Positions 1 to 64,000 of a stretch of 64,000 nucleotides of DNA are shown in pieces (the first letter of the stretch is position 1; each line of letters opens with the position of its first letter). The notes below the pieces were generated by a model. That model worked only from the letters and a program-made list of their open reading frames with translations, was not told the origin of the DNA and searched no databases. Position numbers and translations under genes: made by a program. The DNA is taken from the NCBI GenBank assembly GCA_028819575.1, contig JAPPLB010000093.1, forward strand, positions 1 through 64,000, read 5' to 3'. The DNA comes from Bryobacterales bacterium (GTDB lineage Bacteria; Acidobacteriota; Terriglobia; Bryobacterales; UBA6623).

Positions 1-120
1 CAATGATCCAATCGCACCCAACGACAGCTCTGATTCCTGTGGGACAGACTCCTAGGTGTGGTATCTTGGCAATTCGTGTCGACCCCGGCGGGTTCGATAG
101 CCAGATCGAGGGAAGGTCGG

Positions 121-1476
121 TTGGAGCAACGAGCACACTGGGGTTCAAGGCTAGGGTTTATCCTGGCGGCCGCCGGTTCCGCCGTCGGACTCGGCAACAT
201 CTGGAAGTTTCCCTACATCACGGGTGAAAACGGCGGAGGCGCATTCGTCGCCATTTACTTGCTCTGTGTCGCATTGGTCGGGCTGCCGGTGATGGTAGCC
301 GAGGTGCTGATCGGGCGATCGACGCAAAGTTCACCTGTGCGTGCGTTCCACAAGCTCGCCGGCGCGGGCAGCGGTTGGGTCGGCATGGGCTGGCTGGGAG
401 TGGCCGCCTCGTTCGTCATCCTCTCTTTCTATTCGGTCGTGGCCGGCTGGTCCCTCCATTACACCTATCTCTCCTTGACGGGTTTCACCGTCAACCTCGA
501 GCCGAGTCAGTTCGAGCCTTTGTTCCAATCCGCGTTCTCGTCCCCGACTCTGAATATCGGCTGGCACACGGTTTTCATGGGACTCACGATGGCGGTCGTG
601 CTCGGGGGCGTCGCCAAGGGGGTCGAGCGCTGGTCGCGAATCCTGATGCCGGGCCTGTTGCTCATGATGCTGATCTTGCTCATCAACGGGTTCACCCTGG
701 ATGGCTTCGGCAAGGCCGTCGATTTCATGTTCGGCTTTCGGACCGACAAGTTGACGGCGGCCGGCGCGTTGGAAGCGTTGGGCCATGCCTTCTTCAGCTT
801 GAGTCTCGGCATGGGCGCCATGCTGACCTATGGCAGCTACCTTCGCAAAGACGATGACATCATGGGCGCTTCGATCACGATTACGGTGCTCGACACGGCC
901 ATCGCGATCGCTGCCTCGATGATTCTCTTCCCGCTCTTGTTTACGCAAAACATGGAGGCGGCTCAAGGTCCCGGTCTCGTGTTCATCAGCATCCCGATAG
1001 CCTTCGCGCAAATGCCCGGCGGCGCGTTCCTGGCTCCGATTTTCTTCGGGCTACTGGTTTTTGCTGCTCTCACAAGCGCGATCGCGATGCTCGAAGTCAC
1101 GACATCGTCATTCATCGACGTCCAGAACTGGACGCGCAAGAAAGCGACACTGTTCGCCGGAGGTCTGATCTTCGTGATCGGCATTCCCTCGGCGTTGAGC
1201 GGCGGCACGGACTTGTTCGGTGCGGATCTCGAGGCGGTGATCGGCAAGAACTGGTTCGATGCCTTCGACTACCTGGCGAGCAACTGGATGTTGCCGCTCG
1301 GCGGTCTCGGCATCGCCATCTACACGGCGTGGCGCATGAACGAAGCGATCCGGCACGACCACTTTCTCGCGGGCTCGAAACTCCAGGTCTTCTATAAGGC
1401 TTGGCTTTTTCTGCTGAAGTTCCTAGTGCCCGTCGGCATCATTCTGGTCTTCCTACAGGCAGTTGGCCTGATTTAG
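121..1476 (+). CDS. Sodium-dependent transporter, NSS (LeuT/SNF) family
   Basis: Inner-membrane Na+-coupled symporter, probably for amino acids or related small molecules; the substrate cannot be read from sequence. The N-terminus carries the family signature WGSRLGFILAAAGSAVGLGN followed by IWKFPYITGENGGG, which forms transmembrane helix 1 and the sodium/substrate site in LeuT-type proteins. About 11-12 hydrophobic segments follow, as usual for bacterial members of about 450 residues. I start it at TTG 121 because a GAGGGAAGG ribosome-binding site lies just upstream (109-117) and the family normally starts a few residues before WGSR. A GTG at 58 would add 21 residues that do not look like the family. 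It converges on the DUF1553 gene at 1528. Family assignment is sure; substrate is not. Confidence 0.93.
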   Translation: MEQRAHWGSRLGFILAAAGSAVGLGNIWKFPYITGENGGGAFVAIYLLCVALVGLPVMVAEVLIGRSTQSSPVRAFHKLAGAGSGWVGMGWLGVAASFVILSFYSVVAGWSLHYTYLSLTGFTVNLEPSQFEPLFQSAFSSPTLNIGWHTVFMGLTMAVVLGGVAKGVERWSRILMPGLLLMMLILLINGFTLDGFGKAVDFMFGFRTDKLTAAGALEALGHAFFSLSLGMGAMLTYGSYLRKDDDIMGASITITVLDTAIAIAASMILFPLLFTQNMEAAQGPGLVFISIPIAFAQMPGGAFLAPIFFGLLVFAALTSAIAMLEVTTSSFIDVQNWTRKKATLFAGGLIFVIGIPSALSGGTDLFGADLEAVIGKNWFDAFDYLASNWMLPLGGLGIAIYTAWRMNEAIRHDHFLAGSKLQVFYKAWLFLLKFLVPVGIILVFLQAVGLI

Positions 1477-1527
1477 CCAGTTTTCGACTCGACAGACTTC
1501 CTGATCGAGTGCTGCTGGGACAAGATT

Positions 1528-4494
1528 CTAGTCCACATAGAGAAACTCATTCGAGCTGATGAGCATGTGGACGAGGTTCTCCAGCGACTTTTCCGAAGCT
1601 TCTTCGGGGGCCGCGTTCGCTTTGGCGTAGAGCTGCCGTTGCGACTCGAGGTGATCGAGGGCGATTTCGGTCTCTAGCGGTGAGGGCTTGCGGGAGAAGA
1701 GCAGGCTGTAGGTCGTGTTGACCAGTCCGTACGGGCCGGACCCGCCGTCCGCCAGCGCGGCGACCCGGCGCGCAGCCTCGCGCGCCTTCTCGGTGACGAA
1801 CTCGCTGTTCATTACGGTCAAGGATTGCAGAGGCGTGGCGGAGGGGACGCGGCGCGTGCAGGCCGTATCGATGATCGGAAAATCAAAGTTTGCCAGGAAT
1901 GTCAGCGGCCACGTACGCCGAGCGAGCAGGTAGACGCTGCGGCGTTCCAGGCCATTTTCGGACTCGGCGCTGGAAACGACTTGTAAGCCGTCGGGGCGGG
2001 GCGTGAGCCCGACCGCCGGTCCACCGACAGTATCGTCAAGCCGTCCGGCCACGGCGAGGATCGAGTCGCGTAGGGCTTCCGCTTCCAGACGCCGTATCGG
2101 CATGCGCCACAGCAGGCGGTTGTCGGGGTCTTCGGCGGCGGCTCGTTCGCTGCTCGGGTTGCTCGATCGGCGTGAGGACTGCTGATAGACCGCCGACAAC
2201 ATGATCATCTTGTGCAGTCGCTTGGTTTTCCAGCCGTTGTTGACGAAGTCAACCGCCAGCCAGTCGAGCAGATCGGGATGCGAGGGCGGCGAGCCCGTGC
2301 TGCCGAAATTGCCCGGTGTCGCTACGATGCCGGTCCCGAAATGGTGCTGCCAGATTCGGTTGACGATGACGCGCGCCGTGAGCGGATGGTTCGGGTCCGT
2401 AAGCCATTCCGCCAGGGCTAGGCGATAGCCTTCGGTTGCTCCCACGCGGTTCGGTGAAGGTTTGGCGCTGCAATCCTGGTCCGCAGCACACAAGACAGTG
2501 AGAAAGCCGGGCGTAACTTTCGGGCCGGGCGATTCCACGCTGCCACGCTGCAACAGGCGGATCGTAGGCAGGCCGTCGCCGTCCCAGAGAGCCTGGATCT
2601 GGTCCAGGTCGCGGCGATAGCTGTTCCAGGTGGCTATCTTCTGTTGCAGTTGCGAAAGCGCCTCCCGGTCATCGCCGGTGATCAATGCGTCCAATTCTTC
2701 CTCGCTGATCTTGACAAACGGGCCGAACTTCTCGACCAGGTATTTCTGAATGTCGTCACGGTCCTCGGCCTCGGTCTCAACGGCGAGCTTGGTGTCGGCT
2801 CGAACAACTTCCGGAAGTTGTTCGAGTTTCTCGGCCAGCAGCCGTTCACGATAGGGTTCGCGGATCTGGTCGATGTCTTCGGCGAGCTTGCCGACGGCCG
2901 TGTCGACCTCTTTGTTGTGAGCCTCGATCTCCTCCCGCTCGGACTTCGACACGGTGTAATGAAGTCGTTTCTTGGGCTGGATCCAGGCCGAAGGGTTGTA
3001 CGCGGCGGTGAACAAGGCAAGGAAGCGGTAGTAATCGCGTTGGGGGATGGGATCGAACTTGTGGCTGTGACAGCGGGCGCAGGTGAGTGTCATTCCCAGC
3101 GCGCTGGACGACACCTTGTCGAGAAGCCCGAACAGGGCGTCGTAACGGTCCAACGGCCGGTCGGAGATGTCTTCGTTCGTGACATCGAGGATGGTTCGCA
3201 AATATCCGGTGGCCACGAGCAACTCGACGATCTCGGCCGTATAGGTCTCGGCGTTTCGCCAGTCGACCAACTCGTCGCCGGCGAACTGCTCGGTAAGAAA
3301 ACGGTCCCACGGCTTGTCGTTCTCGAACGACCGGATCACGTAGTCCCGATAGCGCCACATGCCCTCGGCAAGCTGAACGACATTCACCGCGAAGTCTTTT
3401 CCTGTCGTGTCGACATAGCCGACGGCGTCGAGCCAGTGCCGGCCCCAGCGTTCGCCATACTTGGGGGAGTCCATCAGGCGATCGATGAGCCGCTCGTAGG
3501 CGTCGGGCCTCTCGTCCTCGATGAATGCCTGCGCGTCCTCCGGCGTGGGGGGCAGGCCCCACAGGTCGAAGTAGGCTCGCCGCAGCAGAGTCTGCCGCGA
3601 AGCCTGCGGCGACAACTCCAGGCCACGGGCCTCCAGCGCGGAGAGAATGAATGAATCAATCGGCGTCCGCACGCGGCCCTTGTTCTTGACCTTCGGCTCA
3701 GAGGCGGCAACCGGCTTGCGAAACGCCCAATACTGCCGATCCTCGGCAGTCACTTCGGGCGCTTCCGCCTCGGTGAAACCGCGGTCAAGGGGGTTTTTCA
3801 CCGCAATGTAGTCGGCGAAGTTGCCCGCGTCGATCCACTCCCGAATGAGTTCCAACTCCGCTTTCTTGATCGGATCACCCGCTCCAGCCGGGGGCATGAC
3901 GCCACTCTGAAGCTGCCGGATCAGAATGCTCTTGTCGGAGAAGCCCTCCGAGATCACAGGACCGTGCTTGCCACCCTTCAAAGCAGCGGCTAGAGAGGTC
4001 AGGTCGAGTCCCGATTGAGGGGCTTCGCCACCGTGGCACGCGGTGCAACGGGTGTTGAAGATCGGCTGGATCTCTTCCTCGAAGCGGCTGATCTGCCGGC
4101 GGGCCGCTTCGGGAATCTCGTCGCCGGTTTGTGATGAGTGCGCGCCGGTCTCGATCCAGCGGCGGATCGTCTCGACTTCCCTGTCGGGCACAACGCTCTC
4201 GAAGGCGGGCGGGGGCATCATGCGCTCCGACACGAGTTGGAAGAGCCGGCTGCTGTCGGGCGAGCCCTTCTCGATGACAGGCCCGTTGTGGCTGCCTCGC
4301 AGCACGGACGAAGCGGTCCGCAGGTCCATGCCTAGCTCGGGCGAACTCTTGCCGTGACAGGTAAAGCAGTAAGTTGAGAAGATCGGTAGGACGTCCTGCT
4401 CGAAAACGGGCGTGCCGGCCGTGCTCTGCGCGCCCAGGCTCGCGGGGAGGAGAAGGATCAACGCTTTGCATCGAGCGAGCATATCGGCCCTCAT
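1528..4494 (-). CDS. PSD1/PSCyt cytochrome-like protein (DUF1549 + DUF1553)
   Basis: A 988-residue secreted protein with an N-terminal hydrophobic signal. Two PSCyt1 haem-c modules come first: CFTCH at residues 43-47 and CTACH at 150-154. A DUF1549 (PSCyt2) domain at about 276-490 holds a third motif, CARCH, at 472-476. A C-terminal DUF1553 (PSD1) domain spans about 690-960. Such proteins are abundant in Planctomycetes, Verrucomicrobia and Solibacter-like Acidobacteria. They almost always travel with a DUF1501 gene, as here (4511-5950, 16 bases upstream in the same direction). A role in extracellular oxidation of polysaccharides or sulfated glycans is often proposed but unproven. Three CxxCH motifs imply covalent haem and periplasmic export. 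Domain call is firm, function unknown. Confidence 0.93.
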   Translation of the reverse strand: MRADMLARCKALILLLPASLGAQSTAGTPVFEQDVLPIFSTYCFTCHGKSSPELGMDLRTASSVLRGSHNGPVIEKGSPDSSRLFQLVSERMMPPPAFESVVPDREVETIRRWIETGAHSSQTGDEIPEAARRQISRFEEEIQPIFNTRCTACHGGEAPQSGLDLTSLAAALKGGKHGPVISEGFSDKSILIRQLQSGVMPPAGAGDPIKKAELELIREWIDAGNFADYIAVKNPLDRGFTEAEAPEVTAEDRQYWAFRKPVAASEPKVKNKGRVRTPIDSFILSALEARGLELSPQASRQTLLRRAYFDLWGLPPTPEDAQAFIEDERPDAYERLIDRLMDSPKYGERWGRHWLDAVGYVDTTGKDFAVNVVQLAEGMWRYRDYVIRSFENDKPWDRFLTEQFAGDELVDWRNAETYTAEIVELLVATGYLRTILDVTNEDISDRPLDRYDALFGLLDKVSSSALGMTLTCARCHSHKFDPIPQRDYYRFLALFTAAYNPSAWIQPKKRLHYTVSKSEREEIEAHNKEVDTAVGKLAEDIDQIREPYRERLLAEKLEQLPEVVRADTKLAVETEAEDRDDIQKYLVEKFGPFVKISEEELDALITGDDREALSQLQQKIATWNSYRRDLDQIQALWDGDGLPTIRLLQRGSVESPGPKVTPGFLTVLCAADQDCSAKPSPNRVGATEGYRLALAEWLTDPNHPLTARVIVNRIWQHHFGTGIVATPGNFGSTGSPPSHPDLLDWLAVDFVNNGWKTKRLHKMIMLSAVYQQSSRRSSNPSSERAAAEDPDNRLLWRMPIRRLEAEALRDSILAVAGRLDDTVGGPAVGLTPRPDGLQVVSSAESENGLERRSVYLLARRTWPLTFLANFDFPIIDTACTRRVPSATPLQSLTVMNSEFVTEKAREAARRVAALADGGSGPYGLVNTTYSLLFSRKPSPLETEIALDHLESQRQLYAKANAAPEEASEKSLENLVHMLISSNEFLYVD

Positions 4495-4510
4495 CTGATC
4501 CCCGTCTCCA

Positions 4511-5950
4511 CTACGCCGCGTTCAGGTCATTGGACACCAGATCGCCGATGACGCGGGCGCCGGTGACGGTGACATCGGAAGGTGTTTCCATGCGTCCGCC
4601 GTGGGGATACTGCGTCTTGCGGTGATCGAGCCCGAGCTGGTGCAAGACCGTGGCGATCATGTCCGGGACGCTGACGCGATCGACAACAGATTTGTATCCC
4701 AAGTCGTCCGTCTCCCCATAGATGAGCCCTGCCTTGAACCCGCCCCCGGCGAACCATAGCGTGAAGGCGTTGCGGTTGTGGTCACGGCCGTCGGCGTTCT
4801 GCGTGGTTGGGAGGCGGCCGAATTCGCCCGCCCACATGACGATCGTGCTATCGAGAAGGCCGCGCTCTTCGAGATCGCGAACCAGAGCTGCTGTGCCCTG
4901 ATCGGTCTCGGTCGCGATCCTGGTGAGACTCTTCTTGAGATTGTTGTGCTGGTCCCACGGCTGGCCGGGGCGCGTCGTGACCTGTACGAACCGCACGCCG
5001 GCCTCGACCAGGCGGCGCGCCATGAGGCAACGCATGCCGTAGGCGCCCCGCACGGGGTCATCGACTGCGTAGAGCTTTCGCACCGAGGCCGGCTCGTTGC
5101 TGATGTCGAGGACATCCATCGCCTCGACCTGCATGCGCGCCGCCAACTCGAAATTCTCGATCCGCGATTCCAGTTCGGTTTCACGCGGGCGGCTGTCGCT
5201 GTGCATGCGATTGAGCCGCGCCAGGTAGTCGAGATTGCCTCGCTGCACCCCGGGCGGAAGCGGTTCGGGCGGCTCCAGATGGTGAACCGGCGAACCGCTC
5301 ATATTGAATTCCACGCCTTGATAGAGCGCCGGCAAGTAGCCGTTGGCCCAGAGCTGCTTGGCACCGATGGTGTAGCCCTTCGGGTCGCGCAACACCACGT
5401 AAGCGGGAAGGTTCTGGTTCTCGGTTCCCAGCGCGTAGCTGATCCAGGCACCCATTACCGGCCGACCGGGGAAGATCTTGCACGTGAGCAGCATGTTCAA
5501 CCCTTCGAGGTGGTTGTTGTGCTCGGTGTGCATCGACCGGATAAAGCAGAGTTTGTCGACGATCTCGGCCTGTTGCGGCAGGGCCTCGGAGATATCCATC
5601 CCACATCGACCATACTTGCGAAACTCGAACGGCGTAGGCATCAGGGTGTTCTCATTGCCCGGTTGGTGGATCTCGACACCATCGGGATGAGGCTTGCCGG
5701 CCATTTTCGCCAGCATCGGTTTCGGATCGAACAGATCCATCTGGCTCGGGCCACCGTTCTGGATGAGCTGGATGACAGCCCTCGCGCGTCCGGGGAAATG
5801 GCCTTCGCGGGCACGGAGGTTGTTGTATACCGGGACGGGAGCGTTCGAGGAGGCGGCTGCGCGGGAGTCCGACAGCAAGTGCGAAAGCACAACTCGGCCG
5901 AAGCCCAATGATGTGAGCTCCAGGATGCTACGGCGAGACAAGACCGGCAT
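4511..5950 (-). CDS. DUF1501 (sulfatase-like fold) Tat-exported protein
   Basis: 479 residues. The N-terminus contains a twin-arginine-type signal, SRRSILELTSLGFG, so export of a folded protein is likely. The body has DUF1501 features: QNGGPSQMDLFDPKP near the N-terminus, HTEHNNHLEGLN, TTRPGQPWDQHNN, and GEFGRLPTTQNADGRDHN near the C-terminus; the Asp/His/Asn residues resemble the metal site of alkaline-phosphatase/sulfatase-fold enzymes. I choose ATG 5950 because GGAGGAGGGAGC precedes it directly; a start 12 codons earlier would place that site inside the gene. It is probably co-transcribed with the downstream DUF1553 gene, the usual PSD1-DUF1501 pairing. Substrate unknown. Confidence 0.92.
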   Translation of the reverse strand: MPVLSRRSILELTSLGFGRVVLSHLLSDSRAAASSNAPVPVYNNLRAREGHFPGRARAVIQLIQNGGPSQMDLFDPKPMLAKMAGKPHPDGVEIHQPGNENTLMPTPFEFRKYGRCGMDISEALPQQAEIVDKLCFIRSMHTEHNNHLEGLNMLLTCKIFPGRPVMGAWISYALGTENQNLPAYVVLRDPKGYTIGAKQLWANGYLPALYQGVEFNMSGSPVHHLEPPEPLPPGVQRGNLDYLARLNRMHSDSRPRETELESRIENFELAARMQVEAMDVLDISNEPASVRKLYAVDDPVRGAYGMRCLMARRLVEAGVRFVQVTTRPGQPWDQHNNLKKSLTRIATETDQGTAALVRDLEERGLLDSTIVMWAGEFGRLPTTQNADGRDHNRNAFTLWFAGGGFKAGLIYGETDDLGYKSVVDRVSVPDMIATVLHQLGLDHRKTQYPHGGRMETPSDVTVTGARVIGDLVSNDLNAA

Positions 5951-6376
5951 GCTCCCTCCTCCGTTCATTGCAAAGCATACCCACACCCAGCGGCGCGTCC
6001 TCGGATTCTGGAATGCTTCATCCCCCGACCAATCCGCACGTCACGATTCTACCGAAGCCGGCGGGCTCTTGTGAGACGGCTCGTGCCGATTAGCTGCCAG
6101 GCTATGGTGCTGTCGCCTTCACTGGAAAATGGCAAGCCGTTGGTTCTGTACAGGTACATGGATTTTGCGAGCAATACAGGGCATGACCTTGATCAGCTCC
6201 TCGTGAAGCGGCTGTCTGATTCGGGGTGAATCTTTCTATCTTCCTAACGACGGAATCGAAACGGAAGGCATCTTTACGGCCCTCCTTGAGATGACGGAGC
6301 TTCACAACGGCCGCCCATCCATCGGCTGCCCTTCAGCAGTGACCCGGTAGAATGAAATTCCCTCCGGCCGTCGTCG
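5951..6376. other. Intergenic region without a recognisable gene
   Basis: About 430 bases separate the divergently transcribed DUF1501 and ypdA-like genes. It should hold promoters for both, but I could not pick out a convincing -35/-10 pair. A 67-codon open frame on the minus strand (6102-6305) shows no family features, no good ribosome-binding site and unusual composition, so I leave it out. Confidence 0.5.
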
Positions 6377-7387
6377 ATGTCGAGTCCCCACCCGCCACAG
6401 AACGGAACATTTGATGTGGCTGTCGTCGGCGCCGGCCCGACCGGCCTGTCATGCGCCATCGAGCTCAAGCGGCGCGGCGTCAGCGCCGTCGTGTTCGACA
6501 AGGGGTGTGTCGTCAACTCCCTGTACCACTACCCGACGCACATGACCTTCTTCACGACGCCGGAGTTGCTCGAGATCGGCGACCTGCCGATGACGGCGGT
6601 ACGCGAGAAACCGACGCGGGCCGAGGCCCTCAAGTACTACCGCCGCGTTGCGGATCACTACAGGCTCGATATCCGCCAATACGAACGTGTGGACGATATT
6701 CAAGGGGCGGACAGCGGCTTTTCTGTGGCCACCACCAACCGCAAAGGCGCAGCGGGAGACTACGAGGCCCGCAAGATCATCATTGCCACCGGTTACTACG
6801 ACGTTCCCGTCTTGATGAATGTTCCGGGAGAGGATCTTCCCAAGGTCCTGCACTACTACAAGGAACCTCACCCCTTCTACGATTGCGATGTGACCGTCAT
6901 CGGAGCGAAGAACTCCGCGGCGATTGCCGCTCTCGAGGTCTATCGCGCCGGCGGACGGGTGACGCTGATCTATCGCGACGCGAAGCTGAGCGACAGAATC
7001 AAGTACTGGATCCTGCCTGACATTCAGAACCGCGTAAAGAATGGCGAGATCAAGGCCTACGCGGAAACGAGCGTTCTCGCTATCACGGAGGACACGATCC
7101 GTGTCGCGACACCTGACGGAGAGAAGGTGCTCAAGAACGATTTCGTGCTCGCGATGACCGGATATTCACCTGATCTTGCATTCCTGCGTCGTTGCGGCAT
7201 CACGCTGGAGCCCGAAACACAGAAGCCGCGCACCAACGCCGAAACCCTGGAGAGCGAGCGGCCCGGAGTCTATCTAGCCGGAGTGATCGTTGCCGGCATG
7301 CACACGAACGAGATTTTTATCGAAAACGGCCGCTTCCACGGCATCGCGATCGCGGACGACATAGCAAGCAAGTTGAACACTGCATAG
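6377..7387 (+). CDS. ypdA: YpdA-type bacillithiol disulfide reductase (FAD/NAD(P)H)
   Basis: 336 residues, close to Firmicutes YpdA (about 325). A first Rossmann motif, VVGAGPTGLSCAIEL, binds FAD near residue 15. A second, VIGAKNSAAIAALEVYRAGG, near residue 175 should bind NADPH. The segment VVNSLYHYPTHMTFFTTPE is very characteristic of the YpdA branch of the thioredoxin-reductase-like family. No CxxC redox pair is evident, as expected for YpdA, which reduces bacillithiol disulfide (BSSB) by another mechanism. The next gene is bshA, the first enzyme of bacillithiol synthesis, which strongly supports this role in thiol redox balance in the cytoplasm. No strong ribosome-binding site precedes the ATG. 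Confidence 0.9.
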   Translation: MSSPHPPQNGTFDVAVVGAGPTGLSCAIELKRRGVSAVVFDKGCVVNSLYHYPTHMTFFTTPELLEIGDLPMTAVREKPTRAEALKYYRRVADHYRLDIRQYERVDDIQGADSGFSVATTNRKGAAGDYEARKIIIATGYYDVPVLMNVPGEDLPKVLHYYKEPHPFYDCDVTVIGAKNSAAIAALEVYRAGGRVTLIYRDAKLSDRIKYWILPDIQNRVKNGEIKAYAETSVLAITEDTIRVATPDGEKVLKNDFVLAMTGYSPDLAFLRRCGITLEPETQKPRTNAETLESERPGVYLAGVIVAGMHTNEIFIENGRFHGIAIADDIASKLNTA

Positions 7388-7449
7388 AATCAAGGCCTCG
7401 ATCCTGAGCAGCCCGTGGTGAAAGTCTCGCGGGCAGGGTTAGACACCTC

Positions 7450-7481
7450 GGAGCCGATGGACTTGAGAGGTCATCGGCTCC
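7450..7481 (+). other. Stable stem-loop between ypdA-like gene and bshA
   Basis: A perfect 10-base inverted repeat, GGAGCCGATG (7450-7459) and CATCGGCTCC (7472-7481), encloses a 12-base loop that can extend the stem by a few more pairs. It lies 62 bases after the ypdA-like stop and 115 before bshA. The downstream sequence has no run of T, so a simple intrinsic terminator is unlikely. RNA processing, partial termination or mRNA stabilisation are possible. The structure is directly visible; its function is inference. Confidence 0.5.
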
Positions 7482-7596
7482 TTGTCCGTCGGATCGGATC
7501 GACCCGCATCGTTTCCTGCACACTCCGCGCCGAGCAGTCACGGGAGCCTGCCGCTTCTTCCCCATGACTTGCGCCAGGGGCTGTTAGGCTCAAGAA

Positions 7597-8748
7597 ATGC
7601 GTATCGGCATCACCTGCTATCCGACCTATGGCGGCAGTGGAATCGTCGCAACCGAACTCGGCATGGAACTGGCCGAGCGAGGTCATGAGGTGCACTTCAT
7701 CACTTACGCCAACCCGATTCGACTCAGCTCCGAATCGCTTCGGCTGCACTATCACGAAGTCGAAGTGACCAACTACCCTCTTTTTCAATATCCACCCTAT
7801 GCGCTGGCGCTGGCCTCGCGGATGGTGGAAGTAGCCGAGTCGGCACATCTCGACCTACTGCACGTACACTACGCGATTCCGCATTCGATCAGCGCGATTC
7901 TAGCGAACGACATGCTGCAAGGCCGGCTGCCGTTCATCACGACTCTCCACGGAACTGACGTGATGCTGGTGGGCAACGATCCATCCTATTTTCCGATCAC
8001 CTCCTTTGCCATCGAGCGCAGCCCCGGAGTTACGACCATCAGTGAATATCTGCGGCAACGCACCGTCGACGTCTTCGGTACGCAGAACCCCATTCGGGTC
8101 ATTCCGAATTTCGTGAACTGCGATCTCTATCAAGTCGTCGATGACCCCCGTCTACGCGCCCGCTACGCCGCGGCCGACGAGAAAATCCTCATTCACCTGT
8201 CGAACTTCCGCGCGGTCAAGCGCCCACTTGATTGCATTCGCATCCTGGCCCGCGTAGCCGAGCACCGTCCCGCACGACTTCTGATGGTCGGGGACGGCCC
8301 GGAGCGCGGACCCTGCGAGTCACTAGCGCGCGAGTTGGATGTTGAGGACCGTGTCGCGTTTCTCGGCAAGCAGCTTCAGGTCGCTCCGGTGGTGGCCTTG
8401 GCGGACCTTCTGCTATTGCCCAGCGAAATGGAAGGTTTCGGCCTTGCAGCGCTCGAGGCTATGGCCTGCGGCGTGCCCGCCGTCGCTTCCCATGTCGGCG
8501 GCATTCCGGAATTGATCACAAACGGGCACGACGGCATTCTGTGCTCGGCCGGCGACATCGACGCCATGACGCGAGCCTGCGACACCCTGCTCGATGACGC
8601 CGAGCACTACCGAATCGTGGCCGCCGCCGCCCGCGAGACAGCACTGACACGCTTCTGCGCGGCGAAGATCATTCCCCAATACGAAGACTACTATCGGGAG
8701 ATCTGTGGGGCGTCAAAGCCCGAAAACGCTTTGGTTTCCCCAGTTTGA
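7597..8748 (+). CDS. bshA: N-acetyl-alpha-D-glucosaminyl L-malate synthase BshA
   Basis: GT4-family, GT-B fold glycosyltransferase of 383 residues. It joins UDP-GlcNAc to L-malate, the first step of bacillithiol synthesis. Hallmarks of BshA are GITCYPTYGGSGIVATELG at the N-terminus, NYPLFQYPPYALALASRM, HVHYAIPHS, and TLHGTDVMLVGNDPS. The GT4 nucleotide-binding part follows with the glutamate-containing EMEGFGLAALEAMACGVP. The upstream ypdA-like gene acts in the same thiol system. No bshB deacetylase or bshC ligase is in this window, so those steps must be encoded elsewhere. It is followed 36 bases later by tRNA-Phe. Confidence 0.94.
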   Translation: MRIGITCYPTYGGSGIVATELGMELAERGHEVHFITYANPIRLSSESLRLHYHEVEVTNYPLFQYPPYALALASRMVEVAESAHLDLLHVHYAIPHSISAILANDMLQGRLPFITTLHGTDVMLVGNDPSYFPITSFAIERSPGVTTISEYLRQRTVDVFGTQNPIRVIPNFVNCDLYQVVDDPRLRARYAAADEKILIHLSNFRAVKRPLDCIRILARVAEHRPARLLMVGDGPERGPCESLARELDVEDRVAFLGKQLQVAPVVALADLLLLPSEMEGFGLAALEAMACGVPAVASHVGGIPELITNGHDGILCSAGDIDAMTRACDTLLDDAEHYRIVAAAARETALTRFCAAKIIPQYEDYYREICGASKPENALVSPV

Positions 8749-8784
8749 CACCCTTTCGCCACGGTCCCTACAATCGAAGATTAC

Positions 8785-8860
8785 GGCGAGGTAGCTCAGT
8801 CGGTAGAGCGCGGCCCTGAAAAGGCCGGCGTCGGCGGTTCGATTCCGTCCCTCGCCACCA
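8785..8860 (+). tRNA. tRNA-Phe (GAA)
   Basis: A full 76-base cloverleaf. The acceptor stem is GGCGAGG (8785-8791) with CCTCGCC (8850-8856), then discriminator A and encoded CCA. The D arm is GCTCAGTCGGTAGAGC. The anticodon arm is CGGCC-CTGAAAA-GGCCG with anticodon GAA at 8818-8820. The T arm is GGCGG-TTCGATT-CCGTC. All canonical conserved bases (T8, G18-G19, T33, TTC) are present. The CCA end is encoded in the DNA. Confidence 0.98.
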
Positions 8861-9103
8861 CAGGCATTCCACCAACTCTTCCAGAGGGGTCCCAGCGAGC
8901 CGCACACCTCGCGAATGGGCCCCGCAACAAGCGTCTTCGGAAGTGAATTGCCATTACCTCATGTGCGCGCCGCGCGCCGCCTCTGCGCGGTTCCGGCCGT
9001 ACCTTCGCAGGATGCTTTGCGGGCGCAACACTCCCTTTATTGAGTAAGGCCTGCCCGAGGATAACCGCCTGGTCATGAAGTGTGCTTCCGCTTTGCGTTC
9101 TCC

Positions 9104-10054
9104 TCAAGCAGCCTCTGGGAATGGCCAAAGCCGCTCGATCGTCTTGCTAAGGATCCACTCGAGATCTTCGTCGTTGAAGAAGTCCATCTCGTCGCGGACA
9201 ATCTCGAGCGTCTTGACGTAGTCGATCTTCCTTTTTGATACCGGCCAATCCGTGCCCCACATGATGCGATTCGGGCCGAACGTGTCATAGACGGTCTTCA
9301 CCTGATCCCAGGTATCGCGATGCGGATAGGGTTCGTCGGAGATGCTCCAAGTGTGCGATATCTTGCAGTAGACCCGCGGGAACGTTGCGAGGGTCAGCAA
9401 CTTCTGGAGTTCTTCCGGTGGATCCGTCGGCTTGCAATCGCCCATGTGGTCGATCACCACGTCCATGTCGGGGTGCTTTTCGATGTGCTTCTGCACGTCG
9501 GGCAGACGCGCCGTCCTGGTCAGGATCAGCATCGGGACTCCGAGCTGCTCGGCGCGGTCCCAGATCGGGTCCATTAACTCGTTGTCCGTGATCCAATTGC
9601 CTGCTTCGGACACGGACGGACTCAGTCGCACTCCCTTGAATCCCCATTCCTCCGTCCACTTCGATAGCTCGTCCGCAGCGTCTCTCGCCTCGGGGTTGAC
9701 GCGGCAGACGCCTTGAAACTTGTCGGGATACTTCTTCATTACGTCACCGACGTAACGGCAGTCCCAGCGGTAATGAAAGGGGTGCACGATCACGGTGTGA
9801 GCGACGCCGTGGGCGGCCATCAAGTCGAGCAGCATTTCCGCCGTGGCGTCTTCTTTGGGAGGATTCTTGTTCTCCTCCGGCCAAGGGTAAGCCGCATCGT
9901 TCACCCAGACGTGGACATGAGGATCGACAATCTTCAGCGGCTTTGATGCCGCCTGTTCGGGCTCGGGCGGCTCGGACCCGCAACCGGAAGCGCCGGCGAC
10001 AGCCCCGGCAGCCAGCAGGCCGGCAAACCTGCGGCGCGACAATGACGTGGACAT
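9104..10054 (-). CDS. Tat/lipoprotein amidohydrolase-family (TIM-barrel) hydrolase
   Basis: 316 residues counted from ATG 10054, chosen because MSTSLSRRRFAGLLAAGAVA is a typical Tat leader. It runs into ASGC, a possible lipobox. The mature part resembles amidohydrolase_2 (PF04909) proteins of the decarboxylase/lactonase type. The N-terminal metal motif is PHVHVW, an HxH. Further ligand candidates are HPFHYR, VIDHMGD and the late MWGTDWP with its catalytic-type Asp. Such enzymes hydrolyse lactones or decarboxylate aromatic acids. Export suggests action in the periplasm or at the outer surface. The substrate cannot be predicted. An upstream in-frame extension to 10204 has no leader-like features. 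Confidence 0.85.
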   Translation of the reverse strand: MSTSLSRRRFAGLLAAGAVAGASGCGSEPPEPEQAASKPLKIVDPHVHVWVNDAAYPWPEENKNPPKEDATAEMLLDLMAAHGVAHTVIVHPFHYRWDCRYVGDVMKKYPDKFQGVCRVNPEARDAADELSKWTEEWGFKGVRLSPSVSEAGNWITDNELMDPIWDRAEQLGVPMLILTRTARLPDVQKHIEKHPDMDVVIDHMGDCKPTDPPEELQKLLTLATFPRVYCKISHTWSISDEPYPHRDTWDQVKTVYDTFGPNRIMWGTDWPVSKRKIDYVKTLEIVRDEMDFFNDEDLEWILSKTIERLWPFPEAA

Positions 10055-10557
10055 GGAAGGATTGTAGAACACGAAACGGCGCCTGGGCCAGCACAGAGCG
10101 GCGCGAGACCGAAGCAAGGCGCGATGGGGCGCTCGCGCCCCCTGACAGGCGCTGGGATAGAAGTCGAACGTTGCAGCACCGGGCATCAGGTGTCCCCTGA
10201 ACACACGTTTGGGAACTGGGAACGGTCAAGTGCAGCAGGCCGACGAACGCCGCCGGTGATTTATGAGTTGCATGGTCATGTGGAGTGAACCTGGCTTCGA
10301 ACAGCCCTTCGATTCTTTCGGCAACGGAATCCCACAAAAAAGATCCCTCCTGCTCAGTGGCCGCGATCGGCGCCCAACCGCAGGCCCTACACTCCCAGTA
10401 CCCTCATAAGCGTTCTATAATCACTGCCTTCCGTCTTGCCGGCGATGGGACGAGGGTACAGGTTCCATCCTGCACTGCAACCCAAGCCGGACGCCGGACG
10501 AGCCCTACACCAATTTGACTGAAACCAGTCCCCTCACCAACACGTCGAACATGATGC
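10055..10557. other. Divergent intergenic region upstream of sigma factor
   Basis: About 500 bases between the amidohydrolase and the sigma factor, which point away from each other. A TATAAT hexamer sits at 10416-10421, about 140 bases before the sigma-factor start, but without a convincing -35 box at 17 bases. Repeated GGGAAC-like words near 10210 might be part of an ECF-type promoter. No gene is supported here. Confidence 0.35.
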
Positions 10558-11208
10558 ATGGCCACCGCTACCGCCACGCTACCGATCGATGTCGTAGTCG
10601 GGGCTAGGACTCGATCTAAGGTGGCATTCAAAGACAGCCCCGAAGCCGAAATCGTCCGTCGTTGTCAAGCCGGCAATGAAGATGCGTTCCGGCAGATTGT
10701 TGAGAAACATCAGTCAAAGGTGTTTTCGATCATCTACGGCATCATCCGAAATCGCAACGATGCCGAGGACATTGCCCAACATGTGTTCGCAAAGATCTAC
10801 TTTTCGATCAAGGGATTCGACTTCCGGTCGTCGCTGAGCACATGGGTGTACAAGATCACGGTCAACGAATGCTACGACTACTTGCGTAAGGCGAAGGTGC
10901 GCAAGTTGGTCTATGAGAGCAACCTTGGCGAAGATGATCAGCGGTCGATGGAGAATTCGCAACTAGCGGTCGATAGGCGTACATCCATCGACATCAAGAC
11001 AGAGAAACGGGACTATTTGCTGAAGATTCTTTCCAAGGTTTCTGAAGAAGAGAGACTTCTACTGATCCAAAAAGAGGTGGAAGGGCATACCGTCGAAGAA
11101 CTGGCCCGGATGACAGGCCTCAACGAGAACACCATCAAGGTAAAGCTGTTCCGCGCCCGGCAAAAGTTGGTGAAAGCCGCGGCGAAGTTCGGTAAGGTAA
11201 GGGCGTAA
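10558..11208 (+). CDS. ECF-type RNA polymerase sigma factor
   Basis: 216 residues. Sigma region 2 covers about residues 35-105: DAFRQIVEKHQSKVFSII, then RNRNDAEDIAQHVFAKIY and the promoter-melting segment FRSSLSTWVYKITVNECYD. Region 4 is at the C-terminus, with a helix-turn-helix HTVEELARMTGLNENTIKV followed by RARQKL. Regions 1 and 3 are absent, as in sigma-E-like ECF factors. The next two genes encode a single-pass acidic membrane protein and a Spy/CpxP-like periplasmic protein, a common envelope-stress arrangement. Expect it to be held inactive by 11243-11728 and to drive its own operon. Confidence 0.93.
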   Translation: MATATATLPIDVVVGARTRSKVAFKDSPEAEIVRRCQAGNEDAFRQIVEKHQSKVFSIIYGIIRNRNDAEDIAQHVFAKIYFSIKGFDFRSSLSTWVYKITVNECYDYLRKAKVRKLVYESNLGEDDQRSMENSQLAVDRRTSIDIKTEKRDYLLKILSKVSEEERLLLIQKEVEGHTVEELARMTGLNENTIKVKLFRARQKLVKAAAKFGKVRA

Positions 11209-11242
11209 GGGTCGCCCGCCGGTTGGAAACGGGGACGGGACA

Positions 11243-11728
11243 ATGGATGAGCTGATAAAGGAAAACCTAGAGGACCACCTTTCGGGGGTGCTCGCCGGAC
11301 AACGGAAGAAGGAGTTCGAGGACTACTTGGCGAAACATCCCAAGGCGGCCGAGGAATTGGCTCGGATGGAAGAGTGCTCAACTCTGTTTGCGGTGTTGCG
11401 CCCGGACGAAGAGGAGAAGACTTTAGCGCAGCTCGCGCCGGGTTTCTATGGCCGAGTGATGAGAAAAGTCGAACAGGAGCAAAAAGAACCATTCTGGATG
11501 GTCTTCCTCGAACCCTTCTTGCTGCGCCGACTGGCGTTTGCCAGCCTGATGTGGATGGCGCTGCTGGGTTCCTACATTGTTGTGGCCCAAGGACCCGATA
11601 CTCGTGATCCTCAGGTGATGGCGCGCATCCTCACGCATCCGCCCTCGCCGGAATACCAAGTGCGGTTGGGTGGAGACCTGGACAAGAACCGGAATTCGAT
11701 GCTGAATATTTTATTGGCATCCAAGTAA
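11243..11728 (+). CDS. Probable membrane anti-sigma factor
   Basis: 161 residues, 34 bases after the sigma factor. The N-terminal cytoplasmic part (about 1-90) is acidic and helical, and begins LIKENLEDHLSGVLAGQRKK, like the anti-sigma domains of acidobacterial ECF cassettes. One transmembrane helix lies at about 96-115 (LAFASLMWMALLGSYIVVA), with a short periplasmic tail. The zinc-binding HxxxCxxC motif of ZAS anti-sigma factors is absent; there is only one Cys in that region. The role rests on position, topology and weak similarity, so it is inference. The start has GGGGACGGGACA just upstream. Confidence 0.72.
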   Translation: MDELIKENLEDHLSGVLAGQRKKEFEDYLAKHPKAAEELARMEECSTLFAVLRPDEEEKTLAQLAPGFYGRVMRKVEQEQKEPFWMVFLEPFLLRRLAFASLMWMALLGSYIVVAQGPDTRDPQVMARILTHPPSPEYQVRLGGDLDKNRNSMLNILLASK

Positions 11729-11749
11729 TCAAGATCCACGAACGGTCCG

Positions 11750-12130
11750 ATGACGAGTGCTCACGTCGCGTTCTATAAAGGCAAGATCTTCGGAGTCCTC
11801 TTCGTGGTATTCATCTGCGGCGTCGCGGCGGGTGGCGTGGGCATGAAAGCCTATCTGGAACACACGGCAGCATCCCGGACCCAAACAGGTTTTCACCCGG
11901 ACAGCCCCCGCTTGGCGGTGGAACGCCTGAAGGAAGAACTGGGGCTCGACGACAAGCAATTCTCTGAAGTCCATAGCGTCTTGGATGAATGCATCATGCA
12001 GGAGGCGGACATGTTATCCCGTATCGAGAGTCTTCGCTCGGATGGCCGCGCCCGTATCGAGATGATCCTCAACGACCAGCAGCGGGAAACGTTCCGCAAC
12101 CTTCTTCTCAAAGCCTCAGACCGCCAGTAA
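11750..12130 (+). CDS. Spy/CpxP-like periplasmic protein (heavy-metal-sensor-like)
   Basis: 126 residues. An N-terminal transmembrane or signal segment (about 14-33) is followed by a helical periplasmic region. That region carries repeated helix patterns: LAVERLKEELGLDDKQFSEVHSVLDE, then SRIESLRSDGRARIEMILNDQQRETF. This matches the LTxxQ-type pattern of the Spy/CpxP and 'periplasmic heavy metal sensor' superfamily. It lies 21 bases after the anti-sigma gene, so it is probably the third gene of an envelope-stress operon and may sense or buffer damage upstream of the sigma factor. No Cys or His cluster is visible to argue for metal binding. Confidence 0.7.
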   Translation: MTSAHVAFYKGKIFGVLFVVFICGVAAGGVGMKAYLEHTAASRTQTGFHPDSPRLAVERLKEELGLDDKQFSEVHSVLDECIMQEADMLSRIESLRSDGRARIEMILNDQQRETFRNLLLKASDRQ

Positions 12131-12253
12131 ACGGGCTTCTCGCCTCTCTTCACACTTGGCTTTCGTTCCACTGGAGTAGATGCCCATTCGACAAGTGCGG
12201 GTGGCAGCGAACTTCCCATAGGGATCATCGACCGGGCGTTAGACTTGTACACG

Positions 12254-12715
12254 ATGAAGCCCGAACCCGCTCCCATCGATCCGTCCCGTCTCCCGGAACT
12301 GGCGATGCAAGTCATGTCGAACGCCAGGTTCCCGATGCTCGCAACGATGGACGGTGATCAACCGCGCCTGCGTCCTGTATCGCCGGTCAGAACGGACGGA
12401 TTCACGGTCTACGTGGCATCACTGCGGCGCTACCACAAGACCACGGAACTGGTATCCAACCCCAAGGTCGAGCTCTGTTACCTGGACGACGGTCATGACC
12501 AAGTTCGGATCACCGGGACGGCCGAGGTTCTTACCGACCTACTGGTGAAGCAATCGATCTGGGACGAGAACCGGCTGATGAGGCAGTTCCTGGGAACGCT
12601 CGACAACCCCGAGCTGATCATCTACCGTATCAAACCCCACAACGTCCGCTACATGCAGGAATGGGCGCTTGCATACCACGAAGTCCCTCTTACGGAGCGT
12701 GCTGACGAAGTATGA
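12254..12715 (+). CDS. Pyridoxamine-5'-phosphate-oxidase-like FMN-binding protein
   Basis: 153 residues from ATG 12254; a TTG three codons earlier (12245) is an alternative. The pattern ARFPMLATMDGDQPRLRPVSPV followed by TDGFTVYVASLRRYHKTTELVSNPKVELCY is that of the split-barrel PNPOx-like family. These bind FMN or F420 and reduce or oxidise small molecules; family members often have no known substrate. It is a stand-alone gene downstream of the sigma cassette. The family is clear; specific activity is not. Confidence 0.82.
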   Translation: MKPEPAPIDPSRLPELAMQVMSNARFPMLATMDGDQPRLRPVSPVRTDGFTVYVASLRRYHKTTELVSNPKVELCYLDDGHDQVRITGTAEVLTDLLVKQSIWDENRLMRQFLGTLDNPELIIYRIKPHNVRYMQEWALAYHEVPLTERADEV

Positions 12716-12798
12716 CACGGCCCAGTCTGAGGAACCGGTAGCGCAAACCTCATACGAGATCAGCGTCGTGTCCTCGTAGAGACCACAGGCCCGGAATG

Positions 12799-13608
12799 TC
12801 AGTGCGTCATCGAATAGACGATGTAATTGATGGCCAGCCGATAGGCCATCGCCGTGTAGCGCTCGGGGTAATGCGGCCAGTCGGCGTGTTCCCAAGCATC
12901 GCCGAGGTCCATGTTGTGGTTGATCAGCATCATCAGTCGTCCATCGTCGTCGTACACGCCGCGCCACTGCGGAATGATGCCGTCGTTCTCGTGTGTGCGT
13001 CCGGTATACAGCATTTGGACGCCAGGGATCTGCTCCCCAGGCTCCAGGTCGTAGAGAACGTGGAAAACCTCGTCAGCCGGATCGAGGTCAACGACCGGCC
13101 GGTCCGGGAAGATCTTGCGCAGGCCCCGCATGAACATGGCCCACTCGTAGGTACCATGGAAATCGTCGAAAATGATGAATCCGCCGCGCAGCAGATACTC
13201 CCGCAGACCGTCCGCCTCCTCATCGGTGAGCGCCCAATGGCCCGGCTCCACGACGTAGATCCACGGATACTCGAACAGACCCTCCGAGGCCGCGTGCACA
13301 TAGACTTCCTGCGAGCGTGAATCGATGTTGGAAAGCCTTCGCAGCCCCTGCAGGAAGTGCCTCTCGGCCGCGGGAGAGTCGATCATCCACGGCCGATCAC
13401 CCTCGATCCTCATTCCGTAAGGGTCGGAGTAGGCCAGCCGGGCGAAGTAGAATTCCGCAGGCTTGTCGCCGTCCGCGGGCGGCTCGATCAGCGACATCTC
13501 AGGAGGGAAAGGAACACCTCGATAGCTACGTTGAGCCAGCAGAACGCAGCAGGCACACAGCAATCCGGCGAGTCCCCAAGACACCCAGCGGAACGGTACG
13601 ATAGCCAT
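12799..13608 (-). CDS. DUF4159 membrane-anchored protein
   Basis: 269 residues with one N-terminal transmembrane helix (about 8-25, WVSWGLAGLLCACCVLLA) and a periplasmic DUF4159 domain. Visible family features are FYFARLAYSDP, then YPWIYVVEPGHWALTDEEA, LREYLLRGGFIIFDDFHG, and LMMLINHNMDLGDAWEH. DUF4159 proteins have a glutamine-amidotransferase/ThuA-like fold and commonly occur beside MoxR/DUF58 gene sets, but none are here. It is transcribed divergently from the iron operon, with 197 bases between. Function unknown. Confidence 0.88.
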   Translation of the reverse strand: MAIVPFRWVSWGLAGLLCACCVLLAQRSYRGVPFPPEMSLIEPPADGDKPAEFYFARLAYSDPYGMRIEGDRPWMIDSPAAERHFLQGLRRLSNIDSRSQEVYVHAASEGLFEYPWIYVVEPGHWALTDEEADGLREYLLRGGFIIFDDFHGTYEWAMFMRGLRKIFPDRPVVDLDPADEVFHVLYDLEPGEQIPGVQMLYTGRTHENDGIIPQWRGVYDDDGRLMMLINHNMDLGDAWEHADWPHYPERYTAMAYRLAINYIVYSMTH

Positions 13609-13743
13609 CGCGTTTCAAGAATAACACGCACCCTTCATGGCTTATGACGTGTGGATGTGTGCTTTCGTTCATGCGGGGCCGAATTGATCCAGCATGACAT
13701 CGAGCCATCGACATCGATCGGGCAGACTCTTTGGTTGTTTGGT

Positions 13744-13773
13744 TTGACTTGCCGGAGCTGTTGCGCGTAGAAT
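13744..13773 (+). promoter_or_regulatory. Sigma-70-type promoter of the iron operon
   Basis: TTGACT (13744-13749) and TAGAAT (13768-13773) are separated by 18 bases, close to the housekeeping consensus. Expected transcription start is near 13780, inside the palindrome at 13777-13792, and about 26 bases before the first ATG. This is a sequence match only, but its position is ideal for an operon controlled by its own first gene. Confidence 0.6.
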
Positions 13774-13776
13774 TCT

Positions 13777-13792
13777 TTTAGGGCTGTCTAAA
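13777..13792 (+). promoter_or_regulatory. DtxR/MntR-like operator
   Basis: TTTAGGGCTGTCTAAA is an imperfect palindrome with half-sites TTTAGG and TCTAAA. It closely resembles the TTTAGGTTTACCTAAA-type boxes bound by DtxR/MntR/TroR regulators, with one mismatch in the half-sites. It overlaps the predicted transcription start of the promoter at 13744-13773 and lies 13 bases before the DtxR-type regulator gene. It would allow metal-dependent autorepression of the whole feo operon. Binding is inference. Confidence 0.6.
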
Positions 13793-13805
13793 TAAAATAT
13801 TCAAT

Positions 13806-14495
13806 ATGCCTTCAGAAGCCGTCGACAACTACCTCAAGGCGATCTACGAGATCGCGGGCGACGACGGGCGCGCTTCAACAGCATCGCTGGCGCGCAAGCT
13901 GAGCGTGGCCCCGGCGTCCGTCACGGGCATGCTCCAGAAGCTCGCCGTGCGTAATCCCGCGCCCGTGGAGTACGAGAAGCACCACGGGGCACGGCTGAGC
14001 GATCACGGCAAACAGCGAGCACTGGAGGTCATTCGCCATCACCGGCTGATCGAGCTGTTCCTCCATCGCATGCTCGGCTATAGCTGGGACGAAGTGCATG
14101 ACGAAGCCGAACGACTGGAGCACGCCATCTCCGAGCAACTCGAGGACCGCATCGCCGAACGGCTCGGCGACCCCGAAGTCGATCCCCACGGGCATCCGAT
14201 TCCGCGCAAAGACGGCACAATCCCGCCAAGGCGCGACCTGAGCCTGCTGGATCTTTTCGTCGGCGCGAAGACGATGGTCTCGAGGGTATCGGACAATGAC
14301 CCGGAGATTCTGCGCTATCTCTCCGAACTCGGCATTACACCAGGAACGACGCTGCACCTTACGGAAAGAGCGCCGTTTGACGGACCACTGATGCTGGAAG
14401 TCGGCCCGGACAAAGAGAAACATGCATTGGGGCCCCGTGTCGCCGGCGAGATTCGCGTCGTGCCGCCCGCAGCGAACGGAGAAACGACGGGCTGA
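13806..14495 (+). CDS. DtxR/MntR-family metal-dependent repressor
   Basis: 229 residues. The N-terminal winged helix is EAVDNYLKAIYEIAGDDG, then ASTASLARKLSVAPASVTGM, with the metal-ligand Asp near residue 7. The dimerisation/metal domain follows: VIRHHRLIELFLHRMLGYSW and DEVHDEAERLEHAIS, keeping the usual His, Glu and ExxEH ligands. The C-terminal part (about 150-220) is an SH3-like/FeoA-type domain. It is the first gene of a four-gene operon encoding Feo iron transport, and a DtxR-like box lies directly upstream. It therefore probably senses Fe2+ (or Mn2+) and represses this operon. The choice of metal is not decided by sequence. Confidence 0.92.
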   Translation: MPSEAVDNYLKAIYEIAGDDGRASTASLARKLSVAPASVTGMLQKLAVRNPAPVEYEKHHGARLSDHGKQRALEVIRHHRLIELFLHRMLGYSWDEVHDEAERLEHAISEQLEDRIAERLGDPEVDPHGHPIPRKDGTIPPRRDLSLLDLFVGAKTMVSRVSDNDPEILRYLSELGITPGTTLHLTERAPFDGPLMLEVGPDKEKHALGPRVAGEIRVVPPAANGETTG

Positions 14496-14500
14496 CGGCG

Positions 14501-15553
14501 ATGACCGACTCAATCTCGGTATGGCTGCTGTCACTTCTGCTCCTCGCTCTCGCAGCGGCTTGGCCCAACGTGGGTTTGTGGGCTCAATGGAAGCGAAGCC
14601 TCGCGCAGCGGGACCGGCGGTTGTTCGAGGATGCACTCAAACACTTCATCACTTGGGAACACCGCAGCCAGGCCGCCACGCCAGAATCCCTTGCCGGTGC
14701 GCTGGCCCTCTCACAGCGGCGCACGCTCGATCTGATCGTGCGCATGGAGACACGCGGGCTTGTGCGCAGTGACACCGGCGCATTGACCCTCACGCCCGAG
14801 GGCGAACGCTGGGCACTGCATGTCGTGCGTGCGCATCGACTCTGGGAGACCTACCTGTCCGATGACGCGGGCATGCCGATGGAAAGAGTGCACCGGGCGG
14901 CCGAGATCGCCGAGCATCAACTGTCGGCGGAGAACCTTGACCAGTTGGATGCGCACCTGGGCCATCCCGAGAGCGACCCGCACGGCGATCCGATCCCTAC
15001 CGTCGAGGGCGCCGTCAAGCCGCTGGACGCAGTGGCCCTCACAGAATGGCCGCAGGGCGAACCGGCCCGCGTCGTTCACATTGAGGACGAGCCGGATGTC
15101 ATCTTCCGCCAAATCGTCGCAGCCGGTCTGCGTCCGGGTTCGACGATCCGCATTCTGGAAAACTCGCCGCAGAGGCTTGTCGTCAGCGACGGCAGCGCCG
15201 AACACCGCTTGGCGCATGTCGTCGCCGCCAACATTCAGGTCGCCGAGGCTCAGCGCGCAACAAGACCGACAGGCACACGGCGATTGTCGGAACTGCGAGC
15301 GGGCGAGGCCGCCGAGGTCTTCGAGCTTGACGTTTCATGCCGTGGATTCAGCCGCCGCCGTCTGCTTGATCTCGGTATGACACCCCAAGCCCGTGTCGAA
15401 GTCGCACTGGACAATCCCTTCGGCGATCCACGCGGTTTTCGCGTGCGCGGCACGACCATAGCGCTCCGCAAACAGCAAGCCGACAAAGTCTGGATCAAGA
15501 CACAGAAGGTTTCCCATGACCCAGAGAGCGCAGCCGAGGTGACTCACGCATGA
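14501..15553 (+). CDS. Membrane-anchored DtxR-like/FeoA fusion protein
   Basis: 350 residues with unusual architecture. One N-terminal transmembrane helix (about residues 6-26) is followed by a DtxR-like winged helix, FITWEHRSQAATPESLAGAL and LIVRMETRGLVRSDTG. A DtxR dimerisation part keeps ligand-like residues (VVRAHRLWETYL, AAEIAEHQLS). A first SH3-like domain (about 180-250) and a canonical FeoA domain (about 265-340, SELRAGEAAEVFELD, RRRLLDLGMTPQARVEV) complete it. The operon has no free-standing feoA, so the C-terminus probably supplies FeoA to the FeoB proteins. The N-terminal part may sense iron at the membrane rather than bind DNA. It starts 5 bases after the repressor gene and overlaps the next gene by 4 bases (ATGA). 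Confidence 0.88.
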   Translation: MTDSISVWLLSLLLLALAAAWPNVGLWAQWKRSLAQRDRRLFEDALKHFITWEHRSQAATPESLAGALALSQRRTLDLIVRMETRGLVRSDTGALTLTPEGERWALHVVRAHRLWETYLSDDAGMPMERVHRAAEIAEHQLSAENLDQLDAHLGHPESDPHGDPIPTVEGAVKPLDAVALTEWPQGEPARVVHIEDEPDVIFRQIVAAGLRPGSTIRILENSPQRLVVSDGSAEHRLAHVVAANIQVAEAQRATRPTGTRRLSELRAGEAAEVFELDVSCRGFSRRRLLDLGMTPQARVEVALDNPFGDPRGFRVRGTTIALRKQQADKVWIKTQKVSHDPESAAEVTHA

Positions 15554-16380
15554 CACCCACAGCCGCGGCGTACTCGAATTGCGAAACCTGTCCCGCGCAC
15601 GCCCAGCTCGCGCAGATGGGCGTTTCGCTCGGAAAATTCGACTACTTGGTCGCCCTTGCCGGGAATCCGAACACCGGCAAGTCATCGGTTTTTAACGCGC
15701 TCACCGGCCTGCGGCAGCACGTCGGCAATTGGACCGGCAAGACCGTCATGCGCGCCGAAGGCGGCTACGCCTTCCAAACCCTTCGATACAAGCTCGTCGA
15801 CCTCCCGGGGACATATTCGCTGCTCTCGGCTTCCGAGGACGAGGAGATCAGCCGCAACTTCCTCCTCTTCGGGAGACCCGACTGCACCGTTGTCGTCGTA
15901 GACGCTACGGCGCTTGAGAGAAATCTGAATCTCGCTCTTCAGGTGATGGAAATCACCGATCGAGTCGTCGTCTGTGTCAACTTGATGGACGAGGCACGGC
16001 GCAAAGGCATCGAGGTCGACGTCCGAAGCCTCTCTCGTGATCTCGGCGTGCCCGCCGTACCTACTGTCGCGCGTACGAAGGAAGGCCTGCACGAGTTGGT
16101 GCAGACCATCGCCGACCTGATTTCCGGCGCCGTCATCTCGAAGCCGGTCCATCCGAGTCACCCACCGGAACTCGAAAGCGCTGTCGATGAACTGGTCCCG
16201 CTGATTGAACAGTCCGCGCCCGGCCTCCCAAACGCCCGCTGGGTTGCGCTGCGACTGCTCGATGGCGACCACAAAGTCCGGCAGGCGCTGTTGTCGGGCG
16301 AGTTGGCCGATCTCGAATCCCAGCAATCCGCCCCTATGGAAGAGATCAGCAGCGTAGTCGCCCTCCAAGGACGCCAATGA
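15550..16380 (+). CDS. feoB: FeoB N-terminal GTPase protein (split FeoB)
   Basis: 276 residues containing only the cytoplasmic part of the ferrous iron transporter. G-protein motifs are present: GNPNTGKSS (G1), VGNWTGKTV (G2), DLPGTYSLLS (G3), and NLMDEA (G4), followed by part of the helical GDP-dissociation-inhibitor-like region. The N-terminus has a Cys pair, NCETCPAH, before the G domain. The frame ends cleanly and overlaps the next gene by ATGA. The membrane part of FeoB is encoded by that gene, so FeoB is made as two polypeptides. A sequencing frameshift is unlikely because both frames have proper start/stop coupling. Confidence 0.92.
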   Translation: MTPTAAAYSNCETCPAHAQLAQMGVSLGKFDYLVALAGNPNTGKSSVFNALTGLRQHVGNWTGKTVMRAEGGYAFQTLRYKLVDLPGTYSLLSASEDEEISRNFLLFGRPDCTVVVVDATALERNLNLALQVMEITDRVVVCVNLMDEARRKGIEVDVRSLSRDLGVPAVPTVARTKEGLHELVQTIADLISGAVISKPVHPSHPPELESAVDELVPLIEQSAPGLPNARWVALRLLDGDHKVRQALLSGELADLESQQSAPMEEISSVVALQGRQ

Positions 16381-17771
16381 CAGCAAAGGTCGCCGATCCT
16401 AAGACCGTCCTGCTTCGCGCGGACCACTTGCGCCGCCAGATCGGCGATGACTTCCGTGACCGCATCGTCTCATCCCTCTACGCCGACGCTCGGCGGATCG
16501 CCGATCGGTCGGTCCGCGTCGGCGCGGAGCAGAAATGGGATTGGGATCAGAAAGTCGACCGCATCGTCACCTCTCCGGTGCTCGGGCTGCCCATCATGCT
16601 CGGCATCCTGGCGCTCGTTTTCTGGATCACGATCGTCGGTGCGAACTATCCGTCACAGATGCTGGCTGAGTTCTTCTTCGTGGTGGAGAGCACGGCTGTT
16701 GCTCTCTTCACCGACTGGGGCGTGCCCGCCTGGATAACGGGTTTTATCTGGAACGGCGTTTTTCGCGGCCTCTCGTGGGTAGTGAGCGTGATGCTGCCGC
16801 CGATGGCGATCTTCTTCCCGCTGTTCACCATTCTGGAGGACCTCGGCTATCTACCACGCGTAGCCTTCAACCTGGACTGGCTCTTTCGCAAATCGGGCGC
16901 CCATGGCAAGCAGGCGCTGACAATGGCGATGGGCTTCGGCTGCAACGCCGCAGGCGTCACCGCAACGCGCGTGATCGATTCGCCGCGCGAGCGGCTGATC
17001 GCTATCCTGACGAACAACTTTGTTCCCTGCAACGGCCGCTTCCCGACGTTGATCATGCTCGCGACGATCTTCGTGGCGGCTGCGTTCCCGCCGGCGTTCG
17101 CATCGTTCGCTGCGGCTGGAGCGGTTGTCGGGGTGGTCCTGATCGGAGTCGGCTTCACGCTGCTCGCTTCCTGGCTACTCGCACGGACCGTACTGCAAGG
17201 CGAAGCCTCGGCATTCACCTTGGAACTGCCTCCTTACCGCCGTCCGAGTATCCTGCGTATTCTCTATACGTCGCTGATTGACCGCACTATCTTCGTGCTC
17301 TGGCGAGCGATCATGACCGCTGCCCCGGCGGGCGCCGTGATCTGGATACTGGCCAACATCAATATAGCCGGAGTCAGCCTGGCTCAGCGTTCAGCCGATT
17401 TTCTCGATTTGCTCGGTTTTGCCATCGGTCTCGACGGCGTAATCCTGCTGGCATACGTTATCGCCATTCCGGCTAACGAAATCGTCGTCCCGACGATGCT
17501 GATGATCTACATGGGTGTCGGCATGATGTCGGACGTCACATCGTACGGCGAGATCCGCACGCTGCTGGTCGAGCAGCAGGGTTGGACCATGCTGACTGCG
17601 ATCAACCTGATGCTCTTCTCGCTCCTCCACAACCCCTGCGCGACCACGATCATCACCATCTGGAAAGAGACCCGTAGCGCCAGGTGGACCACCATCGGCG
17701 CCCTGATGCCGCTGGCCTTCGCCTTCGCCGTCACCTTCGCGGTGGCAACCCTTTGGCGCATCTTCGCCTGA
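16377..17771 (+). CDS. feoB: FeoB membrane-channel protein (split FeoB, C-terminal part)
   Basis: 464 residues. It begins with the FeoB linker, IVSSLYADARRIADRSV, then a polytopic membrane domain with two nucleoside-recognition/Gate units. The first Gate shows YLPRVAFNLDWLFRKSG and MGFGCNAAGVTATRVIDSPR. The motif VPCNGRFPTL is typical of one FeoB subgroup and contains the conserved Cys. The G domain is absent and is encoded by the overlapping upstream gene. Together the two should form the Fe2+ transporter of the inner membrane, controlled by the DtxR-type regulator at the head of the operon. It is the last gene of the operon; no clear terminator follows. Confidence 0.93.
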   Translation: MTAKVADPKTVLLRADHLRRQIGDDFRDRIVSSLYADARRIADRSVRVGAEQKWDWDQKVDRIVTSPVLGLPIMLGILALVFWITIVGANYPSQMLAEFFFVVESTAVALFTDWGVPAWITGFIWNGVFRGLSWVVSVMLPPMAIFFPLFTILEDLGYLPRVAFNLDWLFRKSGAHGKQALTMAMGFGCNAAGVTATRVIDSPRERLIAILTNNFVPCNGRFPTLIMLATIFVAAAFPPAFASFAAAGAVVGVVLIGVGFTLLASWLLARTVLQGEASAFTLELPPYRRPSILRILYTSLIDRTIFVLWRAIMTAAPAGAVIWILANINIAGVSLAQRSADFLDLLGFAIGLDGVILLAYVIAIPANEIVVPTMLMIYMGVGMMSDVTSYGEIRTLLVEQQGWTMLTAINLMLFSLLHNPCATTIITIWKETRSARWTTIGALMPLAFAFAVTFAVATLWRIFA

Positions 17772-17899
17772 CCGACTGCGACATTCCCGCTTCTCCTCAC
17801 CGCACCCGGCAAGAGAGGGGTGGTAAATCGGCGTCCTGTACCGAATGATGCGGCTTCACCTGCTAAACTCTTCCTCGCAAACCACCAGCGAGGAACCCC

Positions 17900-19075
17900 A
17901 TGCCCCCCTCTAACAAAACCCGTCGTGACCTGCTCGGTACCCTGATCATCGCCGGCGCAGGCGCCACAGCGCTGCGCCCCCGCGCCGCCGCTGCCAAAGC
18001 CAAAGTCGACGACAAAAAGATCATCAGCATGCGGCCGCATCTCTACCACGGCTGGCCGACGCTGGCGCGGCGTGAGGACGGCGAGTTGCTCGTTGTGTGT
18101 TCCGGAGGCCGGGAAGCGCACGTCTGTCCCTTTGGCTGGGTCGAGATCATGCGCTCGAAAGACGACGGACAGACCTGGGGCTGGCCGCGCGTGCTGATGG
18201 ACACGGCGATCGACGACCGCGACGCCGGCGTGTGCGAAACGCCGCAAGGGTCGCTGCTCGTCACGACGTTCACCTCGCTCGCCTACATCGACTATTTCAA
18301 GGAGGCCAAGCCGGGCGCCAGTGGCCGCTTCACCGACTGGACCGAGAAGAAAATGGCCGCTTGGCAGGCGGCTCACGCCCGTACTTCCGCCGCCGCGCGG
18401 GAGCGTATGCTGGGCACTTGGATGCTGCGGTCGAGCGATGGCGGCGTAACTTGGTCCGCGCCGTACCGCGTGCCGGTGAACAGTCCGCACGGCCCGATCC
18501 CGCTGTCCGACGGGCGTGTGATCTACGCCGGCAAGCGCCTCTGGCATGAGAAGAAGCGCATCGGCGTCGCCGAGTCGCACGATGACGGAAAGACTTGGCG
18601 CTGGCTCGCCGAGATCCCGACGCGTGACGGCGATGACTTCACCGAGTACCACGAGCTTCACATCGGCGAGGCGGCCAACGGACACCTGATCGCGCAGATC
18701 CGTAACCACAACAAAAAGAACGAACGCGAGACGCTGCAAACCGAATCCGACGACGGCGGCCGGACCTGGTCCACTCCGCACTCCATTGGCGTGTGGGGAC
18801 TGCCATCACACCTGCTGAGTCTCCGCGACGGGCGCATGCTCATGACGTACGGCTACCGCCGCGAGCCCTTCGGCAACCAAGTGCGCCTGAGCAAGGACAA
18901 CGGCCGAACCTGGTCTGAGCCCATGACCATCTCCGACGACGGAGACGCCGGCGATCTCGGATACCCGTCAACCATCGAGCTGGACGACGGCTCTCTTGTC
19001 ACCGTCTGGTACGAGCGCCTGAAAAGCTCACCATACGCCGTCCTGCGGCAGGCTAACTGGCGTTTGCCGGCGTAA
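17900..19075 (+). CDS. Tat-exported sialidase-like BNR/Asp-box protein
   Basis: 391 residues. A Tat leader (TRRDLLGTLIIAGAGATAL) comes first, then a six-bladed-propeller sequence with five Asp boxes: SKDDGQTWGWP, SSDGGVTWSAP, SHDDGKTWRWL, SDDGGRTWSTP and SKDNGRTWSEP. This is the pattern of exo-alpha-sialidase/BNR-repeat proteins. The arginine triad and nucleophilic Tyr of true sialidases cannot be assigned confidently, so it could act on another sugar or only bind glycans. It stands alone after the iron operon. Export to the periplasm is expected. Confidence 0.85.
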   Translation: MPPSNKTRRDLLGTLIIAGAGATALRPRAAAAKAKVDDKKIISMRPHLYHGWPTLARREDGELLVVCSGGREAHVCPFGWVEIMRSKDDGQTWGWPRVLMDTAIDDRDAGVCETPQGSLLVTTFTSLAYIDYFKEAKPGASGRFTDWTEKKMAAWQAAHARTSAAARERMLGTWMLRSSDGGVTWSAPYRVPVNSPHGPIPLSDGRVIYAGKRLWHEKKRIGVAESHDDGKTWRWLAEIPTRDGDDFTEYHELHIGEAANGHLIAQIRNHNKKNERETLQTESDDGGRTWSTPHSIGVWGLPSHLLSLRDGRMLMTYGYRREPFGNQVRLSKDNGRTWSEPMTISDDGDAGDLGYPSTIELDDGSLVTVWYERLKSSPYAVLRQANWRLPA

Positions 19076-19423
19076 GGTCTCGATGGGCTTGCCTGTCTCG
19101 GCCATCCGCAAACTCCTCCCTGGCGGTTGCAGACAGCAGGCTCGAAGAGGGTAACGGGTTGGACTGAACGTCGAGCGTAGCTGCATTCGCTTTGCACTGA
19201 GACCGCTATATCAAGCCCCAAAGACAAACTCCAACGTTCAAGAGGGCAACGGCAATGACTTTCGTTCAAGGCCCTCCCCTTCACAGTCTTGTAAGTCATG
19301 TAGACCCTCCTTCGTGTCTACCTGGGAACGAAGGGGGCGGGAATTGTTCTCGAGCCAGTGCATCAAAGAAGCTCACAGTCATCGCGTAGCGGGCTCGAAA
19401 ACGAGGTTCTCCTGCAGCTCCCT
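19076..19423. other. Intergenic region with inverted repeats
   Basis: About 350 bases after the sialidase-like gene with no supported gene. It contains GTAGAC (19300-19305) facing GTCTAC (19316-19321), and CCTTCG (19309-19314) facing CGAAGG (19329-19334). These two alternatives are mutually exclusive, so the RNA could switch structure. Minus-strand open frames here resemble no family I know. Confidence 0.35.
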
Positions 19424-19444
19424 CCTGCCAAAGCAGGCTTTTTA
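19424..19444 (+). terminator. Candidate intrinsic terminator
   Basis: CCTGC-CAAA-GCAGG followed by CTTTTTATT forms a short GC-rich hairpin with a T-run. It lies about 350 bases after the sialidase-like gene and about 190 before the DUF3386 gene, so it may end transcription from upstream or attenuate the downstream unit. The stem is only five base pairs. Confidence 0.45.
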
Positions 19445-19634
19445 TTGTCCTACTTGACATTGAGTTGCATGTTTGGTAGCTTGGACAAGTCGGGGTCGTA
19501 TGGGCCATCCGGCTTATATGTTCCTGAATACCCACGAAAACAGGTATTGGAGAATGATTATGGTCAAACACTGCGTCTCTGGGCAAGGAGAGGTGAGTGA
19601 CAAGTATCGCAGTCATGTTGCATTTGCCAAGCAG

Positions 19635-20363
19635 ATGAAACGGCCCCTTCGAGGGCTCCGCCTAGCCGCGATGGTTGCCATCTCGGCAACCATGCCCGCT
19701 ACCGCCGAACCGCCTAAGTTCGAGCCGAGCCAGGACGCGTCCGCGCTACTGGAAGCGGCCCGAGAGCATCGTGAGGTCTTTCACGAGAACTTCCCGGGCT
19801 GCCGGAGCGATCTGTTGATCCATGTCGATGGAGAAGCGCATCGCGGGTCGATGCTATTCAAGCCTCCGATCACGCTCGAAGTGCAACTTGACGACAAAGA
19901 GTTGCGCAAGGAAGTGAAACGCACGATCAAATCCATGCTGTCGCATCGGATGGCGTCGAACAATTCCTCCCGGCAAAAGAAGCCTGTGGCTTTCGGGCCT
20001 GAAGACCACCATCCGCTGGGCCGCAAGATTCTCATCGGCGACAAGTATTCCTCGAGCTATCGCATTCACGACAATCAGATCCTCGAAGTCGACCGCCAGA
20101 TGGATGAAAAGCGGTTGTTGATCAGCGTTCTTGATACGGAGAAGACCACCACGGGGCGCTATCTGTCGCGCCACTTTTTCGTAACCGTGTTCGATCGCGC
20201 CAGTGGATCGGTCAAGTCGGCGTCAGCCTACACGGACGCTTATCAGAAGCTCGGGAACAGCTACTTTCCGAAATCGAGACGCATCGTCAGTGCAGGGAAA
20301 GGGAAGACCCGAACACTGAAAATTGATTGGTTGGATGTGCAGCTCATGCAAGGCGAGGAATGA
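19635..20363 (+). CDS. DUF3386-family secreted protein
   Basis: 242 residues from ATG 19635, chosen because MKRPLRGLRLAAMVAISATM is a good signal peptide ending near PATAEP. ATG 19560 (GGAG upstream) and GTG 19593 are alternatives. The mature part resembles DUF3386 proteins: ENFPGCRSDLLIHVDGEAHR, a middle DDKELRKEVKRTIKSMLSHR, GDKYSSSYRIHDNQILEVDR, then the C-terminal YQKLGNSYFPKSRRIV and TLKIDWLDVQLM. These are known mostly from cyanobacteria and a few other phyla, with no assigned function. The TonB receptor gene begins 243 bases later in the same direction, so a joint role in outer-membrane uptake is possible. Confidence 0.75.
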   Translation: MKRPLRGLRLAAMVAISATMPATAEPPKFEPSQDASALLEAAREHREVFHENFPGCRSDLLIHVDGEAHRGSMLFKPPITLEVQLDDKELRKEVKRTIKSMLSHRMASNNSSRQKKPVAFGPEDHHPLGRKILIGDKYSSSYRIHDNQILEVDRQMDEKRLLISVLDTEKTTTGRYLSRHFFVTVFDRASGSVKSASAYTDAYQKLGNSYFPKSRRIVSAGKGKTRTLKIDWLDVQLMQGEE

Positions 20364-20378
20364 TAGCGTCTTGCAACT

Positions 20379-20432
20379 GAGGCGAAGACGCTGCGGCCTC
20401 GATTACCCGTCTTAGACGCAGCGCCTCGCCTC
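20379..20432 (+). other. Long stem-loop between DUF3386 and TonB-receptor genes
   Basis: GAGGCGA (20379-20385) pairs with TCGCCTC (20426-20432), and CGCTGCG (20389-20395) pairs with CGCAGCG (20417-20423). A small AGA/CC internal loop separates the two stems and a 21-base loop closes the hairpin. It begins 16 bases after the DUF3386 stop. No T-run follows, so it may be a processing or partial-termination site that sets different levels for the two genes. Confidence 0.5.
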
Positions 20433-20606
20433 CTTTGGCTCAGCCGCGAGGAAAGTCCAAGCGACCGGTGCTTCAGTCGATTATAGCGAATGCCCTCCGG
20501 ACTCCCCTACGGCTGAATGAATGGGCGTGGCCTTTCGGCCGCGTGGGATTGTTCAACAAAAAACCTGTGGCGGCTCGTCTACCACAGACAGATGACGGAG
20601 GGTGTG

Positions 20607-22871
20607 ATGAAGAAGGTTTCTTGTATCTGCGGGGTGCTGCTTCTCCTGGCTTTGCAGGCACTCCCGATGTGGTCCGCGCCGACGGAAAGCCAAGTGATCG
20701 CGGGCCGAGTCGTCGACGAGACCGGCGGCGCGCTCGCAGGCGCTAATGTTTTTATCAGGGATCTCAAGACCGGGCTGGAATTTTCGACCGTCGCCAACGG
20801 CGAGGGCGCTTTTGAGGTCGCGGTTCGTCCCGGGAAGTACCGTGTCACGGCAACCCGTGCCGAGTTTGCCCATCAAACACAGATCGTAGAGGTGCCATCG
20901 CCGGAGGCGCAGAATCTGCTGGCAACACTCACACCAGCGCCGCTGGCGCAACAGGTCGTCGTCAGTGGTTCACGGGAGGAGGAACTCATCGAGAACTCGG
21001 TGGCGAAAGTGGATGTCGTTTCCAGCACGATGATCAAAGACTCGGGTTATGAGCGTGTCAGCGACCTGCTGTCCGAAGAGCCCGGAGTGGTCGTTCGAAG
21101 CGGTTCTTCCGGGAATCGCTCGGAAACGCAGATTCAGGGTATCGACTCCCGCCAATCGCTTGTGCTGATCGACGGTTATCCCATCGTCGGGGCGAGGGGA
21201 ATCAAGCGTGGCATCCTCAACATGGACCGGCAGTCGGCGGGCCGGCTGGAGCGCATCGAAGTGGTCAAGGGCGCGTCATCGGCACTCTACGGTTCCGAGG
21301 CGATCGGCGGCGTAATCAACTTGATCACACGCGAAGCGAAACGAAAGTTTGACGGCAACGTCACGACTTCGGCGAGCAGTTTCAGCGGAGTGGATCTGCG
21401 CGGGGATGTGGGCATTCGGCACCAAGGCTGGCATGGCTTCTTCGACGTCGAGCGCCACAAGCGCAATCCCTATCGCCTGATTCCCGACAGTTTCGATACG
21501 ACGGCAGCGGGCTTCCACCGATACGACTACTTCGGCAAGATGGGCTACGACTTCTCGGAGAGGCTCAAGGTGGGATTGATGGCGAATGCCTTCGACAATG
21601 ACGAGCTCGGCAGGTTCTTCGGCGAGTTCGGGCCGCAGACGACCGCGACGAAAGACAGCGCCCAGAACTACGGCCTCAACCTCGACCTGGGACTGACCCC
21701 GGTCACGCAGTGGACCTTCCGCGGCTACTACGGCAAGTACGACGAAAGCTCGAGGATCGCCGTGCTTGCGATGCCCGGACACATCGACACGAACGCGAAC
21801 CTCAATCAGCGACTCTATCGGCTCGAGACGAACATCTCGCACGTCTGGGGTTCGCGACAGCTTGTTCAGGGCGGCTTGGAGTGGAACCAGGACAACTATC
21901 GCGGCTACAACCGCGTGGTCGGTGACAACGCCGGCCAGCAGATCTCCATGGTTGATACCTGGTTCAACGACCGTATCGAGATACACCCGCGCGTCAGCTT
22001 GACCCTGGGAGCCCGTTGGAACGATCACTCGCTGTATGGAGATAACTTCGTGCCGCGTGCGGGCGCCCTGGTGCGGGTTACCGACAACCTGCGCCTGCGG
22101 GGCTCTTGGGGCCGCGGGTTCCGCGCCCCGGATCTGGGGCAGCTCTATTTCCGCTTCCTCAACCCGACCAACTTTTATCAAGTGATCGGGAACCCCAGCC
22201 TAGTTCCGGAGACATCGACGACGAATCAGGTCGGCTTCGACTACCGGCTGGACCGTATCCGCTTCAGCGGCGCGTATTTCCGGAACGACATCAAGAACCT
22301 GATTCAGGCCGACCTGATCGGCAGGCCGAGCACTCCCCAAGCCCTCCGTGGACTACTCAACGCCTTCAACATCGATTCGGCTTTCAATCCAGGATTGCAC
22401 CGGTTGTTTTATCTCTACCGCAACGTGGACAACGTGTACACGACTGGGGTCGAGAGCAAGGTGGAGATGAATCTGACGCGAGGTCTGATCGTCTCTTCCA
22501 GCTACACCTACCTCGACGCCCGTGATAAGGAAACGAAGGCGTTCCTGAGTCAACGGCATCGTCACCACGGCAACTTCCGCGTGTGGTGGTCTACGAGCCG
22601 CTGGGGCGGCCTGCGGACTAACTTCCGGGGCACGTACTTCAGCAAGTGGCCGATTGCGGGGCGCAGCGGCAGCTTCATTGGCGACGCATATCAGGTATGG
22701 GATTGGTACATCGCCAAGCCCGTGGCCGTGGGAAGCGAATTCTACTTTGCGCTAGACAACCTGTTCGATTCGACGGACTCCAATCTCCAGACCGCCGATC
22801 CGTCTTTCTTCCGGGCGGACCCCGGCCGCACATTCCGAGTCGGGATGCGCTGGAACTTTGGTAGGGATTAG
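20607..22871 (+). CDS. TonB-dependent outer-membrane receptor with regulatory-like domain
   Basis: 754 residues from ATG 20607, which has GGAGG 5 bases upstream; MKKVSCICGVLLLLALQALP is a signal peptide. An N-terminal carboxypeptidase-regulatory-like domain follows (IAGRVVDETGGALAGANVFI, about residues 30-110). The plug domain is next: DLLSEEPGVVVRS, SRQSLVLIDGYPIVGARG, and RLERIEVVKGASSALYGSEA with GGVINLITREAK. The 22-strand barrel ends in FRVGMRWNFGRD, with DNLFDST just before. It resembles BtuB/colicin-I/siderophore receptors; the ligand cannot be read. Neighbours (DUF3386 upstream, two tiny ORFs downstream) form a possible uptake cluster. Confidence 0.93.
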   Translation: MKKVSCICGVLLLLALQALPMWSAPTESQVIAGRVVDETGGALAGANVFIRDLKTGLEFSTVANGEGAFEVAVRPGKYRVTATRAEFAHQTQIVEVPSPEAQNLLATLTPAPLAQQVVVSGSREEELIENSVAKVDVVSSTMIKDSGYERVSDLLSEEPGVVVRSGSSGNRSETQIQGIDSRQSLVLIDGYPIVGARGIKRGILNMDRQSAGRLERIEVVKGASSALYGSEAIGGVINLITREAKRKFDGNVTTSASSFSGVDLRGDVGIRHQGWHGFFDVERHKRNPYRLIPDSFDTTAAGFHRYDYFGKMGYDFSERLKVGLMANAFDNDELGRFFGEFGPQTTATKDSAQNYGLNLDLGLTPVTQWTFRGYYGKYDESSRIAVLAMPGHIDTNANLNQRLYRLETNISHVWGSRQLVQGGLEWNQDNYRGYNRVVGDNAGQQISMVDTWFNDRIEIHPRVSLTLGARWNDHSLYGDNFVPRAGALVRVTDNLRLRGSWGRGFRAPDLGQLYFRFLNPTNFYQVIGNPSLVPETSTTNQVGFDYRLDRIRFSGAYFRNDIKNLIQADLIGRPSTPQALRGLLNAFNIDSAFNPGLHRLFYLYRNVDNVYTTGVESKVEMNLTRGLIVSSSYTYLDARDKETKAFLSQRHRHHGNFRVWWSTSRWGGLRTNFRGTYFSKWPIAGRSGSFIGDAYQVWDWYIAKPVAVGSEFYFALDNLFDSTDSNLQTADPSFFRADPGRTFRVGMRWNFGRD

Positions 22872-22879
22872 CAAATGGC

Positions 22880-23014
22880 ATGAAAGTCCGCCTTGATGAC
22901 CGAACCTATTTGTGCGTTCTGCTCGGCTCGCTTCTGGCGCAGGCCGTGGTGATGGTTTTTCTGGCGTCACTGGGACATCTTCAGTCTTCGACGACTTTGA
23001 TTGGCGTGTTTTGA
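22880..23014 (+). CDS. Small single-pass membrane protein (44 aa), candidate
   Basis: A 44-codon frame from ATG 22880, 8 bases after the TonB-receptor stop, ending in TGA 23012-23014. The translation starts MKVRLDDRTYLCVLLGSLLA and is dominated by one hydrophobic helix of about 20 residues. Charge distribution (KVRLDDR before the helix) fits a membrane insertion signal. There is no strong ribosome-binding site, so translation may be coupled to the receptor. It could be a small partner of the TonB system or a chance frame. I see no family match. Confidence 0.35.
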   Translation: MKVRLDDRTYLCVLLGSLLAQAVVMVFLASLGHLQSSTTLIGVF

Positions 23015-23020
23015 AACATC

Positions 23021-23236
23021 ATGCAGCATAAACCCGTCGTTCTCGCACGTTATGACCGCTTCGGTTCCGTGACCCGCTGCTTGCACGGCTGCATCCATGT
23101 GCAGCTCGGGGTCACGAGTTTGACGCTCACCGAGGGGCAGTATCTACGCTTTGCAGCGATGATCAACGATAGCGCCGCCAACTTCGAGCTCTTTCGTCAC
23201 TCACAATCGGAAATCGACCATGCTGGAGGCGGATAA
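23021..23236 (+). CDS. Small Cys-containing protein with IHLxFG-like motif (71 aa)
   Basis: 71 residues starting 6 bases after the 44-codon frame. The core RCLHGCIHVQLGVTSLTLTE, then GQYLRFAAMI, resembles short proteins (annotated DUF6686 in Bacteroidetes, from memory) that have a Cys-rich turn, IHLxFG and LxLS elements. That resemblance is weak and needs a profile search. Its codon use and position between a TonB receptor and the next gene favour a real gene. A role in handling the receptor's cargo, for example a metal, is speculation. Confidence 0.45.
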   Translation: MQHKPVVLARYDRFGSVTRCLHGCIHVQLGVTSLTLTEGQYLRFAAMINDSAANFELFRHSQSEIDHAGGG

Positions 23237-23280
23237 GCGCTGAAACAGGCGGGGCGATAGAAGAAAGGACAATCCCTTCG

Positions 23281-24522
23281 ATGCGAGTTTCCGGTTCCCC
23301 ATTCACCTTCTCTCGCCGGGCATTCCTCAGCGCAGTCTGCGGTCCGGTCGCCGTCGCCGGGACCCGCTGGACGCAGTTCCGCGGTGATGGAGCGAGTTCC
23401 GTGGGTGCTGACCAGAGGCTTCCTCTGGAATGGTCCGACGATAAGAATGTCGCATGGAGCGTAGCCACTCCGGGTTACGGTCAATCGAGTCCGGTCGCTT
23501 ATGAAGACAAGGTCTTCGTGACAAGCGTCGAAGGCGCTCAGAAGGAGACGCTCATGCTGGCCGCGCACAATCTCTCTACCGGCAAGAATCTGTGGATGTA
23601 TCACGGCAGACCGGGACAGTCCATCGAAGACTCCAATATGGTCAGCAAAGCGGCTCCGACCCCGGCGGTGGACGCGGATGCGGTCTACGCGTTTTTTGAA
23701 ACCGGAAACTTAGCGGCCATCGATCACATTGGAAAGCTCAAGTGGGAGCGGCAACTTACCAAGGAGTTCGGGGAATTCGGAGGACGCCACGGGATCGGTA
23801 GCTCGGTCCGCCTCTGTGGCTCGGGCCTGTTGGTGTTGGTGGCTCACGACGGGCCGTCCTACCTGCTCTGCACCGATCGCGGAACCGGCGAAACCGTCTG
23901 GAAGGCGGATCGCCCGAATGGCGTTAGCTGGAGCACACCCAGCATCGCCAAGCACGATGGCCGTGAGATCGCGCTTGTCAGTGTGGGAAGGCGCGTCGAC
24001 GCCTACGATACCGCCGACGGCTCGTTGCTGTGGACCCTGGACGGACTCGAAGGCGCGTTCATCGCCTCTCCGACCCCCATCGCCGGCGGAGCGATCATCG
24101 GATCGAGCCGCAAGGCGCATTCCGTAGCCATCCGTTTCGGCCCGAATGCGAAAGCGATGCCGGAGATCGTCTGGCGAGCCACGGAGGCTGCTTCGTATTT
24201 CAGTTCCCCGCTTGTACATCAGTCGCGGGTTTACATGGTCAGCAAGGCCGGCGTGGCCTTCTGTCTCGATATCGAATCTGGAGAGGAGATCTGGCGTTCC
24301 CGACTCGAAGGACCAAATTGGGCCTCTCCGATCGGCTTGAAGGATCGAGTCTACTTCTGCGGCGTCAACGGCGTGACGGAAGTCATCAAGGCGGGTGCTT
24401 CATTCACACGGATCGCCAGAAACAGCCTGTCTGAAGAGAGTCGCCTCTACGGGACGGCCGTAGCCGAGGACTGCCTTCTACTGCGCTACGGTCGGCGATT
24501 GATCAAGGTATCAGCCGGCTGA
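23281..24522 (+). CDS. PQQ-like beta-propeller (outer-membrane BamB-like) Tat protein
   Basis: 413 residues. The N-terminus has a Tat-like leader (FSRRAFLSAVCGPVAVAG). The rest carries repeated propeller blades of the PQQ/BamB type: NVAWSVATPGYGQSSPVAYEDKVFV, split here as SPVAYEDKVFVTS, LSTGKNLWMY, GTGETVWKAD, DTADGSLLWTLDG, FSSPLVHQSRVYMVS and IESGEEIWRS. Such proteins in Acidobacteria and Planctomycetes are often annotated as PQQ-binding-like. Binding of real PQQ or dehydrogenase activity is not shown here, because catalytic residues are not evident. Probably periplasmic. It follows the TonB receptor cluster in the same direction. Confidence 0.86.
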   Translation: MRVSGSPFTFSRRAFLSAVCGPVAVAGTRWTQFRGDGASSVGADQRLPLEWSDDKNVAWSVATPGYGQSSPVAYEDKVFVTSVEGAQKETLMLAAHNLSTGKNLWMYHGRPGQSIEDSNMVSKAAPTPAVDADAVYAFFETGNLAAIDHIGKLKWERQLTKEFGEFGGRHGIGSSVRLCGSGLLVLVAHDGPSYLLCTDRGTGETVWKADRPNGVSWSTPSIAKHDGREIALVSVGRRVDAYDTADGSLLWTLDGLEGAFIASPTPIAGGAIIGSSRKAHSVAIRFGPNAKAMPEIVWRATEAASYFSSPLVHQSRVYMVSKAGVAFCLDIESGEEIWRSRLEGPNWASPIGLKDRVYFCGVNGVTEVIKAGASFTRIARNSLSEESRLYGTAVAEDCLLLRYGRRLIKVSAG

Positions 24523-24594
24523 ACAAGCCTCTGGACGTCTTCCCTTCCGGGTTCAACGTCGAAGTGAACCACGATCCAGAAGGAAGGAGACTTC

Positions 24595-24882
24595 ATGCAG
24601 TTCTACATCGATTGCATTCTCGAATTGCTCGAGGCTCCCCATCTCAGCGACGAAGACTGGCAGGACCTAGACGACTTGTCCCAACGGCTTGTTGATGGTT
24701 TCGAGCGAGTGCGCTCATTCAAAGAACGGCGACAAGGTTCGTCCGCGGCGAGTTTGCTGGACGGGATCTACCAAGCGTCATTGAACCTGCGAGGAAGCCT
24801 CACTGAGAGAGACGCGAACGTTGCTTTTCACAACGCAACCTCACTCAGAGCACAAGTGTCCCGTGTGAGGGAGAGGCGCTGA
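24595..24882 (+). CDS. Small protein of unknown function (95 aa)
   Basis: 95 residues, acidic at the N-terminus (LLEAPHLSDEDWQDLDDLSQ) and basic at the C-terminus (SRVRERR), predicted mostly helical and soluble. AAGGAGACTTC immediately precedes the ATG, a strong ribosome-binding site, so it is probably translated. A GGTTCA (24550-24555)/TGAACC (24565-24570) inverted repeat lies just upstream, which might be a weak terminator for the previous gene. I recognise no family. Confidence 0.6.
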   Translation: MQFYIDCILELLEAPHLSDEDWQDLDDLSQRLVDGFERVRSFKERRQGSSAASLLDGIYQASLNLRGSLTERDANVAFHNATSLRAQVSRVRERR

Positions 24883-25152
24883 ACTGCACACCCCCGAGCG
24901 GCTGTCAATAGTCTGGAATACACTCGAAACTGCATCGGTAGCTAAACCATATAGACGGTGTTTCAGGCAAAAGCCAGGTTCACACCAAGCGCGCCAACAA
25001 AGAGCGGGTCCGGATCGAAGACGCGATCTTGGCGCTGGAAACTTCGGGGGAATGCCGCCGAGAAGGACTCACGGCAGCCATTACGACTCAGGGCGGCACT
25101 GGCTCGGCGCAGTCGCTCCTGCTTGCTGACGGAATAGAAGAGGCGGCTTCTC
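24883..25152. other. Intergenic region upstream of the rimP operon promoter
   Basis: 270 bases between the 95-residue gene and the rimP promoter. I see no gene, RNA motif or repeat. The promoter and leader that follow are listed separately. Confidence 0.4.
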
Positions 25153-25182
25153 TTGCGTTTCGAGAACGGCGACCTCTACAAT
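25153..25182 (+). promoter_or_regulatory. Promoter of the rimP-nusA-infB operon
   Basis: TTGCGT (25153-25158) and TACAAT (25177-25182) are separated by 18 bases. Transcription would start near 25189 and produce a leader of about 75 bases holding a small hairpin (AAGCC-GAAAG-GGCTT, about 25184-25198) and the terminator-like hairpin at 25216-25240. The position fits the normal promoter of this operon. Confidence 0.55.
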
Positions 25183-25215
25183 AAAGCCGAAAGGGCTTAC
25201 TGGGGGCGCGTTTCC

Positions 25216-25240
25216 AAAGTGGGCGAATGCCCACTTTTTT
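25216..25240 (+). terminator. Terminator-like hairpin in the rimP leader (attenuator)
   Basis: AAAGTGGGC (25216-25224), loop GAAT, GCCCACTTT (25229-25237), then T-run to 25240. It is a textbook intrinsic terminator 25 bases before the rimP ATG. Outer arms GGGCGC (25204-25209) and GCGCCC (25244-25249) could also pair around it. Hairpins of this kind precede rimP in many bacteria, and NusA-dependent attenuation of this operon is established in some. Here it probably sets nusA/infB expression. Confidence 0.7.
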
Positions 25241-25264
25241 ATTGCGCCCAAAAGTGGCGGACCC

Positions 25265-25732
25265 ATGGCTTGGGCGCACGAGCGGGTTCAGCAGGAGATT
25301 CACAAGATTGCGGAAAGGGTCGCCTCGTCGACGGGGTTGGAAATTGTCGATATCGAACTGCGTGGAGGGCCGCGAAACGGTGTCCTCAGAATCTTCATCG
25401 ACTGTCCGGAGGGAATTACCCATATGGATTGCGAGGAGGTTTCACGGCAGATCGGGCCGATTCTCGATGTGGAGGATTTGATGCCCGGACCCTACCGACT
25501 CGAGGTATCGTCTCCAGGACTGGATCGCAAGCTGATGAAGCAATCCGACTACGAGCGCTTCGCCGGAAAGAAGGCACGTATCAAGCTTCGGCTCCCGATG
25601 GAAGGTCGGAAGCAATTTACGGGCCGCCTGCGAGGCTGCATCGAAGGTGCTGTGACCGTGGAGAGCGCGGGAACCCTAAGGCAGTTTCGCCTGGAAGATA
25701 TCGAGCAAGCGCGTCTTGTCGTGGAACTCTGA
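25265..25732 (+). CDS. rimP: Ribosome maturation factor RimP
   Basis: 155 residues, normal for the family. RimP helps mature the 30S subunit. Family patterns include LEIVDIELRGGPRNGVLRIFID in the N-terminal domain, DCEEVSRQIGPILDVED, and the signature PGPYRLEVSSPGLDRKL. The C-terminal SH3-like part ends LEDIEQARLVVEL. It is the first gene of the conserved rimP-nusA-infB operon and is preceded by a promoter and a terminator-like leader. The start ATG has GTGGCGGA upstream. Confidence 0.95.
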   Translation: MAWAHERVQQEIHKIAERVASSTGLEIVDIELRGGPRNGVLRIFIDCPEGITHMDCEEVSRQIGPILDVEDLMPGPYRLEVSSPGLDRKLMKQSDYERFAGKKARIKLRLPMEGRKQFTGRLRGCIEGAVTVESAGTLRQFRLEDIEQARLVVEL

Positions 25733-25761
25733 AGGCCGACCTTTTCTTTTTCGAGGGCAAA

Positions 25762-27387
25762 ATGGAGAATCTTTTCGGTCAAATCGAGGATTTGAGTCGC
25801 GCCAAGGGGATCGATCCCCAAGTCGTGATCGATGCCCTCAAGGACGCGATCGTAGTCGCCGCGCGTAAGTATTACAAGGCGGGCGAAGAGTTGGTCGCTG
25901 ATTATAACGGCCACTCGGGCCAAGTCGAAGTGTACGCCGTCAAGATCGTTTCCGAGCTCGTAGCCAATCCGGCTCGGGAGATCAGCGTGAGCGCCGCCCG
26001 TCGCTTCCGGCCTGACGCCTCGATCGGAGAGGAGATCCGATTCCGAAAAAAAACAGATGGTTTGGGACGCATCTCCGCCCAGCTTGCAAAACAAGTGATT
26101 TTCCAGAAGATCCGCGAGGCCGAGCGGGAAACGATCTTTAACGAGTTTTCGGATCGCATCGCCGAGATCGTACCGTGCACCGTCAAGCGCATCGAAGGGC
26201 CTGACCTGATCGTTGACATCGGGCGGACGGAGGCTCGACTTCCACGGCGCGAACAGTCGCGGCTTGAAAGCTTCTCTCCCGGTGACCGGATTCGCGTCGT
26301 GATCAAGAATATTGAAAAGGCAGGCCGCGGACCGGCCGTCATCGTTTCACGAGCCTCCGAAGAATTGGTCAAAACGCTCTTCGAACAGGAAGTTCCTGAG
26401 ATCTACGACGGAACGGTCAAGATCATGGCCTGCGGTCGCGAAGCAGGCGAGCGCACCAAGATCGCCGTTCAGTCGAGCGATCGCGATGTGGACGCTGTCG
26501 GTGCCTGCGTCGGCATGAAGGGCATGCGCGTGCAGTCGATCATCCGAGAACTGCGAGGCGAGAAGATCGACATCATCGAATATTCCGAGGAACCGGTTGA
26601 AATGGCGACACGCGCACTGAGCCCCGCGAAGATCAGCCGTGTAACGGTCATCGACCCCCTCGCACGCCACCTTGAAGTGATCGTCGAGGAGACCCAACTC
26701 TCGCTGGCCATCGGGAAGAAAGGCCAGAATGTCCGCTTGGCCGCCAAGCTGATGAGTTGGCGGATCGATATCAAGAGCGAAGACGAAAAACGCCAGGAAG
26801 TCGAGTCCGCTATGGCCGCGATGGCGGGTTCCGGTACGCCGGTCAGCACCTTGATCGAACACGGCTTGGGCGAGAATCTCGTGGACAAGCTTCTGGAAGC
26901 GGGGTTAGCAACAGTCGAGCGGATCGCCGACATGACGCCCGAGCAACTCGAGGAGATCCCTGGCATCGGGCCGGAAATGGTCGAGAAAATCACGCTCTCC
27001 GTTGGGGCTTATTTTGGACAGTTCGAGTCGAGAGAACCAAGCCTCACGCCCCCCGGACAGGAGACAGTCCCTGAAGAACCAGTTGTGGCTCAGGAACCAG
27101 AGCTAGTCATGGCTGACTCTACGACGGAGACCGATGCGGTCATGCCCGGCTTGCCGGTTGAAGGTGTGGATGGGGACGATGACGGATTTGAAGACGACGA
27201 CATCGATTTTGATAACATGGACGTGGATTTGTCCTTCACTACCAACAAAGTGGAGAACGAATTCATCCCCTCCGACACGGAGAGTGGCGAGACCCAACTC
27301 CAGCACTCCCCGGTTGTCGAATCAACACCACCAGTCGAGGATGATGTCCATGACAACCTAACGGCGAAGGAGTCCGACCGGTCTTGA
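25762..27387 (+). CDS. nusA: Transcription termination/antitermination factor NusA
   Basis: 541 residues from ATG 25762 (GAGGG upstream). An open frame runs further upstream only because it overlaps rimP. The N-terminal RNA-polymerase-binding domain starts MENLFGQIEDLSRAKGIDPQ. The S1 domain follows at about 135-205, then two KH domains (VGACVGMKGMRVQSIIREL, and ETQLSLAIGKKGQNVRLAAK). A helix-hairpin-helix segment lies at about 370-425 (ITLSVGAYF at its end). It ends in a strongly acidic tail (DGDDDGFEDDDIDFDNMDVD), which is longer than in most bacteria. NusA acts on elongating RNA polymerase and probably regulates its own operon through the leader hairpin. Confidence 0.95.
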   Translation: MENLFGQIEDLSRAKGIDPQVVIDALKDAIVVAARKYYKAGEELVADYNGHSGQVEVYAVKIVSELVANPAREISVSAARRFRPDASIGEEIRFRKKTDGLGRISAQLAKQVIFQKIREAERETIFNEFSDRIAEIVPCTVKRIEGPDLIVDIGRTEARLPRREQSRLESFSPGDRIRVVIKNIEKAGRGPAVIVSRASEELVKTLFEQEVPEIYDGTVKIMACGREAGERTKIAVQSSDRDVDAVGACVGMKGMRVQSIIRELRGEKIDIIEYSEEPVEMATRALSPAKISRVTVIDPLARHLEVIVEETQLSLAIGKKGQNVRLAAKLMSWRIDIKSEDEKRQEVESAMAAMAGSGTPVSTLIEHGLGENLVDKLLEAGLATVERIADMTPEQLEEIPGIGPEMVEKITLSVGAYFGQFESREPSLTPPGQETVPEEPVVAQEPELVMADSTTETDAVMPGLPVEGVDGDDDGFEDDDIDFDNMDVDLSFTTNKVENEFIPSDTESGETQLQHSPVVESTPPVEDDVHDNLTAKESDRS

Positions 27388-30119
27388 GTAAGACGAAAAA
27401 AACGCGGATCAACGAGCTGGCCCGCGAGCTCGAAGTCAAAGCACAGGCGATCCTCGATATCCTGCCGAAGGTCGGAGTCGTCGAGAAGAAGACCCATTCG
27501 AGCTCCATAGAAGAGGATGCCGCCGATAAGATCCGCGAACACTTTCGCCAACAGAATCAAGCTCGTCAACATGCTGGAGAATCGAGGGACGAGCCCCCGC
27601 CCGACAAGAATGTAACCCCCCGACGTTTCACGGATGCGCTACCGGCATCAAATCGGTTTGCTTCGCGGCCCGTGGTTTCGCGACCTGTTAAGCCTTCGAT
27701 TCCAACCGGATCGCGAGCCACGCCCCTGCGCCCACCCGTGCAAGCCTTACGGCCGCCTCTGAAACCGGTCCGCCCGGTGATTCCTCCCGTTATTCCGAAG
27801 ACTACGCCGATCAAGCCCGTGACGCCTTCACCGGCAAGCGCCACGCAACAAAGACCGGCAGGGGGCCCAGGACATCCGGTCAAGCCGATTCCGAGACAGG
27901 CACCGAGTTCGTTGGTTCCACAAGGTCGCAGTGCTCCGTTCAAAGCGGAAACCAGCGTGACAGCCTTACCCGGCGCACCTCTTCGCCCGCCCGTAGCAGG
28001 AGTTTCACCCGCGCCGTCACAGCCTCTAGCGCGTCTCCCGACCAAGCGAGCGGTGCGGCCACACCCAGCCCGTCCACAACCGCAGACTCCTACGCCGCAG
28101 AAGCCGGTACCCGGAAAGCCGATCTATGCGCGTGCGCGCCGACCCGGTGTACCCGGACCGATGCCGGGAGCGCGTTTCCCTGGCCCCCGAGTACCTCATC
28201 CGGGAACTCTACCCCCGCCCGGCCAGCCCGCGCGCCCCGCCGGACGCAGGCCTCCTCGGCCCGCTCAGCCAAGGACAGTCCGTGATCGCGAAGCGGAACG
28301 CGAAGCGAAGGTGCTTCGACGTCAGGCTAGTCGAGCACAGGCCGCTCCTCCGAAGGCGGTCAATACGGAGGTCACTGTCAGCGCCGGTACGACCGTCAAG
28401 GAACTGGCGGAGAAGCTAGGTATCAAAGCCAACTTGATCATCAAGACTCTTGTCGACCGTGGCCTGTTCGCGACGATCAACCAGACCCTCGACATGGAGA
28501 TGATTCAGGATCTCTGTAAACACTTCGGCGCCACCGCCACCGAATTGAGCTACGAAGAAGAGACGATGCTCGAGTTGGAGGAGTCCCAGGAGACAGCCGA
28601 CCTGCAAGTGCGTGCTCCCGTCGTCACGGTTATGGGTCACGTCGATCACGGAAAAACATCACTGTTGGACGCCATTCGTGAGACCAACGTCGCCGAGCGC
28701 GAGGCGGGTGGCATCACCCAGGCGATCGGCGCCTACCATGTCGAGCATGAAGGTCACCGCATTGTGTTCATCGATACACCAGGCCACGAAGCTTTTACAC
28801 GCATGCGCGCGCGGGGTGCGCAGAGTACCGATGTCGTCATCTTGGTTGTAAGCGCCGACGACGGTGTAATGCCGCAAACGATCGAGGCGATCGATCATGC
28901 CAGGGCAGCGGATGTCCCAATTGTGGTTGCGATCAACAAGATCGACCTTGCCGGCGCCGACCCAGACCGTGTGAAGCAGCAACTGGCCGACCGAGGCTTG
29001 TTGCCGGAAGACTGGGGAGGCGACGTCGTGATGGTCCCGGTTTCCGCGGCCGAGAAGACGAACCTGAACCAACTCCTGGAGATGGTCCTTCTTGTTACAG
29101 ACCTAAGAGAGTTGAAAGCTAACGCGAATCGGCCGGCTGTTGGCTTCGTTCTCGAGGCCAAGCTTGACCGTGGTCAGGGACCGGTCGCCACTGTTCTGGT
29201 TCGTAACGGCACGCTGCGCAACGGAGATCACTTCCTCGTGGGGTCAGTATTCGGTAAAGTGCGCGCCATGATCGATGACCGCGGAGCCAAGGTCAAAGAG
29301 GCCCCTCCGTCGACAGCCGTCGTAGTCCTGGGTCTCGAAGGTCTCCCGGATCCCGGTGACACTCTGCAGGTAGCAACGGATACGGATAAAGCGAAAAAAA
29401 TCGTCGAGTACCGCGAAGACAAGGCCCGCGAGCAGGCTCTCGCGAAATCATCCCGCTTATCACTGGAACAGTTCCAGGAGCAGCTGCGCTCTGGCGATAT
29501 CAAGGAACTGCCGCTGGTGCTGAAGTGCGACGTACAGGGCTCCATGGAGGTGCTTACGGACGCACTCAGGAATCTCGCGAACGAGAAGGTCAAGGTTAAT
29601 TTGATCCACACCGGAGTCGGCGCGATTTCGGAATCCGACGTGCTGTTGGCCACCGCAGCTAACGCTGTCATTATCGGATTCAGCGTGCGCCCAGAACGAA
29701 CTGCGGCCGTTGTGGCGGAGCACGAGGGTGTTGATATCCGCCTGCACACGATCATCTATGAGTTAATTGACGAGGTTAAAGCGGCAATGACGGGGCTGCT
29801 CGAGCCGATCATCAAAGAAACGATGCTCGGCCGCGCCGATGTCCTTGAGACCTTCCGTGTCAGCAAGGTCGGTACAGTTGCGGGCTGCCTCGTTCAGGAT
29901 GGCCGCCTTACGAACAAGGCCGAAGTTCGTCTGTTGCGGGACAATGTAGTCGTTTACACAGGCAAGGTCGGTTCGTTGCGCCGCTTCAAGGATGAAGTCA
30001 GCGAAGTCCGCTCGGGACAGGAATGCGGCTTGGGTATTGCGAACTTCAACGACCTCAAGAGAGGCGACGTCATTGAGGCGTTTGTCACCGAGAAGGTGGC
30101 GCAAGAAGTCTTTGCCTGA
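27384..30119 (+). CDS. infB: Translation initiation factor IF-2
   Basis: 911 residues. It starts at TTG 27384, overlapping the nusA stop as TTGA. The IF2_N motif is at the start ([20 protein letters not shown]) and a second one lies near residue 335-385. Between them is a long Pro/Arg/Lys-rich disordered region (about 70-310). The GTPase domain begins near residue 415 with [27 protein letters not shown] and NKIDLAG. Domains II-IV follow, ending [15 protein letters not shown]-2 brings initiator tRNA to the 30S subunit. Base composition and codon use are consistent with the neighbours. Confidence 0.96.
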
Positions 30120-30403
30120 TGTCCGTCGTCGGACTGCTGACGCTTCAACTACACATCGAGCACGCTCATTCGCTTAAGGAGAAGCGGCACGTTCTGAAGG
30201 GACTCAAGGACCGCTTGCGGAATCGCTTCAACGTTTCCGTCGCGGAAGTGGATGGTCAAGACACTTGGCAGGCGTCGGTCGTCGCCGTCGTCATGGTCTC
30301 CAGAGACCGGCAGCGCGTGCAGAACCAGCTTGCGAAAGCCGAGAGTGAAGCGGAGCGGTTCCTCGGCGCTGACCTCATAGGCCGCGAAGTGGAGTTCCTT
30401 TGA
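30119..30403 (+). CDS. DUF503 (YlxP-like) protein
   Basis: 94 residues, overlapping the infB stop (TGATG). The sequence LQLHIEHAHSLKEKRHVLKG and the ending AERFLGADLIGREVEFL are typical of DUF503. YlxP-like proteins are found after infB in many bacteria and have been linked to ribosome biogenesis, possibly RNA binding. Conservation of context is the main evidence of role. The usual following gene, rbfA, is replaced here by apbE. Confidence 0.92.
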   Translation: MSVVGLLTLQLHIEHAHSLKEKRHVLKGLKDRLRNRFNVSVAEVDGQDTWQASVVAVVMVSRDRQRVQNQLAKAESEAERFLGADLIGREVEFL

Positions 30404-31395
30404 CGCGCATTGCTGCTCTGCTCTTGGTTTACTTTGTCTCTTTTAGCGATCGGCCATCCCTTGTCGCCGCAGCGGACGAACCAACTCCACATCAGCGCTA
30501 CGAAGCGAGTGCGTCGATCATGGGGTCGACCTATACCATTGCCGCTTTGGGAGAGCACCGTGGCAATCTCGCATCGGCTGTTCGGGCGGCCTTCGATGAG
30601 GCGCGTCGCATCGACGATTTTCTGAGCAATTACAAGCCGAACAGCGAACTGAGCCGCATAAACCGCGATGCAGCGGGAGGCCCTGTTATTGTTTCGCAAG
30701 AAATGGCCGACCTCTTTTCGCGCTGCTTCAAGTACAGCCGTGCGAGTGAGGGTGCTTTCGACATCACGGTCGGCGCCCTGATGAAGGTTTGGGGATTCTA
30801 TAGAGGCAGCGGTGCATTACCGGATGCATGGCAACTCGCCGCAGCGCGCAGCAAGGTCGGTTTCCAGAATGTCGAATTAGACCGTAGGAACTCGACCGTG
30901 CTCTTTCTGAAGAACGGAATTGAACTCGATCCCGGCGGTATCGGTAAAGGCTATGCAGTCGACCGGATGGCTGACATCCTTAGCAAGGCCGGCGTGTCCG
31001 CAGCTTTCATCAGTGCGGCTGGCAGCAGCATGTATGCGATCGGCGCGCCTCCTGACAAGCCCGATGGTTGGCCGGTCCGAATTCGAAATCCCGAGAATCC
31101 CGCCGTAACGTTGGAACAAATCCATCTCAGAGATCAATCGCTTTCAACGTCGGGCACGTATGAGAAGTTCTTCGAGGCTGATGGCCAGATCTACAGCCAC
31201 ATTATGGACCCCCGCACAGGGATGCCCGCTCGGGGTGTTGTGTCCGTGTCCGTTCTCGCGCCTTCTACTCTAGACAGCGAAGCCTGGACAAAAGCGTTCT
31301 TCGTGAATGGCCGAGATTGGTCGGTGAAGAACAGCCCAGAAGGCTTCCGGGTGTTCTTGTGCCAGGAAAGTCGGCCCTGCGGCTGGCTACCGTGA
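30400..31395 (+). CDS. apbE: FAD:protein FMN transferase (ApbE family)
   Basis: 331 residues. The start is TTG 30400, overlapping the previous stop as TTGA; the N-terminus is a signal peptide (LLLVYFVSFSDRPSLVAA). ApbE motifs are visible: MGSTYTIAALGEHRG, LSRINRDAAGG, AFDITVGALMKVWGFY, the substrate-binding ELDPGGIGKGYAVDRM, and HIMDPRTGMPARGV. The metal/FAD region LDSEAWTKAFFVNG lies near the C-terminus. ApbE transfers FMN covalently to Thr/Ser of periplasmic-facing proteins such as Nqr/Rnf subunits; no such target is in the window. Its presence at the end of the infB operon is unusual. Confidence 0.92.
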   Translation: MTRIAALLLVYFVSFSDRPSLVAAADEPTPHQRYEASASIMGSTYTIAALGEHRGNLASAVRAAFDEARRIDDFLSNYKPNSELSRINRDAAGGPVIVSQEMADLFSRCFKYSRASEGAFDITVGALMKVWGFYRGSGALPDAWQLAAARSKVGFQNVELDRRNSTVLFLKNGIELDPGGIGKGYAVDRMADILSKAGVSAAFISAAGSSMYAIGAPPDKPDGWPVRIRNPENPAVTLEQIHLRDQSLSTSGTYEKFFEADGQIYSHIMDPRTGMPARGVVSVSVLAPSTLDSEAWTKAFFVNGRDWSVKNSPEGFRVFLCQESRPCGWLP

Positions 31396-31687
31396 ATAAC
31401 AAAGAGGGCGGGTCGGATTGTTTTGCACACATCACGTGGGCCGTCCAGCCGAATGGGAAGGACGGAAATCCTGCTTGACCAAGCGAGCGCACAGGACAGA
31501 TCTTGCCGCCTTTGGAAATCGCTGCCGCAATTCTCACATTCCCACAGCCACGACAAAGACATTCCTCTTTAGACGAGCCAGTGAGAAACTTCTACTGGGC
31601 AATCCAAGGGAACATCTCTATTAGGCCTTGACACGGTAGTCATCCCAGGAATTGACAATCCCGAAGTGAAAAGTTAGCTTACTTGCG
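31396..31687. other. Intergenic region after the apbE gene
   Basis: About 290 bases with no gene or structure I can support. Base composition falls in G+C toward the vapBC remnant that follows, which fits an old foreign insertion. Confidence 0.4.
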
Positions 31688-31878
31688 ATGAAGACTGTCG
31701 CCTCATCGAAGGGTCAGATCGTCATACTAGCCGAGATTCGCAATCTGGAGAACATCGAACTTGGCCAAGCGTTTGATATAGTTTGATACGGAACAAGTAG
31801 ATTGAGGCGAATATCGACCTGCAGTTAACCCCAATAGAAGCAAGCCTGGTAGACAAGCTCCTATACCGTGCTATGAAG
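31688..31878 (+). pseudogene. Decayed AbrB/VapB-type antitoxin
   Basis: The frame from ATG 31688 reads MKTVASSKGQIVILAEIRNL, an AbrB/SpoVT-AbrB antitoxin start in which the usual 'IPAEIR' is altered, and stops at TGA 31784. In another frame the expected C-terminal part appears as LQLTPIEASLVDKLLYRAMK, up to 31878. So at least one frameshift and one stop interrupt the gene. Together with the PIN-domain remnant downstream it forms an inactive vapBC pair. The N-terminal likeness is strong; the C-terminal assignment is weaker. Confidence 0.6.
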
Positions 31879-31930
31879 GCTTGGTTCGTGCCGGTCGAAT
31901 CGGAGTCACTAACTCACTCGGATAACCATC

Positions 31931-32220
31931 ATGACGCGTCTCGTCTATGCCAAAGCGCCGTGAGAGGCTATCAAGCCGAGACTGGATCTGAGGGTGATCG
32001 AGTGGTTGATGCGTACCGCACACAAGCAATTGATCCGGTAATCCTGGGAAAAGTTCGCTTCGGGACCTTTCTCATTCCATCCGAGCGAGGGCATCGGAAT
32101 CTCCAGCCGCTATGCGGAGACCTCGCTGAGTCCCGGCCGAAGCCGTCCCATGTCGTCCAAGCCCATCACGGCAACGCTCCCGAGTCGTATCGCACTTCTG
32201 CGGTCGTCGGGGAGCAGTGC
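31931..32220 (+). pseudogene. Decayed PIN-domain toxin (VapC/FitB-like)
   Basis: Pieces of a VapC/FitB-type PIN domain appear in two frames. The first frame from ATG 31931 has MTRLVYAKAP, a stop, then KPRLDLRVIEWLMRTA. The second frame gives VILGKVRFGTFLIPSERGHR, which matches the 'SVITLGEIRFGI-LLPxGRRR' region of FitB toxins. The first frame then resumes with RYAETSLSPGRSRPMSSKPI, corresponding to 'GRPxSxADAQIAA', but the catalytic acidic residue is lost. Several stops and shifts show it is not expressed. It sits directly after the antitoxin remnant. Confidence 0.55.
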
Positions 32221-32297
32221 GCATCCTTCTGATCCTGTCACCAACTCGCAGAGCATATGACCTCTCGAATACAAGAAATGGAAAAAGGGACAACACC

Positions 32298-33092
32298 ATG
32301 ACCACGGGAAGGTATGTCCGGGGCCTGCTGCGATACGCAGTGGGCGCGTGGCTGGTTTTGGGCACGGGGCCTACAGCGGTTGGACAGCTTGATTTCCAAT
32401 ATCAGCGCGGCAACCTCACGAACCCGTTCTCAGGTGAGAGGTACTATACATCCATCCTAACCATCCAGCATGCAACGGGCTGGAAGTTGGGGGACAGCTT
32501 CTTCTTCATGGACATCATCGATGATGGCGGAAATGACGGTTTCAACGACAAGGACCTCTACGGCGAATGGTATCCAACCTTGAGCTTCGGCAAGATGACC
32601 GGCAAGCAGGTCAAGCTGGGGCCGATCCGGGACGTCGCGCTCATCGGCGGTATCAACTTCGACGCAGACGCTAATTTCTTCAAGTACCTGCCCGGCGTGC
32701 GGCTGTCCTGGAAGGTGCCGGGCTTCTTGTTCCTCAACACCGACATAACAGCCTTCATCGACGCCAACAGCGGCGCCGCCTCGGGCGGGGCTCCCCGTAC
32801 GAGCAACAGCTTCATGGTCGACGCCAATTGGGCGCTCCCCTTCAAGATCGGAGGCCAATCATTCTCGGTGGCAGGCCATGCCGAGTACATCGGAGGGACG
32901 ACGGACGAATTCGGCAACCAGAACCGGTGGTGGATTCTCGCGCAGCCACAGTTCACCTGGGATCTGGGCGCGGCGTTGTTTGGAGAGGCGAATCAACTGA
33001 TGGTCGGAACGGAGTACCAGTTCTGGCGGAACAAGCTCGGCACGGCTCACCACGACAACGTATTACAACTGCTGGTGATCTGGCGGATCTGA
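32298..33092 (+). CDS. Tsx/OmpK-like nucleoside-channel outer-membrane protein
   Basis: 264 residues from ATG 32298 (GGGA upstream). A signal peptide (LLRYAVGAWLVLGTGPTAVG) precedes a beta-barrel with Channel_Tsx (PF03502) features: an N-terminal DFQYQRGNLTNPFSGERYYT, then SFFFMDIIDDGGNDGFNDKD and LYGEWYPTLSFGKMTGK. It ends in an amphipathic C-terminal strand, VLQLLVIWRI, with aromatic ends typical of outer-membrane porins. Tsx channels pass nucleosides; whether that holds here is unknown. It is followed 410 bases later by amt. Confidence 0.75.
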   Translation: MTTGRYVRGLLRYAVGAWLVLGTGPTAVGQLDFQYQRGNLTNPFSGERYYTSILTIQHATGWKLGDSFFFMDIIDDGGNDGFNDKDLYGEWYPTLSFGKMTGKQVKLGPIRDVALIGGINFDADANFFKYLPGVRLSWKVPGFLFLNTDITAFIDANSGAASGGAPRTSNSFMVDANWALPFKIGGQSFSVAGHAEYIGGTTDEFGNQNRWWILAQPQFTWDLGAALFGEANQLMVGTEYQFWRNKLGTAHHDNVLQLLVIWRI

Positions 33093-33404
33093 CGTGCCGG
33101 CACATGGACTGCAAAGCGTACGTGCCCTACAAGGGAATCATTCCGATCAACAGCGGATACCGAATCGTGTCGTCCGCCGAACGCGAACGACTCGAAACGG
33201 TTTTCTTACAGTACAACCTCGCTCAGCATCACTTGCCGGCCGACGCATTCGGCGATGGCCGCCTCGCCGCCGAAGGCCATTTTCTGAGCAAAGGTCCACC
33301 TTGCCTCCTGGACGGCCGAGACCGCAAGCGGCCGATAGCCGAAGCGAGCTATGCTATAGAACATTCTCGACCGCCAGTGCCCTGCATGCGGTAGGTCGAC
33401 GGCG
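33093..33404. other. Intergenic region between porin and amt
   Basis: About 310 bases. A possible short frame from ATG 33105 (MDCKAYVPYKGIIPINSGYR) lacks a ribosome-binding site and any family match, so I do not call it. The tandem repeat that ends this gap is listed separately. Confidence 0.35.
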
Positions 33405-33440
33405 TCATAATGTGTTGTCACATCATAATGTGTTGTCACA
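33405..33440 (+). repeat. Tandem 18-bp repeat with palindromic core upstream of amt
   Basis: Two perfect copies of TCATAATGTGTTGTCACA (33405-33422 and 33423-33440) lie 62 bases before the amt start. Each contains TGTGTTGTCACA, a TGTG-N4-CACA inverted repeat. Two operator half-turn-phased sites (18-bp spacing) suggest cooperative binding by a dimeric regulator of ammonium uptake. The same word does not occur elsewhere in the window that I noticed. Regulatory role is inference. Confidence 0.6.
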
Positions 33441-33502
33441 ATAAAAAATCATGAAAGGCAGGACTCGTTCACCTGAGCCTGCGGACGAGAGTAGAAGAAG
33501 AG

Positions 33503-34909
33503 ATGAACGATACTCGGAACGGACAGTGGGTTCACCGGGCGCGCGGGGCACGCTGTGGCACCGCGGCGCGCACCGCGCTCGCGATGCTAGTGCTGCTGCT
33601 GTGCGCCCCGGCCAGCGCACAGGCGGCGAGCGACGAAACACAGTTCGTCTTCAACACGTTATCTTTCCTCCTCTGGGGCGGGCTGGTGATGTGGATGGCC
33701 GCAGGATTCACCATGCTCGAGTCCGGTTCGGTACGCACCAAGAACGCTTCCGTCATCTGTCTGAAGAATATCGGTCTTTACTCGATCGCGGGGATCGCAT
33801 ATTACGTCATCGGGTACAACCTGATGTACAGCGATGTCCAGGGATGGATCGGTTCATTCACGTTCCTCTACGGTCCGTCGGCCGACGAGATCGCGCTGCT
33901 GGGCGGTCAGCAGGAGGCACAGGCGGCCGTGATCGAGAACGGCTACTCCGTGATGTCCGACTGGTTTTTCCAGATGGTCTTCGTGGCGACCGCCGCCTCC
34001 ATTGTCTCCGGTGCGCTGGCCGAGCGGGTCAAGCTGTGGTCCTTCTTCCTCTTCACGTTGGTGCTGACGGCGTTCATCTACCCGATCGTCGGCTCCTGGA
34101 CGTGGGGTGGTGGTTGGCTGAACGAACTCGGGTTCCAGGATTTCGCCGGGTCGAGCATCGTGCACGGCACCGGGGGCTGGGCTGCGCTCGCGGGAGCACT
34201 GATCATCGGACCGAGGCGGGGCAAGTTCAAGAGCGACGGGACTGTCCGGCCGACGCCCCCATCCAGCATCCCGGTGGTGACCCTGGGTGTCTTCATCCTA
34301 TGGTTCGGCTGGTTCGGCTTCAACGGCGGGTCGCAGCTTGCGCTGGGAACCGCAGCTGACGTGGTGGCGATGAGCCACGTGCTGGTCAACACGAACTTGG
34401 CGGGGGCCGCCGGCGTCATCGCGGCCATTGCTGTTTCGAGGCCGATTCTCGGGCGACTCGACCTGCTCGCCGGGCTGAACGGCGCCATTGCGGGACTCGT
34501 CTCGATTACCGCCGGTCCCGATATCGTCGAGCACCATTGGGCGATCATCATCGGAGCCATCGGCGCCGTTATCTGCACCGCCAGCATGAAGCTGCTGGAG
34601 AAGGTCAGAGTGGACGACGTGGTAGGCGCGGTGCCCGCCCACTTGTTCGCCGGCGCGTGGGGCACTCTCGCGACGTGCATCGCTGCCGGCGCCGACATCG
34701 GCGTTCAACTGCTTGGCGTGGCCGCCATCGGGGTTTTTGCGTTCGGAACTTCATTTCTGCTGTGGAAGGGGCTGGAATTGACGGTCGGCGCCCGGGTGTC
34801 GCAGCGAGTCGAGCAGCTTGGTCAGGATGTCGCGGATCTCGGGATCGAGGCGTATCCGGAGTTCGTGCTCATGCCGGAGCCAGACGACGATCCCGACGCC
34901 GCAGAGTGA
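33503..34909 (+). CDS. amt: Ammonium transporter (Amt/MEP/Rh family)
   Basis: 468 residues. An N-terminal signal-like segment (ALAMLVLLLCAPASAQA) precedes eleven membrane helices, as in many Amt proteins. Conserved features include LVMWMAAGFTMLESG, the pore His in SSIVHGTGGWAALAGA, GWFGFNGGS, and the second pore His in VGAVPAHLFAGAWGT. The C-terminal cytoplasmic tail is acidic. It ends 23 bases before the convergent STAS gene of the partner-switching module. A GlnB/GlnK gene is not adjacent. The tandem 18-bp repeat upstream suggests control by nitrogen status. Confidence 0.95.
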   Translation: MNDTRNGQWVHRARGARCGTAARTALAMLVLLLCAPASAQAASDETQFVFNTLSFLLWGGLVMWMAAGFTMLESGSVRTKNASVICLKNIGLYSIAGIAYYVIGYNLMYSDVQGWIGSFTFLYGPSADEIALLGGQQEAQAAVIENGYSVMSDWFFQMVFVATAASIVSGALAERVKLWSFFLFTLVLTAFIYPIVGSWTWGGGWLNELGFQDFAGSSIVHGTGGWAALAGALIIGPRRGKFKSDGTVRPTPPSSIPVVTLGVFILWFGWFGFNGGSQLALGTAADVVAMSHVLVNTNLAGAAGVIAAIAVSRPILGRLDLLAGLNGAIAGLVSITAGPDIVEHHWAIIIGAIGAVICTASMKLLEKVRVDDVVGAVPAHLFAGAWGTLATCIAAGADIGVQLLGVAAIGVFAFGTSFLLWKGLELTVGARVSQRVEQLGQDVADLGIEAYPEFVLMPEPDDDPDAAE

Positions 34910-34932
34910 CGCATCGGGGGTTGGTCAGAAGA

Positions 34933-35271
34933 TCAGAACACGGCGGTGGCGGACTGACGTGAGTCAAGGATCGGGATGATCTGATCGAAGCCACTGATGT
35001 GGAAGACTTCATGGATGTGGTCCTGCATCTCGCACAGGACCAGCTTCCCCTTGCTCGCGTTGAGTCTCTTCGCAGCGATGAGAAGCACTCGCATGCCGGA
35101 ACTGCTGATGAAGGCCAGTCGGCTGAAATCGACGATCAGGTGTTGTTCGCCATTCCCGATGTGATCCATGATGATCGACTCGAACGTGCGCGCGTTCGCA
35201 CTGTCGAGACGTCCGACAGGCAGCAGCACCAGAACCCCGTTGTCTCGTTCTTCCGCGACTTCAATATTCAT
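34933..35271 (-). CDS. STAS-domain anti-sigma-factor antagonist (RsbV/SpoIIAA-like)
   Basis: 112 residues, a full STAS domain. The motif AFISSSGMRVLLIAAKRL holds the conserved phosphorylatable Ser found in SpoIIAA/RsbV. In such systems the dephosphorylated antagonist binds the kinase/anti-sigma factor and releases the sigma factor or other target. Its kinase (35313-35744) and phosphatase (35839-38316) lie directly upstream on the same strand. Confidence 0.92.
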   Translation of the reverse strand: MNIEVAEERDNGVLVLLPVGRLDSANARTFESIIMDHIGNGEQHLIVDFSRLAFISSSGMRVLLIAAKRLNASKGKLVLCEMQDHIHEVFHISGFDQIIPILDSRQSATAVF

Positions 35272-35312
35272 CGATATACCTCTTCCTCGGGTCGGACTCG
35301 ATTTCGTCTCGG

Positions 35313-35744
35313 TTATCCCGATGCCGGCTTGAGATCGTGCTCCAACGTTAAACGGTTCTTGCCTCCCACGAATTCGTAGGAAACGCGGTCGGCGAAGCTC
35401 TTGACCAGATGCAGCCCCAGGCCGCCCACCTCACGTCTCTCCAATGAAGACTCGGTGTCCGGTTCCGTGTCGATCGTCGGATCGAACATAGACCCGTTGT
35501 CCTCTATTGTCAAGATCAAGATATCATGATCGACTCTCAGGCGAACCTCAATCTTGGGATCGGACGCGTTCTCGAAGCTGCCGTGGGTCACGGCGTTGGT
35601 GATGAGCTCATCCAGCGCCAAGTTGATGACAAAGACTTTCGCTACAGGCAACCCGTGTTCGTCCCCGAACTCTTCCACCATGGCCGACAGATCATGCAGC
35701 TTAGACAGCCGGGGCGATAGTGTGACGTGCAAATCCTCGGGCAT
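35313..35744 (-). CDS. RsbW/SpoIIAB-like serine kinase (HATPase_c_2)
   Basis: 143 residues. The GHKL ATP-binding motifs are NLALDELITNAVTHG (N box), IEDNGSMFDP (G1) and EVGGLGLHLVKSFADRVSYEF (G2). The histidine-kinase dimerisation domain is absent, as in anti-sigma kinases. It should phosphorylate the neighbouring STAS protein and bind a partner, which could be a sigma factor elsewhere or another target. The usual third partner is not in the window. Confidence 0.9.
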   Translation of the reverse strand: MPEDLHVTLSPRLSKLHDLSAMVEEFGDEHGLPVAKVFVINLALDELITNAVTHGSFENASDPKIEVRLRVDHDILILTIEDNGSMFDPTIDTEPDTESSLERREVGGLGLHLVKSFADRVSYEFVGGKNRLTLEHDLKPASG

Positions 35745-35838
35745 GAGTATGATGATCTTTGGCGGCTACGAACCGATTCCTTTCAATAACATTCGGAGGA
35801 GCCCACACCGTGGCGTAGCCTCATCGGCCCTCGCAATC

Positions 35839-38316
35839 TCATCGGCGGTGAAGCACGAGACAGGTCATGTCGTCCGCAGCCGCAGTGCCAGCCGAGAAGT
35901 TCCCGATCTCTGACCAGACGTGGTTCACGATGTCTTCAGGTGATCGCCCGGCGGAACCATTCAGGGTCCCCTCCAGCCGCTCCTTGCCGAACAACTCCCC
36001 TTTGCGGTTTGTCGCATCGGTCAGTCCATCAGTATACAGAAACAGGGTTTCTCCCGGCTGAAGGGTCTCGCGCCTGCTCGCATAGCCGAATTCTTCCATC
36101 AGGCCCATCGCCAGTCCGCCGGTCATCGGGAGTGGCCGTCTGGAGTCGTCGGGACTTATCAGATACGCAGGCTCGTGTCCTGCACAGACGTAGTCCACCA
36201 CGCCGTTGTTGAGGTTGACCCTGGCGAGCACGCAGGTGACGAACAGGCCCATCGGATTCTGGCTGCACAGCCGGCTGTTCGCCTGTTCGGCGACCGCATC
36301 GATCCCAGCGTGCTCGGCGGACGCAGACTTGACCGCCGCCTGGGACGCCGCCATGAAGAGTGCGGCGGCAACGCCCTTGCCAGAAACATCGCCGACCGCC
36401 AGGAACAGCATCCCGTCCGACGGCTCCGCGATATCGACGAAATCGCCGCCGACCTGCTGCGCCGGAGTCATCCGCGCGTACGCTGAGAATGTCCCTAGGT
36501 CGGCGCTCCCTTCCCGCACCAGCGCGGCCTGCACGACCTTTGCCATCTTGAGGTCCTGATCGATCGCTTCCTGGGCGAGACGCAGGTGCTGATTGCTGGT
36601 TTGCAGTTCCTTGGTCCGTTCCGACACCAATGTCTCGAGCTGTTCCTCGCGGTTGAAGACCTGAACCGTCATGTCCGAGAAGACGCGCGCCAGACTGCCG
36701 ATCTCGTCCGATCTGCGACTTACCGATTCCATGTCTGCACGGTCCGGTTGCTCTCCCGACTCCACCTGCCGGGCGGCATCAGCGATGATTTCGATAGGGT
36801 GCGTCAGCAATCGAGTGCCGAAGAGCGCGGCAACGGCGGTGAGACCGAGCAGCAGGAACGCGATGAGGGCAGTGTTCCGCGCCTCGCCTTGCACCTTCAG
36901 CGCAATTTCGTCCAGGCTGACAGCGATGCCCAGACCGCCGATCAGGATCCCGCCGTCGTTGACGATCGGTGAGGCAACCCAGATACCGCGATCTTCGGGC
37001 GACAAGAGACTCAAACTCGCCGCACTGACCACATGCTGCTGGTCCATTGCATCCTTCATGAAGGCTTCGGTGCGTTGCTCGAAGATGCGTTGTACATCCA
37101 CCGTTTCCTCACCGGTTTGCAACTCTGGGCGAGGCGCGGCCGCCGCCAGCTCACGTTCGAGGTTGACGATCCAGAGCGCCTGAAGATTTCGGGAACGGAC
37201 CAGGATGTCCGCCTCCTTCTGGTACACGGAATAGAGCAGGTTGCCTGAACTGCTTTCGATAGGAACGCCGACCTGCACCAAACGCGGGGAGTTCTTCCTG
37301 GCGACCGTGACGTACTTGTAAGCGCTGCCGTCAGAGGCGTGCGGAGCTGTAGCGTGCTCCACAACCTGTTCCGATCCGTTCACCAAAACACCGAGATCCT
37401 TTGCGTGCGGAAGGTCGACCGTGGCTGTGCTGCCCTGCGGCAGGCTGGAATAAATGGCGTAGACTCCGCTCGCGTCAGTAACGCGAATCTCGCCAATGGC
37501 GGTGGAATCGACGATACTCCTCAATCTGAGGTCGAGATCGTCCTTCGTCCAAGAAGCTGCCTCCGCAGCAGAGACGAAGTGATCCAACATCGTGGCTTGC
37601 ACCCTCATATGCTGGCCCAGGATGCCCTCAATGACTGCCGAGACATCTGCCCGCTGCGAGGCGTAGACGTTGGTAAGAATCTCCTGTTCGCCGAACGCCA
37701 GCGCATTACCGACCTGCACGATCCTCGGCTTGTCGACGCCTCCGACGCCGACGTACTTGTAAACCTCCTGGTCGATCTCCCGCACCTGCGCCGGTTGCGT
37801 GATGAAATCGTCGCCATCCAGAGGCGCATCAAGTAGAACGTAGAACTTCGACGCCTGCGGCTGCACGGCAGGATCGGGATCGAAACGGAAGGGCACCGGA
37901 ACGCCAGCCTCGTCCCGCACGTTGGTTAGATAGGAAAAGCCCTCCTCGTCGGTGATCCAGAACTCGTCGAGCACCGTCTCCTGGGTGATTTCATCCAGAA
38001 TCCTGTTGATGCGGGGCGGGTTGTACCCGGCGGCTTCAGCAGCTTCCGTGAGATGGGCAGCGATGCGCGCCTGCGCTGTCATCGGGCCGTCGAGCGTCGC
38101 GTCCAACGTGCGCGCAACATTGGCAAGCGAGATTTCGCCCATTTCGGCGAAGCTCCCGGAAAGCAACTCCGCCAGATGCACTGCTGCGGCTTCCGCCTCG
38201 TCACGCAAAGCCGATGCGGTGTTATAGAGAAGAGTCGCAGAAGTCGTCAGGACCGCAACGGTCAATATTCCCGCAAGCGCGATAAACACACGTGCCGCTA
38301 GGCGTAACCGTTTCAT
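35839..38316 (-). CDS. SpoIIE/RsbU-type PP2C phosphatase with sensor and HAMP domains
   Basis: 825 residues. Transmembrane helix 1 at about 9-30, a large periplasmic Cache-like sensor (about 45-490), helix 2 near 495-515 (IAFLLLGLTAVAALFGTRLL), HAMP (about 515-570) and a coiled coil. The PP2C-type phosphatase starts near 590: GGDFVDIAE (about 623), GDVSGKGVAAALFMA, DGLTDATN and DDMTCLVLHR, all metal-binding Asp motifs present. The sensor contains repeated YKYV-x-K-PRIVQVG units (EVYKYVGVGG and SAYKYVTVAR), which suggests two linked Cache modules. It likely dephosphorylates the STAS protein when the sensor is triggered. Confidence 0.93.
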   Translation of the reverse strand: MKRLRLAARVFIALAGILTVAVLTTSATLLYNTASALRDEAEAAAVHLAELLSGSFAEMGEISLANVARTLDATLDGPMTAQARIAAHLTEAAEAAGYNPPRINRILDEITQETVLDEFWITDEEGFSYLTNVRDEAGVPVPFRFDPDPAVQPQASKFYVLLDAPLDGDDFITQPAQVREIDQEVYKYVGVGGVDKPRIVQVGNALAFGEQEILTNVYASQRADVSAVIEGILGQHMRVQATMLDHFVSAAEAASWTKDDLDLRLRSIVDSTAIGEIRVTDASGVYAIYSSLPQGSTATVDLPHAKDLGVLVNGSEQVVEHATAPHASDGSAYKYVTVARKNSPRLVQVGVPIESSSGNLLYSVYQKEADILVRSRNLQALWIVNLERELAAAAPRPELQTGEETVDVQRIFEQRTEAFMKDAMDQQHVVSAASLSLLSPEDRGIWVASPIVNDGGILIGGLGIAVSLDEIALKVQGEARNTALIAFLLLGLTAVAALFGTRLLTHPIEIIADAARQVESGEQPDRADMESVSRRSDEIGSLARVFSDMTVQVFNREEQLETLVSERTKELQTSNQHLRLAQEAIDQDLKMAKVVQAALVREGSADLGTFSAYARMTPAQQVGGDFVDIAEPSDGMLFLAVGDVSGKGVAAALFMAASQAAVKSASAEHAGIDAVAEQANSRLCSQNPMGLFVTCVLARVNLNNGVVDYVCAGHEPAYLISPDDSRRPLPMTGGLAMGLMEEFGYASRRETLQPGETLFLYTDGLTDATNRKGELFGKERLEGTLNGSAGRSPEDIVNHVWSEIGNFSAGTAAADDMTCLVLHRR

Positions 38317-38610
38317 TGTTTCAGTCCGAGGAAGACATGGCCGGTGGGCCTTCGGTCATGTCGCTTCCGAGAATAGGTGTCCTCCTCCGGGATCGCCGCA
38401 ATTTCCCGGAGCCGTTCTGTAGAGATAACTATTGTATACGCAAATCTTTCGTTGCGCTTGGCCCAGCGGGCAGTAATCAATCGGATGCACGCTACAACAT
38501 CTCAAGCAAACTCCAAGGAGTGACAGCTCAATGGAATTGGTAATAGACATTCCTTGTTACCGGATCTCCTCTGTCGGCGGGTAAAGACAAGTCACCACCA
38601 GCCAATCTAC

Positions 38611-40887
38611 TCATTTGGGCGTACTTCCGTACCGCAGGACATCAGAAATCCGGATTTCACCGATTTGTCCAAAGAAGTTCCCAAAGCCCAGATAGTTGAA
38701 GCCTCCGCCGTATTTGGCATAACCATCCAAACGCGTCGTGACACTGAACTGGGCGTCGTGCTGACGGTTGTTGACCAATCTCCGTCCGTCCGGGCTCTTC
38801 ATCCGCCAGATGAGTCTGCCATCCAAGAACAGTTGGTGCAAGTCATCGGCGTAGTTATATTGCCACGCCACGTGATGCCACTCGATATCCGAAATCCCGG
38901 CATCGGTCAGTTCACCGACGACGCCCTCGGGACGCTTCCACGGATGCAGATCCATCAACGCCTGATCCGGTTCGGCGCCCAGGAAGTGAACCCCCACAGC
39001 CATGCTTCCGTCGGGCGAGTCGCTGTCGGACAAATAGAGTTCCCACACGCCGCGTTCCGTGTTGTCATATGAACCCATGATGTGACCGTAGTCGAACGGT
39101 TGATTATGTTCCCGTAGTCGATCACCGAACGCCCGAAACGGCCCACCGCGCCGCACCCAGGCCTCGACCGTCCAGGCCTCAGTGCAGGTCTTCAAGTCGA
39201 GCTTCGGGTTGCCTTTCCCTGTTATCACGAAGCCATGCTCTCCATGACCGACAAACTGTGGAAAGCGGCCTTCGCGACCCGGCCAGGATATGCGGCGATC
39301 GCCACCCATATTGGTCCAAGTCAGGGTCAGCTCTTCATCGCCCATGAGGTCTTTGATGAACCGGCCGTTCGGGCCCTGCCAGTCATAGAGGACAACCGTG
39401 TTCTCATCGGGCTTGATCGTTCGTAGCTTCTTTGGCAGCACCTTGAGCAGCAGGGCCTGCCGCAGTTGCAGTCCGTTCGCATCGGTAAGTTGAACAGCAA
39501 ACTTCGCCCATTCTTGTCTCAAAGGCACTCCCGACAGGATGCCCGTCTGAGCATCAAGGGAAATTCCTTCCGGCAGGTTGCCCGCTGAGACCTGCCACCG
39601 CAGGGGTTCAGCAGCGTGTACTGTTTGCAGAGACGCTCGATAGGCCGAGCCTGAGAACGAGGGGGGCAGAGACTTCGTCACGATCCTTCCGGGAGCCACG
39701 GTGATCGCGAAAGTGTGCTGATCGGATTTACCCGAAGAATCCTCGGCTTCGATCGTCGCCTTACGGTCTTCGACGATTTCCTGTGGGTGTCCCTGAATCG
39801 CACCACGTATAGGGTCGAGAGTCAACCCTCGCGGCAAAGCACCTTCGATCAGCTTCCAGGCCACTTTGCCCTTGGCCGCGTCCGTTGCCAGTTGAAACTT
39901 ATAGGGCAGGTTCAATCCCGCCCTGGGAGGAGTCTCCCTCACAATGGCCAGTTCATGCGAGACGGGATATCGCATGATGCTCGAGATGCGCAACTCATCA
40001 ATCTCGCCTTCGAAGTTGCCGAACTCCAGATAAAAGGGAGGATCTTGGGAATGGATGAAGCCGCCCACCACAAAAGGAACGACGACGTCTGTGGCGTCGT
40101 TGATGACTTTCCCTTGCTGGTCCCCGGGAAATGGAAGCTGGACCTTTCGAACGACCTGTCCGTCGAGATAGAAGAAATGTGTCTGGTCCCGGTAGCGAAA
40201 CTGCCAAGCCACGTGGTGCCATTGCTGATCGGTGATGTGCGCGGGGTGGGAGCCGGTATACCCCCCGCCTCGTTGATGAGGGAAGAGCAAGCCGCTGGTG
40301 TCATGGTTGGGGTCTTTCCTGCGCAGAGAGCCAATGAAACGCGCGACAGGGGTAGTCCCTTCTGACAAGGTAGGCCGATTCCAGAGGGCAAAGTTCCAGC
40401 CGCCGCGAAAGCCGATCGGCAGGCTGAATCCTTCATCATCTGTACCGGCGATGTTGGCGTAGGTGTCCCCGCCGTCTTCTCCGACGGGACCTGTGTAGCG
40501 TACCCAGGCCTCGATCGTCCATTCCCTGGTGCAACTGCGCAGGTGGAGCTTGTCGTTGTCGACCGGCCCCACGAGGACATTTCCGTCGTCCGCATGGCGT
40601 TCAAAGCGCGCAGTCGATCCAAAGCCCGCGCGCTTGCCCCATAGGCCCCGTTTTGCCCGAAGAGTCAGTTCCGGGTCGCCGAGAGCATCGTGAGTGACGT
40701 TCCCGCCGCCCTCATCGAAATGGTAGAGCACGACGGTGTGCTCGTCTGGAGTAAACGGAAGCCTCCACTCGTCGTCCGCTCCGGCCATCGAGCAAGCAAG
40801 AAAAACAGCAAGCAGATAGCGGGAGTAGTTCTGACTCAATAGTCTGACGAAGGTCTTACACGACTCAACAGCGGCCGGGGCTGGCAT
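38611..40887 (-). CDS. LamG-like / putative-Ig repeat exported protein
   Basis: 758 residues from ATG 40887, chosen because a signal peptide (YLLAVFLACSMAGA) follows soon after; the upstream frame from 40953 adds 22 residues. It contains two concanavalin-A-like LamG jelly rolls: about 75-310 (EWTIEAWVRYTGPVG, HHVAWQFRYRDQTHFFYLDG) and about 510-750 (AWTVEAWVRRGGPF, HHVAWQYNYADDLHQLFLDG). Between them are two putative-Ig domains (LPRGLTLDPIRGAIQG and LPEGISLDAQTGILSGVP). It is probably secreted and may bind carbohydrates. The two LamG copies look duplicated. Confidence 0.82.
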   Translation of the reverse strand: MPAPAAVESCKTFVRLLSQNYSRYLLAVFLACSMAGADDEWRLPFTPDEHTVVLYHFDEGGGNVTHDALGDPELTLRAKRGLWGKRAGFGSTARFERHADDGNVLVGPVDNDKLHLRSCTREWTIEAWVRYTGPVGEDGGDTYANIAGTDDEGFSLPIGFRGGWNFALWNRPTLSEGTTPVARFIGSLRRKDPNHDTSGLLFPHQRGGGYTGSHPAHITDQQWHHVAWQFRYRDQTHFFYLDGQVVRKVQLPFPGDQQGKVINDATDVVVPFVVGGFIHSQDPPFYLEFGNFEGEIDELRISSIMRYPVSHELAIVRETPPRAGLNLPYKFQLATDAAKGKVAWKLIEGALPRGLTLDPIRGAIQGHPQEIVEDRKATIEAEDSSGKSDQHTFAITVAPGRIVTKSLPPSFSGSAYRASLQTVHAAEPLRWQVSAGNLPEGISLDAQTGILSGVPLRQEWAKFAVQLTDANGLQLRQALLLKVLPKKLRTIKPDENTVVLYDWQGPNGRFIKDLMGDEELTLTWTNMGGDRRISWPGREGRFPQFVGHGEHGFVITGKGNPKLDLKTCTEAWTVEAWVRRGGPFRAFGDRLREHNQPFDYGHIMGSYDNTERGVWELYLSDSDSPDGSMAVGVHFLGAEPDQALMDLHPWKRPEGVVGELTDAGISDIEWHHVAWQYNYADDLHQLFLDGRLIWRMKSPDGRRLVNNRQHDAQFSVTTRLDGYAKYGGGFNYLGFGNFFGQIGEIRISDVLRYGSTPK

Positions 40888-41112
40888 GTCGTTCCCGGTG
40901 ACTCTAATGAAACGATAGGTGAAGATCTTGGCGGCGCCAATGCAAGTCATCAACTCTGCCGGAGACGGAATACCAGGCGCCGGGTTTGAACAGCCACTTG
41001 AGCAGGGTGGGCTTGTCCACTCAATGCATCACCACTGCAACAGGATACTGTTACTCATAGTTTTTCTCAATAGCGATACCAGCCGTGCATTTTCTATCTG
41101 TCGACCTCCACC

Positions 41113-41321
41113 CTAGCCTGCATTTCTCACCACCCGACGGCCGAAGCACACGATACGACCGCCAGGACTTCGTTGCGCTTGCTTGCCGTGCTCAACGTAC
41201 GGTTCAAGTACGCCTGCGCGCGCCAAGCGGCTCGCGCCTTTTTCCTCCGCCCGGCTTGCGCCTAGTCCTGACGGCCCTCTCACGCACTTCGCCTCGCCGC
41301 GTGGTGAGAAATGCAGGCTAG
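41113..41321. mobile_element. MITE-like repeat, copy A (201-bp core)
   Basis: Ends in perfect 21-bp terminal inverted repeats built on CCTGCATTTCTCACCAC, each flanked by CTAG (41113-41133 and 41301-41321). The 201-bp core (41117-41317) is nearly identical to copy B at 59121-59321. It contains a smaller inner palindrome, CGTAC-N7-GTACG, and the two halves are similar as inverted copies, so the RNA could fold into one long hairpin. No transposase is encoded; it depends on one elsewhere. Minus-strand frames inside it are artefacts of the repeat. Confidence 0.8.
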
Positions 41322-41652
41322 CCACTTAGTCCAACACGATCCGGCATGTTCCGCCACACGATGGCAACAACTCGCCGGGAAACTTGATATTCGTGTTCGT
41401 GGATGACCGTCAGTGTGAGGCAACCGGCCTTGATGAAATGACCGAGGTGAATCCGATCAGACCGTGCGGACCAGCCCAATGCGCCTTTGCTCATGACATG
41501 GACGCCGCCGGTCTGGCCAAGTATCTTAGCCGCAACGAGCGCTTGAGGCACTGGCGGGTGAGCTTCAGTGATTCGGCCACGCGGGCGATCACTCGAAGAT
41601 GCTCCGCAGCGAGGAGTGGAGATGGTGCGAGCGGAACGCCAAATCCCTGCCT
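41322..41652. other. Intergenic region after repeat copy A
   Basis: About 330 bases downstream of the NlpC/P60 gene. An open plus-strand frame overlaps the end of that gene but has no family features. I see no further repeat or RNA structure here. Confidence 0.4.
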
Positions 41653-43023
41653 CTATTGTTCTCCGAGAAGAGTAAAAGAACTGATACGACTCAGGAGATC
41701 GCCTCTACTGCGCGATAAACTGCTGATCTCACGTCCCGGCGACAGGCTGGTGATGACCGACTTGCCGATCAGGTACCGGCCTGACTGCGACTCATCCGTG
41801 GACTCCGTCCTTAGTCCCCAAATCGTGTGAAACGCCACGGGAGAACCTTCAAACGTTCCCAAATAAAGCATGTTGTGGCCGCTCAGGTTAAGTATTGTGC
41901 GGAAGGGTACGGCCGTGGATACAATGCGCTCTTGCTTTTCTGCAAGCGAGAGTTTCTCAATAATCACATTTCTCCCTGCGCCAGCCTGTTTCCTCGAATT
42001 ACGAGGAAGCGGTAAAGCAAACGGGAGGAAGACATCCAGGATCGTGGACGAGCAGTCGCGATGCCCGCCCAATCCACCCCATCCATAGGGCTGCCCGAGT
42101 ATTTCATTGATCAACCGGGCGAGTTGATCCTCAGAGAACGGAAGAGGAAATAGAGCGGCATCCCGGTCCAGCAGACTAAAGCGTGTCAGCAACGCGCGAC
42201 GTCTTACGTCCGCCACTGGAGCCAATAGACTTACTTCAGATTCTGCTCTTGCAGCCATGGGCAAAATCATGCCGATCCGGCCTAGAAACAGGAAGCTTCC
42301 CTCGTTGCTTGAGATGGGTATCCGATCTCGCCGTATTGCAGCCAAGTTCGCAGAACGGTACTTCGCGACGAACTCCTCGTCTACATACGCGATGTCGCCC
42401 GAATCGATCCAGCCGCAGGTATAGGGCGATTCCGCAGCGATAAATCGTCCGTCCCGGGAGATGTGCGACAGGAACAGAGGCGTTCCCGCCCACACCGCCG
42501 AATTCTGGTTGTAATCGAACGGATATCCTTCTCCCGCCTTGCGGAAGTCGTAGAAGAACGGGTCGGTTGAAGGCAGCGCGCGCATCGATGTGTTTCGGAC
42601 CGTGATCCCGTAAGCGGATCGACTGGGATATTTGCCGAGTTGTGCGTTCGCCGTGACGGCTTCAAGACCGGAGGCGGTAACCTCCAAGAGGTTGGGACCA
42701 AAGATCGACTGTTTTGGAAATGATTCAGCAGCCCAGCCGAACTCCTCAGCAGTACAGATCTCCGGCTCGGTTCGCTCCCATGGACCGTACCAGTAATCTT
42801 CAAACTCCCCAAGCCTACGCTCATCGACTTGGAGAATCGGAGAGCCTCCGGGTTCCGCAAATGCCGTGGCATCCTGCGGAATTTTTTCCAGGTCATCAAG
42901 AGGGCCGGTCGATACCAGCGGTATTTCATCAGGCGAGCAGCCGATGATCGACAAGAGTGCAACTGCAACCACAAACTTATCAGCCCGTGGCAAAAGCCCC
43001 CCTGCATTCAAGCGGCGATTCAT
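41653..43023 (-). CDS. SH3-type NlpC/P60-like lipoprotein (cell-wall peptidase)
   Basis: 456 residues from ATG 43023; a start 10 codons earlier is possible. The N-terminal leader ends in SIIGCS, a lipobox, so a lipoprotein is likely. The middle has SH3b-type regions (TVRNTSMRALPSTDPFF, FLSHISRDGRFIAAESPYTC). The C-terminal NlpC/P60-like domain holds QPYGWGGLGGHRDCSST, with the catalytic Cys in DCSS, and the His of SGHNMLYLG. This would be an enzyme cutting or remodelling peptidoglycan peptides. It is alone on this strand between the LamG gene and a TonB-receptor remnant. Confidence 0.83.
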   Translation of the reverse strand: MNRRLNAGGLLPRADKFVVAVALLSIIGCSPDEIPLVSTGPLDDLEKIPQDATAFAEPGGSPILQVDERRLGEFEDYWYGPWERTEPEICTAEEFGWAAESFPKQSIFGPNLLEVTASGLEAVTANAQLGKYPSRSAYGITVRNTSMRALPSTDPFFYDFRKAGEGYPFDYNQNSAVWAGTPLFLSHISRDGRFIAAESPYTCGWIDSGDIAYVDEEFVAKYRSANLAAIRRDRIPISSNEGSFLFLGRIGMILPMAARAESEVSLLAPVADVRRRALLTRFSLLDRDAALFPLPFSEDQLARLINEILGQPYGWGGLGGHRDCSSTILDVFLPFALPLPRNSRKQAGAGRNVIIEKLSLAEKQERIVSTAVPFRTILNLSGHNMLYLGTFEGSPVAFHTIWGLRTESTDESQSGRYLIGKSVITSLSPGREISSLSRSRGDLLSRISSFTLLGEQ

Positions 43024-43194
43024 CCCGACTGAACTGCGTTGCTCCTCGGTCAAATATGTCCAATATGCCCCCTCGTCGCGTCTTGTCAGCCGGACGCCTC
43101 CCCGCTCTCGGTGCTACGCGGGGTTTTACCACGGACTGATATCTGAATCCATGAGGCGACCCTACATCGTACACTGCGGAAAAGGGACTATCGG

Positions 43195-43599
43195 ATCATC
43201 GACCAAGTCGTCCGGGTAGTCCCTCAAGCTGCTCCATTCCGGGGACAGCTTGGGCTCAAGTCACTCGTCTTCCAGCGCTGGTTCGGACGCGATGTGTTCC
43301 GTAACCGGGGGATGCGCAACCTGGATATGCGCCTGCTGCGTCGATTTGCCAGCTCGAAGGGCTCGAGCCTGGAACTCTGGGTCGAGTTGTTCAACGCGTT
43401 CAACCTCGACAATGTCGATTTCGGCCGCTACAACGCGATCCATGGCCCGGGTCTTGACCTTGCGACGGGAGAACCGATAGGTCCGAACCCTTCGTTCCAG
43501 CGCTTTCGCGGCGCGGATGGCAGATACGACTACAGCAACACGCAGGTCCTTGGAGTCGGCCCCTGGCAAGCACCAGTTGGCCTTCGGTTTTTCTTCTGA
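43195..43599 (+). pseudogene. C-terminal remnant of a TonB-dependent/Oar-like receptor
   Basis: An open frame starts near 43195 and ends at 43599. It encodes only the last part of an outer-membrane receptor barrel: GQLGLKSLVFQRWFGRDVFR, NRGMRNLDMRLLRRFAS, and ELWVELFNAFNLDNVDFG, ending VGLRFFF. These match the C-terminal end of acidobacterial Oar-like receptors. The plug and most of the barrel (several hundred residues) are missing upstream and the stretch before it has stops. So it is a relic, not a functional receptor. Confidence 0.65.
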
Positions 43600-44042
43600 C
43601 TCCGGTCGCTTTTCGAGTGGCGCAACCGCTCGCCAGAGGCCGGCTCTCCATGCCATCTGAGGTGATTGCCGAAGCAATTCGGTAAGGGTAGATGTGGGAA
43701 AATGGAACGAGAAAATGCGCATAAGCGTGTTTTGCTGTGGACCTGCCGCCAAAAGAAAGCGAACTCAAGACTTGCAGGCACTTGAAACACCGCCTGTAAG
43801 ATGCCTACTCGCCGGGAGATGCCCGGCAAAGTTTGATGCTCCAGACTCCGGATTGTCGTAGGCTTGCTGCCAGAAGGGTTCCTTGCCCCACGGCAGAGGC
43901 AGAGACCAGAAATCGAGCCAACACGCACCGAACGTGAATTCCAGTAGCAAGCTCCATCCACGAAGGGAGCGAATGAGGTGAAAGTCGGGTTCGGCTCGAC
44001 ACCCGGCGGATCAAGGACTGACAGGCAAAGGACGAACATCCG
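43600..44042. other. Intergenic region between receptor remnant and ABC operon
   Basis: About 440 bases. Minus-strand open frames here look random and share no family features. The promoter of the polyamine-type ABC operon should lie in this region, but I could not identify a convincing one. It may also hold more of the decayed receptor neighbourhood. Confidence 0.35.
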
Positions 44043-45155
44043 GTGAATCCAAACGGCAACGCACACGTAGAATTCGAGGGCGTCAGCAAAAGCTACGACG
44101 GGCAGACGGATGTGGTGCAGAATCTGAATCTGAGGGTGAAGAAGGGGGAATTCCTGACCCTGCTAGGACCGTCCGGCTCCGGCAAGACCACCTGTCTCAT
44201 GATGCTCGCCGGCTTCGAAATGCCCACGGCAGGCAGCATCCGCATTGACGGCCGCTCCGTTCACAATCTGCCACCTCACAAGCGCGGCATCGGTATGGTG
44301 TTCCAGAACTACGCGCTGTTTCCGCACATGACAGTGAGCGGGAACCTCTCTTTCCCTCTGGAGGTGCGCGGGCTGAATCCGGAGCAGCGCCGCGAGCGGA
44401 TCAGAAAGGCACTGGAACTGGTTCGTCTCGACGGACTGCAGGAGCGGCGTCCCGCCGAACTTTCCGGGGGCCAGCAGCAGCGAGTGGCCATAGCCCGCGC
44501 ACTCGTATTCGAGCCGAGTCTCGTTCTGATGGATGAACCCCTGGGCGCCCTTGATCGCCGCCTGCGGGAGGAACTGCAATATGAGATCCGACGCATCCAG
44601 CGCAGCCTGAAAGTGACCATCGTGTATGTCACCCATGACCAGCAAGAAGCGATGGTGATGTCGGATCGCGTAGCCGTCTTTCAACAAGGGCGCGTCGAGC
44701 AAGTGGCTTCACCCGAAGCCATCTACGAAGAACCGGAACGCCGATTTGTCGCCCGCTTTATCGGTGAAAACAACCTGCTGCCCGGAAAGGTCACCGCCGT
44801 TGAAGGTGACCTCTGCCAAGTCGAGATCGAAGGCGCTATCGTCAAGGCGTTCCGCGTGGCCCCGTGTCGTCCCGGCGACATGGTGACGCTAGCCATTCGT
44901 CCGGAGCGAGTGTGCGTTGCTCCAGATCCAGAGGTCTACAGCAACGAGCTGGAAGCCAAGATCGAGGACCTCGTTTTTCTGGGCGACCATCTCCGGCTGC
45001 GCATGAACGTGCACGGCAGATCGGACTTCATCGTCAAGATTCCCAACATTGTGGGTCACGGCGCGGTGTTGGAGGGGGACCGGGTACGCATTGGTTGGAC
45101 ACCGACCGACTGCCGAGCTCTGGAACCTGTTGGGGAGAAGGGAGTTACTCTTTGA
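44043..45155 (+). CDS. potA: ABC transporter ATPase, spermidine/putrescine (PotA) type
   Basis: 370 residues, GTG start. Motifs: Walker A GPSGSGKTT, Q-loop MVFQNYALFPHMTV, signature LSGGQQQR, Walker B LVLMDEPLGALD and the switch His in YVTHDQQEAM. The C-terminal TOBE-type domain (about 275-355) is like that of PotA and related polyamine/iron ABC ATPases. It is first in an operon followed by binding protein and two permeases, each overlapping or nearly overlapping. Substrate probably polyamine or a related organic cation. Confidence 0.93.
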   Translation: MNPNGNAHVEFEGVSKSYDGQTDVVQNLNLRVKKGEFLTLLGPSGSGKTTCLMMLAGFEMPTAGSIRIDGRSVHNLPPHKRGIGMVFQNYALFPHMTVSGNLSFPLEVRGLNPEQRRERIRKALELVRLDGLQERRPAELSGGQQQRVAIARALVFEPSLVLMDEPLGALDRRLREELQYEIRRIQRSLKVTIVYVTHDQQEAMVMSDRVAVFQQGRVEQVASPEAIYEEPERRFVARFIGENNLLPGKVTAVEGDLCQVEIEGAIVKAFRVAPCRPGDMVTLAIRPERVCVAPDPEVYSNELEAKIEDLVFLGDHLRLRMNVHGRSDFIVKIPNIVGHGAVLEGDRVRIGWTPTDCRALEPVGEKGVTL

Positions 45156-46309
45156 CTGCTTATCCCAACACGGGGCGGATGCGCCGCGAGAACGCCGCTC
45201 GATCCCGCGCAACGCCGCTCGGAGCCGGCCCTCGAACAGCGCCGGTCATGCTCTCGATCTTCCTGCTGATCTGGAGCCAACCACTGACAAGCGCCGAATC
45301 GCTGACGGTCGTTTCCTGGGGCGGCTCCTACGCCCGGGCATGCACGAAGGCCTATCATGAGCCCTTCACCGCCAAGAGCGGCATCAAGATTCGCCTGGAG
45401 GACTACAACGGCGGCCTGGCTCAGATCCGCGCCCAGGTCGAGACCGGCAACATCCACTGGGACGTCGTGGACTTGGAAATAGCGGACGCAGTGCTGGCCT
45501 GTGACGAAGGACTGCTGGAATTCATCGAAGCCGACGATCTCCCAGCGGGGCCGGACGGCACACCCGCCACTCAGGACTTCCCTCCCGACACGCTCACCGA
45601 GTGCAGCGTGGGAACAAACTTCTACTCCACGATCTATGCCTACAACCGGGAGAACTTCTCCGGCGGCGAGCCTGCCACGATCGAAGACTTCTTCGACATG
45701 AAGAAATTCCCGGGGCGCCGCGGGATGCGGCGCACTCCCCAGGTCAACCTCGAGTTTGCGCTGATGGCGGATGGCGTGCCTCTGGACCAGGTGTACGCCA
45801 CGCTCAGCACGGCGGAGGGCGTAGACCGGGCTTTTCGCAAGCTGGATACGATCAAGGAACACATCGTGTGGTGGACCGCCGGCGCGCAGCCGCCGCAGAT
45901 GCTTGCCGATGGCGAGGTGGTGATGAGCACGGCCTACAACGGCCGTATCTTCAACGCCCAGGTGCTGGAAAATCAGCCCTTCACCGTGGTCTGGGACGGT
46001 CAGGTCCTGGACAAGGGGCAACTGGCCATCGTCTATGGGACTCCGAGGCTGAAAGAGGCACGAAGATTCCTTGCCTTTGCGGCGAGATCCGAGTCCATGG
46101 CTCGGCTTGGCCGCTATATCTCCTACAGTCCCGTCCGGCGGTCCGGATCAGCATTGATCACGACTCACATGGAGACAGGCGTAGACATGAAGCCACACAT
46201 GCCGACCACTCCCGAGAACATGACTCGCGCACTGCACAATGATTGGGAATGGTGGAGCGATCATGTGGACGAAATGAACGAGCGGTTCAGCGCATGGATG
46301 GCACGCTGA
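45152..46309 (+). CDS. potD: Extracellular solute-binding protein, PotD type
   Basis: 385 residues. TTG 45152 is chosen: AAGGGAG lies 7 bases upstream and it overlaps the potA stop as TTGA. ATG 45179 is an alternative. A signal peptide precedes SLTVVSWGGSYARACTKAYH, typical of the PotD/PotF family. The body carries TGNIHWDVVDLEIADA and ECSVGTNFYSTIYAYN, then FPGRRGMRRTPQVNLEFALM. It captures the substrate in the periplasm for the following permeases. Family firm; the ligand could be a polyamine, amino acid or related compound. Confidence 0.9.
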   Translation: MTAYPNTGRMRRENAARSRATPLGAGPRTAPVMLSIFLLIWSQPLTSAESLTVVSWGGSYARACTKAYHEPFTAKSGIKIRLEDYNGGLAQIRAQVETGNIHWDVVDLEIADAVLACDEGLLEFIEADDLPAGPDGTPATQDFPPDTLTECSVGTNFYSTIYAYNRENFSGGEPATIEDFFDMKKFPGRRGMRRTPQVNLEFALMADGVPLDQVYATLSTAEGVDRAFRKLDTIKEHIVWWTAGAQPPQMLADGEVVMSTAYNGRIFNAQVLENQPFTVVWDGQVLDKGQLAIVYGTPRLKEARRFLAFAARSESMARLGRYISYSPVRRSGSALITTHMETGVDMKPHMPTTPENMTRALHNDWEWWSDHVDEMNERFSAWMAR

Positions 46310-47493
46310 GGACAGTTCGGCTGCGGGCGGCAGTGCCGGTTCTGCCGCTGTCGGCCTTCATCCTGGTGACCTTCATCGCTCCACTGGCGACCATGCTGGT
46401 GCGTAGCGTCTACGACCCTCTGGTTGCCGGAGCGATGCCCGAAACTCTCTTCCTGTTGAGTGAATGGGATGGCAAGAGCACTCCAAGAGAGGCCGTGTTC
46501 GAGGCGGCTGTGCGTGAGTTGCTGGAGGCTCGCCAAGCACGAAATCTAGGACGGATCGTGACGCGCATCAACCGCGTTCAGCCGGGGATGCGCAGCGTGG
46601 TCATGAAGAGCGTGCGCAAGCTGCGCGGGATTTCGGGCAGCGACTCCTGGCGTGACACTCTGATCGACATGGACCCCGCCTGGGGCGAAGTGCAAACCTG
46701 GCGTGCCATTCGCCGTACGGGAGAGCGTTTCACCATGAGGCACTACCTACACGCGCTGGATCTGGATCGCGGCCCTGGCGGCGGCATCGTCCGGCAAACA
46801 CCCGAGCGGCGCATCTACATACCCCTGCTCGGGCGCACGCTGGCGGTGAGCCTGAGCATCACAGCACTGTGCCTGCTATTCGGCTATCCAGTGGCCTACC
46901 TTATCGCGAATGCATCGCCCCGATGGGCCAACCTGCTGTTGCTGTTGGTACTGGTTCCCTTCTGGACCTCGTTACTGGTGCGGACAACTTCCTGGATCGT
47001 GCTGCTGCAAACACGAGGGGTAATCAACGATGCGCTGGTGGCGCTCGGACTGATTGCTGAAGAGAACCGGATCGCCATGATCTACAACATGACCGGCACG
47101 GTGGTGGCCATGACGCACGTGCTACTACCCTTCATGGTGCTGCCGCTTTATTCGGTCATGCGCGCCATTCCGCCGCTCTACATGAATGCGGCGGCTACCC
47201 TGGGAGCGAGCTTTCCGAGGGCGTTCTGGCGTGTTTACTGGCCCCAGACGCAGCCCGGCGTGTTTGCTGGATCACTGCTCGTATTCATCCTGGCCATCGG
47301 GTACTACATCACTCCCGAACTGGTGGGCGGACGCAGTGGACAGCTCATCTCGAACATGATCGCTTACCACATGCAACAATCGCTCAACTGGGGACTGGCC
47401 GGGGCGCTCAGCGGCATCCTGCTGGCGTGCGTGTTCGTGATCTATCTGATCTATGATCGCGTCGTCGGAATCGAGCGCATGAAATTGGGTTGA
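46294..47493 (+). CDS. potB: ABC transporter permease, PotB type (with large N-terminal loop)
   Basis: 399 residues from ATG 46294, overlapping the end of potD. Transmembrane helix 1 (about 10-35) is followed by an unusually long periplasmic loop of about 120-130 residues (for example WDGKSTPREAVFEAAVRELL, INRVQPGMRSVVMK). After it come five more helices and the EAA-type cytoplasmic motif AAATLGASFPRAFWRVYWPQ. A similar long loop occurs in one subgroup of PotB-like permeases. It forms the channel with PotC and is energised by PotA. Confidence 0.9.
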   Translation: MDGTLRTVRLRAAVPVLPLSAFILVTFIAPLATMLVRSVYDPLVAGAMPETLFLLSEWDGKSTPREAVFEAAVRELLEARQARNLGRIVTRINRVQPGMRSVVMKSVRKLRGISGSDSWRDTLIDMDPAWGEVQTWRAIRRTGERFTMRHYLHALDLDRGPGGGIVRQTPERRIYIPLLGRTLAVSLSITALCLLFGYPVAYLIANASPRWANLLLLLVLVPFWTSLLVRTTSWIVLLQTRGVINDALVALGLIAEENRIAMIYNMTGTVVAMTHVLLPFMVLPLYSVMRAIPPLYMNAAATLGASFPRAFWRVYWPQTQPGVFAGSLLVFILAIGYYITPELVGGRSGQLISNMIAYHMQQSLNWGLAGALSGILLACVFVIYLIYDRVVGIERMKLG

Positions 47494-47494
47494 A

Positions 47495-48331
47495 ATGGCA
47501 ACCATCAGAGGGCCCTGGGAGAACGCCGGCCGACTCTCCTATCTGATGTTCTGCACGGCCGTGCTGCTGTTCCTGGTCGCGCCGATTCTGGTCATCGTAC
47601 CGCTCAGCTTCAATGTGGAACCGTATTTCACCTTCACCGAGGGGATGCTGTCGCTGGACCCTCAAGCCTACTCGCTCCGCTGGTACCGGAGCGTTCTCGG
47701 AGATGAACAGTGGCTGTTGGCGATGGTCAACAGCTTGACCATCGGGATCTCGGCGACCGTGCTGGCAACCACCTTGGGCACCCTGGCGGCGTTGGGACTG
47801 GCCAACCCCGCCATGCCCCGCCGCTCTCTGGCCATGGGCCTGTTGATCTCGCCCATGATCACTCCGGTCATCATCTCGGCAACCGGCATGTTCTTCTTCT
47901 ACTCCAATCTGGGGCTGACACAAACGCACCTGGGACTGATTCTGGCCCACACCGCGCTGGGTACGCCGTTCGTAGTGATCACTGTTACCGCCACCCTGGC
48001 CGGTTTCGACCCGAACCTGAAGCGGGCGGCAGCCACTCTGGGAGCCGGACCGCTGCGCACCTTCATACGCATACAACTGCCGCAAATCGCCCCTGGCGTC
48101 ATATCCGGCGCACTGTTCGCTTTCGCCACCTCGTTTGACGAAGTGGTCACGGTACTGTTCATGGGCGGCCTGGACCAGCGCACCATTCCTCGCCAGATGT
48201 GGGTCGGGATCCGGGAACAGATCAGCCCGGCCATCCTGGCCGTCGCCACCTTTCTCATTGCCTTCTCGTTGCTTTTCATGATCATCGTGGAATGGCTGCG
48301 CCGCCGTGGAAACGCGCCGGCGAAGGCCTGA
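47495..48331 (+). CDS. potC: ABC transporter permease, PotC type
   Basis: 278 residues, starting 1 base after the potB stop. Six membrane helices are expected; the EAA motif reads RAAATLGAGPLRTFIRIQLP. Family features include IGISATVLATTLGTLAALGL and SFDEVVTVLFMGG. It is the last gene of the four-gene operon. Its stop is directly abutted by a copy of the MITE-like repeat (48332-48497), which may act as the operon's 3' end. Confidence 0.92.
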   Translation: MATIRGPWENAGRLSYLMFCTAVLLFLVAPILVIVPLSFNVEPYFTFTEGMLSLDPQAYSLRWYRSVLGDEQWLLAMVNSLTIGISATVLATTLGTLAALGLANPAMPRRSLAMGLLISPMITPVIISATGMFFFYSNLGLTQTHLGLILAHTALGTPFVVITVTATLAGFDPNLKRAAATLGAGPLRTFIRIQLPQIAPGVISGALFAFATSFDEVVTVLFMGGLDQRTIPRQMWVGIREQISPAILAVATFLIAFSLLFMIIVEWLRRRGNAPAKA

Positions 48332-48497
48332 CCTGCCTTTCTCCCCACCCGACATCGGAAGCACGCGAAAAAAAGGCCGTGACTCGTGTCTCGTGATTCG
48401 TAAAACCTCGAAGGCCGTGTTGCCGGCGTGGGCGGTGCGCGCCTCGTCCTGACGGCCCTCTCGCGCACTTCGCCTTGCCACGTGGTGAGACATGCAG
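48332..48497. mobile_element. MITE-like repeat, diverged copy C
   Basis: The left end CCTGCCTTTCTCCCCACCC and the right end CACGTGGTGAGACATGCAG match the termini of copies A and B. The right portion (CTGACGGCCCTCTCGCGCAC) also matches, while the centre has been replaced or lost, giving 166 bases instead of 201. It begins exactly at the potC stop, so it may double as a terminator. Confidence 0.65.
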
Positions 48498-48511
48498 TCT
48501 AGAATGGGGGC

Positions 48512-49420
48512 TTGTCGAGAATACACGCCTTAGCGGAGATCGTACGGAAAGGAAAATCCTCGACCGCGGAAACCGTGGCGGCTCTGCGGGCTGTCCACCA
48601 GCGTGAACCCGTGCGGATCTTCGAGGATCCCTACGCCAAGTTCCTGTGCGGATGGTTCTGGCGCCTGGTCCTGCGAATTCGCCCGTTGGAATGGATCATC
48701 CGTGTCATGACCAAGCCGATGGCGCCCACCGCCATGTGCGTTGTGATGCGTGCGCGGTATGCCGAGCAGGCCCTGGAGCAAGCCGTCGAAGACGGCATCA
48801 CACAATACGTCATCATCGGATCCGGCATGGATTCGTTCGCTTTCCGCAGGCCCGACCTGATGGAGCGGATCGATGTCTTCGAGATCGACCATCCCGCGAC
48901 GCAACACAAGAAGTTGGAGCGCATTCGCCGGTCGGGACTGACCATCCCTTCCCGGCTGCATTTCGTACCTGCCGACCTCACGAAAATCTCCGCTATGGAT
49001 GCACTGGCCGGTTCGGGCTTCGAAATGGGCCGGCCGACATTCCTGACACTGCTGGGGGTTGTCTACTATCTCACAGCCGATTCTCTGGCCGAGACGGCTC
49101 GCTCCATATCTCGACACCTGCCCGCCGGAACACTCCTGGTGTTCGACTACATGCTTGATGTAGAGTCCGCTCGACCCGAACATCTCACCATGCGGGAGAA
49201 TCTGAGATCCTTCGTTGCGAGAATGGGAGAGCCCATGGTCAGCGATTACTCTCTTGCTGCGATGAATACCTTGATGGCTGACCAGGGCTTCGAAGCCGTT
49301 GAAAACTTCGCCCTCCCCGATCTGGAGCAGAGCTACCGGGAGGAACTGGGCGACCTGCCGTTGGAAATTCCCAGCATCTTCGCGTTCGGCACGTTCCAGG
49401 TAGCCGCTCGGGACGTCTGA
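48512..49420 (+). CDS. SAM-dependent O-methyltransferase (LCMT/TIGR00027 type)
   Basis: 302 residues from TTG 48512. N-terminal STAETVAALRAVHQREP and IFEDPYAKFL are typical of the leucine-carboxyl-methyltransferase-like family. The SAM-binding motif is YVIIGSGMDSFAFRR, then VFEIDHPATQHKKLERI and TFLTLLGVVYYLTADSLAET. It has no associated biosynthetic cluster in the window, so the substrate is unknown. Family call is strong. Confidence 0.9.
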   Translation: MSRIHALAEIVRKGKSSTAETVAALRAVHQREPVRIFEDPYAKFLCGWFWRLVLRIRPLEWIIRVMTKPMAPTAMCVVMRARYAEQALEQAVEDGITQYVIIGSGMDSFAFRRPDLMERIDVFEIDHPATQHKKLERIRRSGLTIPSRLHFVPADLTKISAMDALAGSGFEMGRPTFLTLLGVVYYLTADSLAETARSISRHLPAGTLLVFDYMLDVESARPEHLTMRENLRSFVARMGEPMVSDYSLAAMNTLMADQGFEAVENFALPDLEQSYREELGDLPLEIPSIFAFGTFQVAARDV

Positions 49421-49441
49421 AGCAATCCGGAGGGCAGGGCT

Positions 49442-49987
49442 TTACTGTCCCAGGTCATGACACAGGAAACATTCGTTAGAAACCTGCCGCTGCGCGTGGC
49501 AGTTCATGCACACGATCATGCTCGTGGACACTTCTCTGGCAAGGACGTCCCGCTCTTGAACCGCACCGTGGCAGGTTGAGCATCGTTCGCCGGCCCCGGT
49601 GTGATTGACGTGGCTGAAGAAGACGAAGTCCGGCACCTGGTAGACCCGAACCCACCGAAGCTCTCCACCGCGTTCGGCGAGAGACGACAGTTCCTGGATG
49701 GCGGCACGGTCTTTCGCGACGGTTGCGTGACAGAGCATGCATTGACCCGCCGTTGGCAGCCCGGCCCGCTCTTTCCTGGTTGCGCCGGAGTGGCAATCGA
49801 GGCACTTGACCCCGGCGCGGCTGTGGATCTTGTGGCTAAAGGGAATGGGCTGAGGAGCGACCTTGACCGGGAGTTTCTCGATTTGGCCCTGGTAGGCGGT
49901 CTGTGCGACTGCGATCGTGGGCCAGCAGCAGACAGCCGTCACGAGGAACGCGAGGCAGGTTGTGGGAAGTTGCAGCAAGCCGATCAT
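49442..49987 (-). CDS. Periplasmic multihaem (pentahaem) cytochrome c
   Basis: 181 residues from ATG 49987, where a signal peptide (CLAFLVTAVCCWPTIAVA) begins; an upstream frame to 50050 adds 21 residues. Five CxxCH motifs are present: CLDCH, CMLCH, CSTCH, CMNCH and CFLCH. Additional axial-ligand His residues precede them (FSHKIHS, FSHVNHT). This is the class III/c7-like cytochrome pattern used in electron transfer to or from periplasmic redox enzymes. It converges with the methyltransferase gene; its redox partner is not in the window. Confidence 0.87.
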   Translation of the reverse strand: MIGLLQLPTTCLAFLVTAVCCWPTIAVAQTAYQGQIEKLPVKVAPQPIPFSHKIHSRAGVKCLDCHSGATRKERAGLPTAGQCMLCHATVAKDRAAIQELSSLAERGGELRWVRVYQVPDFVFFSHVNHTGAGERCSTCHGAVQERDVLAREVSTSMIVCMNCHAQRQVSNECFLCHDLGQ

Positions 49988-50273
49988 TCCGCGGCACCGC
50001 GGCGCCACTGTCAAAAACTGATCTCGTTCGGCTGCCCCGGCCTCATTCACGGTGCCGGACCAGTTTTCTTGTCGCTGGCCAGGGTTGACATTTGAGTCAA
50101 GTTCTCGCAGCGATCAGTTGTCCTGCTTGTTGGTCGGAGGCGGAGCCTCGCTAGTCAGTTTACCGCGCCCTCGGCCGGAGTCCGAAAGCCCCGAGCGCGG
50201 CATCGAGATCACGGTTGTGACGAAATCGATTCGTTACAATCGGGCTTACCGCGGTTGCGGGAACCGCCCGTAC

Positions 50274-52634
50274 GTGAACATCCTTTATCGCTACGTTTTC
50301 CGAGAGATCTTCGTCAGCACGCTGATCGGGACGCTGCTGTTCACTTTCGTCCTCTTTCTTCAGACCATCGGCAGCGTGATGGAGCTGCTGATCGGCCCGA
50401 ACGTCTCAGGACACCAGACAATCTATCTGTTTCTGCTGATGGTTCCACGGACGCTCGTTTTCACGATTCCGATGGGCGTGCTTGTCGGCGTCCTGGTAGG
50501 TCTCGGCCGGATGGCGACGGATGGCGAGATCACAGCCATGCGGGCAGCGGGCATTCCGGGACGGCGTCTGATCCTGCCGATTGCGGCGTGGGCCTTGTTG
50601 GGGGCTTCCGCGAGCTCGCTCACGACCCACTATCTGAACCCCTGGGCGCAACGCGAGTTGCAGAACATGCGCGAGAGTCTGAAAATCTCGCAGGCGACGG
50701 CACAGATTCAGCCAAGGATCTTTGTCGAGAATTTTCCGGACTTCGTGTTGTACGTGCGTGAAGTGTTACCGGCCGATACCGCCCGCCTGAAGCATGTATT
50801 TGTCGCCGACATGCGCACGCCGGAATTGCGAGGATCGTTCAGCGGCTTGAATGCCACGGCCAGCGGCCCGAGGATTACTCTGGCCGAGCAGGCGTTTGCG
50901 ATTCCGATCCTGGAGCAAAACCGGGTGCAACTGAATCTGCCGTCGGCAAGCCGGTACGAGCAGTCTTCCGACCCGGACCAATATCATTTCTCCGAGTACG
51001 AAGACATCGATCAAGTACTCGAGTTCGAGACGACAACGCCCGCAGCCGGCAGCAGCCCTTTCGAGCAGATGAGCACGCCGGAGTTGGCCGCCGCCGCTCG
51101 GGAAAGCGATCAGCCGATTCTGGCCGGCGTGGAACTCCACCAACGATTCGCATTTCCGATGACTTGTCTTATCTTCCCGATTGTGGGTATTCCGCTGGCG
51201 ATCAGCTCACAGCGTTCGAGCCGCTCGGTGGGCGTGGTATTGGGAATCGTGCTGGTATTCATCTACTGGATGATCTGGCTGAGCGGCGTGGCGATGGCGA
51301 ACGCGGAGATTCTGCCAGTGGGACTCGCTCTCTGGATGGGCAATCTCATCTTCGGCGTCGCGGGTCTGCTGATGCTGGCGCGCCTGGATTCACCCAAGAG
51401 CCGCGACTTCGCCGCAGCCGTGCTGCGACCGTTTCGACGATTGACCGCGTGGCTTCAGTCGCGGAGGTCGCAGCCGGACGAGGCAGCCGGCAAAGATCAG
51501 GATATCGAGGAAAACGGCGCGGAGGCCGAGAGCTCTTCGCAGCCGTTTTTCCCGATCACGGATCGCTACCTGCTCTCGACGTTCCTGTACTACTTCGTCG
51601 TCATGGTGGCCAGCTTTGTATTGATCTGGTTCGTCTTCAGTTTCTTCGAGCTGTTGCGCGACATGCTCGAACGCGACAAGCTCGGTCTGTTCATCCCGTA
51701 CATCTATTACCTGACGCCTTTCCTGATCTACGAAACCGTGCCGCTCGGGGTACTGGTCGCCACGTTGATTACATTCTTCATCCTCGCGAAGCATCATGAA
51801 CTGACGGCGTTCAAAGCCTGCGGCATCAGCCTGTATCGGCTGGCGACACCGATCTTTGTCGTTTCATTGCTACTGAGCGGACTTCTGTTCGCAATGGACC
51901 AACGCTATCTGCCGGAGACGAATCGGCGCCAGGACGGGATTCGCAATGAGATCAAAGGCCGGCCGGTGCAGACCTATCTGAACCCGAACCGGCAATGGAC
52001 GTTCGGGCAGTCGGAGAGGATCTTCTTTCATCGTTTTTTTGACTCCGAGAACAACGTGCTCGCCGGCGTGAACGTCTACGATCTCGACCCGAACACGTTC
52101 AAGTTGCGCCGCCACATCGCAGCGCAGCGGGCCCACTGGGACAAGACGCAAAGTGCATGGGTGTTCGAGGAAGGCTGGGTTCGCGAGATCGACGGGGACC
52201 AGGTAGAGAGCTACGAAAAGTTCGAAAGTCGTCCTTTCGCCGACATCGAAGAGGGGCCGAGCCACTTTTTCAAGGAGGAGAAGCAGTACCGGCAGATGAA
52301 CTGGCGAGAGCTGAACGCGTACATCGGCGAGCTTACGCAAGCGGGCTTTGATACGGTCAAGTTTCAGGTGCAGCTTCACAAGAAGCTGGCATTTCCGCTG
52401 TTCGCATTCATCATGGGGGTGCTAGCGGCGCCTTTTTCGATGCTGGCGGGGCACCGCGGAGCGTTCACGGGGGTCGTGCTGTGCATCGGACTGGCCGTCG
52501 CCTATTATTCCCTGAATGCTTTTTTCGAAGGATTGGGACGTCACAGCCAACTCAGTCCGGTCATTGCCGCCTGGTCGCCGAGCGTGATTTTCGGGCTGAG
52601 CGGGACGTATCTCTTCAGCCGCCTGCGTTCCTGA
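50274..52634 (+). CDS. Fused LptF-LptG lipopolysaccharide export permease
   Basis: 786 residues from GTG 50274 (MNILYRYVFREIFVSTLIGT), the point where the LptF/G homology starts; a longer open frame upstream lacks family features. The N-terminal half carries LptF-like membrane helices (VLVGVLVGLGRMATDGEITA) and a beta-jelly-roll periplasmic domain. A linker of charged residues (SRRSQPDEAAGKDQDIEENG) joins it to a second LptG-like half (ITDRYLLSTFLYYFVVMVAS, ILAKHHELTAFKACGISLYR) with its own periplasmic domain. In most bacteria these are two proteins that pair in the LptB2FG complex. No lptB, lptC or lptA is nearby. Confidence 0.9.
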   Translation: MNILYRYVFREIFVSTLIGTLLFTFVLFLQTIGSVMELLIGPNVSGHQTIYLFLLMVPRTLVFTIPMGVLVGVLVGLGRMATDGEITAMRAAGIPGRRLILPIAAWALLGASASSLTTHYLNPWAQRELQNMRESLKISQATAQIQPRIFVENFPDFVLYVREVLPADTARLKHVFVADMRTPELRGSFSGLNATASGPRITLAEQAFAIPILEQNRVQLNLPSASRYEQSSDPDQYHFSEYEDIDQVLEFETTTPAAGSSPFEQMSTPELAAAARESDQPILAGVELHQRFAFPMTCLIFPIVGIPLAISSQRSSRSVGVVLGIVLVFIYWMIWLSGVAMANAEILPVGLALWMGNLIFGVAGLLMLARLDSPKSRDFAAAVLRPFRRLTAWLQSRRSQPDEAAGKDQDIEENGAEAESSSQPFFPITDRYLLSTFLYYFVVMVASFVLIWFVFSFFELLRDMLERDKLGLFIPYIYYLTPFLIYETVPLGVLVATLITFFILAKHHELTAFKACGISLYRLATPIFVVSLLLSGLLFAMDQRYLPETNRRQDGIRNEIKGRPVQTYLNPNRQWTFGQSERIFFHRFFDSENNVLAGVNVYDLDPNTFKLRRHIAAQRAHWDKTQSAWVFEEGWVREIDGDQVESYEKFESRPFADIEEGPSHFFKEEKQYRQMNWRELNAYIGELTQAGFDTVKFQVQLHKKLAFPLFAFIMGVLAAPFSMLAGHRGAFTGVVLCIGLAVAYYSLNAFFEGLGRHSQLSPVIAAWSPSVIFGLSGTYLFSRLRS

Positions 52635-52653
52635 ACCCCTTATCGAGAGAACC

Positions 52654-53604
52654 ATGTTGAGGCAGATCGAGAAGGCGCGTGAGCGTCTCAGCGAGTACTT
52701 TTCTCCCACGCCAACCGTGCGCTCCGACATCTTGTCGCAGCAACACGGAGGCCCAGTCCGGCTGAAACTGGAGACCCAGCAGCCGACCGGCTCGTTCAAG
52801 GTGCGGCCGTCGATGAACAGCATGTTGACGCGCCTGGAGCAAGCACGGTCGAAGGGGGTCGTGACATCGTCCTCTGGGAACTTCGCGCAGGGCGCCGCGT
52901 ATGCGGCGCGGCGACTGGGAGTCGATCTTCAGGTAGTGATGATGAAGAGCGCCTCGGGATTCAAACGGCAGCGCACAGAGGAGTTGGGAGCGACGGTGGT
53001 TCCGTGCGAGAACACCTTCAAAGACCGCTGGGACACGACGTACCGGATCGCGGGTGAATCGGGGCGTCTGTTGATTCACCCGTATGACTCCGAGGAGACC
53101 ATAGCGGGCGACGGAACCATCGGGCTCGAACTGCTGGAGCAGGTCGAAGGGGATTTTTGCGTCGTCGTACCGATCAGCGGCGGCGGTGTGATCTCGGGCA
53201 TCGCAACGGCCATCAAGGAGAGCCGCCCGGGGTGCCGTGTGGTCGGCGCGCAACCGTCGGCGAACGGATCGATGGCTCGTTCGCTGTTGGAGGGCAAGCC
53301 GGTGGCGGTAACGCCCGGACCGACCCTGGCGGATGCCTTGATGATTGCGCAGCCGGGGAAACGTACGTTCGAGATCGTGCGGCGGCTCGTGGACGATGTT
53401 GTCGCCGTGGACGAGAGCGAGATCAGGGGCGCGGTGAAGCTGCTGGCGGAGCAGCAGAAGCTCGTCGTCGAAGGCGGCGGGGCGGTGGGCGCGGCGGCTC
53501 TGCTGAACGGAAAAGTGAAGACCGCCGGACTGCCGGTGGTGTGCGTACTCAGCGGAGGGAACATTCAGCCGAGCAAGCTGGCAGAGATACTGGCGGCATC
53601 GTAG
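52654..53604 (+). CDS. PLP-dependent threonine/serine dehydratase-like enzyme
   Basis: 316 residues. The PLP-binding Lys lies in QQPTGSFKVRPSMNSM (near residue 48), and SSSGNFAQGAAYAARRLG is the phosphate-binding asparagine loop region. VPISGGGVISGIATAIKESR is the glycine-rich cofactor loop, and LCVLSGGNIQ-type residues close the fold (VCVLSGGNIQPSKLAEIL). The family includes threonine ammonia-lyase and serine racemase; it lacks a regulatory ACT domain, so a catabolic or racemase form is likely. It starts 19 bases after the LptFG gene and may be co-transcribed. Confidence 0.88.
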   Translation: MLRQIEKARERLSEYFSPTPTVRSDILSQQHGGPVRLKLETQQPTGSFKVRPSMNSMLTRLEQARSKGVVTSSSGNFAQGAAYAARRLGVDLQVVMMKSASGFKRQRTEELGATVVPCENTFKDRWDTTYRIAGESGRLLIHPYDSEETIAGDGTIGLELLEQVEGDFCVVVPISGGGVISGIATAIKESRPGCRVVGAQPSANGSMARSLLEGKPVAVTPGPTLADALMIAQPGKRTFEIVRRLVDDVVAVDESEIRGAVKLLAEQQKLVVEGGGAVGAAALLNGKVKTAGLPVVCVLSGGNIQPSKLAEILAAS

Positions 53605-53680
53605 CAGTTGACCTGAAATATCCTCCTGATCAAGCGTCGTTGACACCGGTCCGAATGTTTCCCTCTCGTGTGATCCGCAC

Positions 53681-53718
53681 GCGGGCGGAGGAAAAACCAG
53701 CCTGCATTTCTCACCACG
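53681..53718. mobile_element. MITE-like repeat, rearranged fragment D
   Basis: GCGGGCGGAGGAAAAA (53681-53696) matches the interior of the repeat in inverted sense, and CCTGCATTTCTCACCACG (53701-53718) matches its terminus. They are brought together with the middle missing. It lies in the convergent gap between the dehydratase and panE-like genes. A relic only. Confidence 0.55.
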
Positions 53719-53824
53719 CGCCTCAGCACCGCATCTGCCTCGCGCCCGGCGCGGCGGCGACTTGTCAGATGGGACTGCCGGGCGCAACAGGCTGTCCGCC
53801 TCGAAACCGAAGTACAGCCATCCG

Positions 53825-54772
53825 TCAATGAGACGGAGCAGGAAGACAGCCCCGCGCGCGAAGCGTTCCCGGCAGCAAAGCGGCATAGATTGCCGAGTGG
53901 ACGGGCGCCGGCACTTGTGATTCGCGGGCATAACGGACCACGGTGCCGGTCTGGAACTCGAACTCGGAAGGTCTGCCGGCGAGGATGTCACGATGCATGG
54001 AAGCGGTCGCATCGGCAGGGAGCTGATCGATGCGGCGGATCGCCCGTTCGGGAAGGGAGGGATCAAGCGCGATGCCTCGCTTCGAGGCGAGGGCGACGAT
54101 TTCCTCCATGGCCGACAGCAGCATGCGGCGGGTTTCGGGAACGGTGCGGAGAACGCCGGCGGGCTCGCGAACGACAGAGCCCACGGCGCCGAGCGGCTCG
54201 ACATGCATGAGCTTCTGCCACAGGGCAACCTGAATGTCGTCCGGCACGACGGTGGCCATGCCGGCTGCAGGAGCGAAGGCAGCGCGAACACGCTCGACTC
54301 TCCCGGTCTTCTCGCCGCTCATCTCACCGAACTCGATAGCGGGTTCAAGGCCAATGTGCCCGATGGTAACGGGGCCGGTCTTCGAAGCGAAGATCTTGCA
54401 GAGCCCGCCGAGGACGACTTCCGGACCAAGCGCTTCCGAGAGCAGAGCGGGGGCCTCGAGGCCGTTCTGCATCGGGATGACGACCGTGTCCACTCCCACG
54501 AGCGGAGCGAGCGAGGGTGCGATTTCCTGGACCTGGTAAGCTTTGACCGCTACGAGGACGACATCGCAGCGGCCGATCTCGGCCGGGTCGTCCGCGGCAT
54601 TCGGATTCTGAATCTCGAAGTCTCCGGCGATGCTTTGAATCCTCAGCCCCTCTGCCCGAAGGGACGCAAGAGTCTTTCCGCGAGCGAGAAAAACGACATC
54701 GAGACCGGCCTGCGCCAGCCTTCCTCCAAAGTAGCCCCCAACGGCCCCCACTCCAACCACGGCGATTCGCAT
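53825..54772 (-). CDS. 2-dehydropantoate 2-reductase family (ApbA/PanE) oxidoreductase
   Basis: 315 residues. The N-terminal Rossmann motif is VVGVGAVGGYFGGRLAQAGL, with a basic NADP-specific pattern (FLARGKTLASLRAEGL). VKAYQVQEIAPSLAPLVG contains the family Lys, and VIPMQNGLEAP is the conserved substrate region. The C-terminal helical part has HRDILAGRPSEFEF. Typical PanE makes pantoate for pantothenate, but the family is broad. It lies downstream of a DAO-family oxidoreductase on the same strand with 87 bases between, so an amino-acid-catabolism role is also possible. Confidence 0.88.
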   Translation of the reverse strand: MRIAVVGVGAVGGYFGGRLAQAGLDVVFLARGKTLASLRAEGLRIQSIAGDFEIQNPNAADDPAEIGRCDVVLVAVKAYQVQEIAPSLAPLVGVDTVVIPMQNGLEAPALLSEALGPEVVLGGLCKIFASKTGPVTIGHIGLEPAIEFGEMSGEKTGRVERVRAAFAPAAGMATVVPDDIQVALWQKLMHVEPLGAVGSVVREPAGVLRTVPETRRMLLSAMEEIVALASKRGIALDPSLPERAIRRIDQLPADATASMHRDILAGRPSEFEFQTGTVVRYARESQVPAPVHSAIYAALLPGTLRARGCLPAPSH

Positions 54773-54799
54773 GGCATCTATTGTCGCGAACCGGGCCGC

Positions 54800-54852
54800 C
54801 CTGCGTTTCTCGCTGGGTAACGAGGCGAAGTGCGTGAGAGAGCCGACAGGAC
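54800..54852. mobile_element. MITE-like repeat, diverged copy E (one end)
   Basis: CCTGCGTTTCTCGCTGGGTA at 54800, then ACGAGGCGAAGTGCGTGAG and GAGCCGACAGGAC match one end of the repeat in inverted sense with several changes. Only about 53 bases remain. It fills the gap between the DAO-family and PanE-like genes. Confidence 0.5.
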
Positions 54853-54859
54853 AGCCGAC

Positions 54860-56044
54860 TCAGCCCATCACCTGCGCTGATTCGAGGTTCAGAAACGGTT
54901 CCCCTTCCGCGAAGCGAGCCGCTCTCAAGGCGTGAACATCGAAGCTTTCGGCCGCGCCGTCCAGGATCATCTCGCCGAGAATCCTGCTCACCGCGGGGGC
55001 CATCTTGAAGCCATGTCCGCTGAAGCCGACAGCGCAGAAGACGCCTTCGACGCCGGGCAGACGGTCCAGGATGGGGTGCCAGTCCGGCGTGACCGAGTAG
55101 AGAGCACCATAGCCTCCACGGCCAACCGCGCGCTGGAGGGAGGGGTTACGACGCTGGATCTTGTGCCGCATCTCGTCGACAAACTCCCGGTCGGCGACCT
55201 CGTTGTAGGCATCCGGGTCGACTTCGGCGCGCTCTTCTCTCGGATCGATATTGCCGATGTGGAGCAGGCCGCCCGGCAGCGGACGACAATAGGTCTCATG
55301 GACAAAGTCACAGTAGACCGGCTGCTGGCGGGGCCGGCCGGAAGAACAGGGACCCCGCAGCATGGCGATCTGAACACGACAGGGCTTGACAGGCAGTGAG
55401 AAGCCGGCCGTTTCAGCCAGAGCCGCGCTCCAGGGACCGGCCGCGAGGACGACCGTTCCAGCGGCGATCTCACCATCCGTGGCCGCAACTCCGGTGACCT
55501 TTCCGTTCTGTGTGAGGATGCGTGTTGCCTGCGAGCCCTCATGAATCTCCACCCCCTTCGAACGGGCCGCTCGGGCGTACGACGCGACGACCTGCAAGGC
55601 GTCGCAATATCCGGCTTGCTCCTCGAACGCCGCCACCTCACCGTCGGCGAGCGAGGCTTGCGGATCGATCTCCCGCAGTTCGTCTTTTGCAATCAAGTTC
55701 ACCTTAACGCCCATCCGTTTCTGCAGATCGAGCACGAATTCCAAATGCCGGTGGCGGTTCGGGGGGGCGATGATGAGGAGCCCCGCCCTCGTAAACACGG
55801 GAGGTCCACCGAACACATCCGTAAAAGTCTCGAAAGTACGCAGGCCGTGCAGCGCCATCGACGTGGTCAGAGGGTGGGAGTAATGGCACCGAATGTTTGC
55901 GCCCGACTTCCCGGAAGACCCTGCGCCCAGGGCTTTTTTTTCAAGGACGGCCACCGCGCCCGCACCGCGCCGCGCCAACTCGCAGCCAATGGCGACACCC
56001 ATCACGCCGCCCCCGATCACTACAACATCGGCCGTATTTTTCAT
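54860..56044 (-). CDS. FAD-dependent oxidoreductase, DAO (sarcosine-oxidase-beta) family
   Basis: 394 residues from ATG 56044 (GGGATCAG upstream). The FAD-binding fold begins VVVIGGGVMGVAIGCELARR and GAGAVAVLEKK, then SSGKSGANIRCHYSHP. Late family features are RGGYGALYSVTPDWHPILDR and FSGHGFKMAPAVSRILGEMI, typical of sarcosine oxidase beta, glycine oxidase and D-amino-acid dehydrogenases. It should oxidise a secondary or D-amino acid. It is upstream of the panE-like gene on the same strand, probably one transcript. Confidence 0.9.
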   Translation of the reverse strand: MKNTADVVVIGGGVMGVAIGCELARRGAGAVAVLEKKALGAGSSGKSGANIRCHYSHPLTTSMALHGLRTFETFTDVFGGPPVFTRAGLLIIAPPNRHRHLEFVLDLQKRMGVKVNLIAKDELREIDPQASLADGEVAAFEEQAGYCDALQVVASYARAARSKGVEIHEGSQATRILTQNGKVTGVAATDGEIAAGTVVLAAGPWSAALAETAGFSLPVKPCRVQIAMLRGPCSSGRPRQQPVYCDFVHETYCRPLPGGLLHIGNIDPREERAEVDPDAYNEVADREFVDEMRHKIQRRNPSLQRAVGRGGYGALYSVTPDWHPILDRLPGVEGVFCAVGFSGHGFKMAPAVSRILGEMILDGAAESFDVHALRAARFAEGEPFLNLESAQVMG

Positions 56045-56154
56045 CACTGATCCCGCTTGATCTGACGGTACCAAAAACGAGCATGAACCAGCCGGTAGTC
56101 CTCGGGCGCCGTCACGGCGGCCGCCGAGGGGCGCCTCACCACCCTGGTCGGTGG

Positions 56155-57063
56155 TTACGTATCTGCGCGTTCAGGAAAAGAGACCCCGACCAACTCCAGA
56201 CATTCCTTCAGCGCCGAGGCGAGGAAGCCGGCTGCGCGCAGCGACTGCTCGTCCGCGCCGCCGGCAGCCACCAGATTCGGACCCGTCAGTACGGCCCCGA
56301 GCCAGCCTTCGCTGTGCCATTGTCCTTCGCCCGCCAGGGGCGGCAACGGCGGGTCATGCGGATAAGGCCACGGGGTCACGTAGAGATAGGGCTCGCAGTA
56401 ATCCTCGTCCCCCGGTGTCATGCCCACTCCGATCGAGCGGCCGGAATCGCGTCCCTGGGCCGGCTGGAACTCGATCAGCGTGGCCATGTCGAAGTGGTGC
56501 GGCCAGCAGCGAACCGGGGACGCCTTGGGCGTCTCGGCCTCGATCTTGCGGCACAGGCGGTCGCTGTTCGCAAACCAACGCCGCAGTTCGGCAAAGGATT
56601 CCGGCGAAGCGAAGGAAAACGGCTGGCCCTGGGCGACCGGATGCGCAGGGATGGGGTTGGGCGAACGGACGATCCCCTTCGAGAGCTTGCTCCCTGAGAA
56701 GCGCTCGATCACGGACTCCAACCAGGCGTAGGCCGCCTCGACGGTTTGTCCGTCGAGATCGAAGGAGCTCAGGACCTCGCGGCGGTCCTCGCCGCTGACC
56801 AGAAGCAGCCGCAGCCCCGCGACGTCCAACGCGGCATGGAAGGATGGGTCGCCGGCGGCGGGCTTGCTCATCAGAGCGCCGAGGGAGTCGACCCATTCGA
56901 GGTTGGTGTGGCTGTCGTCCCTGGCCGGTTCGACGAAAGTGAATCCGACCGAGCTCGCGATTTGAGCAGCGTGATGAAGCTGCCGACGCGCGTCGACGAG
57001 GCTGCCCGGTGAAGGGTCTCCGAGCTTTTCCCAATTTACGGCGGGCTCTGCCGAGATGGTCAT
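56155..57063 (-). CDS. Uncharacterised protein with CWPHHFD motif
   Basis: 302 residues from ATG 57063 (MTISAEPAVNWEKLGDPSPG). Recognisable blocks are VRCWPHHFDMATLIEFQPAQ, IGVGMTPGDEDYCEPYLYVT, PWPYPHDPPLPPLAGEGQWH and GWLGAVLTGPNL. These resemble a group of uncharacterised proteins (DUF5996-like is possible, but I am not sure). No signal peptide or membrane helix is evident, so it is probably cytoplasmic. The conserved His, Asp, Trp and Cys residues of the CWPHHFD block could form a metal or catalytic site. Function unknown. Confidence 0.65.
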   Translation of the reverse strand: MTISAEPAVNWEKLGDPSPGSLVDARRQLHHAAQIASSVGFTFVEPARDDSHTNLEWVDSLGALMSKPAAGDPSFHAALDVAGLRLLLVSGEDRREVLSSFDLDGQTVEAAYAWLESVIERFSGSKLSKGIVRSPNPIPAHPVAQGQPFSFASPESFAELRRWFANSDRLCRKIEAETPKASPVRCWPHHFDMATLIEFQPAQGRDSGRSIGVGMTPGDEDYCEPYLYVTPWPYPHDPPLPPLAGEGQWHSEGWLGAVLTGPNLVAAGGADEQSLRAAGFLASALKECLELVGVSFPERADT

Positions 57064-57365
57064 GAACGGACAACATAACACTCTTGCCACCGGCAAGGGT
57101 TTGCCGCCCCGGGGTTTCCGAGACCCTTCCGCGCGAGGGCTGGAGAACGTTGCGGCCCGGGCGGGGCTCGACTATGCTGATGCTTGCCGCGGCGGCCGGG
57201 AGCTTCACCATTGCGGCAGCAACTCCGCGGGCTCTGTTCCGTTTCCGAGACGAGGCAGGCCGTCGGCCTGCTTTTTCGCTCTGCGGTTCGGGCGGACTTC
57301 TTGACGAGTCCGCGCATCCATACTTTGCTGGTGGACATCACCACTTTTTCTCACGGGAGTAGCAC
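57064..57365. other. Divergent intergenic region upstream of the IlvD/Edd gene
   Basis: About 300 bases separate the uncharacterised CWPHHFD gene and the dehydratase gene, which are divergent. Short open frames are present but none has family features or a good ribosome-binding site. Promoters must lie here; I did not find a clear pair. Confidence 0.4.
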
Positions 57366-59120
57366 ATGAGCAGCCCTCTTCGCTCGCAGGATTGGTTTGG
57401 ACGCAAGGACAAGCTCGGCTTCATTCACCGTTCTTGGATGAAGACGGAAGGCTTCTCCGACTCGGTGTTCCGGAACAAGCCGGTCATCGGCATCTGCAAC
57501 TCATGGAGCGAGCTTACGAACTGCAACGCGCACCTGCGCCAAGTCGCGGAGGCGGTGAAGCGCGGCGTCTGGGCGGCAGGGGGATTTCCCCTGGAGTTCC
57601 CCACCATCTCGCTGGGCGAGCCGTTCATGCGGCCGACGTCGATGATGTTCCGCAACCTGATGGCGATGGACGTAGAGGAATCGATCCGGGCCAATCCGTT
57701 GGACGGAGTCGTGCTCCTGTGCGGTTGTGACAAGACCACGCCGGCGCAACTGATGGGCGCGGCGAGCGCCGGGCTGCCGGCGATCATGGTCACCGGCGGG
57801 CCGATGCTCCGCGGCATGTGGCGGAACCAGCCTCTCGGCTCAGGCACCGACGTCTGGCATTACTGGGACGAGCTGCGCGCCGGCCGCATCAACGAGGAGG
57901 AATGGTGCGAGCTGGAAAGCTGCATGTCACGCAGCACCGGCCACTGCATGGTGATGGGCACGGCGTCCACGATGACGAGCCTGGCCGAAGCGATGGGCAT
58001 GACCTTGACGGGTTGCGCGAGCATTCCCGCGGCCGATTCCCGGCGCAACGAGATCGCCGAGCGCAGCGGAGCGCGGATCGTCGCCATGGTCCGTGAGAAC
58101 CTGACGCCCGACAAGATCATCACCCGCAAATCGATCGAGAACGCGATCCGGGTGAACATGGCGATCGGAGGCTCGACGAACGCCATCATCCATCTCAAGG
58201 CGGTGGCGGGGCGTCTGGGCATCGATCTGCCGCTGAGGTTGTACGACGAAATCTCGAACATCACGCCTGTGATCGCGAACATCCGTCCATCGGGCGAGTA
58301 CCTGATGGAAGACCTGTTCTATGCGGGAGGGGTGCCGGCGGTGATGAAGCAGATCGAGAGCATGCTTCATCCAGATGCCCTCACCGTGACGGGCAAGACG
58401 ACGGCCGAGAACATCGCTTCGGCGAAGTGCCACAACCCGGATGTGATTCGCCCGCTCGACAACCCCTTGCAGACCGAGGGCGGGACCGTGATCCTCTACG
58501 GCAATCTCTGTCCTGACGGCGCGGTGATCAAGACGAGCGCCGCCGATCCCAGGCTGATGCGGCACACGGGCCGGGCGGTGGTGTTCGAGGATCACGAGGA
58601 TTTCATGGCCCGCTATGACGACCCGACACTCGAAATCGAAGAAACCTGCGTGATGGTGCTCAAGAACGGCGGACCCAAGGGCGGACCGGGGATGCCGGAA
58701 TACGGCAACCTGCCGATACCGGCGAAGCTGTTGAAGAAGGGCGTCAGCGACATGGTGCGCATCAGCGACTCGCGGATGAGCGGGACGAGCTACGGCACGG
58801 TCGTGTTGCACGTCTCACCCGAGTCGGCGGTGGGCGGCCCGCTGTGGGCGGTCCGGAACGGCGACGAGATTCGGCTGGACGTGGAGAACCGCCGGCTCGA
58901 CCTGCTGATTGACGACCACGAGATGAACCGCCGCCTGCGGCTCTTCAAACCCCGGGCGCCGCACTACGACCGGGGCTACGGGCGGCTCTTCATCGACAGC
59001 GTGCTGCAGGCGGATCAGGGTTGCGACTTCAGCTTCCTCGTCCAGTCGGAGAAGCGGGACGAAAACGGCGACTACGCCGAAGGGACTCGGGCGGCGGACA
59101 AGCTGCCGTTGGCATTCTAG
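57366..59120 (+). CDS. IlvD/Edd-family dehydratase (sugar-acid type, araC-like)
   Basis: 584 residues with GGGAG 8 bases before the ATG. [2Fe-2S] ligand regions are GICNSWSELTNCNAHLRQ, VLLCGCDKTTPAQLMGA and STGHCMVMGTASTMTS. The C-terminal half has IIHLKAVAGRLGIDLPL, NLCPDGAVIKTSAADP and DMVRISDSRMSGTSYGTVVL. The sequence is closer to L-arabinonate/sugar-acid dehydratases than to IlvD, judging by the short N-terminus (DWFGRKDKLGFIHRSWMKTE). It probably takes part in sugar-acid catabolism; substrate unproven. Confidence 0.9.
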   Translation: MSSPLRSQDWFGRKDKLGFIHRSWMKTEGFSDSVFRNKPVIGICNSWSELTNCNAHLRQVAEAVKRGVWAAGGFPLEFPTISLGEPFMRPTSMMFRNLMAMDVEESIRANPLDGVVLLCGCDKTTPAQLMGAASAGLPAIMVTGGPMLRGMWRNQPLGSGTDVWHYWDELRAGRINEEEWCELESCMSRSTGHCMVMGTASTMTSLAEAMGMTLTGCASIPAADSRRNEIAERSGARIVAMVRENLTPDKIITRKSIENAIRVNMAIGGSTNAIIHLKAVAGRLGIDLPLRLYDEISNITPVIANIRPSGEYLMEDLFYAGGVPAVMKQIESMLHPDALTVTGKTTAENIASAKCHNPDVIRPLDNPLQTEGGTVILYGNLCPDGAVIKTSAADPRLMRHTGRAVVFEDHEDFMARYDDPTLEIEETCVMVLKNGGPKGGPGMPEYGNLPIPAKLLKKGVSDMVRISDSRMSGTSYGTVVLHVSPESAVGGPLWAVRNGDEIRLDVENRRLDLLIDDHEMNRRLRLFKPRAPHYDRGYGRLFIDSVLQADQGCDFSFLVQSEKRDENGDYAEGTRAADKLPLAF

Positions 59121-59321
59121 CCTGCATTTCTCACCACCCGACGGTCGAAGCACGCGATACGACCGCCATGACTTCGTTGCGCTTGCTTGCCGTGCTCAAC
59201 GTACGGTTCAAGTACGCCTGCGCGCGCCAAGCGGCTCGCGCCTTTTTCCTCCGCCCGGCTTGCGCCTAGTCCTAACGGCCCTCTCACCCACTTCGCCTCG
59301 CCGCGTGGTGAGACATGCAGG
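59117..59321. mobile_element. MITE-like repeat, copy B (201-bp core)
   Basis: Nearly identical to copy A over its full 201 bases (59121-59321). Left end CCTGCATTTCTCACCAC, right end GTGGTGAGACATGCAGG, with one mismatch between the two ends. The left flanking CTAG (59117-59120) includes the TAG stop codon of the dehydratase gene, while the right flank is CCAG. So the element either inserted at, or supplied, that stop. It lies between the dehydratase and mutarotase-like genes. Confidence 0.8.
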
Positions 59322-59465
59322 CCAGCGGGCATTTCTCATCAGCGGACGGAGAGGCCGGCCGTCTCGGCTCGACCGGCCCCTCTTCGGAGGGGAAGGCCGA
59401 TGTTCGACGGGGTCAAGCGGTCGGAATCAAGAATGCGCCCAGGCTCATCTGATATCATTCCCCGC

Positions 59466-60701
59466 ATGCGAATCGAGCTGGCCTGCTTGCTTACGGCGGC
59501 CGCGGCGGCGGCCCTGTCGGTCCGCCCCGCTGCGGGCGCCGAACCGTCCTTCAAGGAAGAGACCTTCCACAGGCGTCACGCCTACGTCCTGGAGACGGAT
59601 CAAGTACGGGTGAGCGCGCTTCGCGGCGCGGGGCATTGGGCCGAGATTCGGCTCAAGTCCGACGATCCGAAAAAGAGCGTCAACCCGATGCGCATTCCCC
59701 ACTTCCCCACGATCGAGCCGTGGGAGTACGACGGCGCCAAGCACGACAAGATCTATGGCGGCGGGACGAACCGCTGGCTGCAATCCGGATACATGGGACA
59801 TCTGCTGAACTTCCCGACGTTCGGCGGGCCTTCCGAAAAAGAAGCGCAAAGCGGCCTCGGCAATCACGGCGAGGCGCTGGTCGTCGAGTGGAAGAAGGAC
59901 GCGGCAATCACGAGCGCGGATGCGGTCCAACTCGTCTACTCCGCCTACCTGCCCAGGACCCAGTACAACGTGGGACGGACGCTGACCCTGCTCGATGGAG
60001 AGACCGTGATGTACGTCGAGGAGTGGGTCGAAAACCTGCTTGCGTTCGGCCGTCCGGCTCATTGGGTGCAGCACGCGACGTTCGGACCGCCGTTCGTCGA
60101 GCCCGGCAAAAACGTGCTCGACGCATCGGCGACGCGGGGCGAAGTGCGCGGTCCGACAAGTCCGAACCGCATGCTGGCCCGGGGCCCGATCGACTGGCCT
60201 TGGGGGACGTCGCCGGAAGGACGTCGAGTCAGTCTGCGCGAGATGCAGGACCGGCCGAAATCCGGTATCTACTACGCGATGTTGATGGACCCGGACCGCG
60301 AGCGCAACTACTTCACGATGTTCCACAAGGACTACAACGTGCTGATCGGCTACCTGTGGCATACGAAGGACTTTCCGTGGCTTGGCGACTGGCAGGAGAA
60401 CCAAGGCAACGGCGGTTTGCCGTGGAACCACCAGGTCGTCGCCCGCGGCATGGAGTTCGGCACGACGCCTTTTGGCGGGCCGATGGAGAACGTCGTCAGC
60501 GAAGGCAAGCTCTACGGCGTGCCGTTGTATCGCTGGATCGACGGCCGCGAAAAGGCGACGGTCCGCTACGTGGTCTTTCTCGCCGAGATACCCGACGGCT
60601 ACGAAGGGGTGCAAGATGTCGAGACGAAAGCCGGCAAGATCGTCATCACCGAGCGAGGGACGGGCCGCTCGATCGTGCTCGACAGCAGCAGGGAGTGGTG
60701 A
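59466..60701 (+). CDS. Exported galactose-mutarotase-like fold protein
   Basis: 411 residues from ATG 59466, where a signal peptide (MRIELACLLTAAAAAALSVR) begins. The sequence resembles uncharacterised acidobacterial proteins of the aldose-1-epimerase/galactose-mutarotase-like superfamily: DQVRVSALRGAGHWAEIRLK, WRSYM-like GYMGHLLNFPTFGGP and FTMFHKDYNVLIGYLWHT. Others of this fold hydrolyse or epimerise sugars; the catalytic residues are not obvious here. It lies between the sugar-acid dehydratase and a VWFA protein, so a carbohydrate role is reasonable but inferred. Confidence 0.6.
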   Translation: MRIELACLLTAAAAAALSVRPAAGAEPSFKEETFHRRHAYVLETDQVRVSALRGAGHWAEIRLKSDDPKKSVNPMRIPHFPTIEPWEYDGAKHDKIYGGGTNRWLQSGYMGHLLNFPTFGGPSEKEAQSGLGNHGEALVVEWKKDAAITSADAVQLVYSAYLPRTQYNVGRTLTLLDGETVMYVEEWVENLLAFGRPAHWVQHATFGPPFVEPGKNVLDASATRGEVRGPTSPNRMLARGPIDWPWGTSPEGRRVSLREMQDRPKSGIYYAMLMDPDRERNYFTMFHKDYNVLIGYLWHTKDFPWLGDWQENQGNGGLPWNHQVVARGMEFGTTPFGGPMENVVSEGKLYGVPLYRWIDGREKATVRYVVFLAEIPDGYEGVQDVETKAGKIVITERGTGRSIVLDSSREW

Positions 60702-60713
60702 GAAGCCGTGACG

Positions 60714-61523
60714 ATGAAGACGCTGCTGGCGGCAAGCTGCCTGCTGTTCGTCCCTGCTTCCTCCGCGCAGGAAACCAAGATGATCGTGACGGTCGTCGAT
60801 CAGAAGACCGGCGAGCCGATTCGCGGTCTGGAAGCGCGGAACTTCCACATCATGGACGACAAGACGCGGCTGCGTGTCGATGAGGCCGAGTTCAAGAGCA
60901 CGACGATCGACATCATGCTGTTGATCGACACCAGTCTGGCCGGGCCGATGGTCCGGCCGCTGGCCGGCTCGTTCATCAACGAGCTTGGCGAGAAGGAGCA
61001 GATGGCGATCGTCTCGTACCACGACTCCGCCGATCTGATCCAGGACTTCACTTCGAGCAAATCGCTGCTTCACCAGGCCTTGGAGCGAGTGCAGTACGGC
61101 AACAACCCGCGAGTCCTCGACGCGCTGTACGCCGCGATCGACGGCGGATTCACCTCGAACGTAGGGCGGCGCGTGATCGTCCTGCTGTCGGCGGGAGTCG
61201 AAGGATACAGCCGAGTCAACGAGGGAGAAGTCCTGCGGTTGGCCCGCAGCCGCGGCGTCTCGATCTTTCCGGTCTACGTGGTGGGCGTCGAGCGCGGGAT
61301 GTTCCGGCGCTTGTCGGACTACTCCGGGGGCGCTCCGTTCGCCGCACGCAAGCTGAAACTTCAGCCCGCGGCGCTGAGCCGCCTGGTCTACTCGGTCTTG
61401 CGGGAGTACTACGAACTAGGGGTCAGCGGCGTCTACACCGTGGGCGACCGCATCCAGGTGACCATCGAGGGGCTGGGGAAGTCGAAGCAAAAACTCCGCG
61501 CGTCAAGCCTGCCTCTTGAATGA
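60714..61523 (+). CDS. VWFA-related acidobacterial-type exported protein
   Basis: 269 residues from ATG 60714; a GTG two codons earlier is possible. A signal peptide (KTLLAASCLLFVPASSAQ) is followed by TVVDQKTGEPIRGLEARNFH, the fixed opening of the 'VWFA-related Acidobacterial domain' (TIGR03436). A MIDAS-like stretch, MLLIDTSLAGPMVRPLAGSF, and KEQMAIVSYHDSADLIQDF follow. The family is almost confined to Acidobacteriota, which makes this gene a strong taxonomic marker. Its function (surface adhesion or protein assembly) is unknown. Confidence 0.88.
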   Translation: MKTLLAASCLLFVPASSAQETKMIVTVVDQKTGEPIRGLEARNFHIMDDKTRLRVDEAEFKSTTIDIMLLIDTSLAGPMVRPLAGSFINELGEKEQMAIVSYHDSADLIQDFTSSKSLLHQALERVQYGNNPRVLDALYAAIDGGFTSNVGRRVIVLLSAGVEGYSRVNEGEVLRLARSRGVSIFPVYVVGVERGMFRRLSDYSGGAPFAARKLKLQPAALSRLVYSVLREYYELGVSGVYTVGDRIQVTIEGLGKSKQKLRASSLPLE

Positions 61524-61537
61524 GTTGAATGAGAGAG

Positions 61538-61561
61538 CCGGCCCCAGAGAGGCCGGATTTT
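61538..61561 (+). terminator. Intrinsic terminator, convergent gap
   Basis: CCGGCC (61538-61543), loop CCAGAGA, GGCCGG (61551-61556), then ATTTT. It lies between the convergent VWFA and coiled-coil genes and could stop transcription from the left, and partly from the right. Confidence 0.6.
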
Positions 61562-61586
61562 CGATGCTCCTACGAACCGGAGCGGT

Positions 61587-62516
61587 CTATTCGCTGCCGG
61601 AGGTGTTCGCCGCCGCTCGCCGGGGTTGCTGGACCTTGGGGGTCGCCAGATAGCCGACGATGCGGTCTTTGGAGATGCGGTTGACGACCAGCTCGCAAGG
61701 TTGGCGCGACCCGATGACATAGAACTGGACGGGTTCGAGCAGCGTCTTGTTCTTCTTTTCGATCCGCTTGTCATCGGCCCAGAGGTCGATGTTGAAGCGA
61801 TTGCGCTTGGTGTCGGCTCTGCGAAGCCGAATGGTGACCGGGCCGACCCGCGAGGCCTGCTTCGCTTTCGTGATATCGAACTCGAAGTAGTTCCGCTCGC
61901 CCAACTCACGCAGCGCCGTGAGTTCGTCGGCGTTCGTCGCGATCAGGCCGCTCTGCACGCCGAGGTCGCCGCGAACCGTCTTCAGATCGGCGATCGTCCG
62001 CTCCAGCTCCTGCCGCGTCTCGTCGACCTTCTCTTCGACGGTCCCCACCTTGCCCGTGAGCGAGCCGAGCCGGTTGCCGGTCTGCTGCGTCGTGGAGCGC
62101 AATTCCTGAATGCTGCCTCCCACCTCGTTGAAGCGGGCTTGCTGCTGAGCCTGGGTCTCTTCGATGGCCTCCGAGAGCTTGGCGGCGCGCCCCATCGCGC
62201 GCTTCTCGACCTGGGTGGTCTTGGCGGCGAGTTCCTTTTCAGCGGAGTCCACCATTCCCTCGACCTTTCTGACGCTCGAGGTGATCTCCCTCGAGGTGCG
62301 GGTGACCGAGCCCTCCAGTTGCGCCAGCTTCTCTTCATGGACCTGAAGCATGGCGACGTGCGGCTCGAGCCGCGCCTGGGTGTCCTTCAATTCGAGAAAC
62401 AGGTACAGCGTGGTTCCCATCAGGCAGGCCACCACCACGAGCAGGCCGATCATGATCGGCGGCGTTGCCGGACGGCCGCCGGACGGTGCGCCGGCATCAT
62501 ATTGATTCGTAGACAT
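61587..62516 (-). CDS. Membrane-anchored coiled-coil protein
   Basis: 309 residues. After a short cytoplasmic start comes one transmembrane helix (about 22-43, IGLLVVVACLMGTTLYLFLE), then a long coiled coil (about 55-190) rich in Glu, Lys and Gln heptads. A compact C-terminal domain (about 200-295) has ERNYFEFDITKAKQASRVGP and PVQFYVIGSRQPCELVVNRI. It resembles conserved hypothetical proteins of Acidobacteria. The coiled coil suggests scaffolding between the inner membrane and the periplasm; no specific function can be assigned. Confidence 0.75.
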   Translation of the reverse strand: MSTNQYDAGAPSGGRPATPPIMIGLLVVVACLMGTTLYLFLELKDTQARLEPHVAMLQVHEEKLAQLEGSVTRTSREITSSVRKVEGMVDSAEKELAAKTTQVEKRAMGRAAKLSEAIEETQAQQQARFNEVGGSIQELRSTTQQTGNRLGSLTGKVGTVEEKVDETRQELERTIADLKTVRGDLGVQSGLIATNADELTALRELGERNYFEFDITKAKQASRVGPVTIRLRRADTKRNRFNIDLWADDKRIEKKNKTLLEPVQFYVIGSRQPCELVVNRISKDRIVGYLATPKVQQPRRAAANTSGSE

Positions 62517-62619
62517 GAGCTTTCCCCCGAGGTGGATATCTTCCAGCGAACAAGCGGTTCAGGGCGGGGGCCGCCAACATTACCGCCGGACCCATTGTAA
62601 CATCGCCCTCCGCTGCGAA

Positions 62620-62637
62620 CTAGCCTGCATGTCTCAT
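62620..62637. mobile_element. MITE-like repeat, terminal relic F
   Basis: CTAGCCTGCATGTCTCAT matches one end of the repeat with one change, including the flanking CTAG. Nothing further of the element can be recognised. It lies between the coiled-coil gene and the glycosyltransferase gene. Confidence 0.45.
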
Positions 62638-62750
62638 TGGACGCGGGAAGCACCTCATTCGGTTTCCGTCAAGCTTTCGTTCCGGACGGTTGAAGCCGGT
62701 GTTCGCCCGGGACGGAACTCACGGGAGGTTTGTTATGATCGGCTGTCCCG

Positions 62751-63668
62751 ATGCCCGCGGCTCCCCGGTTGTCGATCGTGGTCCCTGTTCGGGATGAGCA
62801 GGATACGGTCCATGAACTGGCGGCAAGGATCGCCGGAGCCGTCAAGGACGAGTACGAACTCATCTTCATCGACGACGGCAGCACGGACGACACCTGGAAA
62901 CGGTTAGTGGAACTCCACCAGCCGGACCGGGTCCGACTGTTGCGCTTTCGCAGGCACTCCGGGAAGACGCCCGCGTTGATGGCCGGGTTCCGCGCGGCGC
63001 GGGGAGAAACGATCGTAACGCTGGACGGCGATCTGCAGGACGACCCTGCCGAGATTCCCCGCTTCGTCGCCAAGCTCGGCGAGGGTTACGACCTGGTCAC
63101 GGGCTGGAAGAAGCAGCGCCGCGATCCCCTGATCAAAGTGATCTCGTCGCGGCTGTTCAACTTCGCCGCGCGGCTCTCGACGGGTCTGCGGCTCCATGAC
63201 ATCAATTGCGGATTCAAAGCCATGCGGGGCGAAGCGGCGCGCTCGCTGCGCATCCACGGTGACCTGCACCGCTTCATTCCCGTTCTGGCGGCCGCCCGAG
63301 GCTTCCGGGTCACCGAGATCGAGGTCACCCACCATCCGCGCCGCCACGGCCGCTCCAAGTACGGCATCGAACGGATGTTCAGGGGCCTGTTCGACCTGCT
63401 GACGGTCGCGCTGGCGACCCGGTTGCTCAAGCGGCCGGCGCAGGGGTTCGCCTGGGTGGATCTCGCTTTTCTGGCGCTGGCGCTCCTCTTGCTCGGAGGG
63501 TTGATCGCACAGGGCGCCGGGACGCCGCCGCTCGTCGCCGCGGGCGCGGTCCTTATTGTGGCGAGGTTCGTCTTCAGGGCCGCGGGCCGGGCGGCGGAGC
63601 GTGTCGCGTCCACGGGAGCGCCGGACCCGGAGCTTCCCAGATATGCGATCCAGGAGAGGCTCGACTGA
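62751..63668 (+). CDS. GT2-family glycosyltransferase (DPM1/GtrB-like)
   Basis: 305 residues. The nucleotide-sugar-binding domain starts RLSIVVPVRDEQDTVHELAA, with FIDDGSTDDTWKRLVEL and the DxD-type TLDGDLQDDPAEIPRF. The GtrB/DPM1 motif MKRLHD-type is GLRLHDINCGFKAMRGEAAR. Then HHPRRHGRSKYGIERMFRG, and two C-terminal membrane helices (LAFLALALLLLGGLIAQGAG). Such enzymes transfer a sugar to undecaprenyl or dolichyl phosphate. The next gene is a flippase-like protein, a natural partner. The start MPAAPRLS has no strong ribosome-binding site. Confidence 0.9.
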   Translation: MPAAPRLSIVVPVRDEQDTVHELAARIAGAVKDEYELIFIDDGSTDDTWKRLVELHQPDRVRLLRFRRHSGKTPALMAGFRAARGETIVTLDGDLQDDPAEIPRFVAKLGEGYDLVTGWKKQRRDPLIKVISSRLFNFAARLSTGLRLHDINCGFKAMRGEAARSLRIHGDLHRFIPVLAAARGFRVTEIEVTHHPRRHGRSKYGIERMFRGLFDLLTVALATRLLKRPAQGFAWVDLAFLALALLLLGGLIAQGAGTPPLVAAGAVLIVARFVFRAAGRAAERVASTGAPDPELPRYAIQERLD

Positions 63669-63716
63669 GTCCGAGGCATCCGCCTGACAGCGACGAAAAG
63701 AGCACGAGATTCCCGC

Positions 63717-64000
63717 TTGCAACGCGCCGTTCAGGTCCTGAAGTATCTCGTCCCGGTGGTCATCGCGTTCTTCATCGGAAGGGTCATCTATCAGAACTGG
63801 CAGGAGGTGCGGAATGCGGCCTGGAGTTTCCGACCTATCGAGCTTTCGGCTTCGTTCCTGCTGACCGGCTGGTGGTTCGTGCTGCGGCCCCGCGTGTGGG
63901 GATTCGTCCTGGACCACTTCGGCCACAAGCTCACTTTCCACCAGGCGTTCCAAGTGGTGCGAAAAGCGGAGCTGAGCCGTTACGTGCCCGGCACGATCTG
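63717..64000 (+). CDS. Flippase-like (UPF0104/AglD-like) membrane protein, cut by window end
   Basis: Starts at TTG 63717, 48 bases after the glycosyltransferase stop (the frame is open from 63669), and continues past the window. The visible part shows two membrane helices (VLKYLVPVVIAFFIGRVIYQ and SASFLLTGWWFVLRPRV) and a C-terminal RKAELSRYVPGTIW, typical of lysylphosphatidylglycerol-synthase-related/flippase-like proteins. It probably moves or helps assemble a lipid-linked sugar made by the adjacent enzyme. Only about 94 residues are seen. Confidence 0.75.
   Translation, partial: MQRAVQVLKYLVPVVIAFFIGRVIYQNWQEVRNAAWSFRPIELSASFLLTGWWFVLRPRVWGFVLDHFGHKLTFHQAFQVVRKAELSRYVPGTI

Follow-up and report, generated by a model that had tools for sequence, protein, structure and literature searches.

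A DtxR-FeoA fusion with a predicted membrane anchor: anatomy and evolution fit a repressor turned transporter subunit

Introduction

What does a DtxR-type metal sensor do when it begins with a hydrophobic helix, ends in FeoA domains and is encoded directly before a FeoB transporter? The question is raised by a gene of a Bryobacterales bacterium (assembly GCA_028819575.1, contig JAPPLB010000093.1), of which a stretch of 64,000 nucleotides is here called the window. A first-pass annotation, made from the DNA letters, had proposed that the encoded fusion is an iron sensor that regulates the transporter directly while an upstream repressor handles transcription, and had known of no described system with this layout.

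Results

Organisation of the operon

The genes follow one another in the order repressor, fusion, FeoB-N and FeoB-C (Table 1), and Pfam searches of these reading frames place the fusion between a normal DtxR-type repressor and a split FeoB, as the first-pass annotation had stated. It was also right in naming the fusion as the sole source of FeoA in the operon; outside it, at locus L001, the genome carries another feoA-feoB pair, a canonical one. The genome has two DtxR metal domains in total, both within the feo operon. Further downstream, a BNR-repeat (sialidase-like) protein (17900-19075) and a TonB-dependent receptor with a carboxypeptidase-regulatory domain (20517-22871) are encoded.

The operon FeoB differs from the second FeoB of the genome in several motifs. 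A CxxC motif near the N-terminus of FeoB-N (15580-15591, FeoB-N residues 11-14) is kept in all 76 aligned relatives and was not seen in the second FeoB; it could be a metal or Fe-S cluster site, or a redox responder. In the pore region of FeoB-C the motifs CNAAG (53 of 54 aligned sequences) and CNGR-x-PT (54 of 54) are conserved, and the second FeoB departs from both, a possible hint, at the level of sequence, of another metal preference.

Table 1 Features of the feo operon and of the fusion protein (positions in the window; residues are those of the fusion)
Feature	Position	Strand	Basis or remark
DtxR/MntR-type box TTAGGGCTGTCTAA, putative operon operator	13778..13791	.	15 bp 5' of the repressor start codon
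DtxR/MntR-type repressor with one FeoA/SH3 domain	13806..14495	+	Pfam Fe_dep_repress 1.9e-11, Fe_dep_repr_C 1.7e-30, FeoA 8.6e-16
Fusion ORF	14501..15553	+	350 aa, ATG start; TM, winged helix, metal/dimer domain, FeoA1 (SH3-like), FeoA2
N-terminal helix, residues 2-19, predicted single membrane span	14504..14557	+	AF2 helix; hydrophobicity in orthologues; basic residues after it
Winged-helix region, residues 60-96	14678..14788	+	fold kept, recognition helix sequence not conserved
Metal-binding/dimerisation domain, residues 98-167	14792..15001	+	Pfam Fe_dep_repr_C 4.4e-25; H112, E116, H131, E135, E138, H139, D159, H161
FeoA1, SH3-like, residues about 177-249	15029..15247	+	six-frame FeoA search, 1.1e-8
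H193-x-E-D-E-P198 motif of FeoA1, candidate metal site	15077..15094	+	near-invariance in orthologues
FeoA2, full FeoA domain, residues 261-333	15281..15499	+	Pfam FeoA 2.3e-25, two stretches
FeoB-N, GTPase part of split FeoB	15550..16380	+	Pfam FeoB_N 1.4e-59, FeoB_Cyto 1e-8
FeoB-C, membrane part of split FeoB	16377..17771	+	Pfam Gate 2.6e-25, FeoB_C 1.6e-14

Domain structure and membrane helix of the fusion

Pfam searches and an AF2 model bear out the complete domain set that had been claimed for the fusion, namely a transmembrane helix, a winged helix, a metal/dimer domain, an SH3-like domain and a full FeoA domain. The Pfam model for the N-terminal helix-turn-helix of iron-dependent repressors (Fe_dep_repress) matches the upstream repressor but not the fusion. 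Prediction of the fusion alone, a check that had been proposed for it, yielded a confident model from a 74-row alignment (mean pLDDT 91.4, pTM 0.81) with a helix at residues 2-19, a second helix at 26-54, an intact winged helix, the dimer domain, FeoA1 and FeoA2. Its top Foldseek match in the PDB is the manganese-dependent repressor 5zr6 (TM-score on target 0.86-0.91). By its Pfam metal/dimer domain and by this fold match the fusion belongs to the DtxR/MntR family, and with two C-terminal FeoA domains behind the DtxR core it resembles the PgMntR type within it; unlike the soluble, anchor-free proteins of that type, it has a predicted membrane helix.

Of 126 orthologous sequences, which come from several phyla and include the window and some near-identical species, 124 have a hydrophobic helix in this N-terminal position. 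The two exceptions are L040 and L165, in which no helix is evident in other frames just upstream. Residues P22 and G25, just past the helix, are conserved across phyla. Translation of upstream DNA by chance would leave neither such a helix nor such residues conserved, and the reservation that the hydrophobic segment might be a start-site artefact, with the true start after residue 26, was thus not borne out. Judged by this conservation the membrane anchor is real, and localisation itself is predicted. Since basic residues come after the helix (net charge of residues 22-40 in the orthologues: mean +4.0, minimum +1), the C-terminal domains are predicted to lie on the cytoplasmic side.

Decay of the recognition helix and conservation of the metal site

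A conserved DNA-reading helix is expected of DtxR/MntR transcriptional repressors. We aligned the fusion and the repressor of the same loci (63 loci plus the window), and the mean pairwise identity of the recognition helix was 0.226 for the fusion versus 0.642 for the repressor. For the winged-helix region as a whole the values were 0.285 versus 0.514, for the dimer/metal domain 0.582 versus 0.598 and for FeoA1, which is better conserved in the fusion, 0.470 versus 0.285; Wilcoxon p-values on these identities are indicative only, as columns were taken as independent and the rows share one history. The mean charge of the winged-helix region is -0.3 in the fusion versus +2.8 in the repressor. 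The dimer domain is conserved to the same degree in fusion and paralogue, which rules out generally faster evolution of the fusion. The recognition helix is non-conserved also in fusions that have no adjacent repressor.

The metal-ligand positions of the DtxR/MntR family are present in the fusion and nearly invariant as predicted ligands. H112, E116, H131, E138, H139, E195, D196 and P198 occur in all 126 orthologous sequences, H193 and E197 in 125 and D44 in 120; E135 is found in 94 and replaced by H, Q or D elsewhere, and the 74-row alignment shows no variation at D159 and H161. The H-x-E-D-E-P motif was absent from the repressor paralogue on sequence comparison. The fusion has therefore probably lost DNA binding, to judge from its recognition helix, while its metal-ligand positions stay fixed.

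The predicted primary site (D44, E135, E138 and H139) is an MntR-type set: in the ligand lists of the PgMntR report (PMC4805248), D44 and E135 answer to the MntR-type Asp/Glu and not to the DtxR-type Met/Cys. Mn2+ is for this reason at least as likely a ligand as Fe2+, and iron as the sole metal is unsupported by the predicted set. Of the proposed iron sensor the conserved metal-ligand positions thus stand; 'iron' was too specific.

Linkage to FeoB and to the repressor

A FeoB-N gene lies downstream of the fusion in 110 of 110 fusion loci with enough flanking DNA. An ORF scan placed it within 400 bp in 106 loci and further away in three; in L064, which the scan overlooked, tblastn located it about 50 bp downstream. 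The count covers fusion loci alone, and as these were picked by similarity to the fusion itself and not by synteny, their choice does not by itself create the linkage. The repressor adjoins the fusion in 84 of 107 loci and lies further upstream in four more. With FeoB in all loci and the repressor in about 80%, the fusion is tied to the transporter, and its FeoA domain is encoded together with feoB, as is characteristic of a FeoA partner of FeoB. Most loci, the window among them, have a split FeoB. In four of the scanned loci FeoB is seemingly unsplit, and more such cases were met among loci read by hand; some of these frames reach the edge of the fetched DNA.

Putative operator

For 47 of 75 repressor homologues a box of the TTAG-N-CTAA type was present within 120 bp upstream, compared with 4.2% of shuffled sequences that preserve base content only; the 47 are a lower bound, as the first operator pattern overlooked sites of other spacing or letters, and the 75 are not independent, including same-locus copies (window, L007, L070 and L071; L008 and L072) as well as some homologues not beside a fusion. 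Only four of 19 fusions lacking an adjacent repressor have a box upstream. From these frequencies, the putative operator is seen to track the repressor. The recognition helix of the repressor is conserved. At the sequence level, the earlier proposal is supported in that a separate upstream repressor with its own operator can handle transcription.

Distribution and natural variants

Relatives of the fusion occur in Bryobacterales and other Acidobacteriota, Chloroflexota, Flavobacteriaceae and other Bacteroidota, and further in Chlorobiota, Verrucomicrobiota, Planctomycetota, Myxococcota and Latescibacterota; named carriers are Lutibacter maritimus DSM 24450, Lutimonas and Aureibaculum. The fusion was detected in at least 32 of 297 sampled genomes of the window's phylum, at least 31 of 248 of the Lutibacter maritimus phylum and at least 8 of 201 of the Roseiflexus phylum, as well as in at least 4 of 199 and 2 of 189 genomes of the phyla of a Planctomycetota and a Myxococcales record, respectively, all with strict E-value limits. 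An oddity of a single genome is ruled out by this prevalence.

Two congeneric genomes from the window's family (G016 and G011, with loci L089 and L090) have in the same slot a gene that lacks the DtxR core and encodes the helix, FeoA2 and a degenerate FeoA1 devoid of HxEDEP. Comparison of the two genes gave dN 0.076 and dS 0.331; with dN well under dS the protein is evidently maintained by purifying selection. Both species probably inherited the same loss, and the loci count as one event. We read them as suggesting that FeoA at its anchor provides the essential output, with sensor and HxEDEP forming one module. TM-FeoA-FeoA variants without DtxR core or HxEDEP were seen at L115:1818-2486 and L116:2645-3313, both on the minus strand.

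Discussion

The anatomy and evolution of the fusion fit a repressor turned transporter subunit; metal sensing and an effect on FeoB are what we best infer from the sequences. We assume, with a probability of about 0.5, that the protein is a membrane-anchored metal sensor, an accessory subunit that acts through FeoA on FeoB, probably off DNA. This assumption rests on the retained helix, the decayed recognition helix, the nearly invariant metal positions and the constant presence of FeoB downstream; the box that tracks the repressor, the natural variants L089 and L090, the FeoA of Bacteroides fragilis and the fusions of DtxR domains to ABC transporters discussed below add to it.

A possible mechanism is as follows. 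A DtxR/MntR-type sensor would have been turned into an anchored accessory subunit of a FeoB-type importer. The single N-terminal helix would keep it in the inner membrane with the remainder in the cytoplasm, where the dimer/metal domain and the SH3-like FeoA1 would bind Mn2+ or Fe2+; an operator would probably no longer be read. FeoA2 would serve as the output by touching the FeoB GTPase, with an effect on the GTP state of that domain or on the way it docks to the membrane part. Transport could in this way be adjusted directly by cytosolic metal, and the upstream DtxR repressor would adjust transcription via its own operator; feedback inhibition is our guess for the direction of control. Docking of a detached GTPase can explain only part of this, as FeoB is apparently unsplit at some fusion loci, and the variants L089 and L090 imply that the sensor is dispensable in one lineage. 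In B. fragilis, FeoA is reported (PMC8980893) to stabilise GTP-bound FeoB. There too FeoA is encoded with FeoB, to which it is joined; in the fusion it is joined instead to a DtxR core and a membrane helix. The survey in the same source took DtxR-FeoA proteins out of its data.

Several of these observations would suit an FeoA subunit and scaffold that senses nothing, in which the anchor keeps FeoA at the membrane and the detached GTPase near the permease, and the DtxR part is a dimerisation module or a chaperone that takes metal from the FeoB exit. The linkage to FeoB is universal in the sampled loci, FeoB is mostly split as in the window, and L089 and L090 retain anchor and FeoA2 without the DtxR core. 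Dimerisation alone, however, needs no near-invariant set of metal ligands plus HxEDEP throughout 126 sequences, and FeoB is apparently unsplit at some loci; we consider such a scaffold less likely.

The closest described relative is PgMntR of Porphyromonas gingivalis, which its report (PMC4805248) describes as a soluble DtxR protein with twin FeoA domains, whose operon also encodes the FeoB-type manganese transporter FB2 (FeoB2). It thus shares with the fusion the DtxR core, the two FeoA domains and an operon with a FeoB. Its predicted metal residues (H85, E89, H104, C108, E111, H112, D132, H134, H166, D169 and E170; PMC4805248) correspond in order, by equal spacing of residue numbers alone, to H112, E116, H131, E135, E138, H139, D159, H161, H193, D196 and E197 of the fusion. 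According to the same report, PgMntR begins at its DNA-binding domain (aa 13-65), which leaves no room for an anchor; in the fusion, by contrast, the recognition helix is non-conserved and a separate repressor is usually present. A membrane-anchored DtxR was not found in the literature searched, which misses most subscription papers, so the supposed novelty stands for the anchored form within that literature, and the soluble PgMntR limits it for the remainder of the architecture.

PgMntR binds the promoter of its own operon in vitro and needs FeoA2 to do so (PMC4805248). It agrees with the fusion in its predicted metal residues and in having two FeoA domains, and this analogy weighs against a subunit that acts off DNA, as does the winged-helix fold that the AF2 model of the fusion retains. 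Both would suit a transcription regulator, tethered to the membrane or resembling PgMntR, that has kept its DNA binding and whose FeoA domains are structural. So would a twin-FeoA protein of Prevotella (L167) that has no clear helix and whose gene precedes an unsplit FeoB sharing the CxxC and CNAAG motifs: in the tree it falls inside the fusion clade, on a long branch of unsure position; apart from it, a branch with 100/99 support separates the fusions from the repressors. Yet the recognition helix is non-conserved, the winged-helix region is not basic on average, a dedicated repressor with a box adjoins the fusion in most loci and a box is rare before fusions that have no such neighbour, so that we regard a DNA-binding regulator as improbable. 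Least probable by far is a soluble protein with a misassigned start, to which the missing helix of L040, L165 and the Prevotella relative would point, as the helix, P22 and G25 are conserved across phyla and AF2 gives a confident N-terminal helix.

Like the fusion, the DtxR/MntR repressors (5zr6, DR2539, IdeR and ScaR) have a winged helix, a dimer domain, an SH3-like fold and the metal-ligand positions; the fusion differs by the membrane helix, the second full FeoA domain and the decayed recognition helix. DtxR metal/dimer domains are attached to transport parts elsewhere as well. A protein from the phylum of Lutibacter maritimus (L169:1807-3288) combines an ABC-3 metal permease with a DtxR metal/dimer domain and an FeoA domain, and two ABC ATPases from the window's order (L109:1173-2288 and L114:1215-2378) carry a C-terminal DtxR metal/dimer domain, the tested ATPase fusions giving no FeoA match. 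These proteins differ from the fusion in belonging to other transporters, without FeoB.

We tentatively suggest that the sensing core of a repressor was recruited as an anchored, metal-gated subunit that controls FeoB after translation, with transcription left to the paralogue. If this is true, the same step would have been taken in parallel where DtxR domains are joined to an ABC-3 permease or to ABC ATPases, and some of the proteins now called metal-dependent transcriptional regulators would in fact be subunits of transporters. The operon offers a testable case for the adjustment of FeoB once it is in the membrane and for the role of FeoA.
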